Origin: Methanoculleus marisnigri JR1
GTDB lineage: Archaea > Halobacteriota > Methanomicrobia > Methanomicrobiales > Methanoculleaceae
Assembly (NCBI RefSeq): GCF_000015825.1
Contig: NC_009051.1
Coordinates: 1,110,695 to 1,174,694 of the forward strand
DNA: 64,000 bases
Direction of reading: 5' to 3'
Positions 1-64,000 of the stretch are shown here, one piece after another. Both the position numbers and the translations under genes were made by a program. The notes below the pieces were generated by a model. That model was not told the DNA's origin. It saw only the letters and a list, made by a program, of their open reading frames with translations, and did not search any database. Numbering within the stretch: position 1 is the stretch's first letter; the number at the start of each line of letters is the position of its first letter.

Positions 1-873
1 CCTCGGCCCGAAGATCGCGGCGTAGAACGACCCGAGCCATCGCAGGTAGGTGACGACGCTGGTGAGCAGGTTCGCCACGAGCAGCGTGATGACGATATCC
101 CTGCCCGCCATATCCCCCGCCGCAAGCAGCCCGGACGCAAGGCTTGCCGCGGCGACGTACGACCCGAACTTCGCGGCGACGATGGCGAGCCCCTCGGGCG
201 GTATGGGGAAGAGCCGGCCCGCGCCCTCCAGGTATGCGGCGACGGCGTCGAAGACGCCCGCCTCGATCAGAAACGCCACAATGACGATCGTCGGGATCAT
301 GATCCCGAGGATGCGGCGGAGGGTCTTCGCGGTCGGTCCGAGAGAGGCCCGCACGGCCTCGCGAACGGACAGTGCCCCTCCGGAAGGTTTCTCCGGCGGC
401 CCGGACGCCGGAACCTCCGGGAGCAGCACCCTCCCGGCCGCCATGACGATCCCGGTCTTGAGAAACCCGATACCCATCAGAATCGTGAAGTAGATCAGGC
501 CGAAGGCCCCGAGCAGCGGCACGTAGACCGGGATGAGGTAGCGCCAGTGCATCACGACGGACGGAAAGGAGTTGATGAGCGCCGCGACGACGAGTTGGCG
601 TCTCCCGATCATCCCCCTGTGGTGGTAGTCGACGAGCATCGCGTCCGCTGCCTGCGGCGAGACGAACGCCAGGAGAAAACTCGCCCCGCACTCGCGGGGG
701 AGGTGGGAGAACGTCGTGACCGGATAGGCAACGCTCGCGATCCTGTCGGTGACTTTGAGAGCAATCAGGACTTCGGCGATCAGGACGCCGGCGACGACGA
801 TCGGGACCGTCCGGACCAGAAGGTCGAACGAGAGGCCCAGTGCCGCTGAAACGATCTCCGCCGTGCCGTCCAT
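1..873 (-). CDS. Nucleoside-recognition (gate) domain membrane protein, partial
   Basis: Read on the minus strand from the ATG at 873, an open frame of 291 codons runs off the left edge, so the C-terminus is missing. The product is strongly hydrophobic with about seven to eight membrane segments. It has the layout of the archaeal gate-domain family related to spore maturation SpmA/SpmB and to the nucleoside-transporter gate. An internal stretch reads PRECGASFLLAFVSPQAADA and a second helical bundle lies near the left edge. The transported substrate is not known for this family, so no specific function is claimed. It is transcribed away from the symporter operon across a 400-base intergenic region. 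Confidence 0.7.
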   Translation of the reverse strand, partial: MDGTAEIVSAALGLSFDLLVRTVPIVVAGVLIAEVLIALKVTDRIASVAYPVTTFSHLPRECGASFLLAFVSPQAADAMLVDYHHRGMIGRRQLVVAALINSFPSVVMHWRYLIPVYVPLLGAFGLIYFTILMGIGFLKTGIVMAAGRVLLPEVPASGPPEKPSGGALSVREAVRASLGPTAKTLRRILGIMIPTIVIVAFLIEAGVFDAVAAYLEGAGRLFPIPPEGLAIVAAKFGSYVAAASLASGLLAAGDMAGRDIVITLLVANLLTSVVTYLRWLGSFYAAIFGPR

Positions 874-1070
874 GGTTCACCTCGCCTTACGGCGTTCGTC
901 CCGTCCCGAAACAACATCCGGTACGCCGTTTGCGCATATCACCGTTCTGGATGGCCGCGAGCGGAATCTGCCGATGCTGTTGTGGCCGGTATCATGGTCG
1001 GGGCTCCTGGATGGGAGGAATCCGGCAGCGATGCGATCTCCCTCCGCTTGAGGTGCCAGAAAATCGGATG

Positions 1071-1273
1071 GTTTAAATACAATGGATCGAGAAGATGTTT
1101 AGGTACTCGATGATTGGCGACCATGTAGAGTCCTATTGCACGTCGGTGCAAAACTGTGCGAACGTGCAGTGCGCGTTTGTGCAGAACGCATTCTTCTTTA
1201 GATAGGGAACCGGCCCTTTTGCTGAGTTCCCGTGTAACGTAACGGTTTTTCCGTTACCGCCAGGTGGTTTGTT
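1071..1273 (+). promoter_or_regulatory. Promoter and structured 5' leader of the symporter operon
   Basis: A TATA-like box (GTTTAAATAC, 1071-1080) lies about 190 bases upstream of the first ATG at 1274, so the predicted leader is long. It contains three inverted repeats: TTGCAC/GTGCAA at 1136-1141 and 1146-1151, GGGAAC/GTTCCC at 1205-1210 and 1226-1231, and GTAACGG/CCGTTAC at 1239-1245 and 1251-1257 with a T5 loop. The part from 874 to 1070 shows nothing recognisable. The leader matches no riboswitch class that I know. Confidence 0.45.
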
Positions 1274-1402
1274 ATGTTCGGCATTACTGATCCCGCGATC
1301 TGGGTTGGGTATCTGCTTGCGCTCGTCTTTACGCTCGCATGCTTAGTGTACGGCCTCTTGAACTGGAACAACGGCGTGGAGGAGCAACGGGATGGCAGTT
1401 GA
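1274..1402 (+). CDS. Symporter small accessory protein (42 aa)
   Basis: This short gene encodes 42 residues: a Met-Phe-Gly-Ile start, one hydrophobic membrane helix at about residues 9-30 and an acidic tail ending NNGVEEQRDGS. Its stop overlaps the next gene, whose ATG lies at 1392, so translation is probably coupled. Tiny single-helix proteins of this kind occur directly upstream of SSF-family symporters in methanogens and are named symporter small accessory proteins. That name is inferred here from size, topology and position. It probably sits in the membrane and helps assembly or activity of the transporter. Confidence 0.75.
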   Translation: MFGITDPAIWVGYLLALVFTLACLVYGLLNWNNGVEEQRDGS

Positions 1403-2975
1403 TACGGGGCTCTTCGTCGCAATGACGCTGGTATACCTCGTCCTCATCATCGGCCTCGGTTACCTCGGCTACCGCCGGACAAAAGAGAACGACGACTACA
1501 TGGTCGCCGGGAGGAAGATCCATCCCGTGGTTCTCGCCCTCTCCTACGGCGCGACCTTCATCAGCACCTCCGCCATCGTCGGGTTCGGCGGGGTTGCGGC
1601 GCAGCTCGGCATGGGGATGATCTGGCTGACCGTCCTCAATATCGGACTCGGGATCTTCATCGCGTTCGTCTTCTTCGGAAAACGGACCCGCCGGATCGGG
1701 AGCAAGCTCCGTGCCGTGACCTTCCCCGACCTGATGGGGAAGTGCTACGGGTCGCCGTTCATGCAGTATGCCGCGGGAACCGTCATCGTCCTCGGCATGC
1801 CGCTCTACACGGCGGCGATCCTGATCGGCGGCGCCCAGTTCATCACGAGCACGCTGCAGATCCCCTACACCACCGCGCTCCTCGGTTTCGCGGCGATCGT
1901 CGCCCTCTACGTGGTGCTCGGCGGGCTCATCGCCGTTATGTACACCGACGCGCTGCAGGGCGGGATCATGCTCGTCGGGATGACCATCCTCCTCGTGCTC
2001 ACCTACATCCGGCTCGGGGGCGTCGTCGAGGCGCATACCGCCCTTGCCGGGATGTCGGACCTCGTCCCGGAGGCGCTCGCCGCCGGGGGGCTGACCGGGT
2101 GGGCGTCCATGCCGGCGTTCGGGTCGTCCATCTGGCTCACGCTGGTGACGACGCTCGTTCTCGGGGTCGGCATCGGGGTGCTGGCGCAGCCCCAGCTGGT
2201 CGTCCGGTTCATGACCGTCAAAGACAGCCGGGCGCTGAACCGTGCGGTCCTCGTCGGCGGGCCGTTCATCCTGATGATGACCGGGGTCGCCTTCACGGTC
2301 GGGGCGCTCACGAACGTCTACTTCTACCAGACGGAAGGCGTGACCGCGCTCGCGGCGGCCACCAACGGCAACGTAGACACGATCATCCCGAACTTCATCA
2401 ACGCGTCGATGCCGGACCTCTTCGTCGTCGTCTTCATGCTGGCCCTCCTTGCCGCGGCGATGTCCACGCTCAGTTCCCTCTTCCATACGATGGGAACGTC
2501 GCTCGGGTTCGACGTCATACGGCGCACCGGGACGGAGAAGGCGACGATGCGGCCGATCCGGCTGGCGACCGTCGCCATGATCGTCGTGAGCATCATTCTC
2601 GCCTTCATCATGCCCGGCAGCATCATCGCCCGGGCGACGGCGATGTTCATGGGCCTCTGCGCTTCGGCGTTCCTGCCGACCTACGCCCACGCCATGTACA
2701 GCAGCAGGCCGTCGCTAAAGGCGGCGAAAATGAGTCTCGTCACCGGAGCGGTCGCCTGGTTCGCGTGGACGGCCTTCGTGCACGTCAAGGAGTCGGCGGC
2801 GCTCGGGCTCTCCAACCTCCTCTTCGGGGTTCCGGCGGTCCTCTCCGCCCCGTGGCAGGACGTGGACCCGCTCGTCATCGCGCTCCCCCTCTCGACGGCC
2901 GCGCTGCTGGTCGGGTGGGCGCTCGACCGCCACGAGGTGACTGCGGATACGGAGGAGTCGGCCGGGGCGGCCTGA
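1392..2975 (+). CDS. Sodium:solute symporter family (SSF) transporter
   Basis: A 527-residue integral membrane protein with about 13 hydrophobic segments, the usual size and topology of the SSF family (LeuT fold). The N-terminus has the typical helix followed by a DDYMVAGRKI motif and a GATFISTSAIVGFGG segment, which corresponds to the Na+/substrate core region of helix 1 in this family. It should couple Na+ entry to uptake of an organic solute such as an amino acid, acetate-like acid or osmolyte; the sequence does not tell which. The start overlaps the small accessory gene by 11 bases. An oligo-T tract follows the stop. Confidence 0.88.
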   Translation: MAVDTGLFVAMTLVYLVLIIGLGYLGYRRTKENDDYMVAGRKIHPVVLALSYGATFISTSAIVGFGGVAAQLGMGMIWLTVLNIGLGIFIAFVFFGKRTRRIGSKLRAVTFPDLMGKCYGSPFMQYAAGTVIVLGMPLYTAAILIGGAQFITSTLQIPYTTALLGFAAIVALYVVLGGLIAVMYTDALQGGIMLVGMTILLVLTYIRLGGVVEAHTALAGMSDLVPEALAAGGLTGWASMPAFGSSIWLTLVTTLVLGVGIGVLAQPQLVVRFMTVKDSRALNRAVLVGGPFILMMTGVAFTVGALTNVYFYQTEGVTALAAATNGNVDTIIPNFINASMPDLFVVVFMLALLAAAMSTLSSLFHTMGTSLGFDVIRRTGTEKATMRPIRLATVAMIVVSIILAFIMPGSIIARATAMFMGLCASAFLPTYAHAMYSSRPSLKAAKMSLVTGAVAWFAWTAFVHVKESAALGLSNLLFGVPAVLSAPWQDVDPLVIALPLSTAALLVGWALDRHEVTADTEESAGAA

Positions 2976-2984
2976 CGGCGGCTC

Positions 2985-2996
2985 CACCTTTTTTAC
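2985..2996 (+). terminator. Oligo-T terminator after symporter
   Basis: A T6 run (2989-2994) lies just behind the symporter stop and before the convergent PEGA gene. Oligo-T tracts are the usual intrinsic termination signal in Euryarchaeota. Confidence 0.4.
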
Positions 2997-3036
2997 AAGT
3001 GTCCGCCGGGCAGAAGTTACGAAAAAAGAGTGAGGG

Positions 3037-3732
3037 TTAGTTCTTTCTCCCCGCAACCAGCACCAGCCCGGCGATCAGCAGGGCGGCGCCGGCAAGGGCC
3101 GGCGAGAGGGGCGCCTGCTGCGTGGGGGGCGCGGTGCTCAGGTCCGCGTGGAGGTCGACGGTCTCCCCTGCGGCGGGATACTGGTTGATGGCCGCCGTGT
3201 AGGGGAGATAGCCATCTTTGGTCACGGTGTAGGTCTGGTAGGGTGTCCCGGTCACGTAGACCTGCACGGTGAGGACACCCTGGCTGGTGGTGCCCTTGAC
3301 CTCGTTGTCGAACTGGACGGTTGCCCCGTCAACGTTGGCGTGGACAGTGTACCAGCCGACGTCGCCGCCGATCGGGGCGGGAGGCGCGGCGGGGTTCAGG
3401 GTCGCGTAGAGGTCGAAGACCTCTCCCTTGCCGGGAACGGAGGTTACGTCCCCGTAGTGGGTTGTGTATCCGTCCTTCTCGACACGGAACGTCTGGTAGG
3501 GTGCACCGGTGGTGTAGACCGGGACGTACAGAACGCCGCTCTCGATCGTACCCTTGAATTCGTCGTCGAAGTAGACGTCGGCTCCATTCACGTTACAGTT
3601 GACCGCATACCATCCGTTGTCCCCGCCTACGGGCGGCTGAGCACTCGAAGGAAGGACAATAAGGAAGCAGGCGATGAGAGAAAAAACCAGAAGGTTGCGT
3701 ACAGCGTTTTGCATAAAAGCCTCCGCTTTCAT
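3037..3732 (-). CDS. PEGA-domain surface protein with two repeats
   Basis: The protein has 231 residues. An N-terminal signal sequence (hydrophobic stretch LLVFSLIACFLIVLP) is followed by two tandem repeats of about 70 residues that begin GWYAVNCNVNGADVYFD and GWYTVHANVDGATVQFD. Each contains the PEGA-type strand pattern with a TYTVTKDGY or TFRVEKDGY element. A Pro/Thr-rich linker, one membrane helix (LAGAALLIAGLVLVAG) and a basic tail end it. PEGA domains are associated with surface-layer or cell-envelope proteins. The C-terminal helix should anchor it with both repeats outside. It is convergent with the symporter. Confidence 0.82.
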   Translation of the reverse strand: MKAEAFMQNAVRNLLVFSLIACFLIVLPSSAQPPVGGDNGWYAVNCNVNGADVYFDDEFKGTIESGVLYVPVYTTGAPYQTFRVEKDGYTTHYGDVTSVPGKGEVFDLYATLNPAAPPAPIGGDVGWYTVHANVDGATVQFDNEVKGTTSQGVLTVQVYVTGTPYQTYTVTKDGYLPYTAAINQYPAAGETVDLHADLSTAPPTQQAPLSPALAGAALLIAGLVLVAGRKN

Positions 3733-4052
3733 TAGTAAATTCTCTTCTGAGGGATATATCTTTCTCTATTTTATCGGCCGAATCAAAAAACAAAAGAGAT
3801 TTACAGTAACTTCGCCGGCTTTCCCGTTCAATCGGTGCGCCCCCGACGTGATCGCGCCCGTGCATGTTCTTCCGGTACGATGCTCTCCTCACGGCCGGAC
3901 CGGGGGCGGCGGGAGATCCGGAAAGCCCGAACTCACCGCACAGGCATCCCCGAACCGAAAACCGTCCAGGGAAACACCGTATCGCATCTGAGCGCGGTGA
4001 CTTTTATTCGGGAGTAATTATAAAACCTGGCCTGCAAGGAGGAAGTCCTGCC
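3733..4052. promoter_or_regulatory. Divergent promoter region
   Basis: This 320-base gap separates the divergent PEGA gene and the sensor kinase. An AT-rich patch near 3750-3775 (GGATATATCTTTCTC) could serve the PEGA gene. A patch near 4009-4024 (GGGAGTAATTATAAAA) fits a TATA box for the kinase. An open frame extends upstream from the kinase to 3864, but its translation there is low-complexity and unlike a protein start, so I leave it out. Confidence 0.35.
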
Positions 4053-5879
4053 ATGGCGCCACTGCCCGAGACCATCCGCACATTCATCGTCGGCATCCTG
4101 ATCGGGATATCGATCGTCCTGACCTACTACTTTCATGCAGTCCTCTCGGTAGGAGCGGTCTTCTCCCACTTCTTCTACATACCCATCATCCTCGCCGCCC
4201 TCTGGTGGGGGAGACGGGGCATCAGCGTGGCCTTCTTCCTCGGGGGGCTGGTCCTGATCAGCCACTTCCTCCTCAGGACCGACGTCGGAACCGTCAACGA
4301 CTACGGGCGTGCGGTGATGTTCGTCGTGGTCGCGATCGTCATCGCCTGGCTCTCCGAGCGGCTGAAGAGGCAGCAGAAGGACACCGAGCGGGAGCGCGAC
4401 CGGGCGCAGGGCTACCTGGACGTGGCCGCCGTCCTGCTGGTCGTGATCAACGCGGACCAGACCATCGGCCTCGTCAACCGCCGCGGCTGCGAGCTCCTAG
4501 GATACCGGGAGGACGAACTCGTCGGGAAGAACTGGTTCGACGTGGCCATCCCGGAGCGCAACCGGGAGGATGCCCGGCAGGTATTCGCCCGTATGATCTC
4601 CGGCGCTGCTACCACATCGCCAACGGACGAGATCGTCATCGTGACGAAGGACGGCGACGAGCGTACCCTCATCTGGAAAGAGGCCGTCCTGCGGGACGCC
4701 GGCGGCCGTATCACCGGGGTTCTCGGGTCGGGGAAGGATATCACCGAGCGGATCCGGGCACAGGAGGCGCTCCAGAACCGCGAGGCCCAGCTCCGCACGA
4801 TCGTCGAGAACCTGAACGAAGGGCTGGGCGTCTTCGACCTCGACGGCCACCCGCTTCAGTGGAACCGTGCCGCAAGAGAGTCCTTCGGACTGTTCGGCTT
4901 TGAGAGCGCCCCCGGGAACGTGAGCGAGTTCGACAGTCTCTTCGAGTTTACAACGACGGACGGCACCGTCCTCCCGGTGGAAGAGTGGCCGCTCTCCCGC
5001 GTTCTGCGCGGGGAGCAGATCCGGGATGTGGAGGTGCGCACCCGGCGCATCGGAACCGACCGGCAGCGTGTATTCAACTACGGCGGCACCCTCGTTCGCG
5101 GCGCGGGCGGCAGCCCCTTTATGGCGGTGGTCACGTTCACGGACATCACCGACCGCAAAGAGGCTGAAGAGGCCCTCCTCGCGGCGAACGAGGTGGCGAA
5201 CCTGTATCTCGACATCATGGTTCACGACATCAACAATGCCAACGCTATAGCGCTCGGATACAGCGAAATCCTCGCCGAAGACCTGGAAGGCACGAACCGG
5301 GAGATGATACAGAAGGTCCGGTCGGCCGTCAGCCAGAGCATCGAGATCATCCAGAACGTCTCGACGATCCGGCGTCTCCGCTCGCTGACCCCACCCTTGA
5401 GGCCCGTCGATCTCGACGCGGTGATCCGGGCCGAGATCCGGCAGCACCGCGAGACCGATATCCGGTACGACGGGAGACCGGTCACGGTCCTCGCCGACGA
5501 CCTCCTCCCCGAGGTCTTCACGAACCTCGTCGGCAACAGCATCAAGTTCGGGGACCCCGATGTCACGGTCGCGATCCGGGTCGAGGACCAGGACGGCGAG
5601 GTGCTGGTCTCGGTCGAGGACACGGGGCCCGGCATACCCGACGACGTAAAGCCCGCCCTCTTCTCGCGGTTCCGGAAGGGGAAGAGTTCGAAGAGCGGCA
5701 AGGGTCTCGGGCTGTACATCGTGCGGATGCTTGTTACCCGCTACGGGGGGAGCATCCGGGTGGAAGACCGTGTGCCGGGCGCCACGGAGGAGGGGGCGGC
5801 GTTCCGGTTCACGCTCAAAAAGGCGGCGCGGGAGGAGCCGGAGACTCCGGCCATCCCGGAGGCCCGGCCACCGATGTAG
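4053..5879 (+). CDS. Membrane PAS sensor histidine kinase
   Basis: I start at the ATG at 4053 because AAGGAGGA (4037-4044) precedes it at the right distance and the first residues lead straight into a membrane domain. The 608-residue protein has an N-terminal three-to-four helix membrane module (residues 5-105), a PAS domain (about 117-230), a second PAS domain (about 245-370), a phosphoacceptor helix with HDINN (His391) and a C-terminal HATPase domain with DTGPGIPDD and GKGLGLYIV motifs. It should autophosphorylate in response to a signal sensed by the membrane or PAS part. No response regulator lies beside it, so the partner is unknown. Confidence 0.88.
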   Translation: MAPLPETIRTFIVGILIGISIVLTYYFHAVLSVGAVFSHFFYIPIILAALWWGRRGISVAFFLGGLVLISHFLLRTDVGTVNDYGRAVMFVVVAIVIAWLSERLKRQQKDTERERDRAQGYLDVAAVLLVVINADQTIGLVNRRGCELLGYREDELVGKNWFDVAIPERNREDARQVFARMISGAATTSPTDEIVIVTKDGDERTLIWKEAVLRDAGGRITGVLGSGKDITERIRAQEALQNREAQLRTIVENLNEGLGVFDLDGHPLQWNRAARESFGLFGFESAPGNVSEFDSLFEFTTTDGTVLPVEEWPLSRVLRGEQIRDVEVRTRRIGTDRQRVFNYGGTLVRGAGGSPFMAVVTFTDITDRKEAEEALLAANEVANLYLDIMVHDINNANAIALGYSEILAEDLEGTNREMIQKVRSAVSQSIEIIQNVSTIRRLRSLTPPLRPVDLDAVIRAEIRQHRETDIRYDGRPVTVLADDLLPEVFTNLVGNSIKFGDPDVTVAIRVEDQDGEVLVSVEDTGPGIPDDVKPALFSRFRKGKSSKSGKGLGLYIVRMLVTRYGGSIRVEDRVPGATEEGAAFRFTLKKAAREEPETPAIPEARPPM

Positions 5880-6021
5880 AATGGCTGCAACGGCCATCCT
5901 CCCGGCCTGACTTCCGGTTTTTTCGAAAAACCCCATTTAAAACACTAAAATCGGCGAAAATCCCGGGAAAAAGGTTCGAAAAAAGAAAAAATTTTTCTAC
6001 AATCCGCATGTTCTCTTTACT

Positions 6022-7545
6022 ATGAGATCCACTGCGATCACTATTTCTGCGGCTGTATTCGCTCTTCTTCTCATCTTTGCGGCAGGATGCACTGCCGCAA
6101 CGGAGGAAAAAGCCGGTTCAGCCGCTTCTTCGCCGGCCGACGAGGCCTACGCCCGGGGGCTCGCCGAATATGGAGCCGCCAACTACCGTGTCGCCGAAGA
6201 ACGCTTCGCGGAGGCCTGTGCCCTCTACGCCGATGCCGGCGATCCGGATAAGGCCAGAACAGCCAGGAACGCCATGTTCCGGGCGAACAGGACGTATATG
6301 GAGTATTCGCTCGACACCGCGGCCGCAGAGGCGGCGCTGCGGGAGAAGGTTCCCGGTATCACCGATGCCGCGATAACCGACTGGCTGGAGAACCGGGCGC
6401 AGAAGATCGTCTCGGAGAACGAGACGCTCTACTTCTACGACGTCGCCGGCGACTACCTCTACGCGCACCCCGGCGAGATGCAGAAACAGAACGAGAGGAG
6501 TCTCGACTTCGACTACGTCGCCCGGTATGCCTGGTCCGGGAACCGTTCGGAGCACGGGCCGTACGTGAACCCGGTGCGCTACGAGGGCGTCGAGCGGCTC
6601 GAGATCCCGTTCGAGGCGCTTCCGTCGACGGGCATCCTGAAGATCTGGTTCCCGCTCCCGGTCGAGACGGACGCGCAGAGGAACGTCACCGTCACGAACC
6701 TCTCGTGCCCCGACTTCATCTCCGCCGGCCCGGTCACCACCGGCCCTATCGGCTACGTCTACTACGAGATCCCCGTCGAGGCGGTCAACGGGAACCTCGT
6801 CCTCTCGGCGGATATCGCGTTCACCTCCTACGAGCAGATATTTGAGGATATCAACCCGGAGAAGGTCGGGGAATACGATACGAGCGATCCCGGGTATCTG
6901 CTCTACACGAAGTCCGAGAGGAACATCGAACTCACGGACGCGGTCCGGGAGAAGGCACTTCTGATCGTCGGGAACGAGACGAACCCGCACCTCCAGGCAC
7001 AGATGATCTACCGCCACATCATCGAGACCTACCCCTACAGCCACGTCCCGCACGGTTCGCTCGATGCCCGGGAGCCCAAGGTCGCCGAGTCGACCCATAT
7101 GTTCGAGACCGATCATGGCGACTGCGGCACCCAGAGCATGCTCTTTGCCGCGCTCTGCCGGTCGCTCGGGATCCCCGCCCGCGCCGTCGGCGGCTACCAG
7201 ATGCTTCTCTCTGAAACGCCCGGCACCCACTTCTGGGCGGAGTACTACCTGCCCGGCTACGGCTGGGTCCCGAACGACGTGACGGTTGCCGAGGCGGCCG
7301 ACTGGGTCGTCATCCCCGAGGAGAAGCGGTCGGCGTTCAAGGACTACTACGCCGCGAACCTCGATCCCGCACGCCTCGTCATCCAGAAGAACGTCGACGC
7401 CCCGATGGACCCGGCCATCCCCGGCGATGCCGTCGTCTTCAGGGTCGTCCGGCAGTACCCGGCGATCGTCTGCGATACGGCAGAGGACGACCTGGATCTC
7501 ATCGGCATGGAGTGTTTCGGCATCACCCTTGAGCCCGTAGCGTGA
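6022..7545 (+). CDS. Transglutaminase-like lipoprotein
   Basis: A 507-residue exported protein. The N-terminus is a lipoprotein signal with lipobox LLIFAAGC (Cys23), followed by a short Ala/Ser linker and a TPR-like helical segment (about residues 40-110). The C-terminal half carries a transglutaminase-like fold with the full triad: Cys368 in GDCGTQSM, His403 in GTHFWAEYY and Asp419 in GWVPND. Such domains in archaea act as cysteine proteases or peptide-modifying enzymes; the substrate is unknown. It is probably anchored to the outer face of the membrane. It stands alone, with an AT-rich upstream region and an oligo-T tract behind it. Confidence 0.82.
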   Translation: MRSTAITISAAVFALLLIFAAGCTAATEEKAGSAASSPADEAYARGLAEYGAANYRVAEERFAEACALYADAGDPDKARTARNAMFRANRTYMEYSLDTAAAEAALREKVPGITDAAITDWLENRAQKIVSENETLYFYDVAGDYLYAHPGEMQKQNERSLDFDYVARYAWSGNRSEHGPYVNPVRYEGVERLEIPFEALPSTGILKIWFPLPVETDAQRNVTVTNLSCPDFISAGPVTTGPIGYVYYEIPVEAVNGNLVLSADIAFTSYEQIFEDINPEKVGEYDTSDPGYLLYTKSERNIELTDAVREKALLIVGNETNPHLQAQMIYRHIIETYPYSHVPHGSLDAREPKVAESTHMFETDHGDCGTQSMLFAALCRSLGIPARAVGGYQMLLSETPGTHFWAEYYLPGYGWVPNDVTVAEAADWVVIPEEKRSAFKDYYAANLDPARLVIQKNVDAPMDPAIPGDAVVFRVVRQYPAIVCDTAEDDLDLIGMECFGITLEPVA

Positions 7546-7554
7546 TCCCGGCCA

Positions 7555-7565
7555 TCCTTTTTTCG
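7555..7565 (+). terminator. Oligo-T terminator
   Basis: A T6 run at 7558-7563 lies 12 bases after the transglutaminase gene. Confidence 0.35.
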
Positions 7566-7791
7566 ACAGGTCCGTCCGGGAAATGCGTTGCGATTCCGGT
7601 GGGAAAGGTGCCGTGAGTCCCGTATTAAGCGCCTTTTTTTGTGCCAAACTTAATGAATAAGATGGGATCAATATCTACGCATTGCAACGCACTCTTCAAT
7701 CGCACCGGTTCGCCAGGATCTATGCCTGCGGTTCCGTTTTTACTGACCGGAACTCTCCTGACGATTGCCGGACTTACCATCATACCGAACC

Positions 7792-8931
7792 ATGATCCAG
7801 AGAAGCCAGTTTGACCTGAGAAAATTCGTAGCTCCCGAATTTATCTGCGGATACGGGGCCCTGCACCTTGCAGGGCGGTATGCCCGCAACTTCGGGATGA
7901 AGCAGGTGCTCCTCGTCACCGACCCGGGTGTCCGGGCCGCAGGCTGGGCCGGGGCCGTCGGGGAGAGCCTGACCGAAGCGGGGGTATCGTTCACCGTCTT
8001 CGATGCCATCTCCGCGAATCCCCGCTCCCGGCAGGTGATGGCGGGTACGGAAGCATACCTCGCCGGGGAGTGCAACGGCATCGTCGCCGTCGGCGGGGGC
8101 AGCCCGATGGACTGCGCCAAGGGGATCGGGATAGCGTCCTCCAGCATGCGCGACATCCTCACGTTCGAGGGCGTCGACCGGGTGCCGGTGCCTGCCCCGC
8201 CGCTCATCTGCATCCCGACGACCGCCGGAAGTTCCGCCGACGTCTCCCAGTTCGCCATCATCACGGACGAAGGGAGGAAGCGGAAGATCGCCATCGTTTC
8301 TAAAACGCTCGTCCCCGACATCTCCCTGCTCGATCCCGAACCCCTGACGACGATGCCGCGTGAACTGACCGTGGATACCGGCATGGATACCCTCAGCCAC
8401 GCGATCGAGGCCTATGTCTCGAACGCCAGTTCCCCGATGACCGACGTGCATGCCCTCGAGGCGATACGGCTCATCGCGAGCGCACTCCCGGCGGCCATGG
8501 CCGAGCCGGACGACCTGAACCTGCGGTTCTCGACCCTCCTTGCCAGCCTTCACGCCGGACTTGCGTTCTCGAACGCAAGCCTCGGGGCGGTGCACGCGAT
8601 GGCGCACAGTCTCGGCGGGGCCTACGATCTTGCGCACGGGCGGTGCAACGCGCTCCTCCTCGAGCACGTGATGGCGGCGAACTACGACGCGGCGTCCGGC
8701 CGGTACGACCGGATCGGCGAGATCCTCGGGCAGGGACGGGCAACCCCGGCAGAGGGGGCGGCCGCGTTTCGGAAAACGCTCGGGATCACGGAAACCCTCG
8801 CCGAAGTCGGCGTCCGGGTGGATGCGATCCCCGCTCTTGCGGCGGCGGCGCACGCCGATCCCTGCATGGTAACGAACCCGCGCAGCCTCGCCTGCGAAGA
8901 CATTGAACGGATCTATGGGCATGCACTCTGA
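7792..8931 (+). CDS. Iron-containing alcohol dehydrogenase
   Basis: A 379-residue group III (Fe-dependent) alcohol dehydrogenase. The N-terminal dinucleotide fold carries VGGGSPMDCAKGIG. The C-terminal helical domain shows metal-ligand motifs DTLSHAIEAYVS, HAMAHSLGG and AHGRCNALLLEHV. It should interconvert an alcohol and an aldehyde with NAD(P)H in the cytoplasm; the natural substrate cannot be read from sequence. I prefer ATG 7792 (MIQRSQFDLRKF) over an in-frame TTG at 7765, since the added residues do not fit the family. No clear ribosome site is seen. The 3' end overlaps the next gene, so the two are probably cotranscribed. Confidence 0.87.
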   Translation: MIQRSQFDLRKFVAPEFICGYGALHLAGRYARNFGMKQVLLVTDPGVRAAGWAGAVGESLTEAGVSFTVFDAISANPRSRQVMAGTEAYLAGECNGIVAVGGGSPMDCAKGIGIASSSMRDILTFEGVDRVPVPAPPLICIPTTAGSSADVSQFAIITDEGRKRKIAIVSKTLVPDISLLDPEPLTTMPRELTVDTGMDTLSHAIEAYVSNASSPMTDVHALEAIRLIASALPAAMAEPDDLNLRFSTLLASLHAGLAFSNASLGAVHAMAHSLGGAYDLAHGRCNALLLEHVMAANYDAASGRYDRIGEILGQGRATPAEGAAAFRKTLGITETLAEVGVRVDAIPALAAAAHADPCMVTNPRSLACEDIERIYGHAL

Positions 8932-10057
8932 ACCTCCCGGTGAGCGGGACGCGCTCCGCGAGAAGATCATCGGCCTCGGGGAGACGTCCCTGCACAAGAG
9001 TTACTATCCCGAACTGCAGAGACGGCTTGCGGAGCTCGAACGGTTCAGGGCGCTGCTCGACCAGACGCACGACGCGATATTCCTGATCCGTGCGGAGACC
9101 GGGAGACTTGCGGACGTCAACGCATCCGCAAAGGCGTATCTCGGCTACTCGAAGAAGGAGCTGCTCAAAAAACTGTTCGCCGACCTGATCTCCCCCTCAA
9201 AACAGGCTCAATTTTCCGAGTTCCTCATGGATTGCAGCAATCTGCCGTCCGAATTCCGGCAGGCCTTCACCGCGCCGCTCGTAGCGCGGGACGGAACGGA
9301 GATCCCGATGGAGATCACCGTCCGGTCGGTCACCTTCGGCGCCGAGCAGTATATCGTCGCGATTGCACGGGACATCACTGATCGGATCCACACCGAGAGG
9401 GAGCTCAGGATAAAGGAGAGCGCGCTCGAATCCTCGACGAACGGCATCCTCATCGCCGATCTCACCGGAGCGGTCATGTACGCCAACCGGAGTTTTACCG
9501 CGATGTTCGGCTACGAGCGGGAGGGCACGATTACGGGGAGAAACCTGGAGGCGTTCTTTGCGGACCCCACCGTCGGGGAGAAGGTTACGGCCCATCTCCT
9601 CGACAACCCTGCGATCGTGCAGGAGACGGTCGGGCTGCGGAGCAACGGCTCTCCGTTTCACATCCAGATCTCGGGCAGCGTCGTCCAGAACGATGCCGGG
9701 CAGCCGCTCTGCATCATGCTGATCGTGATGGACATCACCGAGCGCATCCTCACCGATCAGATGAGGCGGGAGACCTACGCGCAGCTCGGGAAGAATATCG
9801 AGCAGTTTGCCATCCTCGGGGACCATATCCGGAATCCCCTGCAGGTGATCGTCGGGTACGCGGAGATGATCGACGACCCGTTTGCAGAGAAGATCCTCGC
9901 AGAGTCGCGCCGGATCGACGGCTTCGTCACCGAACTCGACCGGGGATGGATCGAGTCGGCGAACGTCAGGCAGTTCCTGCGACGGCACGGGGACGGTGCA
10001 AAGCCCCCCGGGGAGACGTTTTTCCGTTTTTCGAATTGGAAGGAAGAAGATCCCTGA
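8915..10057 (+). CDS. PAS-PAS sensor protein with HisKA-like tail but no ATPase domain
   Basis: About 380 residues if started at ATG 8915 (ATG 8921 and TTG 8903 are alternatives); it overlaps the alcohol dehydrogenase by 17 bases. There are two PAS domains (about residues 40-155 and 165-285), each ending in a DITDRI or DITERI motif. A helical C-terminal segment with AILGDHIRNPLQVI (His304) resembles a dimerisation/phosphoacceptor helix. No HATPase domain follows; the protein ends shortly after DRGWIESANVRQFLRRHG. The same tail ends the large PAS protein at 30759-33020. It may be a signal integrator phosphorylated by another kinase, or a pure dimerising sensor. Confidence 0.8.
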   Translation: MGMHSEPPGERDALREKIIGLGETSLHKSYYPELQRRLAELERFRALLDQTHDAIFLIRAETGRLADVNASAKAYLGYSKKELLKKLFADLISPSKQAQFSEFLMDCSNLPSEFRQAFTAPLVARDGTEIPMEITVRSVTFGAEQYIVAIARDITDRIHTERELRIKESALESSTNGILIADLTGAVMYANRSFTAMFGYEREGTITGRNLEAFFADPTVGEKVTAHLLDNPAIVQETVGLRSNGSPFHIQISGSVVQNDAGQPLCIMLIVMDITERILTDQMRRETYAQLGKNIEQFAILGDHIRNPLQVIVGYAEMIDDPFAEKILAESRRIDGFVTELDRGWIESANVRQFLRRHGDGAKPPGETFFRFSNWKEEDP

Positions 10058-10209
10058 TGCACGTTTTTTTTACCCGGTATGCGCGATTTTTAGCGAACGA
10101 GATCATCACTTTCCATTCTTTCGGAGTATACCGTCCCTTTCCTGCGTTGAAACGATCGGCTGCGCTGGCGACCGTAAATCCGACGGGCAATTAACTTCAA
10201 AACAAGAAA

Positions 10210-10281
10210 CGCCCCGGCCGGGATTCGAACCCGGGTCGAAAGCTCCGGAGGCTTTCAGGATATCCACTACCCTACCGAGAC
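10210..10281 (-). tRNA. tRNA-Arg (CCG)
   Basis: The minus strand folds as a tRNA. The acceptor strand GTCTCGG pairs with CCGGGGC including two G-U pairs. The anticodon stem AAAGC/GCTTT holds loop CTCCGGA, anticodon CCG, which reads the Arg codon CGG. The T arm is CCGGG-TTCGAAT-CCCGG and the discriminator base is G. CCA is not encoded. Confidence 0.9.
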
Positions 10282-10333
10282 TGCCATATTATGTTGTCGT
10301 GTATGGTATAAAAGGCCAGCGGAGAGGAGGGTT

Positions 10334-11365
10334 TCATGCCCTCCGCGATTCGTAGAGATGCCATATCTTGCACGCCCCTTCGTGGCTGACCATGCAGGGG
10401 CCGACGGGGGTGCGCGGGGTGCAGGCCTTCCCGAAGAGCTTGCAGTCGGACGGCCGGGCGATGCCGCGCAGCACCTTGTCGCAGATGCAGGCGGAATGCT
10501 TGTCCACGTGCCGGATCTCGATATCGTACTTCTTCTGCGCGTCGTAGCCCTCGAACTCCGGTTTCAGGCGGAGGCCGGAGGCCGGGATCACCGGGAATCC
10601 GCGCCACTCGACGTCATACGGCTCGAAGACCTCGTACATCAGGCGTTTCGCCTTGACGTTCCCTTCCCGGGTGACCACGCGCGGGTAGGCGTTTTCCACC
10701 CGGTGCGCCCCCTCCTTGACCTGCCTGACCGCCATCAGGAGGGCGAGGAGGATGTCCTCCGGCTCGAACCCCGCGACGACCTGCGGGACGGGGAACTGCT
10801 CGTACTCCTCGTAGCCCATCACCGCGCAGACGTGTCCCGGGAGGAGGAACCCGTCGAGCGACGCCTCGCCCTGGGCGAGGAGCCATGCCATCGCGGGCGG
10901 GACGAGCCGGTGGCACGAGAGGATCGAGAAGTTCTCCGGCGGGCGGGAGAGGATCGTGGCGGCGACCGTCGGTGCGGTCGTCTCGAACCCGACCGATATG
11001 AAGACGACCTCCCGGTCCGGTTCCCGCCGGGCGATCTCCACCGCCTTGTGGACGCCCTGCACCACCCGGACGTCTCCGCCGCTCGACTCGAGCGAGCCCT
11101 TCGACCCCGGGACACGCAGCAGGTCGCCGTAGGTGGCGATGGTGCAGTCCCGCTCCACCAGGTCGAGCGCGGCGTCGATCTCGCCCTGCGGCGTGATGCA
11201 GACCGGGCAGCCCGGTCCCATCACGATCTTGAGGCCCGGGGGAAGGACGCTCCTGAGCCCGGCGCGCGCGATCGCCGCCTCGTGGGTGCCGCAGATGTGC
11301 ATGAGCGTGATATCACGGTCCACGAGAGCGTGAAGCGTATCGAGGATCTCCTTACCTACCGCCAT
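10334..11365 (-). CDS. hypD: Hydrogenase maturation factor HypD
   Basis: The 343 residues match the HypD family in length and motifs: an N-terminal GTHEAAIARAG, then GPGCPVCITPQ with the cysteine pair for cyanide handling, and a Cys-rich C-terminus (CICDKVLRGIARPSDC and later CMVSHEGAC) expected to hold a 4Fe-4S cluster. HypD works with HypC to assemble the Fe(CN)2CO group of [NiFe] hydrogenases. Here it would serve the Eha hydrogenase encoded about 33 kb away as well as other hydrogenases of the cell. It is divergent from the MscS-type gene, with only about 46 bases between the two starts. No other hyp gene is in the window. Confidence 0.96.
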   Translation of the reverse strand: MAVGKEILDTLHALVDRDITLMHICGTHEAAIARAGLRSVLPPGLKIVMGPGCPVCITPQGEIDAALDLVERDCTIATYGDLLRVPGSKGSLESSGGDVRVVQGVHKAVEIARREPDREVVFISVGFETTAPTVAATILSRPPENFSILSCHRLVPPAMAWLLAQGEASLDGFLLPGHVCAVMGYEEYEQFPVPQVVAGFEPEDILLALLMAVRQVKEGAHRVENAYPRVVTREGNVKAKRLMYEVFEPYDVEWRGFPVIPASGLRLKPEFEGYDAQKKYDIEIRHVDKHSACICDKVLRGIARPSDCKLFGKACTPRTPVGPCMVSHEGACKIWHLYESRRA

Positions 11366-11411
11366 GAATTATCACACTTATATTCCACTGACAGCACATA
11401 TTAGTACCGGA

Positions 11412-12448
11412 ATGAACAGCATCATGTACGGAAGCGCGGTCGTCCTCTGCGGAATCATCGCAGCGTTCATCGTTCACGAGGTCTTCGGGTGGCTGCAAAA
11501 GCGGGCCGACCTCACGGAATCAAAACTCGACGATATCGTGCTCTATTCGCTCGACAAACCCCTGGCCATTGCCATAATCGCGGGTTCCGTCTGGATCTCC
11601 GTAACGTTCATCATCGACCCCGCGGCCCTTCTCGGGGAGTACGCATGGCTCGTTTCGGAGAAATACTTCGCCGCGGCGGCGATACTCATCGCGGCGTGGG
11701 TGATCTCTTCGTTCATCTACAACTTCATCAACCTCTACGGCAGGTGGATGGCGTCGCAGACCGAGACCGACCTCGACGACCGGATCATCCGGGTGCTCGA
11801 GGTCTCGGCACGCTACATCATCTGGTTCATCGCCATCCTCATGGTGCTCCAGATGCTCGAGGTGAACATCACGCCGCTCGTCGCCGGTGCCGGGCTCGCC
11901 GGCCTGGCGGTGGCGCTCGCTGCCCAGGACATCGTCTCCAACTTCTTCGGGGGCGCGGTCATCCTGGTGGACAAGCCGTTCGCGGTCGGCGACCGGATCA
12001 AGATCGACGAGTTCCTCGGAGACGTGATCAGCATCGGCCCCGGAGCACCAGGATCAAGACGCTGGACTACCAGATGGTCACCCTTCCGAACTCGAAGGTA
12101 TCGAGCAGCGTCATCGTCAACTACGCCCTGCCGGACGTCAAGTTGAAGATCAAGATCCCGATCTCGGCTGCCTACGGCAGCGATATCAAGCGCGTGAAAG
12201 AGATCCTCATCGAGATCGGGTGCGAGGCCGCGGCCCGGTCGAAATACGTCCTCTCCGATCCTGCGCCGTCCGCCTACTTCCTCGAGTTCGGAGCATCGAG
12301 CCTGGACTTCATGCTCATCATCTGGGCAAGGGCCTTCAACCTGGCCTGGGACGTCCAGGACTACGTGAACACGCGCGTCTACGAGCGGTTTGCGGAAGAA
12401 GGAATCGAGATCCCGTTCCCGCAGATGGACGTCCACATGCGGGAGTGA
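11412..12448 (+). pseudogene. MscS-type mechanosensitive channel, frameshifted
   Basis: The first part (from ATG 11412, in frame to a stop at 12146) encodes three to four N-terminal membrane helices and the MscS pore helix (GAGLAGLAVALAAQDIVSNFFGG). It then leaves frame right after GDVISIG at about 12040. The family continuation (STRIKTLDYQMVTLPNSKV and the cytoplasmic beta/alpha domain to 12448) is intact in another frame. Restoring one C in the C4 run at about 12038-12041 gives GPRSTRIKTLDYQ, the expected junction. This is either a recent one-base deletion or a sequencing error in a homopolymer. A functional gene would encode a homo-oligomeric channel that opens under hypo-osmotic stress. 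Confidence 0.8.
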
Positions 12449-13381
12449 TCAGGTCGGCCGGTAAAATACCCCTCTTTCCTCCTCCACGGGTTCGATCAGG
12501 CCCCGGGCTTCGAGGACCCGGAGGTGCTTCGCGACCTCGGTTGGACGGATGCCGAGCAGCGTGGCGAGATCGCGGGGCGTGCAGGGCCGGCGCCGGATTG
12601 TTGCGAGGATGGTCTCCCCGATATCCTCGCTCTCCGGCGGTAACGTCCGGCCCGCGTACGCTACCCCGATCGCTCCCGCGTTTCCGCCGAGCATTGCCGC
12701 GATCCGCTCGATAGCCTCGGGCGATGCCGGCCGGACCCAGTTCTCGGTGCCGGGCCTATCAAGGGTGTTTACCTGCACGCGATCGGGTTCGATTGCTATT
12801 ACGGCGTCTTTCAGGAGCCGGAGTTCCTTTTCGGTGTCGTTGACGCCCGGGACGATGAAGATCTCGAGCCAGACCTCGCCGGTATACTCCCGGGCGAAGT
12901 CGAGCAGGCCCTCAAGCACCTGCTCTGCGGTGATGCCCCGGCAGGGGCGGTTAATCTTTGAAAAGACCTCTTCGGAGACGGCATCGAGCGACGGCACCAC
13001 GAGGTCCGCGGGCATGAGGGCCGCCCGGACATCCGGGTCGGTGAAGAGCGCGCTGTTGGTCAGCACCGCGACCCGGTAGCGGGGGTAGCGGTCTTTGATG
13101 AAGGAGATAATCTCGCCGATCCCGGAGTGAAGCGTCGGTTCCCCTGACCCGGCGAACGTGACGTAGTCGAGTTCCGGCGCCTTCGCGAGAAAATCGTCGA
13201 GTTCCGCGATGACCCGGTCGGTCGGGACGTATTCGCGCCGCTCGCAGGTAAGATCGGTCGTCCGCCCGCATTCGCAGTAGACACAGTCGAAGGTGCAGGT
13301 CTTGTGCGGCACCAGGTCGATCCCGAGCGAGATGCCCAGCCGCCGGGAGGGAACCGGGCCGAAGAGGTAACGGTATGCCAT
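12449..13381 (-). CDS. Radical SAM protein with C-terminal winged helix
   Basis: A 310-residue protein. The N-terminus carries the radical SAM cluster motif CTFDCVYC (Cys29, Cys33, Cys36), preceded by FGPVPSRRLGISLGID, a signature of a distinct archaeal/bacterial radical SAM group of unknown substrate. A GSGEPTLH segment matches the SAM-binding GGE-like motif. The last about 65 residues form a winged-helix-like domain (PCTPRDLATLLGIRPTEVAKHLRVLEARG), an unusual addition suggesting nucleic-acid binding. It abuts the stop of the MscS gene and is divergent from the isomerase-like gene at 13526. Confidence 0.85.
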   Translation of the reverse strand: MAYRYLFGPVPSRRLGISLGIDLVPHKTCTFDCVYCECGRTTDLTCERREYVPTDRVIAELDDFLAKAPELDYVTFAGSGEPTLHSGIGEIISFIKDRYPRYRVAVLTNSALFTDPDVRAALMPADLVVPSLDAVSEEVFSKINRPCRGITAEQVLEGLLDFAREYTGEVWLEIFIVPGVNDTEKELRLLKDAVIAIEPDRVQVNTLDRPGTENWVRPASPEAIERIAAMLGGNAGAIGVAYAGRTLPPESEDIGETILATIRRRPCTPRDLATLLGIRPTEVAKHLRVLEARGLIEPVEEERGVFYRPT

Positions 13382-13525
13382 GGGGTTTTCCGGAGTAGTA
13401 TCCGGTGCGAGGAACCATCAGGATTTACCTCCCTGCAACAGCCCGGTCGGCAAACCTTGCGGGTCGCGATACACCGGGAGGTGCGTATTCCGAACCTATT
13501 TATCGTTCCGCCCGGAACATTCTGT

Positions 13526-14257
13526 ATGTTCGGCGTCTCCACATACTGCCTTCACCGCGAACCGCTCTCTCTCGCGCTCGAGAAACTTGCTCCCATCACC
13601 GATTGCGTGGAGGTGATGGACGAGGGGCTGCACTACCTGAAGAGTGCGGAATCGCTCGAGAGTTATTCGTACCGTTACTTCATTCACGCACCGGCCCGGG
13701 GGGTCAATATCGCAAGCCTCCTTGAGCCGATCCGCCGGGCGAGCGTCGAGGTTCTGGCGCAGGCCTTCGCCGTCGCCGCCGAGGTCGGGGCGGACGTGGT
13801 CATCCACCCGGGCTACTATGCGTGGAGCGAGGAGCGGGAGCGGGCGGCCGAAAGGTTCCGCCAGTCGCTCTCCGAACTAACCGCGGCGGCCGAAGACCTC
13901 TCGGTCACGTTCTTCGTGGAGAACATGGGGAACTGGGAGTACTTCTTCCTGCGCACCTGCGACGACCTGCCGCTCATCGACGGGATCGGGCTCGCGCTCG
14001 ACGTCGGCCACGCGAACCTGAACGGGTGCCTGGACTGTTTCCTCGCCCACCCGGCGGCGCACTTCCACCTGCACGACAACGACGGCACCGGGGACACGCA
14101 TTCGCCGGTCGGGGACGGGACGATCGACTTTTCGGCCGTGATGAAGGCTGTGCGGAGGAGCGGCGCCGTCCCCATCGTCGAGGTGGATACCCTCGAGGGG
14201 GTGACCGCCAGCATATCCGCGCTGGAGGGGATCGCCGCCGCCCAAACGGGCGAATAG
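13526..14257 (+). CDS. Sugar phosphate isomerase/epimerase-like TIM barrel protein
   Basis: The 243 residues begin at ATG 13526 (MFGVSTYCLHREPL), the first Met that fits the family's beta-1 strand. Motifs along the barrel include VVIHPGYY, FVENMGNW, LDVGHAN and HFHLHDNDGTGDTHSPVGDG, which are metal-ligand strands of the xylose-isomerase-like/AP endonuclease 2 superfamily. It probably binds a divalent metal in the cytoplasm. Whether the substrate is a sugar phosphate or something else cannot be decided here. It lies immediately upstream of tRNA-Thr. Confidence 0.8.
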   Translation: MFGVSTYCLHREPLSLALEKLAPITDCVEVMDEGLHYLKSAESLESYSYRYFIHAPARGVNIASLLEPIRRASVEVLAQAFAVAAEVGADVVIHPGYYAWSEERERAAERFRQSLSELTAAAEDLSVTFFVENMGNWEYFFLRTCDDLPLIDGIGLALDVGHANLNGCLDCFLAHPAAHFHLHDNDGTGDTHSPVGDGTIDFSAVMKAVRRSGAVPIVEVDTLEGVTASISALEGIAAAQTGE

Positions 14258-14337
14258 GGGCGGTCCCGCCCGGTTATTTCCCCGGTTTCGGCCGTAACCT
14301 TTTATAGGGTTAACTTCCAACATAATTGGTGCGTCAC

Positions 14338-14410
14338 GCCTCAGTGGCTCAGCCGGTAGAGCGTGTCCTTGGTAAGGACAAGGTCGCGAGTTCGAATCTC
14401 GCCTGAGGCT
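14338..14410 (+). tRNA. tRNA-Thr (GGT)
   Basis: Full cloverleaf: acceptor GCCTCAG/CTGAGGC with discriminator T, anticodon stem TGTCC/GGACA with loop TTGGTAA (anticodon GGT), and T arm GCGAG-TTCGAAT-CTCGC. CCA is not encoded. A TATA-like TTTTATAG lies at about 14299-14306. Confidence 0.95.
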
Positions 14411-14721
14411 TTCTGTTTTGCATTACAGCACTTATCGAAGGTGTAATCATGCATCTCGTCCCCGGGTTGCAGCATCGAATTGGGCTGATGTTGTTCGTAC
14501 GATGATCACGGGTATCTTGCGATACTGCAAAGCGTAATCCCGGACGATTGTGCTTGTAATTGGTCCGGTTTGTCATTGCTCATGGGTGCCGAGAATACCA
14601 GCCGTGTATCGAACGTGAGGTCGACTTCGTGACTGTTTCGGTAGTTGATCCGTCCGGTAATATTCCCGGCCGAAGCATACCCCTCACTTTCTTGAGGTGC
14701 TGCACAAAAGGTGACATACCT
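14411..14721. other. Intergenic region, nothing recognised
   Basis: I see no gene, tRNA or strong hairpin here. An open frame reaches upstream of the DUF3052 gene to 14560, but its translation has no family character. Confidence 0.5.
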
Positions 14722-15138
14722 ATGCCAGGGCTCGTCTCGGAAAAAATGGGTGTTAAAGAAGGAATGAGGGCATTCTTCCTGGATGCGCCGCCGGAGGCAG
14801 TGGCGGCAATGAATCTGCCCCCGCTTAGTATAGCCGACAATCTGGAGGGCACGTTCGACTATATACACTACTTTGTAAAAAGCCGGGCTGAACTTGATGC
14901 GCACTTTGCGGAACTAAAAGCGCACCTCGCCCCCGGCGGCAAGTTATGGATATCGTGGCCGAAGGGCGGACAGTTGGGCACGGGCCTCGACATTAAATCG
15001 GTGATCGCAATCGGCTACAACCACGGACTGGTCGAAAGCATCAACCTGCGTATCGACGACGTATGGACCGGACTTAAGTTCACCCGGCCTAAGCCCGGCA
15101 AGATCTACAATAATCGTCACGGACGACTGCCTGATTAG
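14722..15138 (+). CDS. DUF3052 family protein
   Basis: The 138 residues start at ATG 14722, with GGTGA (14710-14714) as the ribosome site. The sequence runs through KMGVKEGMRAFFLDAP, a hydrophobic core (TFDYIHYFVKSRAELDAHF) and LAPGGKLWISWPKGG, then KSVIAIGYNHGLVES and a basic end. This pattern (a Rossmann-like small domain with a G-x-LW-x-SWPK motif) is that of DUF3052 proteins, whose function is unknown. It is probably a soluble cytoplasmic protein. No operon partner is obvious. Confidence 0.7.
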   Translation: MPGLVSEKMGVKEGMRAFFLDAPPEAVAAMNLPPLSIADNLEGTFDYIHYFVKSRAELDAHFAELKAHLAPGGKLWISWPKGGQLGTGLDIKSVIAIGYNHGLVESINLRIDDVWTGLKFTRPKPGKIYNNRHGRLPD

Positions 15139-15335
15139 ACGGATCAGAAATGGTATTTGCAGATGGCGGTTGAGCCGCCGTTGATTGCATTGCCCCTCCC
15201 GTCTCCCCAACCCTGTCGAGACATACAATCCTCTGCCCTGTACCTTATCAGTAAAGACCGGGGAGCGAACTGCTGGAGACGCGCTTGTATTCCCGATGAA
15301 TTAAAACCACTGCCCGACAAACCGATCAGGCACCC

Positions 15336-15773
15336 ATGGCACCCGTGACAGACGGAGACACCCTCCTCCTGCACTTCACCAGCACCCGCCCCGACGGCGA
15401 GGTCTTCGAGGATACCCGCTCGGGCGAGCCGGTCCGGGTCACCCTCGGGGGGAACCGGATCAATCCCCTCTTCGAGGAGGCGCTGATCGGAAAAGAGCCG
15501 GGCGAGACGGTGACCGTGTCGCTGCCCCCGGAGAAGGCCTACGGGAAGTTCAACCGGAAACTCGTGGTCACGGTAAAGCGCACGAAACTGAAACTCGACC
15601 ACGAACCGGTCGTCGGCGAGTTTGTCAGGGTCGAGGTGCTGGGGAAGCCCTGCCTGGTGACCGTCCTCGACGTGGACGAGAAATACATCACCGTCGACGC
15701 CAACCACCCGCTCGCGGGGGAGACGATCACCTACGCGATCACCGTCGAGGCGATCCTCCCCCGGGAGGGCTGA
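15336..15773 (+). CDS. FKBP-type peptidyl-prolyl isomerase
   Basis: A 145-residue SlyD-like FKBP with the usual archaeal order: the N-terminal half of the FKBP barrel (GDTLLLHFTSTRPDGEVFEDT), GGNRINPLFEEALIGKEPGE, EKAYG at the start of the inserted flap, the flap domain, and the C-terminal strand DANHPLAGETITYAITV. It should act as a proline isomerase and chaperone in the cytoplasm. It has no signal sequence. A second, broken copy of its 5' end with the same upstream sequence lies at 19941-20041, so the region has undergone a partial duplication. Confidence 0.92.
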   Translation: MAPVTDGDTLLLHFTSTRPDGEVFEDTRSGEPVRVTLGGNRINPLFEEALIGKEPGETVTVSLPPEKAYGKFNRKLVVTVKRTKLKLDHEPVVGEFVRVEVLGKPCLVTVLDVDEKYITVDANHPLAGETITYAITVEAILPREG

Positions 15774-15789
15774 GCGCCTTCAGGTGACC

Positions 15790-15833
15790 GCGATCGTCGG
15801 CTTACTGGTTCTCCTGCTCGTCACACTCGTCCT
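15790..15833 (+). repeat. Degenerate copy of nucleotidase 5' coding sequence
   Basis: These bases closely match the signal-sequence region of the 5'-nucleotidase gene at 20191-20234; for example TTACTGGTTCT occurs in both. Their translation AIVGLLVLLLVTLV parallels AIIGLLVLLAVALA. The frame then loses similarity and stops. It marks the left end of the interrupted FKBP/nucleotidase junction. Confidence 0.65.
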
Positions 15834-15993
15834 GTTGAAATTGTGTGCTGGATCGCTCAATTCAGGAAGTTTTTGTGGAGAATGGAATAGATTAGGATGG
15901 CAACAGCCTCATATCTGACGGAAAGGCAGGACAGATAAAGTAAGGTAGCGAGGCTCAAAAGTTTAATAGCAAAATGAATCTCTAATTTCCTCC

Positions 15994-18900
15994 CTATTGT
16001 AGGAGTGGGTCAAATAATTTCACTCCATCACGTAACAACTGTGGATATGAAAATGTGGGTAAAGGAATCTTTTGAAAAATCGATGTGAATATGGACTCAG
16101 ATAACATAAAAATTGAAATGACATCATATGAATTTGAATCGAGATTATATGCTGAAGCAACCTTTTTGACGTTGTTTTTTAACCACTCGTCGCGATCAAT
16201 GTGTTTACTTGCCCAAGATTTTCGTTTCTCCTTATCGATTATAAATCTGGTCATTTCATTATCAATTTCCCTCGCATTTCGACCGAAATTGATATTTTTA
16301 CACTCAATTGAGAAAATCTTTTTTTGAACGATATCTATGAGTAATACATCAATGTCTCCTAAATTGCTTGGCGAGTCTAATTTTTCATTAGGAGCTATAG
16401 GGACATTTGAATCAACGATATATTCAGTATTATCTTCAAACCATTTGTGAACTTTGCTCACGAAAAATTTTCCCTTTTCTCGTTTGATCTCGCCGAGTAA
16501 TTTTTGCATCTCTTCGGACATGCCTTGTGGATTTTTATAACGTCCAGAGTCTATCAATTCAGCCAGATAGTTAAATGAAGACTCTACATGAAGCGATCCC
16601 CAGAAGATCATTGGTTCCGTATCAGTTTCTGGACCAATGATAAGGGGTCTCCGAAGATACGACAATCTCCGGTTATATCTCCATGGGAGAATATCCTCAT
16701 TTAATGTGAAGCCTTCGGGAGCGAGATCCCATTTTTCTCTTGGGCTTAATGAGAATAGGTTGATTGCTTTTATAACGCGATCTTCAGGCCAATTCAGGGT
16801 CGAAATGATCCGTTTTTTAAATTCAGACACTGGTAACGATAACGCTGGTGAGTTCTGTTCCGCACAGATAAAATGGTCACAACTGTGAATTAAACAGATG
16901 ATGAACTGTCCAACCTCTTGAAGACTAATCCCAAATTCTGCATTGAATGCTGTATCATATCTCGAATCTATTCTAAATGCTGCTCTTTCATCTGTAGATT
17001 TATCCTGATCCGTTGAATGTAATAGAGCCGATTCGATTCCTTCTAAAGTTTTTGCACGTAAAAAAGGCGCGTCAAAGTTTGTATCACCAAGACTCTCACA
17101 CCTAATGCGGCCATTTTCCAGTAGAATAATTTTGATCTGTACAAAGTCAAAGTGGATTCTATCGCTGATGTCAGCCCAATTGATCAGATGTGATGTCAAC
17201 GCAAGTAGCTTATCTAATTCACTAATACTAATCGTTCGATCTCCCGCAGGAGGCTCAGCTGCGATGATCTCAATAAGAACTCTTGTACTGAGAGATGTTG
17301 AATTAATATTCGGAATGTCTTTGATCATTTCGGTGGCGAGCTCATCTACATCTGTATAACAAGAAATTATTTGAGGTGTAGAAAACTGAATATAGGCTTG
17401 ATAATGCAGCAAGCCTTCATAGGAGCCAATAAGGTATTGAAGAAGCGATTCATGTGAAAACTGCTTTAAAGATTCTCTTATTCGCCTTAGATACGTATCC
17501 ACGACTTTCCCACATATTTTCATTTGTTCGGCTTTATCTGAATATTCTCCAATTGAAAATTCACACCCCAAGTCCTCAACCAAATTTTCTTCCTGTGCTT
17601 CAAGATCGTGCATTTGAATCAAACGTGGTGGAGGAGTGAAGTTTTGGAAAAGGAGTCCATCTGCTTCAATTCCGGCAATTAGAATTTTCTTCTTGAGTCC
17701 AAGTGGAGCATGGAACTCAATAATAGTACGCCTTTCCGTTTTACTCAATACGTGTTTTCCACTTGATTGAATGATAAATCCATCTATCGCTTCTAACAAT
17801 GAATTCAAGATGACTCTTTCTCCGATGTTATTCGCTCTTTTAAGATATGGGACTATTGTATGGGGGATTGAAAATAGAATTGAACGCCCTTCGATGATAA
17901 AATCGCATTTAGGCGTGACATCACTCAGATCATCAAATTCACAATTTAACCAGAGATGAAAATTTTCTAATTCATATCTAATTTCAATAGGATCTGTGCC
18001 TGTACTGGATAACAATGGCTTAATGCTAGGTTTAATTTGCGAAACCCAATAGCTGATAGTGTCAGATATTAAAGTATAGAGGGCTAACTGCTCAGGAGAA
18101 TGCTCGGTTGATTGCGGTTCGATCCAGATTGCTTGATCATACCCTTCAACGAGACGGACTAATGATCTGTTTATGCGATAATATGGAGTATATATCTCAT
18201 CAGATTCATCTTCAGAGACTTTGCAGACTGTGATAAATCCTGATGGATTCCCTTTTTTGGCTGAATGAAAGTCAAACTTTTTTGTGGCTTTTATCCTCAG
18301 GTCTCGGCCAGTCCCTGCGAGAATATCAAGTAAGATTGGTTCATTTTTATCTCCTGCACTAAACGAATAATTATGTTGGATGTAGCCACTAAACGTGTCG
18401 AGAAATGACCAAGAAAATATATCATTGGATTTGGCAAAATTTGTATATGCCTCTGCAAATTTCCACAATGTAAGCGGTTCGCACTTTCTTAATTGTGAGA
18501 GCAACTCCAACTCATCGGCACATAGAGAGAGTGTTAGGTGACTTTGGTCATCAATGATAATTTTAAAATTTCGGCCAATTTTTCCGTACACTCTTAAAGT
18601 TAAGATCTCATTACAATATTCTAGCTCTCTCTTCAAATAGGCGAAAATTTGACATACTCTGCTTATAATAATCTCTTCTAGTTTGAGCGCGTTCCATTCG
18701 CCATTTATATCCTTGCTGGGGTAGTTTTTCGCATCATCACAGATTAAAATAACATATACAAGTTTATCTGTGTCAACCTGGTATACACTCTCTTCTATGA
18801 TAAGGCGCTCATCATTTATCGGTGGCAACGAAATATCCACTTCATAGAATCCGATTAATTCAAGCGACTCCTTCATGCCCATAAATACACTTTTACGGTA

Positions 18901-19827
18901 GTTTTCTGCAAGGATGTCACGGCACTTGAATTTTCCAGAGATATTCCAGATGAAATGCCTTAACGCAGCGGCCAGTGAACTTGGATGTGCTACAATTATA
19001 TCATCTTCAAACTTGACAATTGGCGTGATAAAGAGAGGATTTTTCTTGATATTCCTTTTCTTAAATGCTGGATCGCCAACAGAAATGGTAAATGGTGCAA
19101 GGAAACGTGAATCAATATTTATACGATTAAGCAGTTCTTCAAGTTCTTCATTCGAAAATATTACCGAGCACCTATATTTTGCAAGAAGATTTTCCTCTGG
19201 GACATCAATTTTTTGATGCCAGTTTGATGGACTGACCATGTACCGTGACTGATTTAATCGTTTTGCGATTTCATTACTTAGACTTAGTATAAGTCGCGAG
19301 GTCGCATAAATGGTATCCAGGAATTCTTGTGGATATTCATTTCCCTCGAGAAAAAGAGTTTTGAAAAGCATTCGTAAGACAAAAGGTTCACAATCATAAA
19401 TTCCGGGGTAAATAATATAGTTCCCGCCGTAAAATTCGATATTCTCGGTAAATAATTGCTCGGGAGGGTCTTCTAGGACTCCAACTTCACAAAAAGGATC
19501 TAAATATTCATTTAACTTATTCTTCAGACGATCTGGATCTATCTTGTCTTTCCCCCCGTGCTTTAAAGAACAGGCTAGATGTGATGCAACTTCGAGGCGT
19601 ACTGTATGGCTATGGTTTTCTGGGTGTAGATGAAGTCCTGCTAGTGTTGAAATTATTTCTTTTGGATCATATTTTCTGAATTCACTTTTTAATAATCCCA
19701 ACTCTGCTTTTCTGGGAGATGGTAGTGGTCTAAAAGATCCGATACAGCATTTTTTAAACTTTTTACCACTTCCACATGGACAAGGATCATTTCTGCCAAC
19801 TTTACTATGATTCTCAAAGATGTCCAT
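15994..19827 (-). CDS. SEC-C motif / PD-(D/E)XK nuclease-like large protein
   Basis: The 1277-residue protein is encoded by DNA much richer in A+T than its neighbours. The N-terminus has a SEC-C zinc motif (RNDPCPCGSGKKFKKCC, about residues 12-28), which is usually found at the C-terminus of proteins. The long middle is mixed alpha/beta with no domain I recognise. Near the C-terminus, GDIDVLLIDI (Asp1160) is followed by FSIECKN (Glu1175, Lys1177), the D-x14-ExK arrangement of PD-(D/E)XK nucleases, then a mostly helical tail. I infer a nucleic-acid-targeting enzyme, possibly of a defence type. There is no partner gene; it stands alone between the two halves of a duplicated junction. The name SecA would be wrong. 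Confidence 0.7.
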   Translation of the reverse strand: MDIFENHSKVGRNDPCPCGSGKKFKKCCIGSFRPLPSPRKAELGLLKSEFRKYDPKEIISTLAGLHLHPENHSHTVRLEVASHLACSLKHGGKDKIDPDRLKNKLNEYLDPFCEVGVLEDPPEQLFTENIEFYGGNYIIYPGIYDCEPFVLRMLFKTLFLEGNEYPQEFLDTIYATSRLILSLSNEIAKRLNQSRYMVSPSNWHQKIDVPEENLLAKYRCSVIFSNEELEELLNRINIDSRFLAPFTISVGDPAFKKRNIKKNPLFITPIVKFEDDIIVAHPSSLAAALRHFIWNISGKFKCRDILAENYRKSVFMGMKESLELIGFYEVDISLPPINDERLIIEESVYQVDTDKLVYVILICDDAKNYPSKDINGEWNALKLEEIIISRVCQIFAYLKRELEYCNEILTLRVYGKIGRNFKIIIDDQSHLTLSLCADELELLSQLRKCEPLTLWKFAEAYTNFAKSNDIFSWSFLDTFSGYIQHNYSFSAGDKNEPILLDILAGTGRDLRIKATKKFDFHSAKKGNPSGFITVCKVSEDESDEIYTPYYRINRSLVRLVEGYDQAIWIEPQSTEHSPEQLALYTLISDTISYWVSQIKPSIKPLLSSTGTDPIEIRYELENFHLWLNCEFDDLSDVTPKCDFIIEGRSILFSIPHTIVPYLKRANNIGERVILNSLLEAIDGFIIQSSGKHVLSKTERRTIIEFHAPLGLKKKILIAGIEADGLLFQNFTPPPRLIQMHDLEAQEENLVEDLGCEFSIGEYSDKAEQMKICGKVVDTYLRRIRESLKQFSHESLLQYLIGSYEGLLHYQAYIQFSTPQIISCYTDVDELATEMIKDIPNINSTSLSTRVLIEIIAAEPPAGDRTISISELDKLLALTSHLINWADISDRIHFDFVQIKIILLENGRIRCESLGDTNFDAPFLRAKTLEGIESALLHSTDQDKSTDERAAFRIDSRYDTAFNAEFGISLQEVGQFIICLIHSCDHFICAEQNSPALSLPVSEFKKRIISTLNWPEDRVIKAINLFSLSPREKWDLAPEGFTLNEDILPWRYNRRLSYLRRPLIIGPETDTEPMIFWGSLHVESSFNYLAELIDSGRYKNPQGMSEEMQKLLGEIKREKGKFFVSKVHKWFEDNTEYIVDSNVPIAPNEKLDSPSNLGDIDVLLIDIVQKKIFSIECKNINFGRNAREIDNEMTRFIIDKEKRKSWASKHIDRDEWLKNNVKKVASAYNLDSNSYDVISIFMLSESIFTSIFQKIPLPTFSYPQLLRDGVKLFDPLLQ

Positions 19828-19940
19828 ATGCCCCTCGTATGTTGAGGAAAATTTTATATTCTATCTTTCTTCGTTTCTCTCGTATAATTATATTTATAAC
19901 TTGTTTTACTCTTTAGGAGATCTTAACAGAAATCCGTCGC

Positions 19941-20041
19941 ATTCCAATGAATTAAACCCCTGTCCGATAAACCGATCAGGCACCCATGGTACCCGTGACA
20001 GGCGGACACACTCTCCTGCACTTCGCCGGCACCCGCCGCGC
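19941..20041 (+). pseudogene. Remnant of FKBP gene 5' end
   Basis: This stretch repeats 15291-15400 with high identity, covering the upstream bases (ATGAATTAAA, ACCGATCAGGCACCCATGG) and about 20 codons (MVPVTGGHTLLHFAGTRR against MAPVTDGDTLLLHFTSTR). Similarity then ends and the frame runs on without family sequence. It is therefore a truncated second copy and not a working gene. Confidence 0.8.
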
Positions 20042-20145
20042 CGGACCGGGTGTGATCCAATCCGGCGACATAACCGCCCTGTTTCTTCGTTCCCACCCGG
20101 GTTGGTTCCGGCTGGTATTTATGCCGCCCGGCAAGACCTCTTCTC

Positions 20146-21831
20146 ATGACAGCCGGTTCGCCCACAAGCGCCGGATCGCCCCGGCGGCAGGCGATCATCG
20201 GGTTACTGGTTCTTCTCGCCGTCGCTCTCGCCCCCATCGCACTCTCGGGATACTTCTCGTCGGACCCTGAACCGGTGCATGTTCGGATCCTCGCGGTCAA
20301 CGACTTCCACGGGCAGCTCCCCGGCGGGCAGAAACTCGACGGCGAGCCGGCCGGGAGCGCGCCGGTGCTTGCGTCGTACCTCAAACATGCGATGGCCGAT
20401 GCCGGCGGGGCAACCACGTTCGTCGCGCTCCCGGGAGACGTCGTCGGGGCGTCGCCGCCCGAGTCCGGGCTGCTGCTGGACGAACCCGCCATGCTCTTCT
20501 TCAACGGCGTCGCGGGCGACAGCCCGGAGTCGATGATCGCGACCTTCGGCAACCACGAGTTCGACCGGGGCACGGACGAGTTGCTGCGGATGGTCCGCGG
20601 CGGGAACGGCACGGCGACCCTCGACCGCCCGGTAGACCCCTACCCGGGTGCGGCGGCGGAGTACGTCTGCTCGAACGTGGTCTGGAAGACGAACGGCACC
20701 CTTCTTGCCGCCCCCTACACCATCCGCGACGCCGGCGGTGCAAAGATCGCGTTTATCGGTGCCACGACGATCGAGACGCCCTCGATCCAGAAGGCGACCA
20801 ACGTAGAAGAGGTCGTCTTTAGAAACGAGACCGAGTCGATCAACCGCTACGTCCCGGAGATCCAGCGGCAGGGGGTGCACGCGATCGTCCTCCTCCTCCA
20901 CGAGGGCGGCTCGCAGGAACCCTACGACGGCCCGACCCGGGAGGGGGAGAACGTCACCGGCAGGGTCGCCGCGATCGTCGCCGGCCTTGACCCGGACGTG
21001 GACGTCGTCCTCTCCGGCCACACCCATGCGTTCACGAACGCCTACCTGGAGAACGCCGGCAAAAACCCGGTCCTGGTGACGCAGGCGTACAGTTACAGCA
21101 GGGCGTTTGCCGACGTCGATATCGTCATAGACCCCCTCACCGGCGAGGTCACTCATACGTCGGCGCGGATCGTCCCGGCATATGAATACGGCACCAGCCC
21201 CGACCCGGAGGCCTCGGTGCTGCTTGAGATCTGTGAGGAGGCGGTCGGGCCGATGACCGACCGGACCATAACGACCGCATCGGCGGATATCACGCGGCTG
21301 CAGACCGGTGCCGGCGAATCCGCGCTCGGCAACCTCGTCGCCGACAGCCAGCGGGCGGCGATGGGCGCCGATATCGCGTTCGTCACCACCGGCTCGCTCC
21401 GGGCGGAGATAGCGGAGGGGAACGTCACCTGGGGCGACCTTTATGCGGTGCAGCCGTTCTCTTCGACCGTGCTCTCGATAGCCCTGACAGGCGAGCAGGT
21501 CCGGGGCGTGCTGGAACGGCAGTGGGAGGCCCCGCTGCCGCCCCACAACCTCGCCGTCTCCGGGCTGTCGTATACCTTCGACGAGAGAAAGCCCGCCGGC
21601 AGCAGGATCGTCGAGGTCCGGGTGAACGGCACCGCACTCGACCCGGACGGGGAGTATACGGCGGCGATGGTCGACTTCCTCGCGACCGGCGGCGACCGGT
21701 ATACCGTCTTCGGGGAAGGTACGGATATCGTCAACGGGCCGTTCGACGTCGATGCGCTGGTCGCGTATATGGAGTCCCTCCCTGAGCCTGTGGACGCGAA
21801 GGCGGATGGGAGGATCGCGATGATCGCGTGA
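20146..21831 (+). CDS. Exported 5'-nucleotidase / metallophosphoesterase
   Basis: The 561 residues comprise an N-terminal signal or anchor helix (IIGLLVLLAVALAPIAL) and a metallophosphoesterase domain with AVNDFHGQL, PGDVVG, GNHEFDRG and SGHTHAF metal-binding motifs. A 5'-nucleotidase C-terminal domain follows (GNLVADSQRAAMGADIAF, VQPFSSTVLSIALTGEQV and DFLATGGDRY). Enzymes of this build hydrolyse nucleoside monophosphates, diphosphates or UDP-sugars outside the cell for salvage. The start codon lies shortly after the FKBP remnant, so the native order was probably FKBP then nucleotidase. Confidence 0.9.
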   Translation: MTAGSPTSAGSPRRQAIIGLLVLLAVALAPIALSGYFSSDPEPVHVRILAVNDFHGQLPGGQKLDGEPAGSAPVLASYLKHAMADAGGATTFVALPGDVVGASPPESGLLLDEPAMLFFNGVAGDSPESMIATFGNHEFDRGTDELLRMVRGGNGTATLDRPVDPYPGAAAEYVCSNVVWKTNGTLLAAPYTIRDAGGAKIAFIGATTIETPSIQKATNVEEVVFRNETESINRYVPEIQRQGVHAIVLLLHEGGSQEPYDGPTREGENVTGRVAAIVAGLDPDVDVVLSGHTHAFTNAYLENAGKNPVLVTQAYSYSRAFADVDIVIDPLTGEVTHTSARIVPAYEYGTSPDPEASVLLEICEEAVGPMTDRTITTASADITRLQTGAGESALGNLVADSQRAAMGADIAFVTTGSLRAEIAEGNVTWGDLYAVQPFSSTVLSIALTGEQVRGVLERQWEAPLPPHNLAVSGLSYTFDERKPAGSRIVEVRVNGTALDPDGEYTAAMVDFLATGGDRYTVFGEGTDIVNGPFDVDALVAYMESLPEPVDAKADGRIAMIA

Positions 21832-21904
21832 GGGGGTGCCTGTTCCCGGCCGGCCCAACCTATAAATAACGCCTCTCCCCATGTCCCCCCGGAGGTCATC
21901 CGAG

Positions 21905-22219
21905 ATGCCCGAATTTGCACAACCGTTCTCCGGGAACCGCATGGAGCGCAAACTGGACCGGGAGGAACTCATCAGGACGATCCGGTTCTCGATCGCCGCC
22001 GAGTACGAGGCGATCCAGTTCTACAACCAGATCGCCGAATCGACCGACGAACCGCTGGTCCAGAAGGTGATGCGCGATATCGCGGACGAGGAGAAAGAGC
22101 ATGCAGGAGAGTTCCTGCGGCTTCTCCGGGAGCTTGAGCCCGGCGAAGAGGAGTTCTACCAGCACGGCTACGGAGAAGTCGAGGAGATGATCGAGGAGTT
22201 GAAGAAAGGCGGGAAGTGA
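21905..22219 (+). CDS. Ferritin-like diiron protein (rubrerythrin family)
   Basis: The 104 residues start at ATG 21905 after GGAGGT (21891-21896); a TATA-like TATAAATAAC lies at 21861. It consists of two helices with carboxylate/His ligands: AAEYEAIQFYNQIAE and DIADEEKEHAGEFL (E..Y and ExxH). A short acidic helical tail follows. This size and half-ferritin motif resemble encapsulated ferritin-like proteins that dimerise to form a diiron ferroxidase site, but no encapsulin gene is in the window. The likely role is iron oxidation or storage, or protection against oxidative stress. Confidence 0.78.
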   Translation: MPEFAQPFSGNRMERKLDREELIRTIRFSIAAEYEAIQFYNQIAESTDEPLVQKVMRDIADEEKEHAGEFLRLLRELEPGEEEFYQHGYGEVEEMIEELKKGGK

Positions 22220-22231
22220 TTGCCCTTCCCG

Positions 22232-22408
22232 TCACCTGATCCTGCAGGACTCCTCGTAGGATTTCCTGCAGCCCGGACAGAGCGTCCGGGCCTTTTCGAG
22301 GTCCGGGTAGTTCTCTTCGGTGATCTCGTCGCAGGCCGCCCCGCAGATCTCGCACCAGAACTCCTTTGTCTCCGCTTTCTCTTCGCCTTTGATGCTGCGT
22401 TTGGTCAT
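22232..22408 (-). CDS. Small zinc-ribbon protein (58 aa)
   Basis: The start is ATG 22408, preceded by a strong ribosome site GGAGG. The product begins MTKRSIKGEEKAETKEF and has a zinc ribbon made of CEIC and CPGC knuckles, ending KSYEESCRIR. The longer frame upstream of this ATG is not protein-like. It is probably a small nucleic-acid or protein-binding ribbon. It is convergent with the ferritin-like gene and downstream of the SDR gene on the same strand, with 32 bases between, so the two may be cotranscribed. Confidence 0.65.
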   Translation of the reverse strand: MTKRSIKGEEKAETKEFWCEICGAACDEITEENYPDLEKARTLCPGCRKSYEESCRIR

Positions 22409-22440
22409 GCTATTCTCCCTCCGGGTAGTGCCGATCCACC

Positions 22441-23286
22441 TCATCGGGCATATGCTTTCGGGTCGGCCCACCGCGCCGCCCCGGTGAGACTGCTTCCCAT
22501 CTCCCAGAACCGTTCCTGGATCACCGGGTCGAGGGCGAGGGACGACGGCCGTGTCCACCGGCTCTCCTCGAAGTAACCGCCGCTCGTCTTACCGGCATCC
22601 GGGGAGAGGGCGAGGTGCACCTCCGCCTCCGCCCCCTTCTTCGGTGGTGCACCGCCGTCCCTGCCGTGGGTATAAGCGCGGAGGAGCTTCGTCTCGATCA
22701 CCCCCGGATGGAGGCTGTTCGCCGTCACCCCCGTCCCCTCGAGTTCTCTGGCGAGCCGGGCGGTGAAGGCGACGACCCCTACCTTCGATACCGCATAGGC
22801 ATCGTAGGCGTCGTAGTCCGGAAAACCCGGAAGATTCTCCCAGTCGATCGACCGCACGCTCCGGTGGGCGATCGACGCGACGTTGACGATCCGTGCCGGA
22901 GCGCTTCTCGCAAGAAGCGGGAGGAACTCGTGGGCGAGAAGGAACTGCGCTAGAAAGTTCACGGCGAACGTCGTCTCGATCCCGCCGGGAGCAACCTCCC
23001 GCTCCGGCATGAAGACCCCGGCGTTGTTGATGAGAACGTCGAGCCGGTCGTACGCCCCGGCGATCTCCTCCGCGAGATCCCTGACCCGCTCCTGCACCGA
23101 GAGGTCGGCGATGAAGAGATCGAGCCGGTCGGAGCCGGTGGCCGCCTCCAGTTCCGCGAGGACCCTCCGGCCCTTCCCGGGATCTCTACCGTGGAGCAGC
23201 ACGCGGTGGCCCTGCCGGGAGAGCGCGCGTGCGGTCACCTTTCCGATACCGTCCGTCGAGCCCGTGACGAGGATGGTCTGCTCCAT
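22441..23286 (-). CDS. Short-chain dehydrogenase/reductase
   Basis: A 281-residue SDR with the nucleotide-binding TGSTDGIG motif, the structural NNAG motif, an ASIA segment holding the catalytic Ser and the catalytic YAVSK. The C-terminal region has HPGVIETKLL, typical of the retinol-dehydrogenase-like group. It should reduce or oxidise a carbonyl or alcohol with NADP(H) in the cytoplasm. Its substrate is unknown. It is divergent from the RHH/acyl-CoA synthetase gene across a region with several GGTGC boxes, so both may share control. Confidence 0.88.
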   Translation of the reverse strand: MEQTILVTGSTDGIGKVTARALSRQGHRVLLHGRDPGKGRRVLAELEAATGSDRLDLFIADLSVQERVRDLAEEIAGAYDRLDVLINNAGVFMPEREVAPGGIETTFAVNFLAQFLLAHEFLPLLARSAPARIVNVASIAHRSVRSIDWENLPGFPDYDAYDAYAVSKVGVVAFTARLARELEGTGVTANSLHPGVIETKLLRAYTHGRDGGAPPKKGAEAEVHLALSPDAGKTSGGYFEESRWTRPSSLALDPVIQERFWEMGSSLTGAARWADPKAYAR

Positions 23287-23322
23287 ATGCGGCCCTGTAT
23301 CCCCTCTCTATTTGAACGTGGC

Positions 23323-23456
23323 GGTGCGGTATGCCGGTGCGCTCCACGGCACACATCTCACGACGGTGCACCGAAAAGGGTCTGCTTTCCGGGATTGTGG
23401 TGCGGCAAGAATCAAAAAGGTGATATGCTGCACCACAAACCTGTACTGCATGGTGC
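23323..23456. promoter_or_regulatory. Cluster of GGTGC/GCACC half-sites (putative operator)
   Basis: The divergent region contains GGTGC at 23323, 23336, 23366, 23399 and 23452, and GCACC at 23368 and 23430. They form a perfect palindrome CGGTGCACCG (23364-23373) and a perfect 9-base inverted repeat TTGTGGTGC (23395-23403) / GCACCACAA (23430-23438). Ribbon-helix-helix proteins bind such short repeated sites, and the adjacent gene encodes an RHH domain. Confidence 0.5.
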
Positions 23457-25288
23457 GATACTCGGTCACGATGGATGACGACCTCGTGCAAGCGATCGAC
23501 AGGATACGCGAATACCGGGGCATGTCCCGGTCGGAATGGCTCAACGACCTCTGCACGAAGCATCTTGACGGTGCATCCGCGAAAGGCGTGCAGACCGCGG
23601 TTCCCGCGGGGATACAGCCTGCAAACGCCCGGGAGCCGAATATGACCGATTACGAGGCCGCCTGCGCCAACTTCACGATCGACGTCCCCGACCAGTTCAA
23701 CTTCGGCTACGACGTGATCGACCGGTGGGCCGAGACCGACCGGAACAAGCTCGCCATGATCTGGGTGAACCAGGAAGGGGAAGAACGGAAGTACACGTTC
23801 CGCGATCTGCGGTACCTCTCCAACGGTGCCGCGAACATCCTCCTCAAGTACGGCATCAAGAAGGGCGACCGGGTCATGCTGATGCTCCCGCGGATCCCGG
23901 AATGGTGGATCTTCGTCATCGCTCTCATCAAACTCGGCGCGGTCTTCTGCCCCTGCCCGACGATGCTGACGCCGAAGGACATCAAATATCGCGTGCAGGC
24001 CGGGAAGTTCCGGATGATCATCACGAACTTGGAGAATGCCGAGAAGGTCGACGAGGTCGCCGATGCCTGCCCGCTGCTCGACACCCTCTTCCTCGCGGAC
24101 GGGGAGCGGGAGGGCTGGGCGAGTTACCCGCACGAGATTGAGTACCCTGCACCGGTATCGCACCACAAGGTCAGCATGCCGGTCGCGAAGAAGACGAAAT
24201 CGATCGACCCGATGATGATCTACTTCACCTCGGGCACCACCGGCGAGGCCAAGATGGTGCTGCACAACCAGAGTTACCCGCTCGGGCACATCATCACCGC
24301 CTCGCTCTGGCAGGACGTCACGGAGAACGACCTGCACCTGACGTTCTCCGATACCGGCTGGGCGAAGTGCGCCTGGGGCAAGATATTCGGCCAGTGGATC
24401 GCCGGAGCCTGCATCTTCGTCTACGATATCCGGGGGAAGTTCGGCGCGACCGAGCTCCTCCCGCTGATCGAGAGGTACGAGGTGACCACGTTCTGCGCAC
24501 CGCCGACGGTCTACCGGATGCTGATCCTCGCCGATCTCGACAAGTTCGACTTCCGCGACCTGCGGCACTGCTGCAGCGCCGGGGAACCGCTCAACCCCGA
24601 GGTGATCCGCGTCTGGGAGGACGGCACCGGGCAGGCCATCTACGAGGGATACGGCCAGACGGAGACCGTCTGCTGCATCGCCACGTTCCCCTGCATGCAG
24701 CATAAGCCCGGGTCCATGGGGAAACCCGCACCGGGCTGGCATATCGAGCTCCACGACGACGACGGCAACCCGGCCGGCCCCGGCGAGGAAGGGCGGATCG
24801 CGGTCAAACTCGACCCCCGGCCGGTCGGGCTCTTCGTTGAGTACCTGGACAACCCCGAGGCGAACCGGGAATCGTTCCAGAACGGGTACTACTACACCGG
24901 CGACAAGGCGCGTATGGACGAGGACGGCTACTTCTGGTTCATCGGAAGGAGCGACGACGTCATCAAGTCGTCCGGCTACCGGATCGGGCCGTTCGAGGTC
25001 GAGAGCGCCCTCATGGAGCACCCGGCCGTCCAGGAATCGGCGGTCGTCGGGTCGCCCGACCTCATCCGGGGGATGGTCGTCAAGGCCTTCATCGTGTTGA
25101 AGCCCGGCTACCAGCCGTCCGAATCGCTGGTCAAGGAACTTCAGGCCCACGTCCGGAACACCACCGCCCCGTACAAGTACCCGCGGGCGATCGAGTTCGT
25201 CCAGGAACTCCCGAAGACGATATCCGGCAAGATCCAGAGGAACGTCCTGCGGGACCAGGAACTGCGGATGAGTAATAACGGGAACTGA
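23450..25288 (+). CDS. Acyl-CoA synthetase with N-terminal ribbon-helix-helix domain
   Basis: From ATG 23450 the frame encodes 612 residues. Residues 1-40 (MVRYSVTMDDDLVQAIDRIR and on to TKHL) form a ribbon-helix-helix DNA-binding unit, and a 24-residue linker follows. From about residue 65 (MTDYEAACANF) it is an acyl/acetate-CoA ligase of medium-chain type with YFTSGTTGEAKM (AMP binding), YGQTETV, YTGDKARMDEDGYFWF and the catalytic C-terminal KTISGKIQR lysine region. It activates an organic acid with ATP and CoA. An internal start at 23642 (GGGAG nearby) could give the ligase alone. The neighbouring operator-like boxes suggest autoregulation. Confidence 0.85.
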   Translation: MVRYSVTMDDDLVQAIDRIREYRGMSRSEWLNDLCTKHLDGASAKGVQTAVPAGIQPANAREPNMTDYEAACANFTIDVPDQFNFGYDVIDRWAETDRNKLAMIWVNQEGEERKYTFRDLRYLSNGAANILLKYGIKKGDRVMLMLPRIPEWWIFVIALIKLGAVFCPCPTMLTPKDIKYRVQAGKFRMIITNLENAEKVDEVADACPLLDTLFLADGEREGWASYPHEIEYPAPVSHHKVSMPVAKKTKSIDPMMIYFTSGTTGEAKMVLHNQSYPLGHIITASLWQDVTENDLHLTFSDTGWAKCAWGKIFGQWIAGACIFVYDIRGKFGATELLPLIERYEVTTFCAPPTVYRMLILADLDKFDFRDLRHCCSAGEPLNPEVIRVWEDGTGQAIYEGYGQTETVCCIATFPCMQHKPGSMGKPAPGWHIELHDDDGNPAGPGEEGRIAVKLDPRPVGLFVEYLDNPEANRESFQNGYYYTGDKARMDEDGYFWFIGRSDDVIKSSGYRIGPFEVESALMEHPAVQESAVVGSPDLIRGMVVKAFIVLKPGYQPSESLVKELQAHVRNTTAPYKYPRAIEFVQELPKTISGKIQRNVLRDQELRMSNNGN

Positions 25289-25302
25289 GCGGGGTTCCCT
25301 CT

Positions 25303-25313
25303 GTTTTCTTTTT
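25303..25313 (+). terminator. T-rich terminator after acyl-CoA synthetase
   Basis: A pyrimidine tract of T4-C-T5 type lies 15 bases beyond the stop. Confidence 0.3.
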
Positions 25314-25469
25314 ATGCGGCTAGGTGGTGCGCGGATCGCGCGTGACGGTGCTTGAATTCTGATTCTGATGAACCATCGTCACTCATAGTAGAAGCATTTC
25401 AGAATAGCTCAGGCGTCGCGAGGTGTGGTAAACAGAGTGACCAAACGAGGAAAACATCACGATGCAGTG

Positions 25470-25665
25470 GACCGTGGGGATATCGCGTCTGGGGGAGGGG
25501 TTTCAGGGGAGGGGGGAGCATCCCCCCTCCCCTGTCCCCAATTCGCACCTTTGGTGCTCAAACTCCTGTCCTTCGGACAGTCGTTCCCCTCATGGCGATA
25601 TGCGACCGGCCCGAAGGGCGGGAGCACGAGCACCGCAGGTGCGCAGTTCCCTCGGAATCCGTGTC
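25470..25665. repeat. G-rich intergenic repeat, copy A
   Basis: Within a 537-base gap without genes (25289-25825) lies GGGGATATCGCGTCTGGGGG (from 25476), then a perfect 12-base inverted repeat GGGGAGGGGGGA (25506-25517) / TCCCCCCTCCCC (25521-25532). Next come CTGTCCCC, a GGTGCTCAAACTCCTG block (25552) with a small TGTCC/GGACA hairpin, and a right end GGAATCCGTG. Copies B and C at 55059 and 58533 share this order. Short open frames across it are low-complexity. Confidence 0.7.
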
Positions 25666-25825
25666 CGGGGCGCACCCAAAGCGGACACATACGTGCCCCC
25701 GATGTGAGTGCCGGTGATCTGTCCGAACCGAAACTCGATTACCGTCACGTACGACGCCAACCCCCGCTGCACCGCTCACCAAACAACCGCACCACCCCAT
25801 CAGGGTTAAAAAAAGCGGGAACCCC

Positions 25826-26434
25826 CTAGCAGATTCGCTCGATAAAATTCTCAAGAATCTTCAGCCCCACCGCCCCGCTCTTCTCGGGGTGGAACTGGAC
25901 GCCGTAGGTGAGCCCGTTATTGACCGCCGAGGCGAAGGGGTGGACGTAGGTGGTGCTCGCGATGGTGTTCGCCGGTGCGGCCGCCGCGTAGTAGGAGTGG
26001 ACGAAGTAGACGTACTCCTCCTCGTGGAGCCCGTCAAAGAGCGGGGTCTTTGGGTCGATACTGATGGTGTTCCAGCCCATGTGGGGGACCTTCTCCCCGC
26101 CGGCCGGGACGAACCTTTTGACGTCGCCCGGCACGAGGCCGAGCCCCCGGTGGATGCCGTGCTCTTCGCTCGAGTCCATGAGCATCTGCATCCCGAGGCA
26201 GATCCCGAGGAGCGGCGTCTCGTTCGCGGCGGAAAGAACGGTCCCTGCGAGTCCGCCGAGCATCTCCATCCCGTCCCGAAACGCCCCGACGCCGGGAAGG
26301 ACGATGCCGTCGGCGGACGTTATCGCCTCCGGGTCCGCCGTGATCGCCGGTGCCGCTCCCGCCCGCTCGAGACCGCGGAGCACGCTCCGCAGGTTGCCGA
26401 GGCCGTAATCAATTATAACTATCCTCTTCTTCAT
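25826..26434 (-). CDS. hisH: Imidazole glycerol phosphate synthase subunit HisH
   Basis: A 202-residue class I glutamine amidotransferase. It has IVIIDYGLGNLRSV at the N-terminus, the nucleophile elbow PLLGICLGMQML with the active Cys, HMGWNTI, YFVHSYY and the catalytic HPEKSG. It makes ammonia from glutamine for HisF in histidine biosynthesis (IGP and AICAR formation). I start at ATG 26434 because GGGGAG precedes it at six bases; an ATG at 26440 is also possible. The start overlaps the upstream PAPS-reductase-family gene by 26 bases, so both lie in one transcript. Confidence 0.95.
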   Translation of the reverse strand: MKKRIVIIDYGLGNLRSVLRGLERAGAAPAITADPEAITSADGIVLPGVGAFRDGMEMLGGLAGTVLSAANETPLLGICLGMQMLMDSSEEHGIHRGLGLVPGDVKRFVPAGGEKVPHMGWNTISIDPKTPLFDGLHEEEYVYFVHSYYAAAAPANTIASTTYVHPFASAVNNGLTYGVQFHPEKSGAVGLKILENFIERIC

Positions 26435-27818
26435 CCGCATCTCCCCGTTTCCGCCACAGTCCGCGTTCGATCCAGTCTTCGGAGAGGCCGCACTTCTCCT
26501 GCCACCGGGCGAGTCTTCCATTCCACATCTCCAGGAGTTCGGGGTGAGATTCCCCGATGATTGCAAACGTCGCAAGGTCGCTCGAGGGGCACATGAAACA
26601 CCCGATACGGTCGAGCCCCCGCTCGTAGAGGGGGTTGTAGGGCGCCTTCTCGCGGAAGATGTAGAGCCAGACGTGCATCGCCGTCCACTGCTGGATGGGG
26701 GCCGCCGAGAGTTGCTGCGGGACATGGGAGTTCTTCCAGACCCGTCTGCTCTGCATCCGCCGCACCGACTCGTACTTCCGCTGCCCGATGAACGAGAGGC
26801 ATTCTCCCCAGTTCTCGTCGATCAGGCGGCCGACAGGGTGAAGTTTGCAGACCGTGCAGCACCAGCGGCTGTCGACGGCAGGCGGACCGTTCTCCTCGAA
26901 TGTCTTCCAGAACGCCTCTTCGTCGCAGATCCTGAAGACTTCGAGCCCGTAACGCTCCGCCACCGCGTCCACGTTCTCGCAGGTCTCGGGGAACTCGAAC
27001 CCCGTGTCCGCAAAGAGGAGCGGCACCGGGCCGAGCGCTTTTAAGACAACGAGCAGGGTCGCGAGGCTGTCCTTGCCGCCGGAGTAGGAGACCGTGGCCC
27101 TTTGCGGGTTCTGCTCCGCGACCTCGCGGACGAACCGGACGCTTCTGGCCTCGTAGTCCGCGAGAACCGGCTCGTTTGCCCTGACGGCGTCGTCCCACGT
27201 CGTTTCTCCGGGAACACAGACCGAGGGCGCGTTCTTTCGCGTCCTGACGATGACTCCCCGCTCCATCGTCCCGGCGGTTGCGGCGTCGGCCTTCGCTCTG
27301 CCGACGCCGACACACTCGCCGGCCTTCGTCAGGATGAAGACCTCGTCGCCTTCGGCGACGGCGGGGTCGATCGAGACGAGGCCCGGTGCGAGGACGCTTG
27401 CCCCGGACTCACGGATGGACGGGATCGCGCCGTCGTCGACGACGACGTAGCGCTTCGTCGGCTTCAGGTAATTCGCGGCGGCCGGGCGCGGGAGGGGCTC
27501 CCAGCGGTGCTCGTCGGGGAAGTAGCGGACCGCGCCGACGACCGCCCCGCCGAGGACGATCTCGTCCATCCGGTCGTCGGCGGGAACCTTGTTCAGGAGC
27601 GCGATATGGCCCTCCGGTATCAGCGCCGCTCCGAAATGCTCGCGGAATATACGGTTGATCCGCTCGATGTCGTCGGGGAACGCGGGCCGGGCGTCTCCCG
27701 GCGGCGTGACGGCTACCGGGCGGGTGGGGGCGCCGCAGGCGCAGACCCCGGAGAGCACGGGGGCGTGGCATGCGTCGCACCAGCGAAGCAGGATCTTGCC
27801 GAGGTAGATGCGGGCCAT
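26409..27818 (-). CDS. PUA / PAPS-reductase family protein with N-terminal zinc ribbon
   Basis: A 469-residue methanogen-type fusion. The N-terminal ribbon (CDACHAPVLSGVCACG) is followed by a helical linker, then a PUA-like RNA-binding domain (about residues 150-220, VVVDDGAIPSIRESG to GVIVRTRKN). A C-terminal phosphoadenosine phosphosulfate reductase fold follows, with the ATP-pyrophosphatase loop YSGGKDSLATL, CTVCKLHPVGR, and CFMCPSSDLA near the end. PUA plus PP-loop plus clustered Cys fits sulfur transfer to RNA better than sulfate assimilation, but that is inference. It is translationally linked to hisH, possibly only by position. Confidence 0.82.
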   Translation of the reverse strand: MARIYLGKILLRWCDACHAPVLSGVCACGAPTRPVAVTPPGDARPAFPDDIERINRIFREHFGAALIPEGHIALLNKVPADDRMDEIVLGGAVVGAVRYFPDEHRWEPLPRPAAANYLKPTKRYVVVDDGAIPSIRESGASVLAPGLVSIDPAVAEGDEVFILTKAGECVGVGRAKADAATAGTMERGVIVRTRKNAPSVCVPGETTWDDAVRANEPVLADYEARSVRFVREVAEQNPQRATVSYSGGKDSLATLLVVLKALGPVPLLFADTGFEFPETCENVDAVAERYGLEVFRICDEEAFWKTFEENGPPAVDSRWCCTVCKLHPVGRLIDENWGECLSFIGQRKYESVRRMQSRRVWKNSHVPQQLSAAPIQQWTAMHVWLYIFREKAPYNPLYERGLDRIGCFMCPSSDLATFAIIGESHPELLEMWNGRLARWQEKCGLSEDWIERGLWRKRGDADEEEDSYN

Positions 27819-28030
27819 TCTTATACTCGTTGGGGCGAAACGAATAAAAATCTTGGTGTATTCTACATCTTTCCCGCAGTACTCTCTCCGGCGGCAGTTT
27901 TGTCCGCGAGAGGGGCGCCCCTCCCCGCCGGCGGTTCATCCCGCCGTATCGGCCGCCGGAACCCGGGTTGAGTACCCCGATTTCCGTGAATCGGGGTCTC
28001 CGGGCGTGGTGGAGGGGGTGAGGCAAACCA

Positions 28031-28120
28031 TTAAATACATAAGTTGTCTCATAGTATTGTCATGTTCAATCATGTAGAATTGCGCCCGCCGGCCGTCTGC
28101 CGGCGCGTCGACAATTCTAC
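28031..28120 (+). promoter_or_regulatory. Promoter and hairpin leader of a two-helix membrane protein
   Basis: A TATA-like TTAAATACAT at 28031-28040 is followed by a large two-part hairpin: GTAGAATTG (28074-28082) pairs with CAATTCTAC (28112-28120), and inside it CGCCGGC (28087-28093) pairs with GCCGGCG (28099-28105). The rest of the 412-base gap from 27819 shows nothing else. A short open frame beginning at 28062 runs through the hairpin and is not taken as a gene. Confidence 0.5.
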
Positions 28121-28230
28121 GCCGGCAAACGGGGCGAACCCGGATCTACCGGGATCTCCCGGGATGGCAATAGAGAGTATGCCCCTGCCCGGAACCGTAA
28201 CCGCCGGACAGAGGATGCGGGGTGATAACG

Positions 28231-28551
28231 ATGCATGAGAGCAGGGGTTCAAAGATGTCGTCGATGCGCATTGCAGGAAGAACACTCCGGAAGACCGAGA
28301 TACTCGGGTTGTTCATCTTCATACTCATGGCGGTCGTCATGCTTGCGGTCGGCGCAGCGCTCTTCTGCGACTGGCTCGCCGAGCCGGGCTCGGCACCTGC
28401 AGGGACACCGGCCGATATCGGTCCGATACCCGGAGGCTTCGCGATTGCCGGCACGATCCCGGTAGTCCCCCTCGTGATCGGCGTCGAGGTGGTGGGGGCA
28501 CTCACTCTCGTCGTACTCTACACGCTCTCCGGCTCCGGGCGCGGGGCATAG
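28231..28551 (+). CDS. Small two-helix membrane protein, unknown
   Basis: The 106 residues start at ATG 28231 (GTG 28222 is in frame). A basic N-terminus (MSSMRIAGRTLRKTE) precedes a helix ILGLFIFILMAVVMLAVGAALF, a Gly/Pro-rich loop (about 40 residues) and a second helix LVIGVEVVGALTLVVLYTL. I recognise no family. It should sit in the membrane with both ends inside. The hairpin leader upstream suggests post-transcriptional control. Confidence 0.55.
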   Translation: MHESRGSKMSSMRIAGRTLRKTEILGLFIFILMAVVMLAVGAALFCDWLAEPGSAPAGTPADIGPIPGGFAIAGTIPVVPLVIGVEVVGALTLVVLYTLSGSGRGA

Positions 28552-28708
28552 GGCGCTCTGGTGCGACCCCCTCTCCCGCTATAGCCAGAATGCCGGTAAA
28601 AATCACCTTATTTTGCCCCGATTCTGCGTAACGTGGCGAAATGTCCGTTATATTTATATCCCGGCCGGATAACATCAGATCTATCCCACCTCGGGAGGGA
28701 GGTGTGTC

Positions 28709-28789
28709 ATGGCAAAGGACAGGAAGCCCCAGGATAAGAAGCAGGATAAGAAGACGGAGAAGGTTCAGGACAAGGCTAAGAAGAACTGA
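28709..28789 (+). CDS. Very small Lys-rich peptide (26 aa)
   Basis: ATG 28709 is preceded by a strong ribosome site (GGGAGGGAGG, 28694-28703) and a TATA-like TATATTTATAT (28649-28659). The 26 residues are almost all charged or polar (MAKDRKPQDKKQDKKTEKVQ, then DKAKKN), with repeated DKK units. A T6 terminator follows at 28811. Promoter, ribosome site and terminator together make a real gene likely despite its size. An RNA- or DNA-binding peptide is possible, but no function is claimed. Confidence 0.6.
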   Translation: MAKDRKPQDKKQDKKTEKVQDKAKKN

Positions 28790-28807
28790 ACTGCCGGCAT
28801 CCCCAAT

Positions 28808-28816
28808 CCCTTTTTT
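28808..28816 (+). terminator. Oligo-T terminator
   Basis: A T6 run preceded by CCC lies 20 bases behind the small peptide gene. Confidence 0.4.
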
Positions 28817-28886
28817 GGCTCTCCCTCCCCGGTATCCTCTCCCTGCTAAACGCCCGGGAACTGCAATCTTCATGGAACCTCGCGAT

Positions 28887-30398
28887 CTACAGCCTCCGCG
28901 CCGCCCCGAAGACAAGAGCGATGACCGGAACGATCTCAAGCCTCCCTGCCCACATGACGATGATAAAAAGCCATTTTGCCGCGGGGGAGATCCCGGGGTT
29001 CACGAACCCGGTGCTGAGTCCGACGCTGGATGCGGCGGAGACGACCTCGAAGATGATGTCGGCGGAGTCGAATCCGTCCTGCGGGGCGAGGTGGAGCAGG
29101 AGGAGGGTGGCGATCGCGACCGTCAGGGCGAAGAGGACGACGACGAGCATGCTCTTCGAGACCTCGTACTCCGGGAGGTGTTCGAGGATCGCCCGCCCGT
29201 CGTGCCGGAGCGGGGTGATCGCCCGCCAGCCGGTATGCAGCCTCTTAAACCACCACCGGAGCGTCTCGAGACCGAGGGTGACCCGGCCGAGTTTGATCCC
29301 GCCGGCGGTGCTCCCGGCCGATCCGCCGACGAACATCAGCGCGGCGAGAATCATCACCGTCGAGCCGTACCAGTTCCGCGGGTCTGCGTTCTGGAACCCG
29401 GTGCAGGTGATGCCGCTCACGGTCATGAAGATCCCCTCCCGGAGGGCCTCGGCGGGCGGGAGGGCCGAGACGGTTGCGAGGTCGAGGGTGACGGCGGCGC
29501 ACCCGGCAATGATGAGGGCGAAGAGGAGGATCGCCTGCCGGTCGGAGAAGAACTGGAACCTCTTCTTGTAGTACAGGAGGAAGTAGAGTTTGAACGGCAG
29601 CGCTCCGGCGATCATGACCGGGACGACGAGCATCTCGAGCAGCGGGCTGTCGTAGTAGAGGATGCCGGCCGAATGCACCGCGAATCCGCCGGTCGATATC
29701 GCCGTCATGACGATGTTTACGGCGTCCCAGAGGGGTATGCCCGAGAGGAGGACGAGCCCGATGCCGAGGGCGGTGAGCACCAGGTAGATCCGCCACATCT
29801 CGACGGCCGTGGTCACGACGCCCGGCATGAACGTCTCGGACCGGCCTTCCGAGCGGTAGAGCCGGAACCGGGTCAGGCCCGATCTGCCCGCGAGAGCGAT
29901 GGTGAACGCAACGATCCCGAGCCCGCCCATCCACTGGGTCAGCGACCGCCAGAAGAGGATCGTCTTCGGCGTGGCGTCGACCGACGGGAGGAGGGAGAAC
30001 CCCGTGCCCGTCCAGCCCGACATCGCCTCGAAGACGCTGTCGGTGTAGGGGAGGTTGAGGCCGAACGTGTAGGGGAGTGCGCCGATAAGGGCGGCGGCAA
30101 GCCAGATCAGGGCGACCGCCGAGAGGGCGACGGAGAGGCGTGCTTCTCCCTCCACCTTCGGGACGCCGGCAAGCCATACACCGACGATGCCGAATCCCGC
30201 CGGCGCCGAGGCCATGGGGAGAAGGATGCTCTCTTCGCCGTACCAGAGGGCGACCAGAAACGGTGAGCAGGAGACCAGCGCGATGAAGAGGAATATGAGC
30301 CCGATGTCGGGAGCTATGATCGCGAACTGGCTGTGTGCCGCCGGCAATGCCTTTCTGCCGGGATGCTCCGGGAAGAAGTGGTTTTTGCGATGGTGCAT
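28887..30398 (-). CDS. TrkH-family potassium uptake protein
   Basis: About 503 residues from ATG 30398 (an in-frame start at 30434 would add 12). The protein has about ten to twelve membrane helices and the four pore-like repeats of Trk/Ktr/HKT channels: EAMSGWTGTGFS, MTAISTGGFAV, MTVSGITCTGFQNA and FEVVSAASSVGLSTGF, each with a filter glycine. The cytoplasmic insert includes a SAGSTAGGIKLGRV stretch. It should import K+ together with a cytoplasmic TrkA/KtrA regulator, which is not in the window. It is convergent with the small peptide gene. Confidence 0.9.
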   Translation of the reverse strand: MHHRKNHFFPEHPGRKALPAAHSQFAIIAPDIGLIFLFIALVSCSPFLVALWYGEESILLPMASAPAGFGIVGVWLAGVPKVEGEARLSVALSAVALIWLAAALIGALPYTFGLNLPYTDSVFEAMSGWTGTGFSLLPSVDATPKTILFWRSLTQWMGGLGIVAFTIALAGRSGLTRFRLYRSEGRSETFMPGVVTTAVEMWRIYLVLTALGIGLVLLSGIPLWDAVNIVMTAISTGGFAVHSAGILYYDSPLLEMLVVPVMIAGALPFKLYFLLYYKKRFQFFSDRQAILLFALIIAGCAAVTLDLATVSALPPAEALREGIFMTVSGITCTGFQNADPRNWYGSTVMILAALMFVGGSAGSTAGGIKLGRVTLGLETLRWWFKRLHTGWRAITPLRHDGRAILEHLPEYEVSKSMLVVVLFALTVAIATLLLLHLAPQDGFDSADIIFEVVSAASSVGLSTGFVNPGISPAAKWLFIIVMWAGRLEIVPVIALVFGAARRL

Positions 30399-30758
30399 TC
30401 TCGCACCCGGTGCGGGGTTCTCCCGCCGCATCACGGAGGTACGCGTATCGGTTATCTACATTGTGGTCGTCTACCGCGGTTGTACTCCACCCGCGCTCAA
30501 CCCCCGGTTAAGGATTGCGATGCCAACCCCTTTTATCTGATTAAAAATATATTGATGTCTGCATTGTTCGTCCCGGCGGTTGACGGTTCGACGGCTCGTA
30601 CCCGCGCCGCGCCGATCAAACCGTCCGGGAGACGCCGTCCACCCGGCGAATCCGGTCAAAGAGCGCTCGCAGCCATTTGGAACGCGGGGGTGCGCCTGCC
30701 GGGCGAGCACGAAAAGCGGGATGGTATCCGGGTGCCGGAACCGTTTCCGGGGTGAAAT
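30399..30758. promoter_or_regulatory. Divergent promoter region between trkH and PAS sensor
   Basis: A 360-base gap. AT-rich stretches near 30455-30475 and 30533-30555 (GATTAAAAATATATTGATG) are candidate TATA boxes for the two directions. No gene is supported inside; the short frames here lack family character. Confidence 0.35.
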
Positions 30759-33020
30759 ATGGAGAAACTGCGAGACGAATTACCGGGGAACCTTCTGGAG
30801 ATACTGCAGGACGCTGCTCCCGTCCTCGACCGCCGGTCGCGGGAGAGGCTGGCGGCGGGCATCGAGGCCCTGATCGACGAGAACCGTGATCTTGCCGTCC
30901 GTGCCGCCCGCGCAGGGCTGGAGCGCGATGCCCTTCTTGCCGCCGTCGGCAGGCAGGGGATCGTCTACGACGCCGGCGGCGGGGTGGTCGCGGCGGGCCC
31001 GGGCGAGGAGGATCGAATTGCCCGGGCGCTCCTCGGGAGGCTGGACGTATCGCTCGGGTACCCCGGCGGCGAACCGGTTCCTCCCGGCGAACTCCCCGGG
31101 CACCGGGCGCTCAGGGGAGAGAGGCTTGCATCCTGCCGCTACACCATCCACGATCCCGGCGGGGAAGATCTTCATGCCGTCGTATCCGCCTCGCCGATCA
31201 TCATGGACGGGGCCGTCTCCGGCGCCACTGTCACCTGGCAGGACGTCACCGGAGAGGAGCAGGCATGCCGCCGCCTCGCGGAGGCGAACACCCTGCTCGA
31301 GGGGCTCTTCGAGAACCTCGGCGATATCGTCGGCGTCCAGCGGCCGGACAGGACGATCCTGCGCTACAATCGCGCCGGCTACGAGATGCTCGGGATGACG
31401 CCGGAGGAGGTGGCGGGGCGGAAGTGCTACGACCTCCTCGGGAGGACGTCGCCCTGCACGGTCTGTGCGACGGAGCTTGCGGTCGCGAGCAGGAAGCGGG
31501 AGGTCGTGGAGAAGTTCGTGCCCGAACTCGGGCGGTACCTGGAGTGCCGCTCAAGCCCGATCCTGGATGAGAAGGGCGAGGTGGCGTTCATCGTCGAGCA
31601 GCTCTACGACATCACCGACCGGAGGCGTGCCGAGGACGAACTCCGGGAGAGCGAGGCGACGGCCCGGGCGCTCCTGAACGCCCCGAGCGAGATGATCGTC
31701 CTCCTCGACAGGGATGGCAGGCTCCTCGACACCAACGAGATGACGACACGGCGGTTTGCGCGCAGCCGGGAGGATCTCATCGGCCGGAACATACTCCAGT
31801 TCTTCGCGCCGGATGCGGCGGCGGTGTACGCGGCACGCCTCAGGGATGTCGTCGCGTCGGGCCGACCTGCACGGTTCGAGGACGCATGGGATGGGCGGCT
31901 GTACGACGTCGTCCTCTACCCGGCCGCCGACGAGCAGGGCAACGTCATCCGGGTTGCGGCGGTTGCACGGGACGTCACCGGGAAGAAGCGGGGGGAGGAT
32001 GCCCTGCGGAGGCGGACGCACGACCTGAACGAGCGGGTGAAGGAACTCTCGATCCTGTATGAGATATCCCGGATCATCGAGCGGCGATCGGAGCCTTCGC
32101 TCAACGAGGTCTTCCGTGAAGTCGTCCGGGTTCTCCCCTCCGGCTGGGAGTACCCGGAGGATACCGTCGCGAGGATCACGGTGCACGGGCATCGGTTTGC
32201 GACGGAACGCTTCGCGGAGACGCCCTGGCGGCAGGTATCTCCTGTCGTCGTCCGCGGGGAGACGGTCGGGATGGTGGAGGTCTGTTACCTCCACGAGAGG
32301 CCGGAGAGGGACGAAGGCCCGTTCCTCGCCGAAGAGCGGGCGCTGCTCGATATCGTTGCCGGACGGCTCGGAAGCATGATTGAGCGGTTCCAGGCATGGG
32401 ACTCCCTCGAGAAGAGCGAGTCGCAGTTCCGGGAGATCATGCAGCAGAGTTTCGATATGATCTACACCTGCTACAACGAGGGCGGGATCGCCTACATCTC
32501 CCCGGCGGTGAACCGCATCCTCGGCTACACGCCCGATGAGATCATCGGCAGGAGGTGCCGGGACTTCGTCGTCCCCGGGTCGCTCCCCGCCTGGGAGGAG
32601 GGGCGAACGAAGATTGCCCGGGGCGAGCCGGTCGAGGGGCTCGAGATTGAGTTCCACCGGAAAGACGGATCGGCGGCCTGCCTCGAACTGAACGAGTCCC
32701 CGATCGTCCGCGACCGGTCGGTGATCGGGGTGCACGTTGTCGGCAGGGACATCACCGAGCGGAAACAGAACGAACAACTCCGGCAGCATGCGTTCGAGCA
32801 GATCGAACGGAACATCGAGCAGTTCGCGATCCTCGGCGACCATATCCGCCAGCCGCTCCAGGTGATCCTCGGGATGAGCGAACTCCTCGATGAACAGAAG
32901 GCCACGGGGAGGATCCGCGAGCAGGTCCACCGGATCAACAGTTACATCACGGATCTCGACCGGGGCTGGATCGAGTCGAGGCAGGTTCGGGAGTTTTTGC
33001 GGCGGCACGAGCTGGCGTGA
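30759..33020 (+). CDS. Multi-PAS/GAF sensor protein without ATPase domain
   Basis: The 753 residues start at ATG 30759 (GGGGTGAAAT upstream). The order is a helical N-terminus, a degenerate PAS (about 65-165), a PAS with a CTVC pair in its loop (about 175-285), a third PAS (about 290-410), a GAF-like region (about 420-545), a fourth PAS (about 550-675) and a helical end with AILGDHIRQPLQVI (His695) and DRGWIESRQVREFLRRHE. The end is nearly the same as that of the smaller sensor at 8915-10057, and here too no HATPase follows. The CTVC loop could bind a metal or react to redox state. No regulator gene lies nearby. Confidence 0.85.
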   Translation: MEKLRDELPGNLLEILQDAAPVLDRRSRERLAAGIEALIDENRDLAVRAARAGLERDALLAAVGRQGIVYDAGGGVVAAGPGEEDRIARALLGRLDVSLGYPGGEPVPPGELPGHRALRGERLASCRYTIHDPGGEDLHAVVSASPIIMDGAVSGATVTWQDVTGEEQACRRLAEANTLLEGLFENLGDIVGVQRPDRTILRYNRAGYEMLGMTPEEVAGRKCYDLLGRTSPCTVCATELAVASRKREVVEKFVPELGRYLECRSSPILDEKGEVAFIVEQLYDITDRRRAEDELRESEATARALLNAPSEMIVLLDRDGRLLDTNEMTTRRFARSREDLIGRNILQFFAPDAAAVYAARLRDVVASGRPARFEDAWDGRLYDVVLYPAADEQGNVIRVAAVARDVTGKKRGEDALRRRTHDLNERVKELSILYEISRIIERRSEPSLNEVFREVVRVLPSGWEYPEDTVARITVHGHRFATERFAETPWRQVSPVVVRGETVGMVEVCYLHERPERDEGPFLAEERALLDIVAGRLGSMIERFQAWDSLEKSESQFREIMQQSFDMIYTCYNEGGIAYISPAVNRILGYTPDEIIGRRCRDFVVPGSLPAWEEGRTKIARGEPVEGLEIEFHRKDGSAACLELNESPIVRDRSVIGVHVVGRDITERKQNEQLRQHAFEQIERNIEQFAILGDHIRQPLQVILGMSELLDEQKATGRIREQVHRINSYITDLDRGWIESRQVREFLRRHELA

Positions 33021-33200
33021 GGGGGGGATTCTCCCCGAGCCTCCCGGCCGTTGCGATATGTTTCAGCCGGACGGAGCCCTGCACGAGCAGGGAGAGCGGA
33101 ACCGTGCGGGCCGAGATGTTCTCTCTTCAGGCGGCCGGCGAACTGCGTGAATAAATGGAAACCCTAATGGCTGCCTCCTTTCTATATTCCATTGATCGCC

Positions 33201-36200
33201 ATGCCCGCTCCCCCCGAAATAGTCGATCTGGTCAAGCGGTTCGACCAGTATTATGCAAAGTATACGTCACAGTCCTACAACGAGTTCCAGGTCAGAAAAG
33301 AGTTCATCGATCCTTTCTTCGAGGCGCTCGGCTGGGACGTGAACAACCGCTCGGGGCTCGATGAGCGCTACAAAGACGTGATCCACGAGGACACCGTCAG
33401 GGTGGAGAAGTCCACCAAAGCGCCGGACTACTCGTTCCGGATCGGCGGCATGCGCAAGTTCTTCGTCGAGGCGAAGAAACCCGCCGTGAATCTCAAGGAG
33501 AACCCGGAGCCAGCCTACCAGGTGCGTCGGTATGCCTGGAGCGCGAAACTGCCGGTCAGCCTGCTCACGGACTTCGAGGAGTTCATCATCTACGACTGTA
33601 CGGCGAAACCCTCACCGAAGGATAAGGCGTCGGTGAAGAGGATCGGTTACTACCGCTACACCGACTATGTCGAGAAATGGGACGAGATTGCGGCGATCTT
33701 CTCCAAGCAGGGCATCCTGACCGGGGGGTATGACGACTACGTCGATAACCTGAAACAGAAGAAGGGCGGAAAGGGCACCGCCGGCATCGACGATGCTTTC
33801 CTCGCGGAGATCGAGGGGTGGCGTGATATTCTCGCGAAGAACATCGCGCTCCGGAACAAGGATCTCTCGGTCAGGGAATTGAACGCAGCGGTCCAGAAGA
33901 CGATCGACCGGATCATCTTCCTCAGAATCTGCGAAGACCGCGGGATCGAGGAGTACGGGCAGCTGAAGAGAATCGCCGCCGGGAAAGATGTCTATGAGCA
34001 GTTGAAATTGCTCTTCCGGTATGCAGACGACCGGTACAACTCCGGGCTGTTTCACTTCTCCGGGGAAGCCGGCCGGGGAGAAGAGCCGGACAACCTGACG
34101 CTCTCCCTTGCCATCGACGACAAGGTGCTCAAGCAGATCATCAGCCACCTCTACTACCCGGACTCGCCATATGAGTTCTCGGTTTTCCCGGCGGACATCC
34201 TCGGCCAGGTCTACGAGCAGTTCCTCGGGAAGGTCATCCGCCTGACGGCCGGGCACCAGGCGAAGGTCGAGGAGAAGCCGGAGGTGAAGAAGGCGGGCGG
34301 GGTCTTCTACACGCCGACCTACATCGTAGAGTATATCGTGAAGCAGACCGTCGGGAACCTGGTCGAGGGGAAGGATCCGAAGGCGGTCGCAGGCCTCCAC
34401 GTCCTCGACCCGGCCTGCGGTTCGGGGTCGTTCCTCCTCGGCGCCTACCAGTACCTCCTCGACTGGCACCTTGCGTGGTACATGGACAACCTGGTCCCGC
34501 TGCTCGCGAGCGGGAAGAAGATGACCGATCCGGCGGTGCTGGAACTTCTGCCGGCCAGGCCTGCGCCGGTGAAGAACGGCCGCGGTAAGAAGAAGCGGGG
34601 GGACGAGTACATCCTTCCGGTCTACCAGGTGACCGATACCGACTGGCGGCTGACGACGGAGGAGAAGAAGCGGATTCTCTTAAACAACATCTACGGTGTG
34701 GACATCGACCCGCAGGCAGTGGAGGTGACGAAACTCTCGCTCCTCCTGAAGGTGCTCGAGGGCGAGAAGTCCGAGCGGATAGGCAAGCAGCTGACGATCA
34801 CCGAGGAGCGGGTGCTTCCCTCCCTCCATGAGAATATCAAGTGCGGGAACTCGCTCGTTGGTCCCGACATCTACAATGATGTGCAGATGACCCTCGACGA
34901 CGAGGATGCGATCTTCCGGATCAATGCGTTCGACTGGAACCAGGCCTTCCCGTCTATTCTGCAGGCGGGTGGGTTTGATGCGGTGATCGGGAACCCGCCG
35001 TATGTGCGCCAGGAGATCCTCGGGCGGGAGTTCAAGGACTACGCGAAAAAGCATTACGCGGTCTACCACGGCGTTGCCGACCTCTACACCTACTTTATCG
35101 AGAAGGGGGTTTCGCTCCTCCGCCCGGGCGGGCAGTTCGCCTACATCGTGGCGAACAAGTGGATGCGGGCGAACTACGGGAAACCTCTCCGGCAGTGGCT
35201 GAAAGAGCAGCGCATCGAGGAGATCATGGATTTCGGCGATCTTCCCGTGTTTGAGAGCGCAACAACCTATCCCTGCATCCTCCGGATCGGGGCCGGATCT
35301 CCCTGCGAGTGGTTCGATGCTGTGCAGGTGGAAAACCTTGATTATCCGGACCTCACCGACTACGTGAAGGCTCATGCGTATCCGGTAAACCTGACGTATC
35401 TCGATGAGGAGGGGTGGTCTCTGGCCGACGAGAAGACGCAGGCGCTTCTTCTGAAGATCAGGGCCGCCGGGGTTCCTCTGGGGACGTATGTGGATGGGAA
35501 GATCTATAGGGGTATCCTGACCGGACTGAACGAGGCTTTCGTGATCGACGAGGCGACGAGAGGGCGGTTGATCGCCGAAGACCCCCGGAGCGCGGAGGTT
35601 ATCAAGCCGTTTCTCGCTGGCCGAGATGTCAAGCGATATCAACCATTAGAGTTGAGCAAATATCTCATCTTTACGCGGCGTGGAATTAACATCGATAGTT
35701 ACCCCGCGATTGGAAGGTATCTGAAACAGTATAAAGAAAAACTCATACCCCGGCCAAGAGATTGGCCGTCAGATAAACCATGGCTGGGTAGAAAAGCAGG
35801 TTCCTATCAATGGTATGAGGTTCAGGACTCAATTGATTACTATCTGGAATTTGAAAAGCCAAAGATCATCGTTCCCGCAATAGTTCAGAGGGGGTCATAC
35901 ACGTATGATGAAAGGTCAATCTACTCCAACGATAAGACATCCATAATCCCATGCACTGACATCTATCTACTTGGCATACTCAATTCAAAAGTTGCTGACT
36001 TTGTTGTCCATCTCATCTCCTCGACGAAGCAAGGAGGCTATTACGAGTATAAACCGATGTATATCTCTCAGATCCCAATCCACCCCATCGACCCCTCCGA
36101 CCCCGCCGACGTCGCCCGCCACGACCGCATGGTCGCCCTCGTCGAGAAGATGCTCGACCTGAACAGGCGCCTCGCGGCGGCGAAGGCCCCGCATGAGAAG

Positions 36201-36311
36201 GAGGTGCTCGCCGGGATGATTGACGCGACCGACCGGGAGATCGATAGGCTGGTGTACGAGTTGTACGGGCTGACTGAGGAGGAGATCGCGGTTGTGGAGG
36301 GGGTTGTGTAG
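33201..36311 (+). CDS. Type IIG restriction-modification enzyme (Eco57I-like)
   Basis: A 1036-residue single-chain enzyme (ATG 33201; an in-frame TTG lies at 33192). The N-terminal nuclease domain has PDYSFRIGG and VEAKKP (Asp76, Glu90, Lys92: PD-x-ExK). A helical connector follows, then an N6-adenine methylase with motif I DPACGSGSF (Asp403) and motif IV NPPY (Asn598-Tyr601). The last about 300 residues are a TaqI-like specificity domain. Between about 35640 and 36065 the DNA becomes clearly AT-richer, suggesting an exchanged recognition region. It should methylate and cut one target sequence. A piece of its 3' end is repeated at 38840-39031. Confidence 0.92.
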   Translation: MPAPPEIVDLVKRFDQYYAKYTSQSYNEFQVRKEFIDPFFEALGWDVNNRSGLDERYKDVIHEDTVRVEKSTKAPDYSFRIGGMRKFFVEAKKPAVNLKENPEPAYQVRRYAWSAKLPVSLLTDFEEFIIYDCTAKPSPKDKASVKRIGYYRYTDYVEKWDEIAAIFSKQGILTGGYDDYVDNLKQKKGGKGTAGIDDAFLAEIEGWRDILAKNIALRNKDLSVRELNAAVQKTIDRIIFLRICEDRGIEEYGQLKRIAAGKDVYEQLKLLFRYADDRYNSGLFHFSGEAGRGEEPDNLTLSLAIDDKVLKQIISHLYYPDSPYEFSVFPADILGQVYEQFLGKVIRLTAGHQAKVEEKPEVKKAGGVFYTPTYIVEYIVKQTVGNLVEGKDPKAVAGLHVLDPACGSGSFLLGAYQYLLDWHLAWYMDNLVPLLASGKKMTDPAVLELLPARPAPVKNGRGKKKRGDEYILPVYQVTDTDWRLTTEEKKRILLNNIYGVDIDPQAVEVTKLSLLLKVLEGEKSERIGKQLTITEERVLPSLHENIKCGNSLVGPDIYNDVQMTLDDEDAIFRINAFDWNQAFPSILQAGGFDAVIGNPPYVRQEILGREFKDYAKKHYAVYHGVADLYTYFIEKGVSLLRPGGQFAYIVANKWMRANYGKPLRQWLKEQRIEEIMDFGDLPVFESATTYPCILRIGAGSPCEWFDAVQVENLDYPDLTDYVKAHAYPVNLTYLDEEGWSLADEKTQALLLKIRAAGVPLGTYVDGKIYRGILTGLNEAFVIDEATRGRLIAEDPRSAEVIKPFLAGRDVKRYQPLELSKYLIFTRRGINIDSYPAIGRYLKQYKEKLIPRPRDWPSDKPWLGRKAGSYQWYEVQDSIDYYLEFEKPKIIVPAIVQRGSYTYDERSIYSNDKTSIIPCTDIYLLGILNSKVADFVVHLISSTKQGGYYEYKPMYISQIPIHPIDPSDPADVARHDRMVALVEKMLDLNRRLAAAKAPHEKEVLAGMIDATDREIDRLVYELYGLTEEEIAVVEGVV

Positions 36312-36373
36312 CCAGACAGCGGCTACATGAATATGGTGCTGATTGATGTCTCCTTCAAGAAGAGGTCAGTTAT

Positions 36374-37339
36374 ATGAGTAACATTGACGGCAAAGGGTAT
36401 GAAAAGTCGATACTGGAACTTCGGAGTAGAAGGCAATTACACTCTATAGTTGAAGAAAGATTGACGTACCTGTTAAGAAAGGTCATTCCCGAAGAAGCTT
36501 TTGTACCCGAGATCTATGGTGTACCTGGCGGACGCCATGATTTGATGGCTTTCTCTTTCAACGGCAGAAGGATCGTTTTTGAGTTGTTCTTTTCTCCCTC
36601 CCAAGTTTCTCAAGATCTACGGCTTCTTGAACAGTCAACAGCGGAAAAAAAGATTGCAATTCTGTTAGATTATGAAGTGGATCCAAGACTCAGCAACGAA
36701 TATTTTAGGAAGAAGCCAGATTCGTTTCCGTTCATATGGCTAAAATGGGTAATGGAACCAGATTTCGAGAAAATCTGTATTCAAAGGCTCAGAGAGATTA
36801 TCGATGACAAAGCAATTATCAATCAATTACGGTACCTCCTTGAAAGCCCCATTGGCGAACGTATAGAAAAGCACTTTCGCAAGCAGCTCAATGAAATTAA
36901 TAGAATTTTCGGGGCAGAGAGGAAGTCAACCGAACCAATAAAAGATCTAACCCCCACTAAACTTGCGTCCTTACGTATTATTGGCGAATTTAGAAAAAGT
37001 GGCATCCCTCTGGAAAAATTAAGGTCGCTTTATGCTTGGTTGTTGGAGGCAATGCCTTATGCGTTCACGATAGTCGGAAGCGGCTTTCAGGCATTCCTTA
37101 TAACAGACCTCAATGGTCGTCATGCAATTTGGAGCGATGGAGACTTGGCAGATGATCTTATCCTTTCTCCTGATGTTAGTAAACGACCAAACGTTGTTTT
37201 ATGTTTGAACGACATTATTAATGATATATTCGAGAAGGTCGGGTTTGAAAGGCGGGAGATTCAGTGGCATTTTTTCCATACTTACTTGGAATTCAGTGAA
37301 AATGATAGTGTCCCGTTTGATATTACCAATAAAATGTAG
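36374..37339 (+). CDS. Unknown protein with nuclease-like N-terminal region
   Basis: The 321 residues are coded by AT-rich DNA unlike the flanks. Residues 40-100 (FVPEIYGVPGGRHDLMAFSF, RRIVFELFFS and EKKIAILLDYE) look like the beta-core of a restriction-endonuclease fold: a GxxD strand followed by a strand with Glu. However, the ExK position reads ELF, so the catalytic Lys is missing or moved. A helical middle and a beta-rich C-terminal region (AFTIVGSGFQAFLITDLNG) follow. It lies 62 bases after the restriction gene and separates that gene from the antitoxin-like gene. A role with the restriction enzyme or in defence is inference from position only. Confidence 0.55.
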   Translation: MSNIDGKGYEKSILELRSRRQLHSIVEERLTYLLRKVIPEEAFVPEIYGVPGGRHDLMAFSFNGRRIVFELFFSPSQVSQDLRLLEQSTAEKKIAILLDYEVDPRLSNEYFRKKPDSFPFIWLKWVMEPDFEKICIQRLREIIDDKAIINQLRYLLESPIGERIEKHFRKQLNEINRIFGAERKSTEPIKDLTPTKLASLRIIGEFRKSGIPLEKLRSLYAWLLEAMPYAFTIVGSGFQAFLITDLNGRHAIWSDGDLADDLILSPDVSKRPNVVLCLNDIINDIFEKVGFERREIQWHFFHTYLEFSENDSVPFDITNKM

Positions 37340-37460
37340 CAAAACAGCGTAAGAACTAATCTTGCGAGGAACTGACCCTCCCTCCGCTTGCGGTGTCTGC
37401 ATGGGAGTGAAAAGCTCTTAGTTTTCCCTGACGGTAAAGGTGATCCATGGAGTGGGGGCA

Positions 37461-37646
37461 ATGCCGGTAGAAGTCGACGGAAGACTGATCGACGACACGA
37501 CAATCCAGCTCGACCGACCCCTGAAACCCGGGGAAGAGCGAGTGGTGGTCAGGTTGAGGAAACACCCTAAAAAAACGACAAAACTTCATGCTCCTGAAGA
37601 ATACGTCCTGAAACTGGCCGAGAAAGACCTTGAAGAGCTGTACTGA
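37461..37646 (+). CDS. Antitoxin-like protein, orphan copy
   Basis: The 61 residues (MPVEVDGRLIDDTTIQLDRP and on, ending LKLAEKDLEELY) are nearly identical to the product of 39193-39378, which overlaps a PIN toxin gene. Here the similarity stops exactly at the stop codon and no PIN gene follows; a nucleotidyltransferase gene begins 25 bases later. The N-terminal half is beta-rich and the C-terminal half helical and charged, as in many small antitoxins. It may neutralise the PIN toxin encoded 1.7 kb away, or be a relic. Confidence 0.6.
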   Translation: MPVEVDGRLIDDTTIQLDRPLKPGEERVVVRLRKHPKKTTKLHAPEEYVLKLAEKDLEELY

Positions 37647-37670
37647 TACGTATATCGGAGATGATACGGC

Positions 37671-37973
37671 ATGCTTACGGCTGACGGCATTCTCGGTGCG
37701 CTGGCGGAACACCGCGAACGGATCAGGAGCCTGGGCGTTCGGCAGATCGGGGTCTTCGGGTCGTTTGCCCGGGACGAGGGGCATGAAGAGAGCGATATCG
37801 ATATTCTCATCGAGTTCGAGGAAGGGGGGCGTTCTTTTGACACGTATATGGACCTCAAGTTCTTCCTCGAAGATCTCTTCGGGAGGAGAGTCGACCTCGT
37901 CGACCGCGATGCCATAAAACCGGCTCTCGCACCACATATCCTCAGAAGTGTTCGGTATGTCCCGGGAATATAA
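37671..37973 (+). CDS. MNT-type nucleotidyltransferase (antitoxin), copy 1
   Basis: A 100-residue minimal nucleotidyltransferase with IGVFGSFARDEGHEESDIDI (GSF-x10-DID metal site). It lines up with MntA antitoxins of the type VII toxin-antitoxin group, which inactivate HEPN toxins by adding AMP. The expected HEPN partner overlaps its 3' end (ATG 37957) but is broken by a frameshift and truncation. The catalytic residues are intact. Ribosome site GGAG lies about 12 bases upstream. Confidence 0.85.
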   Translation: MLTADGILGALAEHRERIRSLGVRQIGVFGSFARDEGHEESDIDILIEFEEGGRSFDTYMDLKFFLEDLFGRRVDLVDRDAIKPALAPHILRSVRYVPGI

Positions 37974-38135
37974 CCTCTACCTCCACGATCAACCTTCGAG
38001 GCTATCAGGAGAATTGACCGATACACCCGGGGAATGGACTACGAGGAGTTCCTGGCGGACGACCTGGTACAGGACGGAGTGATCCGGAACCTCATGGTCT
38101 CCCCCGGAGAGCCGCTTTGCCCCTCAAAAGACTGA
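37957..38135 (+). pseudogene. HEPN toxin gene, frameshifted and truncated
   Basis: The frame begins MSREYNLYLHDQ, overlapping the MNT gene as in intact pairs. It then shifts frame near 38000; the family sequence EAIRRIDRYTRGMDYEEFLA and DDLVQDGVIRNL follows in another frame. After VIRNL it ends in unrelated residues at 38135. The RxxxxH ribonuclease motif that should come later is missing. The toxin is therefore dead. Confidence 0.75.
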
Positions 38136-38204
38136 TACGGGTGAGCGTCATACTAACCAGTATAGATACGGGTGGGCAGAGTGGCAGGACGCACATTAAC
38201 CAGG

Positions 38205-38522
38205 ATGGCACGCGAGACTATCATCGCGATACTCACCCGAAACGATGCCGAGTGGATCGCGGTCTTCGGCTCCTATGCACGGGGATCCGCCAACCCGTCG
38301 AGCGATATCGATATCCTTGTCCGGTTCGCCCGCAAAAAAAGCCTTTTTTCGCTTGTCCGGATCGAGGACGAGCTTGCCCGGGCTCTGTGCATGAAGGTGG
38401 ATCTCGTCACCGAGAACGCCGTGAGCCCGTACCTTGCCGATGCAATCTACCGTGACGCCGTGGTGATCTATGACGCCGGAGGACTTCCGCATATCTTCAC
38501 CACATCCTTGATGCCATACTGA
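38205..38522 (+). CDS. MNT-type nucleotidyltransferase (antitoxin), copy 2
   Basis: The 105 residues from ATG 38205 contain VFGSYARGSANPSSDIDILV (GSY-x10-DID), KVDLVTENAVSPYLADAIYR and a family end at VVIYDA; a few extra residues follow to the stop at 38522. It belongs to the same family as the copy at 37671 but is clearly diverged from it, so it is a second acquisition rather than a fresh duplication. It overlaps the start of a second HEPN gene. GTG 38172 is an alternative start. The function would be AMP transfer to the HEPN partner. Confidence 0.82.
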   Translation: MARETIIAILTRNDAEWIAVFGSYARGSANPSSDIDILVRFARKKSLFSLVRIEDELARALCMKVDLVTENAVSPYLADAIYRDAVVIYDAGGLPHIFTTSLMPY

Positions 38523-38812
38523 GCATCGAGGAGTTCTCCGAAGGCATCGGATCGGCGGAGGATCTCCGGAACCGCCGGCTGGAGCGTGCCGGGATCGAGC
38601 GCATGCTGACCATCATCGGCGAGGCGGCAAAGATGGCATCGCCGGAGTTGCGCAGGGAGTACCCGGAGATCCCCTGGAGGGAGGCTGCGGGGATGCGGGA
38701 TAAGATCGTCCACCATTACTTCGGCGTGGATTACGAAGCGGTGTTCCTGACCCTGCGCGATGATCTTCCGGTTCTTAAGCGAGAAATCCAGTCGATTCTT
38801 AACGAAGCCTAA
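38470..38812 (+). pseudogene. HEPN toxin gene, 5' frameshift
   Basis: ATG 38470 (MTPEDFRI) overlaps the MNT gene as expected, but this frame stops after 13 codons. The true continuation (YLHHILDAILSIEEFSEGIG and on) lies in another frame from about 38492 and has no start codon of its own before the Met at 38603. The rest is complete, including RDKIVHHYFGVD with the RxxxxH motif. Loss of two bases in a short AT repeat at 38491-38494 explains it. A shorter product from 38603 would lack the first helices. Confidence 0.72.
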
Positions 38813-38839
38813 CGTTAGTTACGCTGTTTCTCACCCCGT

Positions 38840-39031
38840 CGTGACCGCATGGTCGCCCTCGTCGAGAAGATGCTCGACCTGAACAGGCGCCTCGCGGCGG
38901 CGAAGGCCCCGCACGAGAAGGAGGTGCTCGCCGGGATGATCTATGCGACCGACCGGCAGATCGATAGGCTGGTGTATGAGTTGTACGGGCTCATGGAGGA
39001 GGAGATCGCGGTTGTGGAGGGGGCGGCCTGA
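38840..39031 (+). pseudogene. Duplicated 3' tail of the type IIG restriction gene
   Basis: The last about 60 codons of the restriction gene (36120-36311) are repeated with only a few changes: MVALVEKMLDLNRRLAAAKA is identical, and the end reads EEIAVVEGAA against EEIAVVEGVV. There is no methylase or nuclease part in front of it. It marks the left side of a duplicated segment that continues into the antitoxin-like gene. Confidence 0.88.
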
Positions 39032-39192
39032 TGCAGGAGCCAGTCCTCCTGCATGAGGAAGCTGGCGCAGGGCTTCACCACGGTCGCCACGCATCCCATC
39101 CATCACCCGTACCGGCCGCATCAATCCCCGCACACAGGAGCGAAGAACCTTTAATTTTCCCGGCGGCAATAGTGATCCATGGAGTGGGGACA

Positions 39193-39378
39193 ATGCCGGT
39201 AGAAGTCGACGGAAGACTGATCGACGACACGACAATCCAGCTCGACCGACCCCTGAAACCCGGGGAAGAGCGAGTGGTAGTCAGGTTGAGGAAACACCCT
39301 AAAAAAATGACAAAACTCTATGCTCCTGAAGAATACATCCTGAAACTGGCCGAGAAAGACCTTGAAGAGCTGTACTGA
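39193..39378 (+). CDS. Antitoxin-like protein paired with PIN toxin
   Basis: A 61-residue twin of the protein at 37461-37646, with a few substitutions (KKMTKLYAPEEYI against KKTTKLHAPEEYV). Its stop overlaps the PIN gene start by one base (TGATG), the usual arrangement for translationally coupled toxin-antitoxin pairs. I do not recognise a named antitoxin family; the antitoxin role is inferred from this coupling. A TTTAATTTT stretch near 39149-39157 is a possible promoter. Confidence 0.7.
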   Translation: MPVEVDGRLIDDTTIQLDRPLKPGEERVVVRLRKHPKKMTKLYAPEEYILKLAEKDLEELY

Positions 39379-39887
39379 TGAACATAGCTGATCTGGAAGA
39401 GGGAACGGTGTTTCTTGACACCAACATCCTCCTCTACGCCTATACCACTACGCGGTTCTCTCTATCGTGTGAGAGGCTTCTTGAAAAGATACAGGCAGGG
39501 GATATTACGGGATATATCAACGCCACTGTCTTGGACGAATTCTTCCACAAAGCCCTCCTCACGGAGTTATATACGGAGAAGCATCTCTCGCCACGGGAAG
39601 CGATTGCTTACATCAAGAAATACCCTGAGATCTTACTCGATCTGAACACTCCATACGTCATGGCCAGAGAGATACTGGAAGAGTACAATCTCACGGTCCT
39701 TGAAACCTCGAATCTTCCGGGCGATGCGCTCCTGATCTCGCAACGGTATGGACTGCTCTTCTCTGATGCTCTGCATGCTGCGTCTGCACGCAATCACCAC
39801 ATTGACTATTTCGCCACGAATGACCGGGATTTCGACCGGGTAGATTTTCTCACCCTGGCGCGTCCTTCTGCTGAACCAATATCCTGA
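39378..39887 (+). CDS. PIN-domain ribonuclease toxin
   Basis: A 169-residue PIN protein with the acidic metal site residues in order: FLDTNILLYAY (first Asp), VLDEFFHKAL (Glu), LLFSDALHAAS (Asp) and ATNDRDFDRV (Asp). The length is a little above the usual 130-150. PIN toxins cleave RNA, often tRNA or rRNA, when the antitoxin is lost. All active-site positions look intact. It follows the antitoxin-like gene with a one-base overlap. Confidence 0.9.
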   Translation: MNIADLEEGTVFLDTNILLYAYTTTRFSLSCERLLEKIQAGDITGYINATVLDEFFHKALLTELYTEKHLSPREAIAYIKKYPEILLDLNTPYVMAREILEEYNLTVLETSNLPGDALLISQRYGLLFSDALHAASARNHHIDYFATNDRDFDRVDFLTLARPSAEPIS

Positions 39888-40042
39888 CCGCCCGCGCCGG
39901 TCACACCCGTCTCGTGAAAGAAAGGCCCTCCTCCGGCAAGGATGGAACGACCGAGAAGGAACTCGTTATTCACCCTCCGCCGGGCACCTCCATCAACGGG
40001 CCACACGAAATACAGAGGAAACCGCCATCCATCTATCCCAGT

Positions 40043-40921
40043 TTATTCGACGTTCCCCTCAAGCAGACCGCTCACACAGGCAATGTACTTCCCGGCATCG
40101 GTGATGTGAACAGAAAATCGCCTGCCGGTCCAGATGCGCGTGATGTAGCCTGTGGCTTCCAGTTTATGCAGGTATTTTCGGTTCGTCCTGTTGAGGAGTT
40201 CCCGGTTCTTCGGCCCTGAACTGTATTCGCCAGGTTTGTTCCTCTTTTCCGGCGGCAATTCGCCGTACCCTTCAAATCCTTTCTTGTGGCAAAAGTCGAA
40301 GAGACCCTCGCTGGTCATCCCCTGCCCCCGCCGGTAGAGTTCGCACAGCAGCAACTGGCACTCGGCATCCGGCATCATGATGGAGAAGTTGTACAGCGGT
40401 TCAACCCGCCCGGTCTCCACGATACTCAGACCGTGGTTCACCTCGAGCGCGGCATCACCACCCGTTGCATAGCGATCCGCATGCACGTAGTACGCCGTAA
40501 CCCCGTGCACCATCGCCGCCATGGTGACGGCCACCGACGTCATCCTGCCGCAGGCCGACATATTGATCAGGACGTCGTTCCCCTGCCGCTTCTCTCTCAC
40601 GATCAGGGAGGAGACGACCCGGAGCACATCAAGGATGTCGAACATATTGCAGTAGGTGACCTCGGGGTGGACACCCGCCGCCAGCAGCCCCTCACAGACC
40701 CTCTTCGTGTAGTGCCGCTGCTTCTCCAGCATCTGCTCGTCCAGATCGGCGTTGTCCGGAACCACGATGACGTATGCACGCTCGGCCCGGTATGTATTGA
40801 ACGGCTTTACGGCCCGGTCGATCTCGTGGCCGAGCGGGATCAGGTGAACCCGCTCGTTCAGGCCATCGGCCCTGGCAGGCTGAATGGGATCAAGAGTTTT
40901 CACAATATTCACAATAGTCAC
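40043..40921 (-). CDS. CARF-like domain / winged-helix regulator (HFX_2341, DUF6293 type)
   Basis: The 292 residues start at GTG 40921. The N-terminal about 160 residues form a Rossmann-like CARF-type domain: RVHLIPLGHEIDRAVKPF, AYVIVVPDN and the ligand-binding loop NMSACGRMTSVAVTMAAM. A C-terminal region with helix-turn-helix character (LCELYRRGQGMTSEGLFDF and TNRKYLHKLEATGYITR) should bind DNA. CARF domains sense cyclic oligoadenylates or related nucleotides, mostly in type III CRISPR systems such as Csa3. No CRISPR array or cas gene is present here. Tandem TATTGTGA units overlap the start region and may be its operator. Confidence 0.72.
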   Translation of the reverse strand: MTIVNIVKTLDPIQPARADGLNERVHLIPLGHEIDRAVKPFNTYRAERAYVIVVPDNADLDEQMLEKQRHYTKRVCEGLLAAGVHPEVTYCNMFDILDVLRVVSSLIVREKRQGNDVLINMSACGRMTSVAVTMAAMVHGVTAYYVHADRYATGGDAALEVNHGLSIVETGRVEPLYNFSIMMPDAECQLLLCELYRRGQGMTSEGLFDFCHKKGFEGYGELPPEKRNKPGEYSSGPKNRELLNRTNRKYLHKLEATGYITRIWTGRRFSVHITDAGKYIACVSGLLEGNVE

Positions 40922-41004
40922 GTGAATTTTTTAATGGTTTCCCTGTGCGTATACAACAATGGGACAGGGCGATGGGGGAGCCCTGCTCGCACGAGGGATC
41001 AGAA

Positions 41005-41733
41005 ATGAATGACCAGACACTTAAACCATCGATAAAAAACCGGATCAGCGACCTGATCGCGACCTGCGATTTTGCAGAACTCTACCGCAAGTATGCATGG
41101 AAGCGGGATGTGTGGCAGAATGGATTCCCCGACATCTGCCGGCTTGAGCGTGGGACCGGTGACGCCGCAAGGGCCGGAACGCTCTCTGAGGAACACCTGA
41201 AAGCGATCGCGCGGTGGGGCGGGCTGCCGGGCATCGAGCGGATCCGGGCGCTTGCTCCGATCCGGATCGCCCTCTTTGAGGACGGAAAGGTTGCCCGATG
41301 GGTACGGGAGAACCCGGAGAACGCCATTCGTGTACTTGGCGACCAGATCCGGGGGTTTGGCCCCACCTATACCAGCAACCTCCTGCGGTTCGCAGCGCCG
41401 GAACTTTTCGGAGCGATCGACACCCGGATCGTCCGGGCCTTCGGTGCGGGGGACACCGGCCACCTGCACCTCCTTGACCTGATCGCGACACCCGTTGATG
41501 GGCGCTGGGCGATCCTCTCCGGCCAACAGGGCTGGCCGGGAGAATACGGCACGTGGACCGCCATCCTGTCCTACACAGCAGCAGAGCTCAATGCAGCAGG
41601 CCAACCGTGCCCGCACCCGGAGGCGTTCATCAGTGCAGGTCTTCGCGAGCGCGGGATCTGGCTGGACGCCGATGTGGAGATGGCATTCTTTAATTATGCC
41701 TCGGGAAAAATCCAGAACATAAGGAGGGATTGA
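41005..41733 (+). CDS. HhH-GPD DNA glycosylase-like protein
   Basis: The 242 residues begin at ATG 41005. The middle has a helix-hairpin-helix pattern (QIRGFGPTYTSNLLRFAAPE) followed by AIDTRIVRAFG, which aligns with the HhH plus catalytic-Asp motif of base excision glycosylases (compare AVDTHVFRV). No Fe-S cluster cysteines are visible, and the rest (ILSGQQGWPGEYGTWTAIL) is unfamiliar. It could remove damaged or modified bases, or use the fold only to bind DNA. It is divergent from the CARF gene and one base ahead of the TPR/cold-shock gene, with which it forms an operon. Confidence 0.55.
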   Translation: MNDQTLKPSIKNRISDLIATCDFAELYRKYAWKRDVWQNGFPDICRLERGTGDAARAGTLSEEHLKAIARWGGLPGIERIRALAPIRIALFEDGKVARWVRENPENAIRVLGDQIRGFGPTYTSNLLRFAAPELFGAIDTRIVRAFGAGDTGHLHLLDLIATPVDGRWAILSGQQGWPGEYGTWTAILSYTAAELNAAGQPCPHPEAFISAGLRERGIWLDADVEMAFFNYASGKIQNIRRD

Positions 41734-41734
41734 A

Positions 41735-43045
41735 ATGGACACCCCTGAAGACCGCTCACGGCAAGCGAACGAGCTGAGGAAGAGCGGGAGATGCAAAGAT
41801 GCTCTGGAGATCTATCGTGATCTCTGGGACGGTCAGTATTACAACGAATATACTGCTGCGGGCCTGTTGCACTGTCTCCGGAAACTGCACCGCCTCGACG
41901 AGGCGATGACCTTCGCCGACGATATCGCCGCGCGTTACCCCGATCACAACTGGGTAAACCTGGAGGTCGCGTGGGCATACGCCGACTATGTCAAGGGAAT
42001 GGCAGAGAACGGGGCGTCTGTCCCGGTGCTCCATGCCTGCGGAGAGAAGGCTCTCTCCAGAAACCCACCACCACAGGCGGTGAGCCATATCGCCTTCGCC
42101 ATCATGAGACCGGCAAAAGATGCCAAAGACTGGCATACGCTGGCGGCATGGACGTCGCGGGTCGATCCGTTGCTGCTCAGCCCAACGGGGATGAAGCTCC
42201 CCGACGGAAAAGAAGGCTGGAGTTACCTTGCCCGCTGGTATCACTACCGGAACATGGGGCTCATCGGAACGGGGCGCGCGCAAGACGCCCTTCCTTTTTG
42301 CCGTGAAGCGATTGAGAGGTTCCCCAATCAGTACAAATTCTTTGCATACGATCTCGCCAGGGCATATGCAGGCATCGGCGAGTACGAAAAGGCGGCAGAG
42401 ACGTTTGACGAACTCTGCCGGAATGTCCGGCCGGACTTCTACCACCTCTTCGAGTATGGGAAGGTCGTCCACCAGCTCGGCCGTCCGGAAGAGGCGCTGA
42501 CACTGATGACCCGGGCCGCGAAGGCAGGGCAGCGCCCGGAGTTCATGGTCGGATACTTTATGGAGATGGGTGACATCTTCAAGCAGGTCGGTCGCCTGGA
42601 CGCGGCCCGCGACCACTATACGCTGGTGACAGCCCTGCGGATGCGGATGTCATGGTCCATTCCTCCTGAATTGCAGCAGCGCCTCGATGAGAACGCCATC
42701 TCTTCGATCGAGGACTCCGTTGAGGAACTCACCTATCGGTGCAGCCGCCACTGGAGCAGCTGCGAAACCGGGCAGAGTCCCCTGACGGCGCAGCATGAGC
42801 GGGAAAAGCCGCTTGCGGAGGGGGTAGTTGGCAGGATCTTTCTCGGGCATCCGGACCGCGAGTACTTCTTCATCAACCCGCCGGACGCTGACGGATACAT
42901 CGGGTTCAAGAAAGAGCTCACCTGGGCACCGGAGGACCGGAGCAAGGTTGTATTCGACGTTGTTCCGTCGTTTAACCGGAAGAAGAACGAGTGGGCTGCA
43001 AAGGCAGTGAACGTCCGGCCGAAGGACGATACTGGAGCACGATAG
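41735..43045 (+). CDS. TPR protein with C-terminal cold-shock-like domain
   Basis: The 436 residues start at ATG 41735 after AGGAGGG (41722-41728). Residues 1-310 are tetratricopeptide-like helical pairs (for example GRCKDALEIYRDLWDGQYYN and YEKAAETFDELCRNV). The C-terminal about 75 residues (GVVGRIFLGHPDREYFFINP and DADGYIGFKKEL, then SKVVFDVVPSFNRKKNEWAA) follow the spacing of a cold-shock/OB-fold RNA-binding domain. It probably scaffolds partner proteins while binding single-stranded nucleic acid. The fusion is unusual and I know no named family. It lies with the HhH-GPD-like gene in one operon. Confidence 0.62.
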   Translation: MDTPEDRSRQANELRKSGRCKDALEIYRDLWDGQYYNEYTAAGLLHCLRKLHRLDEAMTFADDIAARYPDHNWVNLEVAWAYADYVKGMAENGASVPVLHACGEKALSRNPPPQAVSHIAFAIMRPAKDAKDWHTLAAWTSRVDPLLLSPTGMKLPDGKEGWSYLARWYHYRNMGLIGTGRAQDALPFCREAIERFPNQYKFFAYDLARAYAGIGEYEKAAETFDELCRNVRPDFYHLFEYGKVVHQLGRPEEALTLMTRAAKAGQRPEFMVGYFMEMGDIFKQVGRLDAARDHYTLVTALRMRMSWSIPPELQQRLDENAISSIEDSVEELTYRCSRHWSSCETGQSPLTAQHEREKPLAEGVVGRIFLGHPDREYFFINPPDADGYIGFKKELTWAPEDRSKVVFDVVPSFNRKKNEWAAKAVNVRPKDDTGAR

Positions 43046-43159
43046 GGTGAAGATTCGGGTAGGATGCAAACGACGCAGGAGCGAGAGCGCGTGAAGAGAG
43101 GCGCGGCCGGCATACAATCCGGGGACAACGCATGCGTATGTGATGTACAAAGACGGTAA

Positions 43160-43244
43160 TGCGGGGGAAGGGATTCGAACCCTTGAACTCCTTCGAGACT
43201 GGACCCTAAATCCAGCGCCTTTGACCTGGCTCGGCAACCCCCGC
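43160..43244 (-). tRNA. tRNA-Leu (TAG)
   Basis: The minus strand gives GCGGGGG/CCCCCGC acceptor with discriminator A, anticodon stem CTGGA/TCCAG with loop TTTAGGG (anticodon TAG), the long variable arm of class II tRNAs, and T arm AAGGG-TTCGAAT-CCCTT. Its 3' end faces the accessory island. Confidence 0.95.
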
Positions 43245-43584
43245 CTGCATATAGTGTCGGCGCCGGGAGCATTATAATTGCTCCCCGCCGCCGGTACGGG
43301 GGTCCGCCGCCGGGCGCACGATCTGCGGCACCCCCCCCGCGCCCGGCACCGGTCCGACCCCCCCGGATCTTGTGTTATCCGCGATCTGAGGCACAGGGCG
43401 GCCCCGAGGGCATCCGTGGAAAAATATATGGTTTATAATATTCATTACACAACATACAAAATTAACCGGTGGCTGTCATGCCGGAGGCACGCCTGAGGCG
43501 CATTCGGGTCGAATAACGCCCGAAATGTTAACAACAAAACCTTTATTGAATAGATTGACCGTATTTTCCAGTAGTTGAGTGATA
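43245..43584 (+). promoter_or_regulatory. Promoter region of the eha-fwd operon
   Basis: A 340-base gap. An AT-rich block at 43420-43440 (AAAAATATATGGTTTATAAT) and another at 43541-43553 (CCTTTATTGAATA) are TATA candidates. Between them lies an inverted repeat TTCGGG (43503-43508) / CCCGAA (43519-43524). The first 130 bases after tRNA-Leu are GC-rich and featureless. No ehaA-like gene is seen. Confidence 0.45.
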
Positions 43585-44070
43585 ATGCTGGGTGAGATCC
43601 TCCATATCCTGGCGGCGGCCGCTGTCAGCTGGATTCTCTTCGTTACCGTCGATATTCTCTTCAAATTGCCGGAAGCGGGGGGCGTCAGCGGAGCGTCGGC
43701 TATCGCGCGGGATATCGAGGCCGGCGGCGGCGCTCTCGCCGGCGGCACCATGATGGGGAACATCGTCTGCTCCCCCGACGCCTCGGCCGGGACGCTCCTT
43801 GCCGCATGCGGCGTCTACGTCGCCGGCATCCCCGGCGGGCTCGTCGCGGCCGCGCTCGTCTTCATCGGCAACCGCATCTGCCACGACCCCGGCTATGCCG
43901 GAACCACCGGCGCGGTCCTCGCCACGTTCGTCGTCTACGGCTTCACGCTGGTCGGGTTCGCCGCAACGGACTTCATCGCGGGCATGGTGATCGCCATCCT
44001 CACCATCCAGGGGCTCTCCCACGCCCACGCGAGCCGGCTTCTCGCACGGCTCTGGAGGGTCAGAGAGTGA
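43585..44070 (+). CDS. ehaB: Energy-converting hydrogenase Eha, subunit B
   Basis: A 161-residue membrane protein with four to five helices and a conserved loop GGGALAGGTMMGNIVC. Its size, the following gene order and the overall hydrophobic design fit EhaB, a membrane subunit of the Eha hydrogenase. ATG 43585 is preferred; a GTG at 43579 is also in frame. It overlaps ehaC by four bases. The exact letter assignment rests on position within the operon, and an ehaA-like gene is absent. Confidence 0.75.
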   Translation: MLGEILHILAAAAVSWILFVTVDILFKLPEAGGVSGASAIARDIEAGGGALAGGTMMGNIVCSPDASAGTLLAACGVYVAGIPGGLVAAALVFIGNRICHDPGYAGTTGAVLATFVVYGFTLVGFAATDFIAGMVIAILTIQGLSHAHASRLLARLWRVRE

Positions 44071-44309
44071 TCGCGATCTACATCGTCGCCGCTCTGGCGG
44101 TCTTTGCCGCGATCAGGGCCACCGTCGAGAAGAACACGGGGAGAAAACTCCCCTACGTCAACGTCATGAACTTCGCTATCGCCGGGACGGTCGTCCTGCT
44201 GCTCGACCACCCGCTCGCCCTCGTCGCGGCTGCGGCCTACTTCGTCGGCTCCACGCTCGAGGCGAACGCCATAGCGAGCACCTACGCGGGGGGTGAGCGG
44301 CGTGGATGA
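44067..44309 (+). CDS. ehaC: Energy-converting hydrogenase Eha, subunit C (DUF2109)
   Basis: 80 residues starting at GTG 44067, which overlaps the ehaB stop (GTGA). It has two to three membrane helices (IYIVAALAVFAAIRATVEKN and NFAIAGTVVLLLDHPLALVA) and ends GGERRG. Size and place match EhaC. It is part of the membrane arm that carries ions. Confidence 0.75.
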   Translation: MIAIYIVAALAVFAAIRATVEKNTGRKLPYVNVMNFAIAGTVVLLLDHPLALVAAAAYFVGSTLEANAIASTYAGGERRG

Positions 44310-44538
44310 CCTCCTCGTCCTCCTCTTCGCGGCCGTGGCGCTCATCGGGGCGGTGAGCGCCCACCTCCAGCGGGACCGCTTCGGCAAGCTGATCGCCGTC
44401 GGGATCGTCTTCGGCGGCATCGCGCCGTTCATCGCCGCCCGCGGCTACCTGGACGTCCTCATCGCCGTTAGCCTGATCGTCCCCGTCACCACGATCATCA
44501 TACTGCTGATCTGCAGGAGGGATGCCAATGATGCCTGA
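44302..44538 (+). CDS. ehaD: Energy-converting hydrogenase Eha, subunit D (DUF2108)
   Basis: About 78 residues from GTG 44302, for which GGTGAG lies at the right distance; a GTG at 44293 would add three residues. It is a two-to-three-helix protein with GVDDLLVLLFAAVALIGAVS and the conserved basic loop HLQRDRFGKL, which resembles the short MnhF/EhaD-type antiporter subunits. The start overlaps ehaC. It belongs to the ion-translocating membrane part. Confidence 0.76.
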   Translation: MDDLLVLLFAAVALIGAVSAHLQRDRFGKLIAVGIVFGGIAPFIAARGYLDVLIAVSLIVPVTTIIILLICRRDANDA

Positions 44539-44767
44539 GTTCGTCCTCGGCTGCATCATCCTCATCATCGGGGTGATCGCCGCCGGGTTCCCGCGCCCGA
44601 TGACCTATCTCGGGAGGCTGATCAGCCTCGAGATCCCCGCGTTCGGCCTCCTCCTGATCATGCTCGCCTACGACGAGATGCTCGCCCTGCTGACGTTCAT
44701 CGGGGTCACGGCGATCTCGACCTTCGTCCTCGTCCGGGCGATCGAACGCAAGGAGGCAGCAGAATGA
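44528..44767 (+). CDS. ehaE: Energy-converting hydrogenase Eha, subunit E (DUF2107)
   Basis: 79 residues from ATG 44528, chosen because GGAGG (44516-44520) lies seven bases before it; ATG 44522 and 44531 are alternatives. Three helices with the motif FPRPMTYLGRLISLEIPAFG, related to MnhG/EhaE-type small membrane subunits. It overlaps ehaD at its start and ehaF at its end (ATGA). Confidence 0.78.
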   Translation: MMPEFVLGCIILIIGVIAAGFPRPMTYLGRLISLEIPAFGLLLIMLAYDEMLALLTFIGVTAISTFVLVRAIERKEAAE

Positions 44768-45228
44768 CGCCGAACCGGTCGATCATCACCCGGATATCGG
44801 CGATAATCTCACGGGTCGAGAACCTCACCTCGCTCTACGCGCTCCTCGCGATCGTCGTCGTCGTGCTCGGCCTCGTCAGCCTGCCGTTCATCGCCTACCA
44901 CGACGACCAGCTCTACGAAAAGACCCTCGACCCGGCAAGCACCCTCGACCCCTACGACCGGGGCGGCGTGCCCTTCGGGACGACCCCCGTGAAGGCCCAG
45001 TACCCGGAGAACTCGCCCTACGCCGGATACGTGACGGCCTACCTGACCCCGTTCAGCCAGTGGCTTGCCGACACCACCCACCATATGGGAACGACGATCG
45101 TCGCTCACCCGGGCGGCATCATCGACGAGATCCTCTACAACACCCGGGGGCTGGATACCGTCGTCGAGACGAGCATCCTTTTCGTGGCGTTCGGGATCGC
45201 GAGTTACCTCTTCAGGAGGGATGACTGA
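44764..45228 (+). CDS. ehaF: Energy-converting hydrogenase Eha, subunit F (DUF2106)
   Basis: 154 residues: an N-terminal amphipathic part, one helix (YALLAIVVVVLGLVSLPF), a long outside loop of about 80 residues rich in Pro, Tyr and Asp, and a C-terminal helix (VVETSILFVAFGIASYLF). This arrangement resembles MnhB-like subunits and matches EhaF in length and place. It overlaps neighbours by four bases and one base. Confidence 0.8.
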   Translation: MTPNRSIITRISAIISRVENLTSLYALLAIVVVVLGLVSLPFIAYHDDQLYEKTLDPASTLDPYDRGGVPFGTTPVKAQYPENSPYAGYVTAYLTPFSQWLADTTHHMGTTIVAHPGGIIDEILYNTRGLDTVVETSILFVAFGIASYLFRRDD

Positions 45229-45830
45229 TGGATATCGCCTACCCGGTCGGCCTCGTCGTCGTCGCGGCCTCGATCGTCATTGGGTTTACCGCCCTCGTCC
45301 GGGAGAAGGACGACCTGCACCGGATCCTCCTCACCGACCTCGCGGAGATCCTCGCCCTCGTCCTGATCGCGCTCGTCGCCACCGACCTCGCCGAGGCGCT
45401 CATCCTCCCCGGGCTCGTCGTCGGGATATCCGAACTGATGGCCGTCTCGGAGGTCTACATCGCGAAGGAAGGGCTCCGGGCGCCGACGGGGCCGCCGTTC
45501 CGGATCGAGGTGATGGACAGCGCTCCGGGCATCCTCGCGCTGATCCTGGTCGCCTACGGCATCGTCCTCTCGGGGTTCACCGGCGGAGCGATCGCCGCGG
45601 TCGGCGCGGTCTTCTACTTCATGTGCCGGGGGCACGCCGAGCAGTTCGAGTTGATCGAGACCGTGAGCGGCTACGCATGGGCGTTCTGGATAGGAGCGTT
45701 CTTCATCTTCATGTTCCTCCCTGCGTACTGGTTCTTCGGGGTGATGATCGCCGGAGGGGCGATCCTCATCAAAGTGATGGCGAAGATGTCCCTTGTCGGG
45801 ACGATGCGGCGGGGTGGTCCGGATGTTTGA
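45228..45830 (+). CDS. ehaG: Energy-converting hydrogenase Eha, subunit G (DUF2105)
   Basis: A 200-residue membrane protein with about six helices; it contains REKDDLHRILLTDLAEILAL and LVVGISELMAVSEVYIAKEG. Length and position agree with EhaG. It starts at an ATG sharing one base with the ehaF stop, after GGAGGG. It is part of the membrane arm that uses the ion gradient. Confidence 0.8.
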   Translation: MDIAYPVGLVVVAASIVIGFTALVREKDDLHRILLTDLAEILALVLIALVATDLAEALILPGLVVGISELMAVSEVYIAKEGLRAPTGPPFRIEVMDSAPGILALILVAYGIVLSGFTGGAIAAVGAVFYFMCRGHAEQFELIETVSGYAWAFWIGAFFIFMFLPAYWFFGVMIAGGAILIKVMAKMSLVGTMRRGGPDV

Positions 45831-46491
45831 TCTCCCCACGGCGAACATCGGCGGGCCGGACCTCTTCGTACTGGAGTTCGGCGACATCGTCGCCTACTTC
45901 AGCCCCTACACCGCGGCGCTCTTCGTCTTCGCGCTCATCTTCACGGTTCTCGTCATCGTGAGCCGCCCGGAGCGTCAGGTGGACATCGCGTTCGGCGGCG
46001 ACGCCTACTACACGAAGGTGGTCGACCCGGACCTCCTGCGGTTCCAGCGGTTCATGGCGATCGCCTGCGGGCTCGCTACGCTCGGGGCGGTGGTGACCGG
46101 GGACGTCTTCAACTTCACCCTCTTCGCCTCGATGGTGGGGATCACGAACATCGGCATCGTCGCGGCCTACCGGAACCGGCACGTCTTAAACGCCGCGTTC
46201 CAGTACGGCATCGTCGCGATGCTCGCCACCGTCCCGCTCTTCGGGGGCGCGGCGATCGTCCTCGCCGGCACCGGCACGCTGAGCATGTGGGAACTCTTCG
46301 GCGGCGCGATGGCGGTACCCCTCATCGCGAAGGCGTTCCTGGTCCTCGGCGTCATGGGGGAGGGGATGGCGCCGTTCTACATTGCAAAGGCGGAGATCAC
46401 GAGGGCGCAGGGAGCGCCGTTCATCCTGATGGTTCACGTCAGTTCGCTCCTCCTCTTCCTGCGCGTAACGGAGATCGTCATATCGATGTGA
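45823..46491 (+). CDS. ehaH: Energy-converting hydrogenase Eha, subunit H (antiporter-like)
   Basis: 222 residues from ATG 45823, overlapping ehaG by eight bases. It has about six helices and a shortened version of the proton-conducting NuoL/M/N-type fold: GDVFNFTLFASMVGITNIGI and FLVLGVMGEGMAPFYIAKAE, the latter carrying the charged helix residues expected in an ion path. Full antiporter-like subunits have over 400 residues, so this is the short EhaH form. It should help drive Na+ or H+ flow. Confidence 0.8.
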   Translation: MFDLPTANIGGPDLFVLEFGDIVAYFSPYTAALFVFALIFTVLVIVSRPERQVDIAFGGDAYYTKVVDPDLLRFQRFMAIACGLATLGAVVTGDVFNFTLFASMVGITNIGIVAAYRNRHVLNAAFQYGIVAMLATVPLFGGAAIVLAGTGTLSMWELFGGAMAVPLIAKAFLVLGVMGEGMAPFYIAKAEITRAQGAPFILMVHVSSLLLFLRVTEIVISM

Positions 46492-46497
46492 TTGGCC

Positions 46498-46701
46498 ATG
46501 AAGAAACAGACATCACTGGTCATTGGACTTGCGGCGGGCGGCATCGCGGTAGCAGCCGGGCTCCTTGCCGCTCTCGGCCACCTCCCGGTATGGGCTGCCG
46601 AACTCGTCGCGGTCGTCATGTTCCCTGCCTTCGTCATCTTCATCGCACTGTGGTGGAACGCAAAACCCGGAGAAGAAGATATCCCGTTCATAGGATACTG
46701 A
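46498..46701 (+). CDS. ehaI: Energy-converting hydrogenase Eha, subunit I-like
   Basis: 67 residues from ATG 46498 (a TTG at 46492 directly after the ehaH stop is also in frame). Two hydrophobic helices (VIGLAAGGIAVAAGLLAALG and WAAELVAVVMFPAFVIFIAL) and a short acidic tail. The letter is assigned by its place between ehaH and ehaJ. Confidence 0.6.
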   Translation: MKKQTSLVIGLAAGGIAVAAGLLAALGHLPVWAAELVAVVMFPAFVIFIALWWNAKPGEEDIPFIGY

Positions 46702-46702
46702 C

Positions 46703-47548
46703 ATGATCGAATACCTGCTCTTTGCCACCTTCATCGGCCTGCTCTTCCACGGCATCCACCGGAAAGTCATCGCGAGAGTCCAGGGACGCCCCGGACCGCC
46801 GATCTGGCAGGAGATCCTGCACACCCTGAAGTTCTCCTTCAAGGAGACCTGGATACCAAAGACGGCCAGCCAGACGCTCTTTGTGGGGATCGTCTTCGTC
46901 GCCATCGCCATCTGGAGCGGAGCCCTCTTCATCCTCCTCTCGGGAGGGAGCATCCTCCTCCTCTTTGCGGTCTACCTTCTCCACAAGATCGTGGAGCACG
47001 GGATGGGGCTCTCGACAGGCTCGCCCTACACGAAGTTCGGGGCTATCCGGTCGGTCATATCGGCGGCGTCGGAGCTCCCGCTCCTCGTCACCGTCGTCGC
47101 GATCTACTTCTTCACCCACTCGCTCTCGATCGCGGATATCGCGGCCTACCAGGAGGTTCACGGCCCGCTCCTCATCCTCGCGTTCCCGGCGGCCGTGGCG
47201 ATGTACCTCGTGATCCTCTCCAAGATGCACTACGGCCCGTTCTCGATCATCGAGGCGAAGGAGATCGTGAGCGGGAACATGACCGAACACTTCGGGGTCT
47301 GGCGCGCCGGGCTCGAGGTGGCGTACGCCCTCAAGACCTACGTGCTCCTCTACGCGTTCGTCCTCATCTTCATCGGGGCTCTGCCGCTCTGGCTGACGCT
47401 GCTCGTGATGCTCCTCGTCCTGGTATCGCTCTCGTTCGTCTGCGCCGTCACTCCCATGCTCTCGCCCTACGACACCGTGACGATACAGACCCTGGTGACG
47501 GGAGCGCTCGTCATCTACATCGTCATCCTCGGGGTGGTCATGGGATGA
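46703..47548 (+). CDS. ehaJ: Energy-converting hydrogenase Eha, subunit J (NuoH-like)
   Basis: A 281-residue membrane protein with about eight helices. The family markers are near the start (HRKVIARVQGRPGPPIWQEI, the NuoH/EchB-like RVQGRPGPP motif) and in a loop (SKMHYGPFSIIEAKEIVSG), where charged residues link the hydrogenase module to the membrane arm. It starts one base after the ehaI stop and overlaps the next gene by four bases. Confidence 0.9.
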   Translation: MIEYLLFATFIGLLFHGIHRKVIARVQGRPGPPIWQEILHTLKFSFKETWIPKTASQTLFVGIVFVAIAIWSGALFILLSGGSILLLFAVYLLHKIVEHGMGLSTGSPYTKFGAIRSVISAASELPLLVTVVAIYFFTHSLSIADIAAYQEVHGPLLILAFPAAVAMYLVILSKMHYGPFSIIEAKEIVSGNMTEHFGVWRAGLEVAYALKTYVLLYAFVLIFIGALPLWLTLLVMLLVLVSLSFVCAVTPMLSPYDTVTIQTLVTGALVIYIVILGVVMG

Positions 47549-47796
47549 ACGCGCTGCGGCTCCTGATCACGGCGGGGGCGGCCTTCTACGTCGTGGTGTT
47601 CCTCGTCCAGGTCGCCCGGGACGCGAGCGTGGCCGGCCAGGCACTGGCGGGAGTCGTCCTGCTCGCCGTCGTTGCGGGCCTCACCTGGATGCACGACGAA
47701 CTCGCCCTGAACCGCTACGAGGTAGCGCTGCTCTGGGTGATGGTGCTCGGGTTCCCCGCCTACGCGGCGGCGATTGCTCTGGGGGTGCTCGCGTGA
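47545..47796 (+). CDS. Eha small membrane subunit (K or L position)
   Basis: 83 residues, three helices (LLITAGAAFYVVVFLVQVAR, ALAGVVLLAVVAGLTW and VALLWVMVLGFPAYAAAIAL). It lies between ehaJ and ehaM, where other methanogens have ehaK and ehaL; only one gene is present here, so I give no letter. It resembles DUF2104-type (EhaL) proteins in size. Confidence 0.65.
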   Translation: MNALRLLITAGAAFYVVVFLVQVARDASVAGQALAGVVLLAVVAGLTWMHDELALNRYEVALLWVMVLGFPAYAAAIALGVLA

Positions 47797-48176
47797 AGTA
47801 CCTCTACGAAAAAGACCTCCGGCAGATGAAGTACAACATCCTGACGAGCACGAAGCACGACGAGGCCGTCCGGGCGATCGCAGAGCGGCTCGGGATGAGC
47901 GATGCGAAACTCCGCATGGTGCTGATCCGGCGGTTCGATATGTCCCTGCTCGAGAACCTCGAATCCCGGTGGCAGATGGGGCAGCGGCACGCGGACGACG
48001 GCGATCCGGTGGCGGAAGAACTCGGTTACGAACTCTTCACCCGGTTCATACCCCTCGTGGATACGGAAACGATGCAGACGATTTACAGTGACGCAACAGC
48101 AATGACCAGAGAGATGCCCTTTGAAGAGGCGATCGCGAGAGGAAAAGAACGGCTCAGGGAGGCGATCCGCTCATGA
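47793..48176 (+). CDS. ehaM: Energy-converting hydrogenase Eha, subunit M (DUF1959)
   Basis: A 127-residue soluble helical protein starting at GTG 47793 (GTGA overlap). The sequence KDLRQMKYNILTSTKHDEAV and LRMVLIRRFDMSLLENLESR is that of DUF1959, a family known only from Eha clusters. This gene, more than the small membrane genes, fixes the complex as Eha rather than Ehb or Ech. It probably binds the hydrogenase module on the cytoplasmic side. Confidence 0.85.
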   Translation: MKYLYEKDLRQMKYNILTSTKHDEAVRAIAERLGMSDAKLRMVLIRRFDMSLLENLESRWQMGQRHADDGDPVAEELGYELFTRFIPLVDTETMQTIYSDATAMTREMPFEEAIARGKERLREAIRS

Positions 48177-48628
48177 GCATCCTCCAGAAGATCAAGAACA
48201 CCGTCCGCTCAAGATCGATCCACGTCAGTTACGTCGACGTCGGGTCGTGCAACGGCTGCGACATCGAGGTGCTCGCCTGCCTTGCGCCGCGCTACGACAT
48301 CGAGCAGTACGGGATCTACGTCCACAACAACCCCCGGGAGGCCGACGTCCTCCTGGTGATCGGTTCGGTCACCCCCCAGTGGGTGGACAAACTCCGCGAC
48401 ATCTGGGACAAGATCCCGGAGCCGAAGGTGGCCGTTGCCATCGGCAACTGCCCCATATCGGGATGCGTCTATGCCCGAAGAGGTACCTTGACGAGCCCGC
48501 CCGTCGAGAAGTACATACCGATAGCTGCACAGGTGCCGGGCTGCCCGCCCCGCCCTACGGAGATCTTGAACGCCATACTCTCGGTCGCGCCGCTGATATT
48601 CAAGGATTACGAGGAGAAACAGCCATGA
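48173..48628 (+). CDS. ehaN: Eha [NiFe] hydrogenase small subunit
   Basis: 151 residues of the NuoB/EchC type. It has four cysteines for a proximal 4Fe-4S cluster: CNGCDIEVLACLAPRYDIEQ (first two in CNGC), IGNCPISGC and PGCPPRP. It is much shorter than soluble small subunits and has no signal peptide, as in group 4 hydrogenases. It passes electrons between EhaO and the ferredoxin-type subunits. It overlaps both neighbours by four bases. Confidence 0.93.
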   Translation: MSILQKIKNTVRSRSIHVSYVDVGSCNGCDIEVLACLAPRYDIEQYGIYVHNNPREADVLLVIGSVTPQWVDKLRDIWDKIPEPKVAVAIGNCPISGCVYARRGTLTSPPVEKYIPIAAQVPGCPPRPTEILNAILSVAPLIFKDYEEKQP

Positions 48629-49713
48629 AGAAGACCGTCGACGTCTCCATCCCGCTCGGCCCGATGCACCCCTGCTGGAAGGAGCCCGTCCGCCTCAAGT
48701 GCGAGACGGCGGGCGAGCGGGTGCTCAAGACCGAGCTGGAACTCGGTTACATGAAGAAGGGGATCGAGCGGATCATGCGAGGGCGGCCCTGGCAGGAGGT
48801 GATGTTTCTCGCCGAACGGGTCTGCGGCATCTGCTCGGTCGTCCACAACATGGTCTTCATCGAGACGATGGAGGAGATCAGTGATATCCCGGTTCCGCCG
48901 CGTGCGGCCTACCTCCGGGTCGTCGTCAACGAACTCGACCGGATGGCAAGCCACATCCTCGCGAACTTCTCCTACTGCTACACGATCGAGCACGAGACGC
49001 TCGCGATGTACCTCTTAAACATCCGGGAGACGGTGCTCGACAACCTGGAGCGGATCACGGGCTCGAGGATCAACACCGCCTACATGATCCCGGGCGGCGT
49101 CCGGTTCGATCTCCTGCCGGAGGACGCCGCGGCGCTGCTCGCCGATCTCGCGAAGGTGGAGGAGGAGATGAAGCGCTACGTCCGGATCTTCGAGACCGGC
49201 CCGCTGATTGCGCTCAGGAGCAAGGGGATCGGGTACATGAGCCGGGAAGAGGCGATCCGCGCCCACACCGTCGGCCCCACCGCCCGGGCGAGCGGTGTCG
49301 AGGACTCCGACCTCCGCCTCCGTCACCCGACCTACCGCGAACTCGGGTTTACCCAGATAACCCGGACGGAGGGCGACAACTTCGCCCGGGTCATGGTCCG
49401 GTTCCAGGAGGTCTTCCAGAGCATCGACCTGATAAGGAAATGCGTGGAGACCCTCCCTGAAGGCCCCATCCGGGGCGGCGGCCTCTGCAAGGCAGGCGAG
49501 GCCTCGTATGCCGGCGAGGCTCCCCGGGGCGAGTTGACCTACACCATCAAGACCGACGAATACGGCAGGGTGGTCGATATAGCAATCAGAACGCCGTCGA
49601 TCATGAACATCGAGGCCTGCGCCCACTCGATGATCGTCGACGCCGCGTCGATCGCGGACGTGACGTCGACGTTCATCAGCAGCGACCCCTGCATCGCGTG
49701 CAACGAGAGGTGA
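48625..49713 (+). CDS. ehaO: Eha [NiFe] hydrogenase large subunit
   Basis: A 362-residue catalytic subunit from ATG 48625 after GGAG. The Ni-Fe ligands are all present: Cys67 and Cys70 in RVCGIC, and Cys356 and Cys359 in DPCIAC three residues from the end. All four ligands are cysteine codons, with no in-frame TGA, so it is not a selenoprotein. The protein ends at DPCIACNER with hardly any extension, so C-terminal maturation cleavage is probably not needed, as in several group 4 enzymes. It oxidises H2 and reduces ferredoxin at the expense of the ion gradient. Confidence 0.95.
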   Translation: MKKTVDVSIPLGPMHPCWKEPVRLKCETAGERVLKTELELGYMKKGIERIMRGRPWQEVMFLAERVCGICSVVHNMVFIETMEEISDIPVPPRAAYLRVVVNELDRMASHILANFSYCYTIEHETLAMYLLNIRETVLDNLERITGSRINTAYMIPGGVRFDLLPEDAAALLADLAKVEEEMKRYVRIFETGPLIALRSKGIGYMSREEAIRAHTVGPTARASGVEDSDLRLRHPTYRELGFTQITRTEGDNFARVMVRFQEVFQSIDLIRKCVETLPEGPIRGGGLCKAGEASYAGEAPRGELTYTIKTDEYGRVVDIAIRTPSIMNIEACAHSMIVDAASIADVTSTFISSDPCIACNER

Positions 49714-49717
49714 AGAA

Positions 49718-50326
49718 ATGCGATCGTTCGTCTACTACGTGCGGGAGTTCCTCAGGCCGGAATGGATCCGGAAGTTCTTCTTCGCCCGGACCGCGCCGCT
49801 CGAGACCCCCTCCTACTTCAAGGGCTACCCGACCCGGACGGAGAAGGAGTGCACGGGGTGCTTCACCTGCATGATGATCTGCCCCGCACCCGGGGCGATC
49901 GCGGTCCTCCGCAAGAAGGACGAATGGGAGCCGGAGGTCTACCCCGGCCACTGCATCCGGTGCGGTCTCTGCGTCGAGGCGTGCCCGGAAGGGGTTCTCT
50001 CGAGCGGCCGGATCCTCGACGTCACCCGGCGCGACAGGACGGCGTTCGCCTCGTGGTATCACCTGGAGGTCGACGACACCCTCTGCATGCGGTGCGGGAA
50101 CTGCTGCGTCTCCTGCCCGGTCAACCGGGAGATCGACCCCCAGCTCGCGGGATCCGGGACGTCCGCGAGCGACGAGGTGATCATGCGGATCGAGGGCGGC
50201 CGGGTGCGGATCCTCCATATGGAGAAGTGCACCGGGTGCACGACCTGCGAGACCCAGTGCCCGAACCGTGCGATCCGGGTCGCCCGCATGGTGGAAGGGG
50301 TGCACCTACCGGAGGCGGAGGCATGA
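49718..50326 (+). CDS. Polyferredoxin linking Eha and Fwd
   Basis: 202 residues with four 4Fe-4S binding motifs: CTGCFTCMMICP, CIRCGLCVEACP, CMRCGNCCVSCP and CTGCTTCETQCP, giving sixteen ligand cysteines and a possible four clusters. It lacks membrane helices. It sits exactly between ehaO and fwdD, overlapping fwdD by four bases, so it could be the EhaP/Q-type electron carrier or the FwdF/G-type subunit, or serve both complexes. I therefore give no symbol. Confidence 0.85.
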   Translation: MRSFVYYVREFLRPEWIRKFFFARTAPLETPSYFKGYPTRTEKECTGCFTCMMICPAPGAIAVLRKKDEWEPEVYPGHCIRCGLCVEACPEGVLSSGRILDVTRRDRTAFASWYHLEVDDTLCMRCGNCCVSCPVNREIDPQLAGSGTSASDEVIMRIEGGRVRILHMEKCTGCTTCETQCPNRAIRVARMVEGVHLPEAEA

Positions 50327-50712
50327 CCTACCTCATGCTCACGGGGCGGACGGTGAACCAGGGTGTGACCGTCGAGAACAAGACCTCCGCCGAATACGCG
50401 GCCGAGACCTCGACCTGCTTCATGCACGAGTTCGACATGATGGAACTCGGGCTCGACGACGGGGATACCATCCGGGTGACCGGGCCGTGCGGAGAGGTCG
50501 TCATGCGGGCGGCGGCGTCGCCGGAAGTGGAGATGGGCACCGTCTTCGTCCCCTACGGGCCCTACGCAAACCACATCGTCGCTGCCGGCACCTGCTCCAC
50601 CGGGATGCCGGACTTCAAGTCCCACAAGGTGGAGATCGAACCGACCGACGAAGAGCCGAAACTGGTTCACGAGCTGATGGAAGACCTGGGAGGCCTTGCT
50701 TATGATCGTTAA
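50323..50712 (+). CDS. fwdD: Formylmethanofuran dehydrogenase subunit D
   Basis: 129 residues from ATG 50323. It is a double-psi beta-barrel domain like the C-terminal part of molybdopterin oxidoreductases: GRTVNQGVTVENKTSAEY, LGLDDGDTIRVTG and FVPYGPYANHIV. With FwdB it wraps the tungsto- or molybdopterin cofactor. It overlaps the genes on both sides (four and eleven bases), consistent with one polycistronic message. Confidence 0.92.
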   Translation: MTYLMLTGRTVNQGVTVENKTSAEYAAETSTCFMHEFDMMELGLDDGDTIRVTGPCGEVVMRAAASPEVEMGTVFVPYGPYANHIVAAGTCSTGMPDFKSHKVEIEPTDEEPKLVHELMEDLGGLAYDR

Positions 50713-51991
50713 GGACGCGGTCTGCCCATTCTGCGGATGCCTCTGCGACGACATCGAGGTGGAAGTCGAAGAGGGCAGGGTGGTCGCCGTGACGAATGCC
50801 TGCGAGCTCGGGACGACGAAGTTCATGGGCGAGAAGAGGATGAAGAACCCGATCCTGCGCGACGGGGATCGGTGGAAGGATATCACCTACGACGAGGCCG
50901 TCCGCTACGCCGCCGACATGCTTCTCGAGGCCGAGCGGCCGCTCATGTACGGGTGGAGCGGCACCCACGGGGAGGCGCAGTGCGTGGGGGTGCACATGGC
51001 CGAACTCATCCGGGGCGTGATCGACAACACCTCCTCGGTCTGCCACGGCCCCTCGATCCTCGCCATCCAGGAGGTCGGGCACCCGGGATGCACGCTCGGG
51101 GTGGTGAAGAACCGGGCGGATCTCGTCATCTACTGGGGATCGAATCCGATCGACGCCCATCCCCGCCACCTCTCCCGCTACACCCGCTACGCGGAAGGGT
51201 TCTTCCTCGAGAACGCGTTCCGCGACCGGACGGTGATCGTCGTCGACGTCCGGAAGACCGAGACCGCGAACATCGCCGACGAGTTCGTCCAGATCAAGCC
51301 CGGCGGGGACTACGCGGTCCTCTCGGCGCTCCGGGCGATCGTCCAGGGGAAGGCGGACACGATCCCGCGGACGGTCGCGGGCGTCACCCGGGAGCAGCTC
51401 GTCCGGGTGGCAAACCTCTGCAAGAACGCAAAGTTCGGGGCGGTCTACTTCGGGCTCGGGCTCACGATGACGCAGGGGAAGTACAAGAACATCAGGAACG
51501 CCATCGAACTCGTCTCGGAACTGAGCCGGCACACGAAGTTCACCATCTCGGCGATGCGGGGCCACTACAACGTCTACGGTTCGAACGAAGTGAACACCTG
51601 GATGACCGGCTACCCCTTCGGGATCGACTTCTCGCGCGGGATCGCCTTCTATAACCCCGGGGAGACGACGGCGGTGGATATCCTGGCCCGGAAAGAGTGC
51701 GACGCGGCGCTGGTCGTCGGGAGCGACCCGGCCGCCCACTTCCCGCGGAAGTGTCTCGAACACCTCGCCGAGATCCCGGTCGTCCAGCTCGATCCCTACC
51801 CGAACGCCACCACCGCGTTCTGCACCGTCCAGATACCGGTGGCGGTGACCGGGATCGACGCGGAAGGAACGGCCTACCGGATGGACGGGGTGCCGATCCG
51901 GACGAGGAAAGTCATCTCCAGCGACTACCCGTCCGATGAGGAGATCCTCGCCCGGATGTACGCCCTGATGCAGGAGGCGCGGGAACGATGA
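50702..51991 (+). CDS. fwdB: Formylmethanofuran dehydrogenase catalytic subunit B
   Basis: 429 residues from ATG 50702, with GGGAGG (50688-50693) as ribosome site. The N-terminal VCPFCGCLCDDIEV binds a 4Fe-4S cluster. The active-site ligand is Cys114 in SSVCHGPS, an ordinary cysteine codon rather than selenocysteine. The rest is a molybdopterin oxidoreductase fold (VIYWGSNPIDAHPRH, VVGSDPAAHFPRK). It reduces CO2 to formate using low-potential ferredoxin. Metal choice (W or Mo) cannot be read from sequence. Confidence 0.95.
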   Translation: MIVKDAVCPFCGCLCDDIEVEVEEGRVVAVTNACELGTTKFMGEKRMKNPILRDGDRWKDITYDEAVRYAADMLLEAERPLMYGWSGTHGEAQCVGVHMAELIRGVIDNTSSVCHGPSILAIQEVGHPGCTLGVVKNRADLVIYWGSNPIDAHPRHLSRYTRYAEGFFLENAFRDRTVIVVDVRKTETANIADEFVQIKPGGDYAVLSALRAIVQGKADTIPRTVAGVTREQLVRVANLCKNAKFGAVYFGLGLTMTQGKYKNIRNAIELVSELSRHTKFTISAMRGHYNVYGSNEVNTWMTGYPFGIDFSRGIAFYNPGETTAVDILARKECDAALVVGSDPAAHFPRKCLEHLAEIPVVQLDPYPNATTAFCTVQIPVAVTGIDAEGTAYRMDGVPIRTRKVISSDYPSDEEILARMYALMQEARER

Positions 51992-53688
51992 CCGAACTCC
52001 TGGTGAAGAACGCCTGCGTTATCGATCCGCTCCGCGGGATCAACGGCGAAACGATGGATATCGCCATCCGCGACGGCAAGATCGTCGAGGAGGTGAGCGA
52101 TGCCGCAGAGGTGATCGACGCCCGCGGGATGCTCACCATGCCGGGAGGGATCGATTCGCACACCCATATCTGCGGGACGAAGGTGAACTTTGGGCGGTAC
52201 ATGAGCCCGGAGGATATGCGGGCGGGCAGAACACCCCGGCGGGGGGCGATGCACGCCACGTCCGGCTACAGTGTCCCGACCACCTACGGCAACAGCTACC
52301 GCTACAGCGTGATGGGCTACACCACCCTGCTCGAGGGCGCGATGGCGCCGCTCGAGGCCCGCCATACCCACGAGGAGTTCACCTACACGCCGCTGCAGGA
52401 CACGATGGCGAACACCCTCTTCGACGGGAACTGGGGGGTCATGGAGGCGATTCGCGACGGCGACATAAAACGGGTCGCCGCCATCATCGCCTGGACGCTC
52501 AAGGCGGTGAAGGGGTTCGGCATCAAACTCACGAACCCCGGCGGCACCGAGGCCTGGCAGTGGGGCAAGAACGTCTCGTGCATCAGGGATCCGGTACCCT
52601 ACTTCGAGGTGACGCCCGCGGAGATCATCCGGTCGGTCGTCGAGGCGAACGAACTCCTCCACCTCCCGCACTCCGTCCACCTCCACTGCAACAACCTCGG
52701 AACCCCCGGGAACTACTCCTGCACGCTCGGGTCGTTCGGCCTCATCCCCGACCTGAACGAGAAGCGGCAGACACTGTATGCGACCCACGTCCAGTTCCAC
52801 GCCTACGGCGGGTCGGACTGGAAGGACTTCTGCTCGAAGAGCGAGCCGATTGCGAACTTCGTCAGCATGCGCCCGCAGATCGTCATGGATATGGGGCAGG
52901 TGATGTTCGGCCGGACGACGACGATGACCGCCGACGGGCCGATGGAGTTCAACCTCTACCGCCTCCACCACGAGAAGTGGAGCAACCACGACGTGGAGCT
53001 CGAGACGGGTTCGGGGATCATCCCGGTCATCTACCGGCGCAAGAACCTGGTCAACTCGATCATGTGGGCGATCGGCCTCGAACTCGCACTCCTCACGAAG
53101 AGCCCCTGGCAGTGCCTGCTGACGACGGACAACCCAAACGGTGCGCCGTTCGTCAAATACCCGGAGATCATCGGCCTCCTGATGAGCAAGCGGTACCGGG
53201 ACGCCGAGTTCGCCACGATCCATCCCGATACCGAGTCACGGGTACCCCTCCCGGCGATCGAGCGCGAACTGGACTGGCACGAGATCGCGGTGATGACCCG
53301 GGCAGGTCAGGCAAGGGCGCTCGGCATCCAGGATCTCGGGAAAGGGCATCTCGGCCCGGGCGCCGATGCGGACGTCGCCATCTATCCCCTTAAGATCGAC
53401 GAGGTCGATCCGTCGGCCGAATACCAGAGGGTGATCGACGGGTTCAGCCGGACCGAATATACGATCAAGCGGGGCAGGGTCGTTGCCCGGCGCGGCGAGT
53501 GTCTGGTTCACGGGAGCAACGCCACGTTCTGGGTCGCGCCGAAGGTTCCGGAGAACTACGATATGGGGAAGGATCCGGACTTCATCGAGAAGTTCGACCG
53601 TTACTACACCGTCCGGATGAGCAACTACCCGGTACAGAAGGAGTACCTGGCCCGGAACCGGTGTATCGAGACGGAGGTGGAATTATGA
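51988..53688 (+). CDS. fwdA: Formylmethanofuran dehydrogenase subunit A
   Basis: A 566-residue amidohydrolase-fold subunit. GGIDSHTHICG holds the HxH metal ligands near the N-terminus; LPHSVHLHCNN supplies further ligand histidines, and DNPNGAPFVKYPE comes late in the barrel. It condenses the formate made by FwdB with methanofuran through a dinuclear metal site. The start overlaps fwdB by four bases and the end overlaps fwdC by four. The length matches the family. Confidence 0.96.
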   Translation: MTELLVKNACVIDPLRGINGETMDIAIRDGKIVEEVSDAAEVIDARGMLTMPGGIDSHTHICGTKVNFGRYMSPEDMRAGRTPRRGAMHATSGYSVPTTYGNSYRYSVMGYTTLLEGAMAPLEARHTHEEFTYTPLQDTMANTLFDGNWGVMEAIRDGDIKRVAAIIAWTLKAVKGFGIKLTNPGGTEAWQWGKNVSCIRDPVPYFEVTPAEIIRSVVEANELLHLPHSVHLHCNNLGTPGNYSCTLGSFGLIPDLNEKRQTLYATHVQFHAYGGSDWKDFCSKSEPIANFVSMRPQIVMDMGQVMFGRTTTMTADGPMEFNLYRLHHEKWSNHDVELETGSGIIPVIYRRKNLVNSIMWAIGLELALLTKSPWQCLLTTDNPNGAPFVKYPEIIGLLMSKRYRDAEFATIHPDTESRVPLPAIERELDWHEIAVMTRAGQARALGIQDLGKGHLGPGADADVAIYPLKIDEVDPSAEYQRVIDGFSRTEYTIKRGRVVARRGECLVHGSNATFWVAPKVPENYDMGKDPDFIEKFDRYYTVRMSNYPVQKEYLARNRCIETEVEL

Positions 53689-54452
53689 AGGTCACGCTTG
53701 CGATGAAACCCGCGGCGAAATGGTTCATCCCGATCGAGGCGGAGTCGATCGTCCCGAAGAACTTCCTTTCCGGTACCGATCTCCTGGTCTGGCGGGGGAA
53801 CCGGGAGCTCCGGCTCGACGAGGTCTTCTCGGTCTCGGTGGAGGGCGATGCCGACCGCTCAGAGGACGTCGAGGTCGTCCTCTCGGGGGACACGTTCCGG
53901 TTGAAAAGGGTCGGCGAGTACATGGACGGAGGCACGATCACCGTCCTCGGCGGCATCGGGATGCACTGCGGCAACTTCATGAGCGGCGGGACGATCGAGA
54001 TCCACGGGAACGCCGACGGCTGGCTCGGCCGGGAGATGGCGGGAGGAACCATCGTCTGCCGGAGCGACGCCGCCGATTACTGCGCATCGGGCTACCGCGG
54101 GGGCCGGAAAGGGATGACCGGCGGCACCGTGGAGGTCTTCGGCCGCGCCGGGGATTTCCTCGCGGAGAGCATCGCCGGCGGCACGGTGATCGTCCACGGC
54201 GATGCCGGGGATATGACCGGGGCGGAGATGCGCGGCGGCACGCTCGTCGTCCACGGAGACTGCAGTCGTCCGGGCGCGAACATGAAAGGGGGCTCCTGCT
54301 ACGTCTACGGCACCGCGCAGGGGATGATCCCCACCTTCAGGAAGATCGGGACGGTTCAGCACGAAGGGCGCGCGCTTATCCGGTTTTCCGGCGATCTTGC
54401 GAACCGCGGGAAAGGAAACCTTTTTGTGAAGGGCTACGAATATCTGGACTGA
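53685..54452 (+). CDS. fwdC: Formylmethanofuran dehydrogenase subunit C
   Basis: 255 residues forming the right-handed beta-helix found in FwdC and in the C-terminal domain of glutamate synthase. The repeat is seen many times as MxGGTIxxxG units: DGGTITVLGGIGMHCGNFMS, GGTIEIHGNADGWLGREMAG, GGTVIVHGDAGDMTG and more. It is a structural subunit of the FwdABCD core. ATG 53685 overlaps the fwdA stop, and the next gene starts on its last base. Confidence 0.95.
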   Translation: MKVTLAMKPAAKWFIPIEAESIVPKNFLSGTDLLVWRGNRELRLDEVFSVSVEGDADRSEDVEVVLSGDTFRLKRVGEYMDGGTITVLGGIGMHCGNFMSGGTIEIHGNADGWLGREMAGGTIVCRSDAADYCASGYRGGRKGMTGGTVEVFGRAGDFLAESIAGGTVIVHGDAGDMTGAEMRGGTLVVHGDCSRPGANMKGGSCYVYGTAQGMIPTFRKIGTVQHEGRALIRFSGDLANRGKGNLFVKGYEYLD

Positions 54453-54601
54453 TGGTCAGGCACGAGTGTGGGTTCGAGGCCCCGATCCACTGCAAACGGT
54501 GCGGGAGGCCGCTGGAGAACAACGAGCGGACGGGCCTTTACTGCCCGCACTGCGGAAGAAGAGTGAGCATGCTCTGCCCGGGCTGCGGGCGTCTCTGGTG
54601 A
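54452..54601 (+). CDS. Small zinc-ribbon protein at the end of the fwd operon
   Basis: 49 residues starting with the ATG that shares a base with the fwdC stop (TGATG), so it is translationally coupled to the operon. It is built of zinc knuckles: HECGF, CKRCGRP, CPHCGRR and CPGCGRL, with four CxxC-like sites in all but no other domain. It has not been described to my knowledge as part of Fwd. It could help assemble the complex or regulate it; function unknown. Confidence 0.72.
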   Translation: MVRHECGFEAPIHCKRCGRPLENNERTGLYCPHCGRRVSMLCPGCGRLW

Positions 54602-54605
54602 CCGG

Positions 54606-54872
54606 TCAGGCCCGGTTCTTCACCCACTGGGCATACTGCGCCCGTAACTGGCGGATGTCCTGTTCCGTAAGATCTTTTTTCCCCGTCTGGTGCAGATACG
54701 ACTCAAGTTGCTCCACCACCTGTTCTGCATCCAGGAAGTCGTCGACGTCCAGGTAGACCGGCGCCCGCTGGACGTTGATCACCTCGCCGCACATCGGACA
54801 GAGCCTCCAGCGCTGGTAACGGTCGACGTAGTTGAAGGTCTTGCAGCCCGGACAGCGGATGACGAGGTACAT
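54606..54872 (-). CDS. DUF1922-type zinc-ribbon protein
   Basis: 88 residues. An N-terminal ribbon (MYLVIRCPGCKTFNYVDRYQ and LCPMCGEVI) is followed by a helical C-terminal part (EQVVEQLESYLHQTGKKDLT). This fits the archaeal DUF1922 family, whose role is unknown; the ribbon plus helix suggests RNA or protein binding. It is convergent with the small ribbon gene at the end of the fwd operon, with four bases between the stops. Confidence 0.75.
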   Translation of the reverse strand: MYLVIRCPGCKTFNYVDRYQRWRLCPMCGEVINVQRAPVYLDVDDFLDAEQVVEQLESYLHQTGKKDLTEQDIRQLRAQYAQWVKNRA

Positions 54873-55058
54873 GGTTAATGGGAGTTGTGCGGTCGGGCGA
54901 ATTAATAGTTATCCATCCGGAGTTTTTCTGGCACCGGGGACCAGGTGGCGAAGGTCCTGTAGAGTGGATGTTGAGAAGGCTGAAGATCTTTGAAAAACGA
55001 AGGCAAGACGTTTTGGTTCTAAAACTTGGGCTCAAACTTTCTTCAGTTGAGTTCCTGA

Positions 55059-55300
55059 CACGGATTTCGAGTGGATATCGCGCCTGGGGGGTGGGGACAA
55101 AGGGGAGTGCGAGCGCAGCGAGCATGAGAAACTCGAAGAGTTTCGAGGGGGGTGAGCCCCCCTCCCCACCTGACGGTGGTCGAGCTCCGGGCGTTCGCAC
55201 CTAACGGTGCTCACGCTCCTACCCTCCGGCCAGTCGCGTTCCGCCCATCGCACTCCCCGTCAGCCCCTCCCCTAGGGGGGATATTCCCACGAAATCCGTG
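55059..55300. repeat. G-rich intergenic repeat, copy B, with terminal inverted repeats
   Basis: Inside a 551-base gap (54873-55423) lies a 242-base element bounded by a perfect 11-base inverted repeat, CACGGATTTCG (55059-55069) / CGAAATCCGTG (55290-55300). Inside are GGATATCGCGCC, a hairpin GAAACTC/GAGTTTC, a hairpin GAGGGGGG (55145-55152) / CCCCCCTC (55157-55164) and a CGGTGCTCACGCTCCT block. It shares order and sequence with copies A and C. No open frame encodes a transposase. The flanks of the gap show nothing else. Confidence 0.75.
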
Positions 55301-55423
55301 CCAAGCAAACCCGAAGGTCACATATGAGTGCCACCGGCGCGGGTGAGGTCTCTCCTCTCACCCCCTCTAGAAGATCATGTTCTGGACAACTCGTCCGTCA
55401 CATCTCAGTTCCCTCTAATCCCC

Positions 55424-56965
55424 TCAACCTCCCCGCGGCTTGAGATCCTTCACCGCCGGCCCGTGGATCACCTTCCCGTCGGCATCGAACCGGGAGCCGT
55501 GACAGGGGCAGTCCCAGGTCTCTTCGGCGCTGTTCCACGCGGCGACGCACCCGAGATGGGTGCAGGTGGGGTTGACCGCGTGAACCCGCCCTTTCTCGTC
55601 CCGGAAGACGCCGGCCTTCTTGCCCTCGATCATCAGGACTCGCCCCTCGCCGGGTGCGACGTCCCGGAGATCCCCGGCCGGCCGGGATATCGCGCCGCCG
55701 ATGTACTTCTCGGCCACCTCGATGTTGTGCGCGAGGAACCGCCGGGCCGATGCCGCCGGTTTGAACCGGTCGGGGGCGTAGACCTCCGCATGGGGGTTTT
55801 CGCGCCCCCGGATCATATCGGTGATGATTGTCGCGGCCGCGGTGCCGTTGGTCATTCCCCATTTCCTGAATCCGGTCGCGATGTAGACGTTCTCGTGGCC
55901 GGCGGCGAGCGGGCCGATGTAGGGGACGCCGTCGACGGTGATGTAGTCCTGCGCTGACCACCGGTAGTCGACGGACCGGAGCGGGTAGACCGACCGGGCG
56001 TAGGCCTCGAGGTCGCGGTAGTGCCTCCGCGTGTCCACGTCCTCGCCGGTCCGGTGCTCCATGCCGCCGACGATGACGAGTTCGCCGCCGTCGCCGGCAG
56101 GCTGCGACCGCCAGGAGTGGGCGGGACCATCGGCGTTGATGAACATCCCCTCGGGGAAGGGCTCGTCAAGCCGGACGCCGAGCGCGTAGGAGCGCGACGG
56201 CTCCATCCGGGCGAAGTAGAACCCGGGAGCATCGTAGAAGGGGTAGTGGGTCGCGAGAACCACGGTATCTGCCGTGACCGTTCCCGACGCCGTCCTGACC
56301 GTGCACCGCCCTCCGCCGTCCTGCACCTCGAGCGCCCGGGTATTTTCGTAGATCCGGCTCCCGTCGCCGGGAATCAGCGAAGCCAGGTGCAGGAGGTAGT
56401 TCACCGGGTGGAACTGCGCCTGGTTCTCGAAGACCACCGCGCCGTAACTCCGGGCGGAGAGCGGGATATCCTCCGTGAACGCCGCCGGGAGCCCGAGACT
56501 CCGTGCCGCGTCCGCCTCGTCCGCGACCTTCTCCCGGGCCTCTTCCGTCTCAGCGTAGGTGCAGGCCGGTTTTCTCGCGAAGTCGCAGGCGATGCCGTAC
56601 TCCCGGACGAGGGACGCTACCGTCTCGATCGCCGCCTGGTTCGCTTCGGCGTACTGCTGCGCGGGCCTGCCCCCGAACCGGTCGATGAGTTCCTTGTAGA
56701 TCAGCCGGTGGAGCGCCGTGACCTTCGCCGTCGTATGCCCGGTCACCCCCTGACAGATCCGGTTCCCCTCAAGCAGGGTGACCGCGTAACCGGCCCGTTT
56801 GAGCAGGACGGCGGTGGTGATCCCGGTGATGCCGCCGCCCACGACCGCCACGTCGGTCTCCAGGTTCCCCGGCAGCGGGGGATGCGGCGTCTCCGCCGCG
56901 GTAGTCTCCATCCAGAACGACCCGTGCCTGCCCGGCAGGCCATATGCACCCGGCCCATGCTCCAT
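55424..56965 (-). CDS. FAD-dependent oxidoreductase with C-terminal Rieske domain
   Basis: 513 residues from ATG 56965, selected because GGAGG lies eight bases upstream; the longer frame in front is low-complexity. The N-terminal part is a DAO-type FAD domain (DVAVVGGGITGITTAVLLKR; later ARMEPSRSYALGVR and TGFRKWGMTNG). The last about 95 residues are a Rieske 2Fe-2S domain with CTHLGCV and CPCHGSRFD (two Cys, two His). It should oxidise an amine or other small donor and pass electrons to the Rieske centre. The substrate is unknown. Its likely promoter lies in the 57.0-57.1 kb gap shared with the trehalose gene. Confidence 0.87.
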   Translation of the reverse strand: MEHGPGAYGLPGRHGSFWMETTAAETPHPPLPGNLETDVAVVGGGITGITTAVLLKRAGYAVTLLEGNRICQGVTGHTTAKVTALHRLIYKELIDRFGGRPAQQYAEANQAAIETVASLVREYGIACDFARKPACTYAETEEAREKVADEADAARSLGLPAAFTEDIPLSARSYGAVVFENQAQFHPVNYLLHLASLIPGDGSRIYENTRALEVQDGGGRCTVRTASGTVTADTVVLATHYPFYDAPGFYFARMEPSRSYALGVRLDEPFPEGMFINADGPAHSWRSQPAGDGGELVIVGGMEHRTGEDVDTRRHYRDLEAYARSVYPLRSVDYRWSAQDYITVDGVPYIGPLAAGHENVYIATGFRKWGMTNGTAAATIITDMIRGRENPHAEVYAPDRFKPAASARRFLAHNIEVAEKYIGGAISRPAGDLRDVAPGEGRVLMIEGKKAGVFRDEKGRVHAVNPTCTHLGCVAAWNSAEETWDCPCHGSRFDADGKVIHGPAVKDLKPRGG

Positions 56966-57167
56966 ACGTCCAGCCTCCTTCTGCCCGCCCGGCCCGCAGT
57001 TCGGGCGGCGGCGGGCGGTCAGCATTATGCCGGGAGCATATATAGGTATGGAACGCGCCTCCCCTCTGCACCCGTCCGGTTGTTCCGCAGGGCACGCCGC
57101 CGGGAGCGGCGGGGCCTCCCCGCCGTTACGCATAAGAATGATCGCGAGCATGGGGGATGCGATCAGG

Positions 57168-58400
57168 ATGAGCGTAATCCACACTATCGACGACTATGAG
57201 CGGTACATCGGCAAAGAGGCCGTGCGCCGCATTAAAGAGAAAGCACGGCCGCTCCGTGACATGCACGTCATGCACATGAACTCCACCTACTACGGCGGCG
57301 GGGTCTCCCAGATTCTTTCGTCCCTGACGCTCCTGATGAACAGCCTCGGGATACAGACCGGGTGGCGCGTCGTCCACGGCCCCCCGGACTTCTTCAGCGT
57401 GACGAAGAAGTTCCATAACGCGCTGCAGGGTGGCGAGATCAACATGACCGGCCGCAAGAAGGAGATCTACGAGAGCGTCATTCACGAGAACGCCATTCGA
57501 AACCACCTCGATCACGACGTGGTCTTCATCCACGACCCGCAGCCGCTCCCGCTGATCACCCATTACCGGAAGAAGAGCCCCTGGGTGTGGCGCTGCCACC
57601 TCGACCTCACCGCACCGAACCGGAAGGTCTGGAACTACCTCGTCCCGTTCATCGAGCGGTATGACGCCGTTGTCCTCTCCTGCGGGGAGTACCGGCGGGA
57701 TCTCGGAAAACCCCAGGTCTTCTTCACGCCCGGGATCGATCCCTTCTCCATCGTGAACAAGGACCTCTCCGAGAGCGCCATCGACGAGCGCCTCGAGCAT
57801 TACGGCATCCCGACCGATCTCCCTTTGGTCGTGCAGATCTCCCGGTTCGACCGCTGGAAGGATCCCGAAGGGGTCATCCGGGCGTTCCAGAAGGCCCGGA
57901 AGGAGGAGGAGTGCACCCTGGTTCTCGTCGGGAACGTCGCGACCGACGACCCGGAGGGCGCGGAGGTCTACCGGTCGCTTCTCGCCCACAGGAACGAGCG
58001 GATCATCGTCAAGAGCGTCCAGGACGGTGCGCTCGTGAACGCGCTCCAGCGCCGGGCCGCGGTCGTTCTCCAGAAGTCCATCCGGGAGGGGTTCGGGCTG
58101 ACGGTATCGGAGGCGATGTGGAAGGGCGCGGCGGTGATCGGCGGGAACGTCGGCGGCATCCGCCAGCAGATAGAGGACGGGAAGAGCGGGTTCCTGGTCT
58201 CGTCCGTCGACGAGGCGGCGGATCGGATCGTCCGGCTGCTCCGCGACCCCGATCTCCGCGACCGTATGGGCAACGCAGCGCGTGAGCGGGTGCGGGAGCA
58301 CTTCCTCTTCACCCGCACGGTCGAGCAGTACCTCGACCTGATCGGCTCGTTCGAGCCGGAGTTCCGGCTGAGGGAGGACGGGGTTTTGTCGTGCGGGTGA
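57168..58400 (+). CDS. Trehalose synthase-like GT4 glycosyltransferase (TreT type)
   Basis: 410 residues from ATG 57168; in-frame ATGs at 57150 and 57138 would add a few residues. It is a GT-B fold: the N-terminal domain with MHMNSTYYGGGVSQILSS and VVFIHDPQPLPLI, the C-terminal domain with VVQISRFDRWKDPEGVIRAF and the donor motif KSIREGFGLTVSEAMWKGAA. The pattern agrees with trehalose glycosyl-transferring synthase (NDP-glucose plus glucose), so a role in osmoprotection is likely. Related GT4 enzymes cannot be excluded. It is divergent from the Rieske/FAD gene. Confidence 0.82.
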   Translation: MSVIHTIDDYERYIGKEAVRRIKEKARPLRDMHVMHMNSTYYGGGVSQILSSLTLLMNSLGIQTGWRVVHGPPDFFSVTKKFHNALQGGEINMTGRKKEIYESVIHENAIRNHLDHDVVFIHDPQPLPLITHYRKKSPWVWRCHLDLTAPNRKVWNYLVPFIERYDAVVLSCGEYRRDLGKPQVFFTPGIDPFSIVNKDLSESAIDERLEHYGIPTDLPLVVQISRFDRWKDPEGVIRAFQKARKEEECTLVLVGNVATDDPEGAEVYRSLLAHRNERIIVKSVQDGALVNALQRRAAVVLQKSIREGFGLTVSEAMWKGAAVIGGNVGGIRQQIEDGKSGFLVSSVDEAADRIVRLLRDPDLRDRMGNAARERVREHFLFTRTVEQYLDLIGSFEPEFRLREDGVLSCG

Positions 58401-58532
58401 GCGAGGGGGTGTTGGGGGGCGGGTCTGGAGTGTTGGTGGTGCAGGAGGCGGGTTTCCTTGCCTGTGTACCTGGTGGTGCTCAAACTCATGTCCTGTGGGC
58501 AGGGGTTCCTATCTAAATCGTCTGTCCCTATG

Positions 58533-58780
58533 CACGGCTTTCGAGGGGATATCGCGTTTGGGGGAGGGGCTGACGGGGAGGGGGGAGTATTCCCCCCTCC
58601 CCTGTCCCCACCCCCCTCTCGGCGATAGCCCCACGGTTCACGGTACCGGGCTTGTTCCTCGCTTCGGCCATTTTGTCTGTCACATAGTGAAAGTCGTCGC
58701 CCTTCTCGAACATCTGTTGGAACGTCGCAACTCTCGCCCGGCGGTGCTTGAACTCCCGTCGTTCCGACAGTCGCATCCGC
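58533..58780. repeat. G-rich intergenic repeat, copy C
   Basis: Within the 475-base gap 58401-58875 lie CACGGCTTTCG (58533-58543), GGGGATATCGCG (from 58545), a perfect 12-base inverted repeat GGGGAGGGGGGA (58575-58586) / TCCCCCCTCCCC (58591-58602), CTGTCCCC and, further on, a GGTGCTTGAACTCC block with CGACAGTCG (58743-58773). It matches copies A and B. The right border is not clear. Confidence 0.65.
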
Positions 58781-58875
58781 CCGAGCCCATAATCCCCGCA
58801 ATCCCCCGCCATCTCCTGTGAAAGAAACCCGAGCATTTTTCTGCAAGCGGAGACGACCACTGATCCGTGAGTCCA

Positions 58876-59625
58876 ATGGATATCCAGGTAATCGGTGTTC
58901 GGGACCTTCCCCTGATCCGGAAAGGAGACGATCTCCCCGCCCTGATCTGTGAAAAGGTCGCGTTCGAGGACGGGGACATCCTCGCCGTCGCCTCGTCCGT
59001 CTACTCGAAGGCGAAGGGCTTCACCCGCGATCTCTCCGCCATCACCCCCGGCGCGGACGCCGTGCGGATCGCGGCAAAGACGAAAGAGGACCCGCGCTTC
59101 GTACAGGCGGTGCTGGACTCGTCCACCGATATCCTGCTCGAACACCCGTTCATCCTCTCCGAACTGCCGTCCGGCCACATCGGCGTCCGGGCGGGCGTCG
59201 ACCACAGCAACGTCGAAGACGGCCGGATCATCATCCTCCCGCCCGACCCTATGGCGGCCGCCGCCGAAGTCCGGGACGCCATCCGCCGCATCACCGGCAA
59301 AAACGTCCGGGTTATCGTCACCGACACCTGCGGGCGGGCGTTCCGGCGCGGCCAGACCGGCATCGCCATCGGCTGGGCGGGCATGACGGCCATCGACGAC
59401 TACCGGGGCGACACCGACCTCTTCGGCCACGTCCTTGAGATCACCGAAGAAGCGGTCGTCGACGAGGTTGCAGCCTTCGCGAACTTCGTCATGGGCGAGA
59501 GCCACCAGGGCGTTCCCGCGGTGGTGTTCCGGAACTGCCGGGCGTGGAACGGACACGATAACGTCTACTTCATGCCGGAAGAGGACATCATCAGGACTGC
59601 TTTGAAGGGGAACAAAAAGGATTAG
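58876..59625 (+). CDS. cofE: Coenzyme F420-0:L-glutamate ligase
   Basis: 249 residues from ATG 58876 (a GTG at 58867 is in frame). Family motifs include DGDILAVASSVYSKAKGFTR, IGVRAGVDHSNVEDGR, VTDTCGRAFRRGQTGIAIG and the late GESHQGVPAVVFRNC. CofE adds one or more glutamates to F420-0 with GTP, making the F420 that methanogens use as hydride carrier. It stands alone; its stop overlaps the stop of the convergent secG gene by two bases. Confidence 0.95.
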   Translation: MDIQVIGVRDLPLIRKGDDLPALICEKVAFEDGDILAVASSVYSKAKGFTRDLSAITPGADAVRIAAKTKEDPRFVQAVLDSSTDILLEHPFILSELPSGHIGVRAGVDHSNVEDGRIIILPPDPMAAAAEVRDAIRRITGKNVRVIVTDTCGRAFRRGQTGIAIGWAGMTAIDDYRGDTDLFGHVLEITEEAVVDEVAAFANFVMGESHQGVPAVVFRNCRAWNGHDNVYFMPEEDIIRTALKGNKKD

Positions 59626-59780
59626 AAGAGGGCATTGAGAACAAAGACTGCCGCTCCGATCACGACGGTTATCACGATGACGGCTATCGGGCTGATATGG
59701 ATGGCCCGGTGATCGTCGCTGTCGTAATAATTGACCAGGCCGGCAGAGGATACCAGTCTTCCGCCAGATTTCTTCGCCAT
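59622..59780 (-). CDS. secG: Sec61-beta (SecG) subunit of the protein translocase
   Basis: 52 residues: MAKKSGGRLVSSAGLVNYYD, then DSDDHRAIHISP and one C-terminal helix (IAVIVITVVIGAAVFVLNAL). This is the classic archaeal Sec61-beta layout: basic Gly-rich start, tyrosine pair, single helix at the end. It binds the SecYE channel. Start at ATG 59780; the stop overlaps that of cofE on the other strand. A TATA-like region lies between it and the divergent amidohydrolase gene (59800-59815). Confidence 0.93.
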   Translation of the reverse strand: MAKKSGGRLVSSAGLVNYYDSDDHRAIHISPIAVIVITVVIGAAVFVLNALF

Positions 59781-59824
59781 ACTGAAATATTCTCCCTTGC
59801 AATATATAAAACAGAGGTTCGGAT

Positions 59825-60871
59825 ATGCAGGAAGCCAAACCCTACGTCGTCACCGGCCGTGCGCTCCTCGGCGAAGACCTCCGGGAAGAAGACGTCACCA
59901 TCACCGTCTCGGAGGGGATCGTCACCTCGATAGAGCCCGCTTCCCGGACGCCCGGGAGGTGGATCGTGCCCGCCTTCTTCAACGCCCACACGCATCTCGG
60001 CGACACCGTCGCGATGGATCTCCCCGCCCGGGGCAGCCTCGCCGACCTCGTCAAGCCCCCGAACGGCCTGAAACACCGGGTCCTCGCGGCGACCCCGCGG
60101 GCCGAACTCGTCCGGGGGATGCGTGCGAGCATCACCGGGATGCTCGCGACCGGGACAACGGGGTTCGCCGATTTCAGGGAAGGCGGGCCCGAGGGCGTCG
60201 CGGCGCTCCGCGAGGCGGCGGCCGGGCTCGACTGCCGCCCGGTCATCCTCGGCCGCGAAGGAGGGGAGGAGGTGAGCGACGGCGCGGGCATCAGCAGCGT
60301 TCACGATGTCGCGAACGCCGAAGAGATCGTCGGGGAAGCGCGGGCGGGAGGGAAACTCGTCGCCTTCCACGCGGGCGAGAAAAACCCGGACGATATCGAC
60401 GACGCGCTCGCGTTCGAGCCCGACCTGCTCGTCCACTGCACCCACGCGACGGATGCGCACCTCCGCCGGATCGTCGACATGGACATCCCCGTCGCCGTCT
60501 GCCCGAGATCGAACTGGCTGCTCGGGGTCGCGGCGTCGGCGGCCCGCCCGCCTATCACGCGGATCCTCGAACTCGGGGGCCGGCTCTACCTCGGGACGGA
60601 CAACGTTATGTTCGTTCAACCCGACATGCTCCGGGAGATGGCGTTTACCGCGACCGTCTACCGCGCGCGCCCCGAAGAGATCCTCCGCGCCGCGGTGTCG
60701 GGGGCCGGGTTGGCGGGGATGTCGGGGTACCTCGAGGAAGGGCAGAAAGCAAATTTCCTGGTCATCAATCCTCTAAAAAACAATATTTCCTTCAGCAGGG
60801 ACATCAGGACGACCATCGTAAAACGGCTGGATTCTTCATCTATTTGCCAAACAGTTTTAACCATGCAATAG
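59825..60871 (+). CDS. Amidohydrolase family protein
   Basis: 348 residues of the metal-dependent TIM-barrel type. It has VPAFFNAHTHLGDTVAMD (HxH metal site), GTTGFADFREGG, VAFHAGEKN (ligand His), LLVHCTHATD and LYLGTDNVMF (catalytic Asp). It belongs near the cytosine-deaminase/chlorohydrolase-like group and should hydrolyse a C-N bond, probably deaminating a base or a related ring. The last about 20 residues look extended and unrelated to the family. No operon partner. Confidence 0.85.
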   Translation: MQEAKPYVVTGRALLGEDLREEDVTITVSEGIVTSIEPASRTPGRWIVPAFFNAHTHLGDTVAMDLPARGSLADLVKPPNGLKHRVLAATPRAELVRGMRASITGMLATGTTGFADFREGGPEGVAALREAAAGLDCRPVILGREGGEEVSDGAGISSVHDVANAEEIVGEARAGGKLVAFHAGEKNPDDIDDALAFEPDLLVHCTHATDAHLRRIVDMDIPVAVCPRSNWLLGVAASAARPPITRILELGGRLYLGTDNVMFVQPDMLREMAFTATVYRARPEEILRAAVSGAGLAGMSGYLEEGQKANFLVINPLKNNISFSRDIRTTIVKRLDSSSICQTVLTMQ

Positions 60872-60907
60872 AAATCAGATAAGAAGTGTCTGTTCTGCGT
60901 GGTGTGT

Positions 60908-61336
60908 ATGTTCCGTAAGATACTCGTTGCTATGGACGGCTCCGAACCGGCCAACCGGGCGTTTGAGACAGCTCTCGGTGAGGCCGGCGTCTGGAAAGCC
61001 GAAGTTCACGTTGTGTATGTGGTCGAATCCGGGCTATTTTCTTCCCTTCCCATGGACAACACACTCGAGATCATCTACAGTGTTTTGCAAAAGGAAGGTG
61101 AGGATGTTCTTGAAGCGGCTCGTAAGAAAGCGGATGCGGCGGGAGTATCACTCGTCACGCATCTGCGGCAGGGGCACGCGGGGTCCCAGATCATCTCTCT
61201 CGCCGAAGAGCTGGGCACCGATCTCATCGTCCTCGGCTCCTACGGGAAGAGCGGTGTCGACCGGCTCCTGCTCGGGAGCGTGACCGACTACGTGGTGCAA
61301 AACAGCCCCATCACGACGACGGTGGTGAGATCATAA
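60908..61336 (+). CDS. Universal stress protein (UspA family)
   Basis: 142 residues from ATG 60908 (MFRKILVAMDGSEPANRAF). It is a Rossmann-like USP with the ATP-binding signature LGSYGKSGVDRLLLGSVTDY near the C-terminus, so it is probably an ATP-binding member. Its stop lies 15 bases before the CBS gene, and the two are likely in one operon, perhaps linking energy state to a response. Confidence 0.92.
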   Translation: MFRKILVAMDGSEPANRAFETALGEAGVWKAEVHVVYVVESGLFSSLPMDNTLEIIYSVLQKEGEDVLEAARKKADAAGVSLVTHLRQGHAGSQIISLAEELGTDLIVLGSYGKSGVDRLLLGSVTDYVVQNSPITTTVVRS

Positions 61337-61350
61337 CCTCTCTGCAGCAG

Positions 61351-62211
61351 ATGTTCGTCCGGGACTTCATGATAACCGACGTCGTCTGCGTCGAGATCCC
61401 CGGAAACCGGGACGATGTCCTGCGTATCCTGAAACGCACGGGGATCAGCGGCGTCCCTGTCCTCAAAGACGGCGAGCTCGTCGGCATCATCACCCGTAAG
61501 GATCTCCTCCGCAAGGCCGAAGAGACCCAGCTCGGGCTCCTGATGACGCCCGACCCGGTCGTCATCCGGCCGGACGCCCCCATCTCGGAGGCGGCCCAGC
61601 TGATGGTGCGCCACAACATCAGGAGGCTTCCCGTCCTCCAGGACGGGAAGATGGTCGGGCTGATCAGCGTGGCCGATCTCATCGGCGCCGTTGCCCAGCT
61701 CCGCATCACCCTCCCCATCAAGGAGAACTACGTCAGCAAGACCTACGCCCTCTGGGAGGAGACACCCCTCTCGCTCGTCGGGAGAGTCCTCGAGATCTCG
61801 GGTTACGACGCCATCCCCGTCCTGATGGAGGACGGCACGCTCACCGGGATCATATCGGAGCGGGATCTCATCAGGCATTCCCGCATCGAGGACGGTGTCG
61901 AGGTCAGCGACTTCTCGAACGGCACGGACGATGACGAATGGACGTGGGAGAGCATCCGGGACATGCACACCATCAGTTACGGCATCTCCAAGATCCAGCT
62001 CCTCCCGATCCCCGTGAAGAACGCGATGGTGAAGAACGTCCTCGCCGTCCCCCTGAACGCCGAGGTCGGCGAATGCGCACTGAAGATGCGGCGGGCCCGG
62101 GTCGACCAGCTCCCGGTGGTCAACGGGAACAAGCGGCTTGTCGCCATGCTCTTCGACCGTGAGCTGATAAAGGTGCTGCTGCCTGACCAGCAGGCCGTGC
62201 GAAAGAATTAA
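61351..62211 (+). CDS. Four-CBS-domain protein
   Basis: 286 residues made almost entirely of four CBS motifs, visible as ISGVPVLKDGELVGIITRKD, IRRLPVLQDGKMVGLISVAD, YDAIPVLMEDGTLTGIISER and VDQLPVVNGNKRLVAMLFDR. Two Bateman pairs should bind adenosine nucleotides. There is no enzyme or DNA-binding domain attached, so it likely regulates another protein. It is directly downstream of the universal stress gene. Confidence 0.9.
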   Translation: MFVRDFMITDVVCVEIPGNRDDVLRILKRTGISGVPVLKDGELVGIITRKDLLRKAEETQLGLLMTPDPVVIRPDAPISEAAQLMVRHNIRRLPVLQDGKMVGLISVADLIGAVAQLRITLPIKENYVSKTYALWEETPLSLVGRVLEISGYDAIPVLMEDGTLTGIISERDLIRHSRIEDGVEVSDFSNGTDDDEWTWESIRDMHTISYGISKIQLLPIPVKNAMVKNVLAVPLNAEVGECALKMRRARVDQLPVVNGNKRLVAMLFDRELIKVLLPDQQAVRKN

Positions 62212-62356
62212 GGGGCAACATTCATATAATATACAGATGCCTATCCCTGTCGTGCCGTGACCCGGTACGGCGATAAATTTATGTTTTATGATATCGCTAT
62301 ACGCTTAACCGCTTTTGAGCGAGATAAGGCGTTTTAATGGTTTTAGGGGTGCTTCA

Positions 62357-63001
62357 ATGCTTGATACTTCCCAGGAAATAATGAAAGGTACAACTACCGT
62401 AGGACTGATCTTCGATGGCGGCGTGGTCCTTGCAACGGAGATGCGAGCGACGATGGGGAACATGATCGCAAGCAAGCGTGCGAAGAAGATCTACCAGATC
62501 ACGCCGAGGATCGGCCTCACGACCGCCGGCGGCGTCGGCGACGCACAGCAGCTCGTCCGGATCCTGCAGGTCGAGTGCAACCTCTTCGAGATGCGCCGCG
62601 GCAAGACCATGTCTGTCGGTGCCGCATCGACCCTGCTCTCGAACTACCTGAACCAGAACCGCTACTATCCCTACTACGTCCAGCTCCTGATGGGCGGGTT
62701 CGACGACGAGGGGCCGAGCGTCTACTCCGTCGACGCCATGGGCGGGGCGACCAAGGAAGAGGATATCGTCGCCACCGGCTCGGGCTCCCCCTTCGCCTAC
62801 GGCGTGCTCGAAGACCAGTATCGGGCCGGCATGAAGGAGGACGACGCGAAGGATCTCGCCGTCCGTGCCGTCAGATCGGCGATGCGTCGTGACTCCGCAT
62901 CCGGCGAGGATATCATGGTGGTCGTGATCACGAAGGACAAATATGAAGAACACATCGAGAGCGGGTTGCAGAGGCCATCGGCAGCCCGCCCAACACTCTG
63001 A
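62357..63001 (+). CDS. psmB: Proteasome beta subunit
   Basis: 214 residues from ATG 62357. A short propeptide ([11 protein letters not shown]) ends before Thr12, the catalytic N-terminal threonine in [20 protein letters not shown]. Further active-site parts follow: KRAKKIYQI (Lys) and [12 protein letters not shown]. It forms the two inner rings of the 20S proteasome and degrades unfolded proteins. An AT-rich promoter-like region lies at 62220-62310. The next gene begins 20 bases after the stop, so the two may be cotranscribed. Confidence 0.97.
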
Positions 63002-63021
63002 TATTTTTTAGGACGATTTTA

Positions 63022-64000
63022 ATGGTTATCGAAGAGAAACTCCAGGAGCTTAAGGAGCAGATCAACAAGATTGTTCCCGGTGGAATTACCATCTCGAACG
63101 TCGAGTTTGAAGGTCCCGAGCTCGTTATCTACACCGACGATCCGAAACTGTTTGCCGATCAGGCAGACCTGATAAAAATACTGGCACGCGATCTCAGAAA
63201 GCGGATCGTCGTGCGCCCGAATATCCTTGAAGACCCGGAGCGGGCCGCCCAGGAGATCCGGGCGGTCGTGCCGGAGAACGCGGGGATCACCGACCTCTTC
63301 TTCGACCCGGAGACCGGCGAGGTCCTGATCGAGGCGGAGAAGCCCGGTGTGGTCATCGGCAAGAACGGGGTAACCCTCCGGGAGATCACGAAACAGATCG
63401 GCTGGACGCCGAAGGTTGTCCGGACGCCGCCCATCGAGAGCACGACGGTGAAGCAGATCCGTACCTATCTCCGGTCGGTGAAGGACGAGCGCAAAGCATT
63501 TCTGCGGGCGATCGGCCGCCGCATCCACCGTGAGGTCACGAGCAAAGACCAGTGGCTGCGGGTCACGACGCTCGGGTGCTGCCGCGAGGTCGGCCGCGCT
63601 GCGTTCCTGATATCGACACCGGAGAGCAAGATCCTGGTCGACTGCGGCGAAAAGCCGGGCAGCACCACGAACGGGACGCCGTACCTCTATGTGCCCGAGA
63701 TCTACCCGCTCAACACGCTCGATGCAGTGGTGCTCACCCACGCGCACCTCGACCACTGCGCCCTCGTCCCGCTCCTGTATAAGTACGGTTACGAAGGCCC
63801 GGTCTACTCGACGGCGCCGACGAGGGATCTCTCGACGATGCTCCAGCTCGACTACCTGGACGTCGTCAGAAAGGAGACGGACAGGATCCCCTACACCTCG
63901 AACGAGGTGCGGACCTACATGAAACACTCCATCACCCTCAACTACGGCAGCGTGACCGACATCGCACCCGACGTCAAACTCACCTTCCATAACGCGGGGC
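63022..64000 (+). CDS. aCPSF1-type beta-CASP ribonuclease, partial
   Basis: 326 codons from ATG 63022 run off the right edge, so the C-terminus is missing. The N-terminal KH-like part ([20 protein letters not shown]) is followed by a metallo-beta-lactamase domain with [12 protein letters not shown]. The order two KH domains, MBL, beta-CASP is that of archaeal aCPSF1 (FttA), which cleaves RNA 3' ends and terminates transcription after oligo-U tracts. That fits the T-rich signals found after several genes here. It lies 20 bases behind psmB. Confidence 0.95.

Follow-up and report, generated by a model that had tools for sequence, protein, structure and literature searches.

A CARF-type regulator facing an HhH-like operon across a phased putative operator in Methanoculleus marisnigri: a candidate autoregulated cassette

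CARF domains sense nucleotide alarm signals, and the locus described here raises the question of what a regulator carrying such a domain controls when it stands back to back with genes for predicted nucleic-acid-binding proteins. CARF regulators of the HFX_2341_N/DUF6293_C family are common in archaea, and their targets, operators, and ligands are mostly unknown; with one regulator, one predicted operator, and one dedicated operon, the present cassette offers a compact test case. It lies in a stretch of 64,000 nucleotides of the Methanoculleus marisnigri JR1 genome (2,478,101 bases; code G000), a stretch referred to here as the window. A first-pass annotation had described a CARF regulator divergent from an HhH-GPD-like gene and a TPR/cold-shock fusion, and had proposed a nucleotide-triggered stress or defense system. 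The three open reading frames and their divergent arrangement, with the outermost starts 83 bases apart (40922-41004), were confirmed (Table 1); a single base separates the HhH stop codon from the TPR gene. All three were chosen by a codon-usage gene model, and the long open reading frames running opposite to them appear to be shadow ORFs.

Table 1. Features of the cassette, in window positions
Feature	Position	Strand	Basis
CARF + winged-helix regulator, HFX_2341_N/DUF6293_C type	40043..40921	(-)	Pfam, PADLOC, Foldseek/VIA, gene model
Putative operator, three phased 9-bp units TTCACAATA TTCACAATA GTCACGTGA	40899..40925	.	Repeat search, conservation, periodicity
AT-rich ATTAAAAAAT, candidate CARF TATA box, about 27 bp upstream of GTG 40903	40926..40935	(-)	Sequence; similar element in most related loci
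TATACA, possible TATA box for the HhH operon; the TCACGTGA palindrome lies 24 bp upstream	40950..40955	(+)	Role inferred
HhH-like protein, 242 aa	41005..41733	(+)	Conserved motifs; weak OGG-like similarity
TPR protein, 436 aa, cold-shock-like (OB) C-terminus	41735..43045	(+)	Pfam, PADLOC

The identity of the regulator as a CARF plus winged-helix protein was borne out by PF19810 (1e-34), PF22665 (1.3e-18), and the PADLOC model CARF3 (7e-120); HFX_2341_N and DUF6293_C score 120 and 67.7 bits against Pfam gathering cut-offs of 30 and 27. The Pfam signals for Csa3_N and Cas_APE2256 are weak, and by the cut-offs the protein is neither a Csa3 (TIGR01884 of NCBIfam, 16.7 versus 60.2 bits; Csa3_N of Pfam, 19 versus 27 bits) nor an equivalog of HFX_2341 (NF051475 of NCBIfam, 12.9 bits versus a curated 500). 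An AlphaFold model built from a shallow alignment is of low confidence (pLDDT 46); the top 32 Foldseek rows obtained with it are all CARF-type entries, three of them at E < 0.001, the core matching the ring nuclease Sis0811, Cam1, Csm6, Can2, and Csa3, with VIA Z values of up to 10. Profiles and the weak fold model agree on a Rossmann-like CARF fold, and the CARF identity is solid. Three GTG codons could start the frame (40921, 40912, and 40903), the last being the likely one and the other two alternatives. The CARF family of the regulator is present in 164 of 295 genomes of the phylum.

For the second gene, HhH-GPD is the weakest label of the three. The 242-aa protein contains a hairpin, GFGPTYTSNLLRF, with the G-x-G at G117-x-G119, followed by a conserved Asp139 (AIDTR) in the catalytic place, and this Asp is kept in 29 of 30 members; however, profile support is weak, PF21790 (OGG-like) reaching E=0.042 and 14 bits against a Pfam gathering cut-off of 27. 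The same profile gives 20.2 bits (5.9e-4 per genome), also below the cut-off, with the module member of genome G120. PF00730 is absent from the Pfam matches of the 242-aa protein, profile and sequence searches of NCBIfam, PADLOC, and the PDB returned nothing for it, and a PHROGs search yielded nothing of note. Strongly conserved over the 30 members are G-F-G-P-T-Y-x-S-K-L-L-R-F ... F-G-A-I-D-T-R and a C-terminal block, CPHP ... R ... GxW ... ADVEMA. The similarity behind the DNA-base-acting fold suggested earlier is weak: the hairpin and Asp resemble those of HhH glycosylases, but the catalytic Lys of the bifunctional enzymes, two residues past the second hairpin Gly, is missing (Thr, Ala, or Val is found there). 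Judged by these residues, the protein, if a glycosylase at all, would be of the monofunctional sort, and it may be merely a DNA-binding HhH protein. Its AlphaFold model has a pLDDT of 42, too low for use. Comparison of the family profile with archaeal Nth gave no signal, and with an OGG-like set a global probability of 67% and a local one of 24%, which is a hint only; no relatives of the family were found in viral contigs. In one Methanoculleus genome (G009, L007:8001-8688) the HhH gene is apparently broken, being in two frames with residues 149-159 missing, while the CARF and TPR-cold-shock genes are intact.

The third gene is solid as a TPR protein, and support for its cold-shock-like C-terminus comes from the PADLOC model PDLC01170 ("TPR fused to cold shock-like domain"; 1.9e-14), which covers residues 1-428 of the protein and positions 1-366 of the 368 of the model; a distant homolog from another family matches the model better (1.4e-22). 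Sequence searches of solved structures with the HhH protein, the OB protein discussed below, and the cold-shock tail returned nothing useful, leaving the PADLOC model and the pattern of residues as the basis of the cold-shock call. As part of a three-family set the TPR-cold-shock gene recurs elsewhere, yet it does not belong to a fixed core but is one of several interchangeable partners. In eight Methanoculleus loci a 113-125 aa "MRTNLQ" OB-like gene is placed before HhH; Pfam and PADLOC are silent on the 125-aa protein, and "OB" is our own reading of its residues. A third partner is a protein of 650-760 aa, the N-terminus of which has a sub-threshold DUF7255 match in L029 and L032 and which contains a stretch, VEFDESQHF, that looks like a DUF559-type nuclease motif. 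Directly after the CARF/OB/HhH/nuclease set of L029 lies a gene for a DpdF-like helicase whose N-terminus is DUF559-like (L029:9456-13532). A gene of 134-135 aa with no profile match follows the TPR-cold-shock gene at several loci (L041:11553-11957, L040:8378-8782, L003:10069-10473, and L005:10078-10485) and is uncalled in the window.

HhH genes occur in 15 of 40 genomes searched from the family, 27 of 232 from the order, and 14 of 393 from the phylum. Examination of the neighborhood, as the first-pass annotation had proposed, revealed the divergent CARF/HhH arrangement at 17 loci within Methanoculleus and, beyond the genus, in four genomes. Within Methanoculleus, nine loci carry the TPR-cold-shock gene (G000, G002, G006, G009, G013, G017, G018, G030, and G033); those outside are L085, again with TPR-cold-shock, L087 and L088 with the OB-like gene, and L090. 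L085, from another family, has the same three genes, with CARF 43% and HhH 49% identical. Partial sets are found as well: L140 has CARF/OB and no HhH, L084 has OB/HhH/nuclease and no CARF, and L141 has OB together with the same nuclease family as L084; about ten loci have an HhH gene and lack CARF, and at least four Methanoculleus loci show the reverse, a CARF gene with no HhH. Because the partners swap between loci, the core is better described as a CARF regulator facing a nucleic-acid-binding operon, with TPR-cold-shock as one option. The distance matrices of CARF and HhH correlate with r=0.91 over 14 linked pairs, a value as high being reached in none of 5000 Mantel permutations; such a correlation can arise from interaction but equally from shared descent of the cassette. 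Across Methanoculleus genomes the unit is intact while its flanks differ, an antiporter/hydrogenase-type operon adjoining it in five genomes and integrase-, Orc1/Cdc6-, or ArdC-like genes elsewhere (names read from the sequences, without profile matches). Patchy occurrence, a stable unit, and changing flanks are read here as the marks of a probably mobile cassette. In L005 a 720-aa protein (L005:4863-7025; PADLOC candidate PDC-M57B, 3.7e-77) is encoded beside the CARF gene, and a second, solo HhH copy lies beyond.

The tandem repeats that had been placed in the 83-base gap are real, but their position is the 5′ end of the CARF frame. Two TTCACAATA units (TATTGTGA on the opposite strand) occupy 40899-40916, and the last unit of the putative operator, GTCACGTGA, contains the palindrome TCACGTGA; the element overlaps the CARF start codons. 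Since it spans the GTG starts, a gel shift with the stretch at 40.92-41.0 kb, as earlier suggested, would miss most of it. The 9-bp periodicity exceeds chance, with a P of about 0.0005 by shuffling; because the shuffles were of single nucleotides only and the loci are related, P-values are to be taken as indicative. Among periods of 5 to 15, 9 is best in 23 of 24 CARF loci, including clades with another repeat sequence: the unit is TCACAATAT in most clades, TTAATGTTA in L087, GATGTTATG in L140, and CTAATGACG-like in CARF genes without HhH. A fixed period with a shifting sequence is as expected of an operator tracking its own binding protein. A second Methanoculleus CARF clade without HhH (L148-L151) has 9-bp repeats of another sequence at the start. 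The repeat as a mark of every HFX_2341-family gene was rejected, 9 being best in 12 of 30 loci of the family search. In a genome-wide scan, run as one pattern search, the 26-base element was unique in the 2.48-Mb genome with up to 3 mismatches allowed. An AT-rich, ATTAA-type element similar to the candidate CARF TATA box is present on the CARF side in most related loci, and the distance from the palindrome to TATACA or a close variant is 23-24 bp in nine loci from three clades.

What the analysis shows is the gene content, the conserved divergence, the co-divergence, and the conservation and geometry of the operator; direct binding, autoregulation, a ligand, a direction of control, and a role in defense or repair are inferred. 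On balance, we lean towards an autoregulated, mobile cassette of two units, in which a CARF switch would drive an accessory operon for an HhH-like protein and a nucleic-acid-binding partner. Dimers of the CARF-winged-helix protein would bind the three phased 9-bp half-sites, which overlap the promoter and start codon of the CARF gene, and occupancy would limit synthesis of the regulator itself; from the operator to the TATA-like box of the operon on the other side, downstream, is 23-24 bp, an activator-like distance. Binding of a small, nucleotide-type ligand by the CARF domain may then change occupancy and switch the operon on. The operon would supply an HhH-like DNA-binding, possibly base-recognizing, protein, and alongside it a partner that binds single strands or RNA (in this genome TPR-cold-shock, at other loci the small OB-like protein or the predicted nuclease); the products might act on nucleic acid that is foreign or damaged. 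The earlier proposal of a nucleotide-triggered module is partly supported: the three families co-occur outside this strain, and the regulator model is of CARF type. A defense or stress function is plausible as a hypothesis.

A tentative alternative, less probable but deserving serious attention, is that the CARF regulator has a general role, its autoregulation being incidental, and that the HhH/OB/TPR operon is a DNA-repair or recombination set on integrated elements rather than a defense system. HFX_2341 of Haloferax mediterranei, a DUF6293 CARF-wHTH protein with the same two Pfam domains, is a vertically inherited global repressor for which no partner operon is described, and its homologs occur in genomes without CRISPR (PMC11434293); here, in contrast, a partner operon is present, and the 9-bp repeat is missing from many haloarchaeal members of the family. 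MM_0565 of Methanosarcina mazei, likewise a methanogen CARF-wHTH protein, acts beyond its own CRISPR locus, and no distinct binding motif was found for it (PMC7465815), whereas a phased 9-bp repeat is proposed here. Both proteins thus act outside CRISPR with no operator defined, and show that CARF relatives can regulate globally without a local defense partner (PMC11434293, PMC7465815). The OGG-like similarity also points toward repair, as do the Orc1/Cdc6- and integrase-like genes (so named from their sequences) adjoining some loci toward integrated elements. However, the full 26-base operator is single in the genome even at 3 mismatches, a hint that the target is local; CARF and HhH co-diverge, and the neighbors include the DUF559-like predicted nuclease and the DpdF-like helicase.

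An unlikely, more specific possibility is nucleotide-signaled immunity independent of CRISPR, in which the CARF switch would turn on an HhH protein recognizing base modification or damage in the DNA of invaders, aided by interchangeable single-strand-binding or nuclease partners. The antiviral DNA glycosylases Brig1 and Brig3 share the idea of a base-recognizing defense protein in a small operon; they belong, however, to the uracil-DNA glycosylase superfamily and have no CARF regulator described alongside (PMC11078745, PMC13160076), while the cassette protein appears HhH-like at best. In the literature searched, no paper on this gene set was found, nor a described defense system containing it; earlier mention in surveys of the CARF superfamily is possible.

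That the cassette is an ancillary module split off from type III CRISPR, sensing cyclic oligoadenylate made by Cas10, is quite improbable. Csa3 structures with bound cA4 exist, and Csa3a and Csa3b of type I-A CRISPR share the CARF-wHTH architecture with the regulator and match it in fold (2wte, 6w11, 6wxq), although the Csa3 models stay below cut-off here. The CARF fold is closest to ring nucleases, Cam1, Csm6, and Csa3, and the TPR-cold-shock protein matches a model of the PADLOC defense library, with a Sulfolobus acidocaldarius match among the controls. Against this, and in line with the earlier remark that CRISPR is absent, the window has no CRISPR array, and a genome-wide search for Cas10 found no match to its palm domain (PF22335) in G000. 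Cas10 was found in 2 of 35 Methanoculleus genomes, compared with 15 for HhH; since this genome lacks it, as do 33 of the 35, type III CRISPR in the same cell is an unlikely source of the ligand. Were the ligand a cyclic nucleotide, Cas10-free cells would have to contain an unrecognized producer. That the genes are chance neighbors, as the solo HhH genes of many genomes might suggest, is refuted by the same divergent order at 21 loci in several genera with changing flanks, and by common operator geometry and mirrored divergence.

Elsewhere in the window, 37398-37646 and 39147-39378 form a near-identical duplicate in which the same 61-aa antitoxin-like protein is encoded twice, the former copy preceding a nucleotidyltransferase-like gene and the latter a PIN-like gene of 169 aa. 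A Type IIG restriction-methyltransferase (PADLOC, 9.7e-222) is noted at 33192-36311, and after it comes an orphan gene of 321 aa that has no profile matches; a 1277-aa ORF of atypical codon usage at 15994-19827 (-) has a SEC-C motif as its sole profile match.
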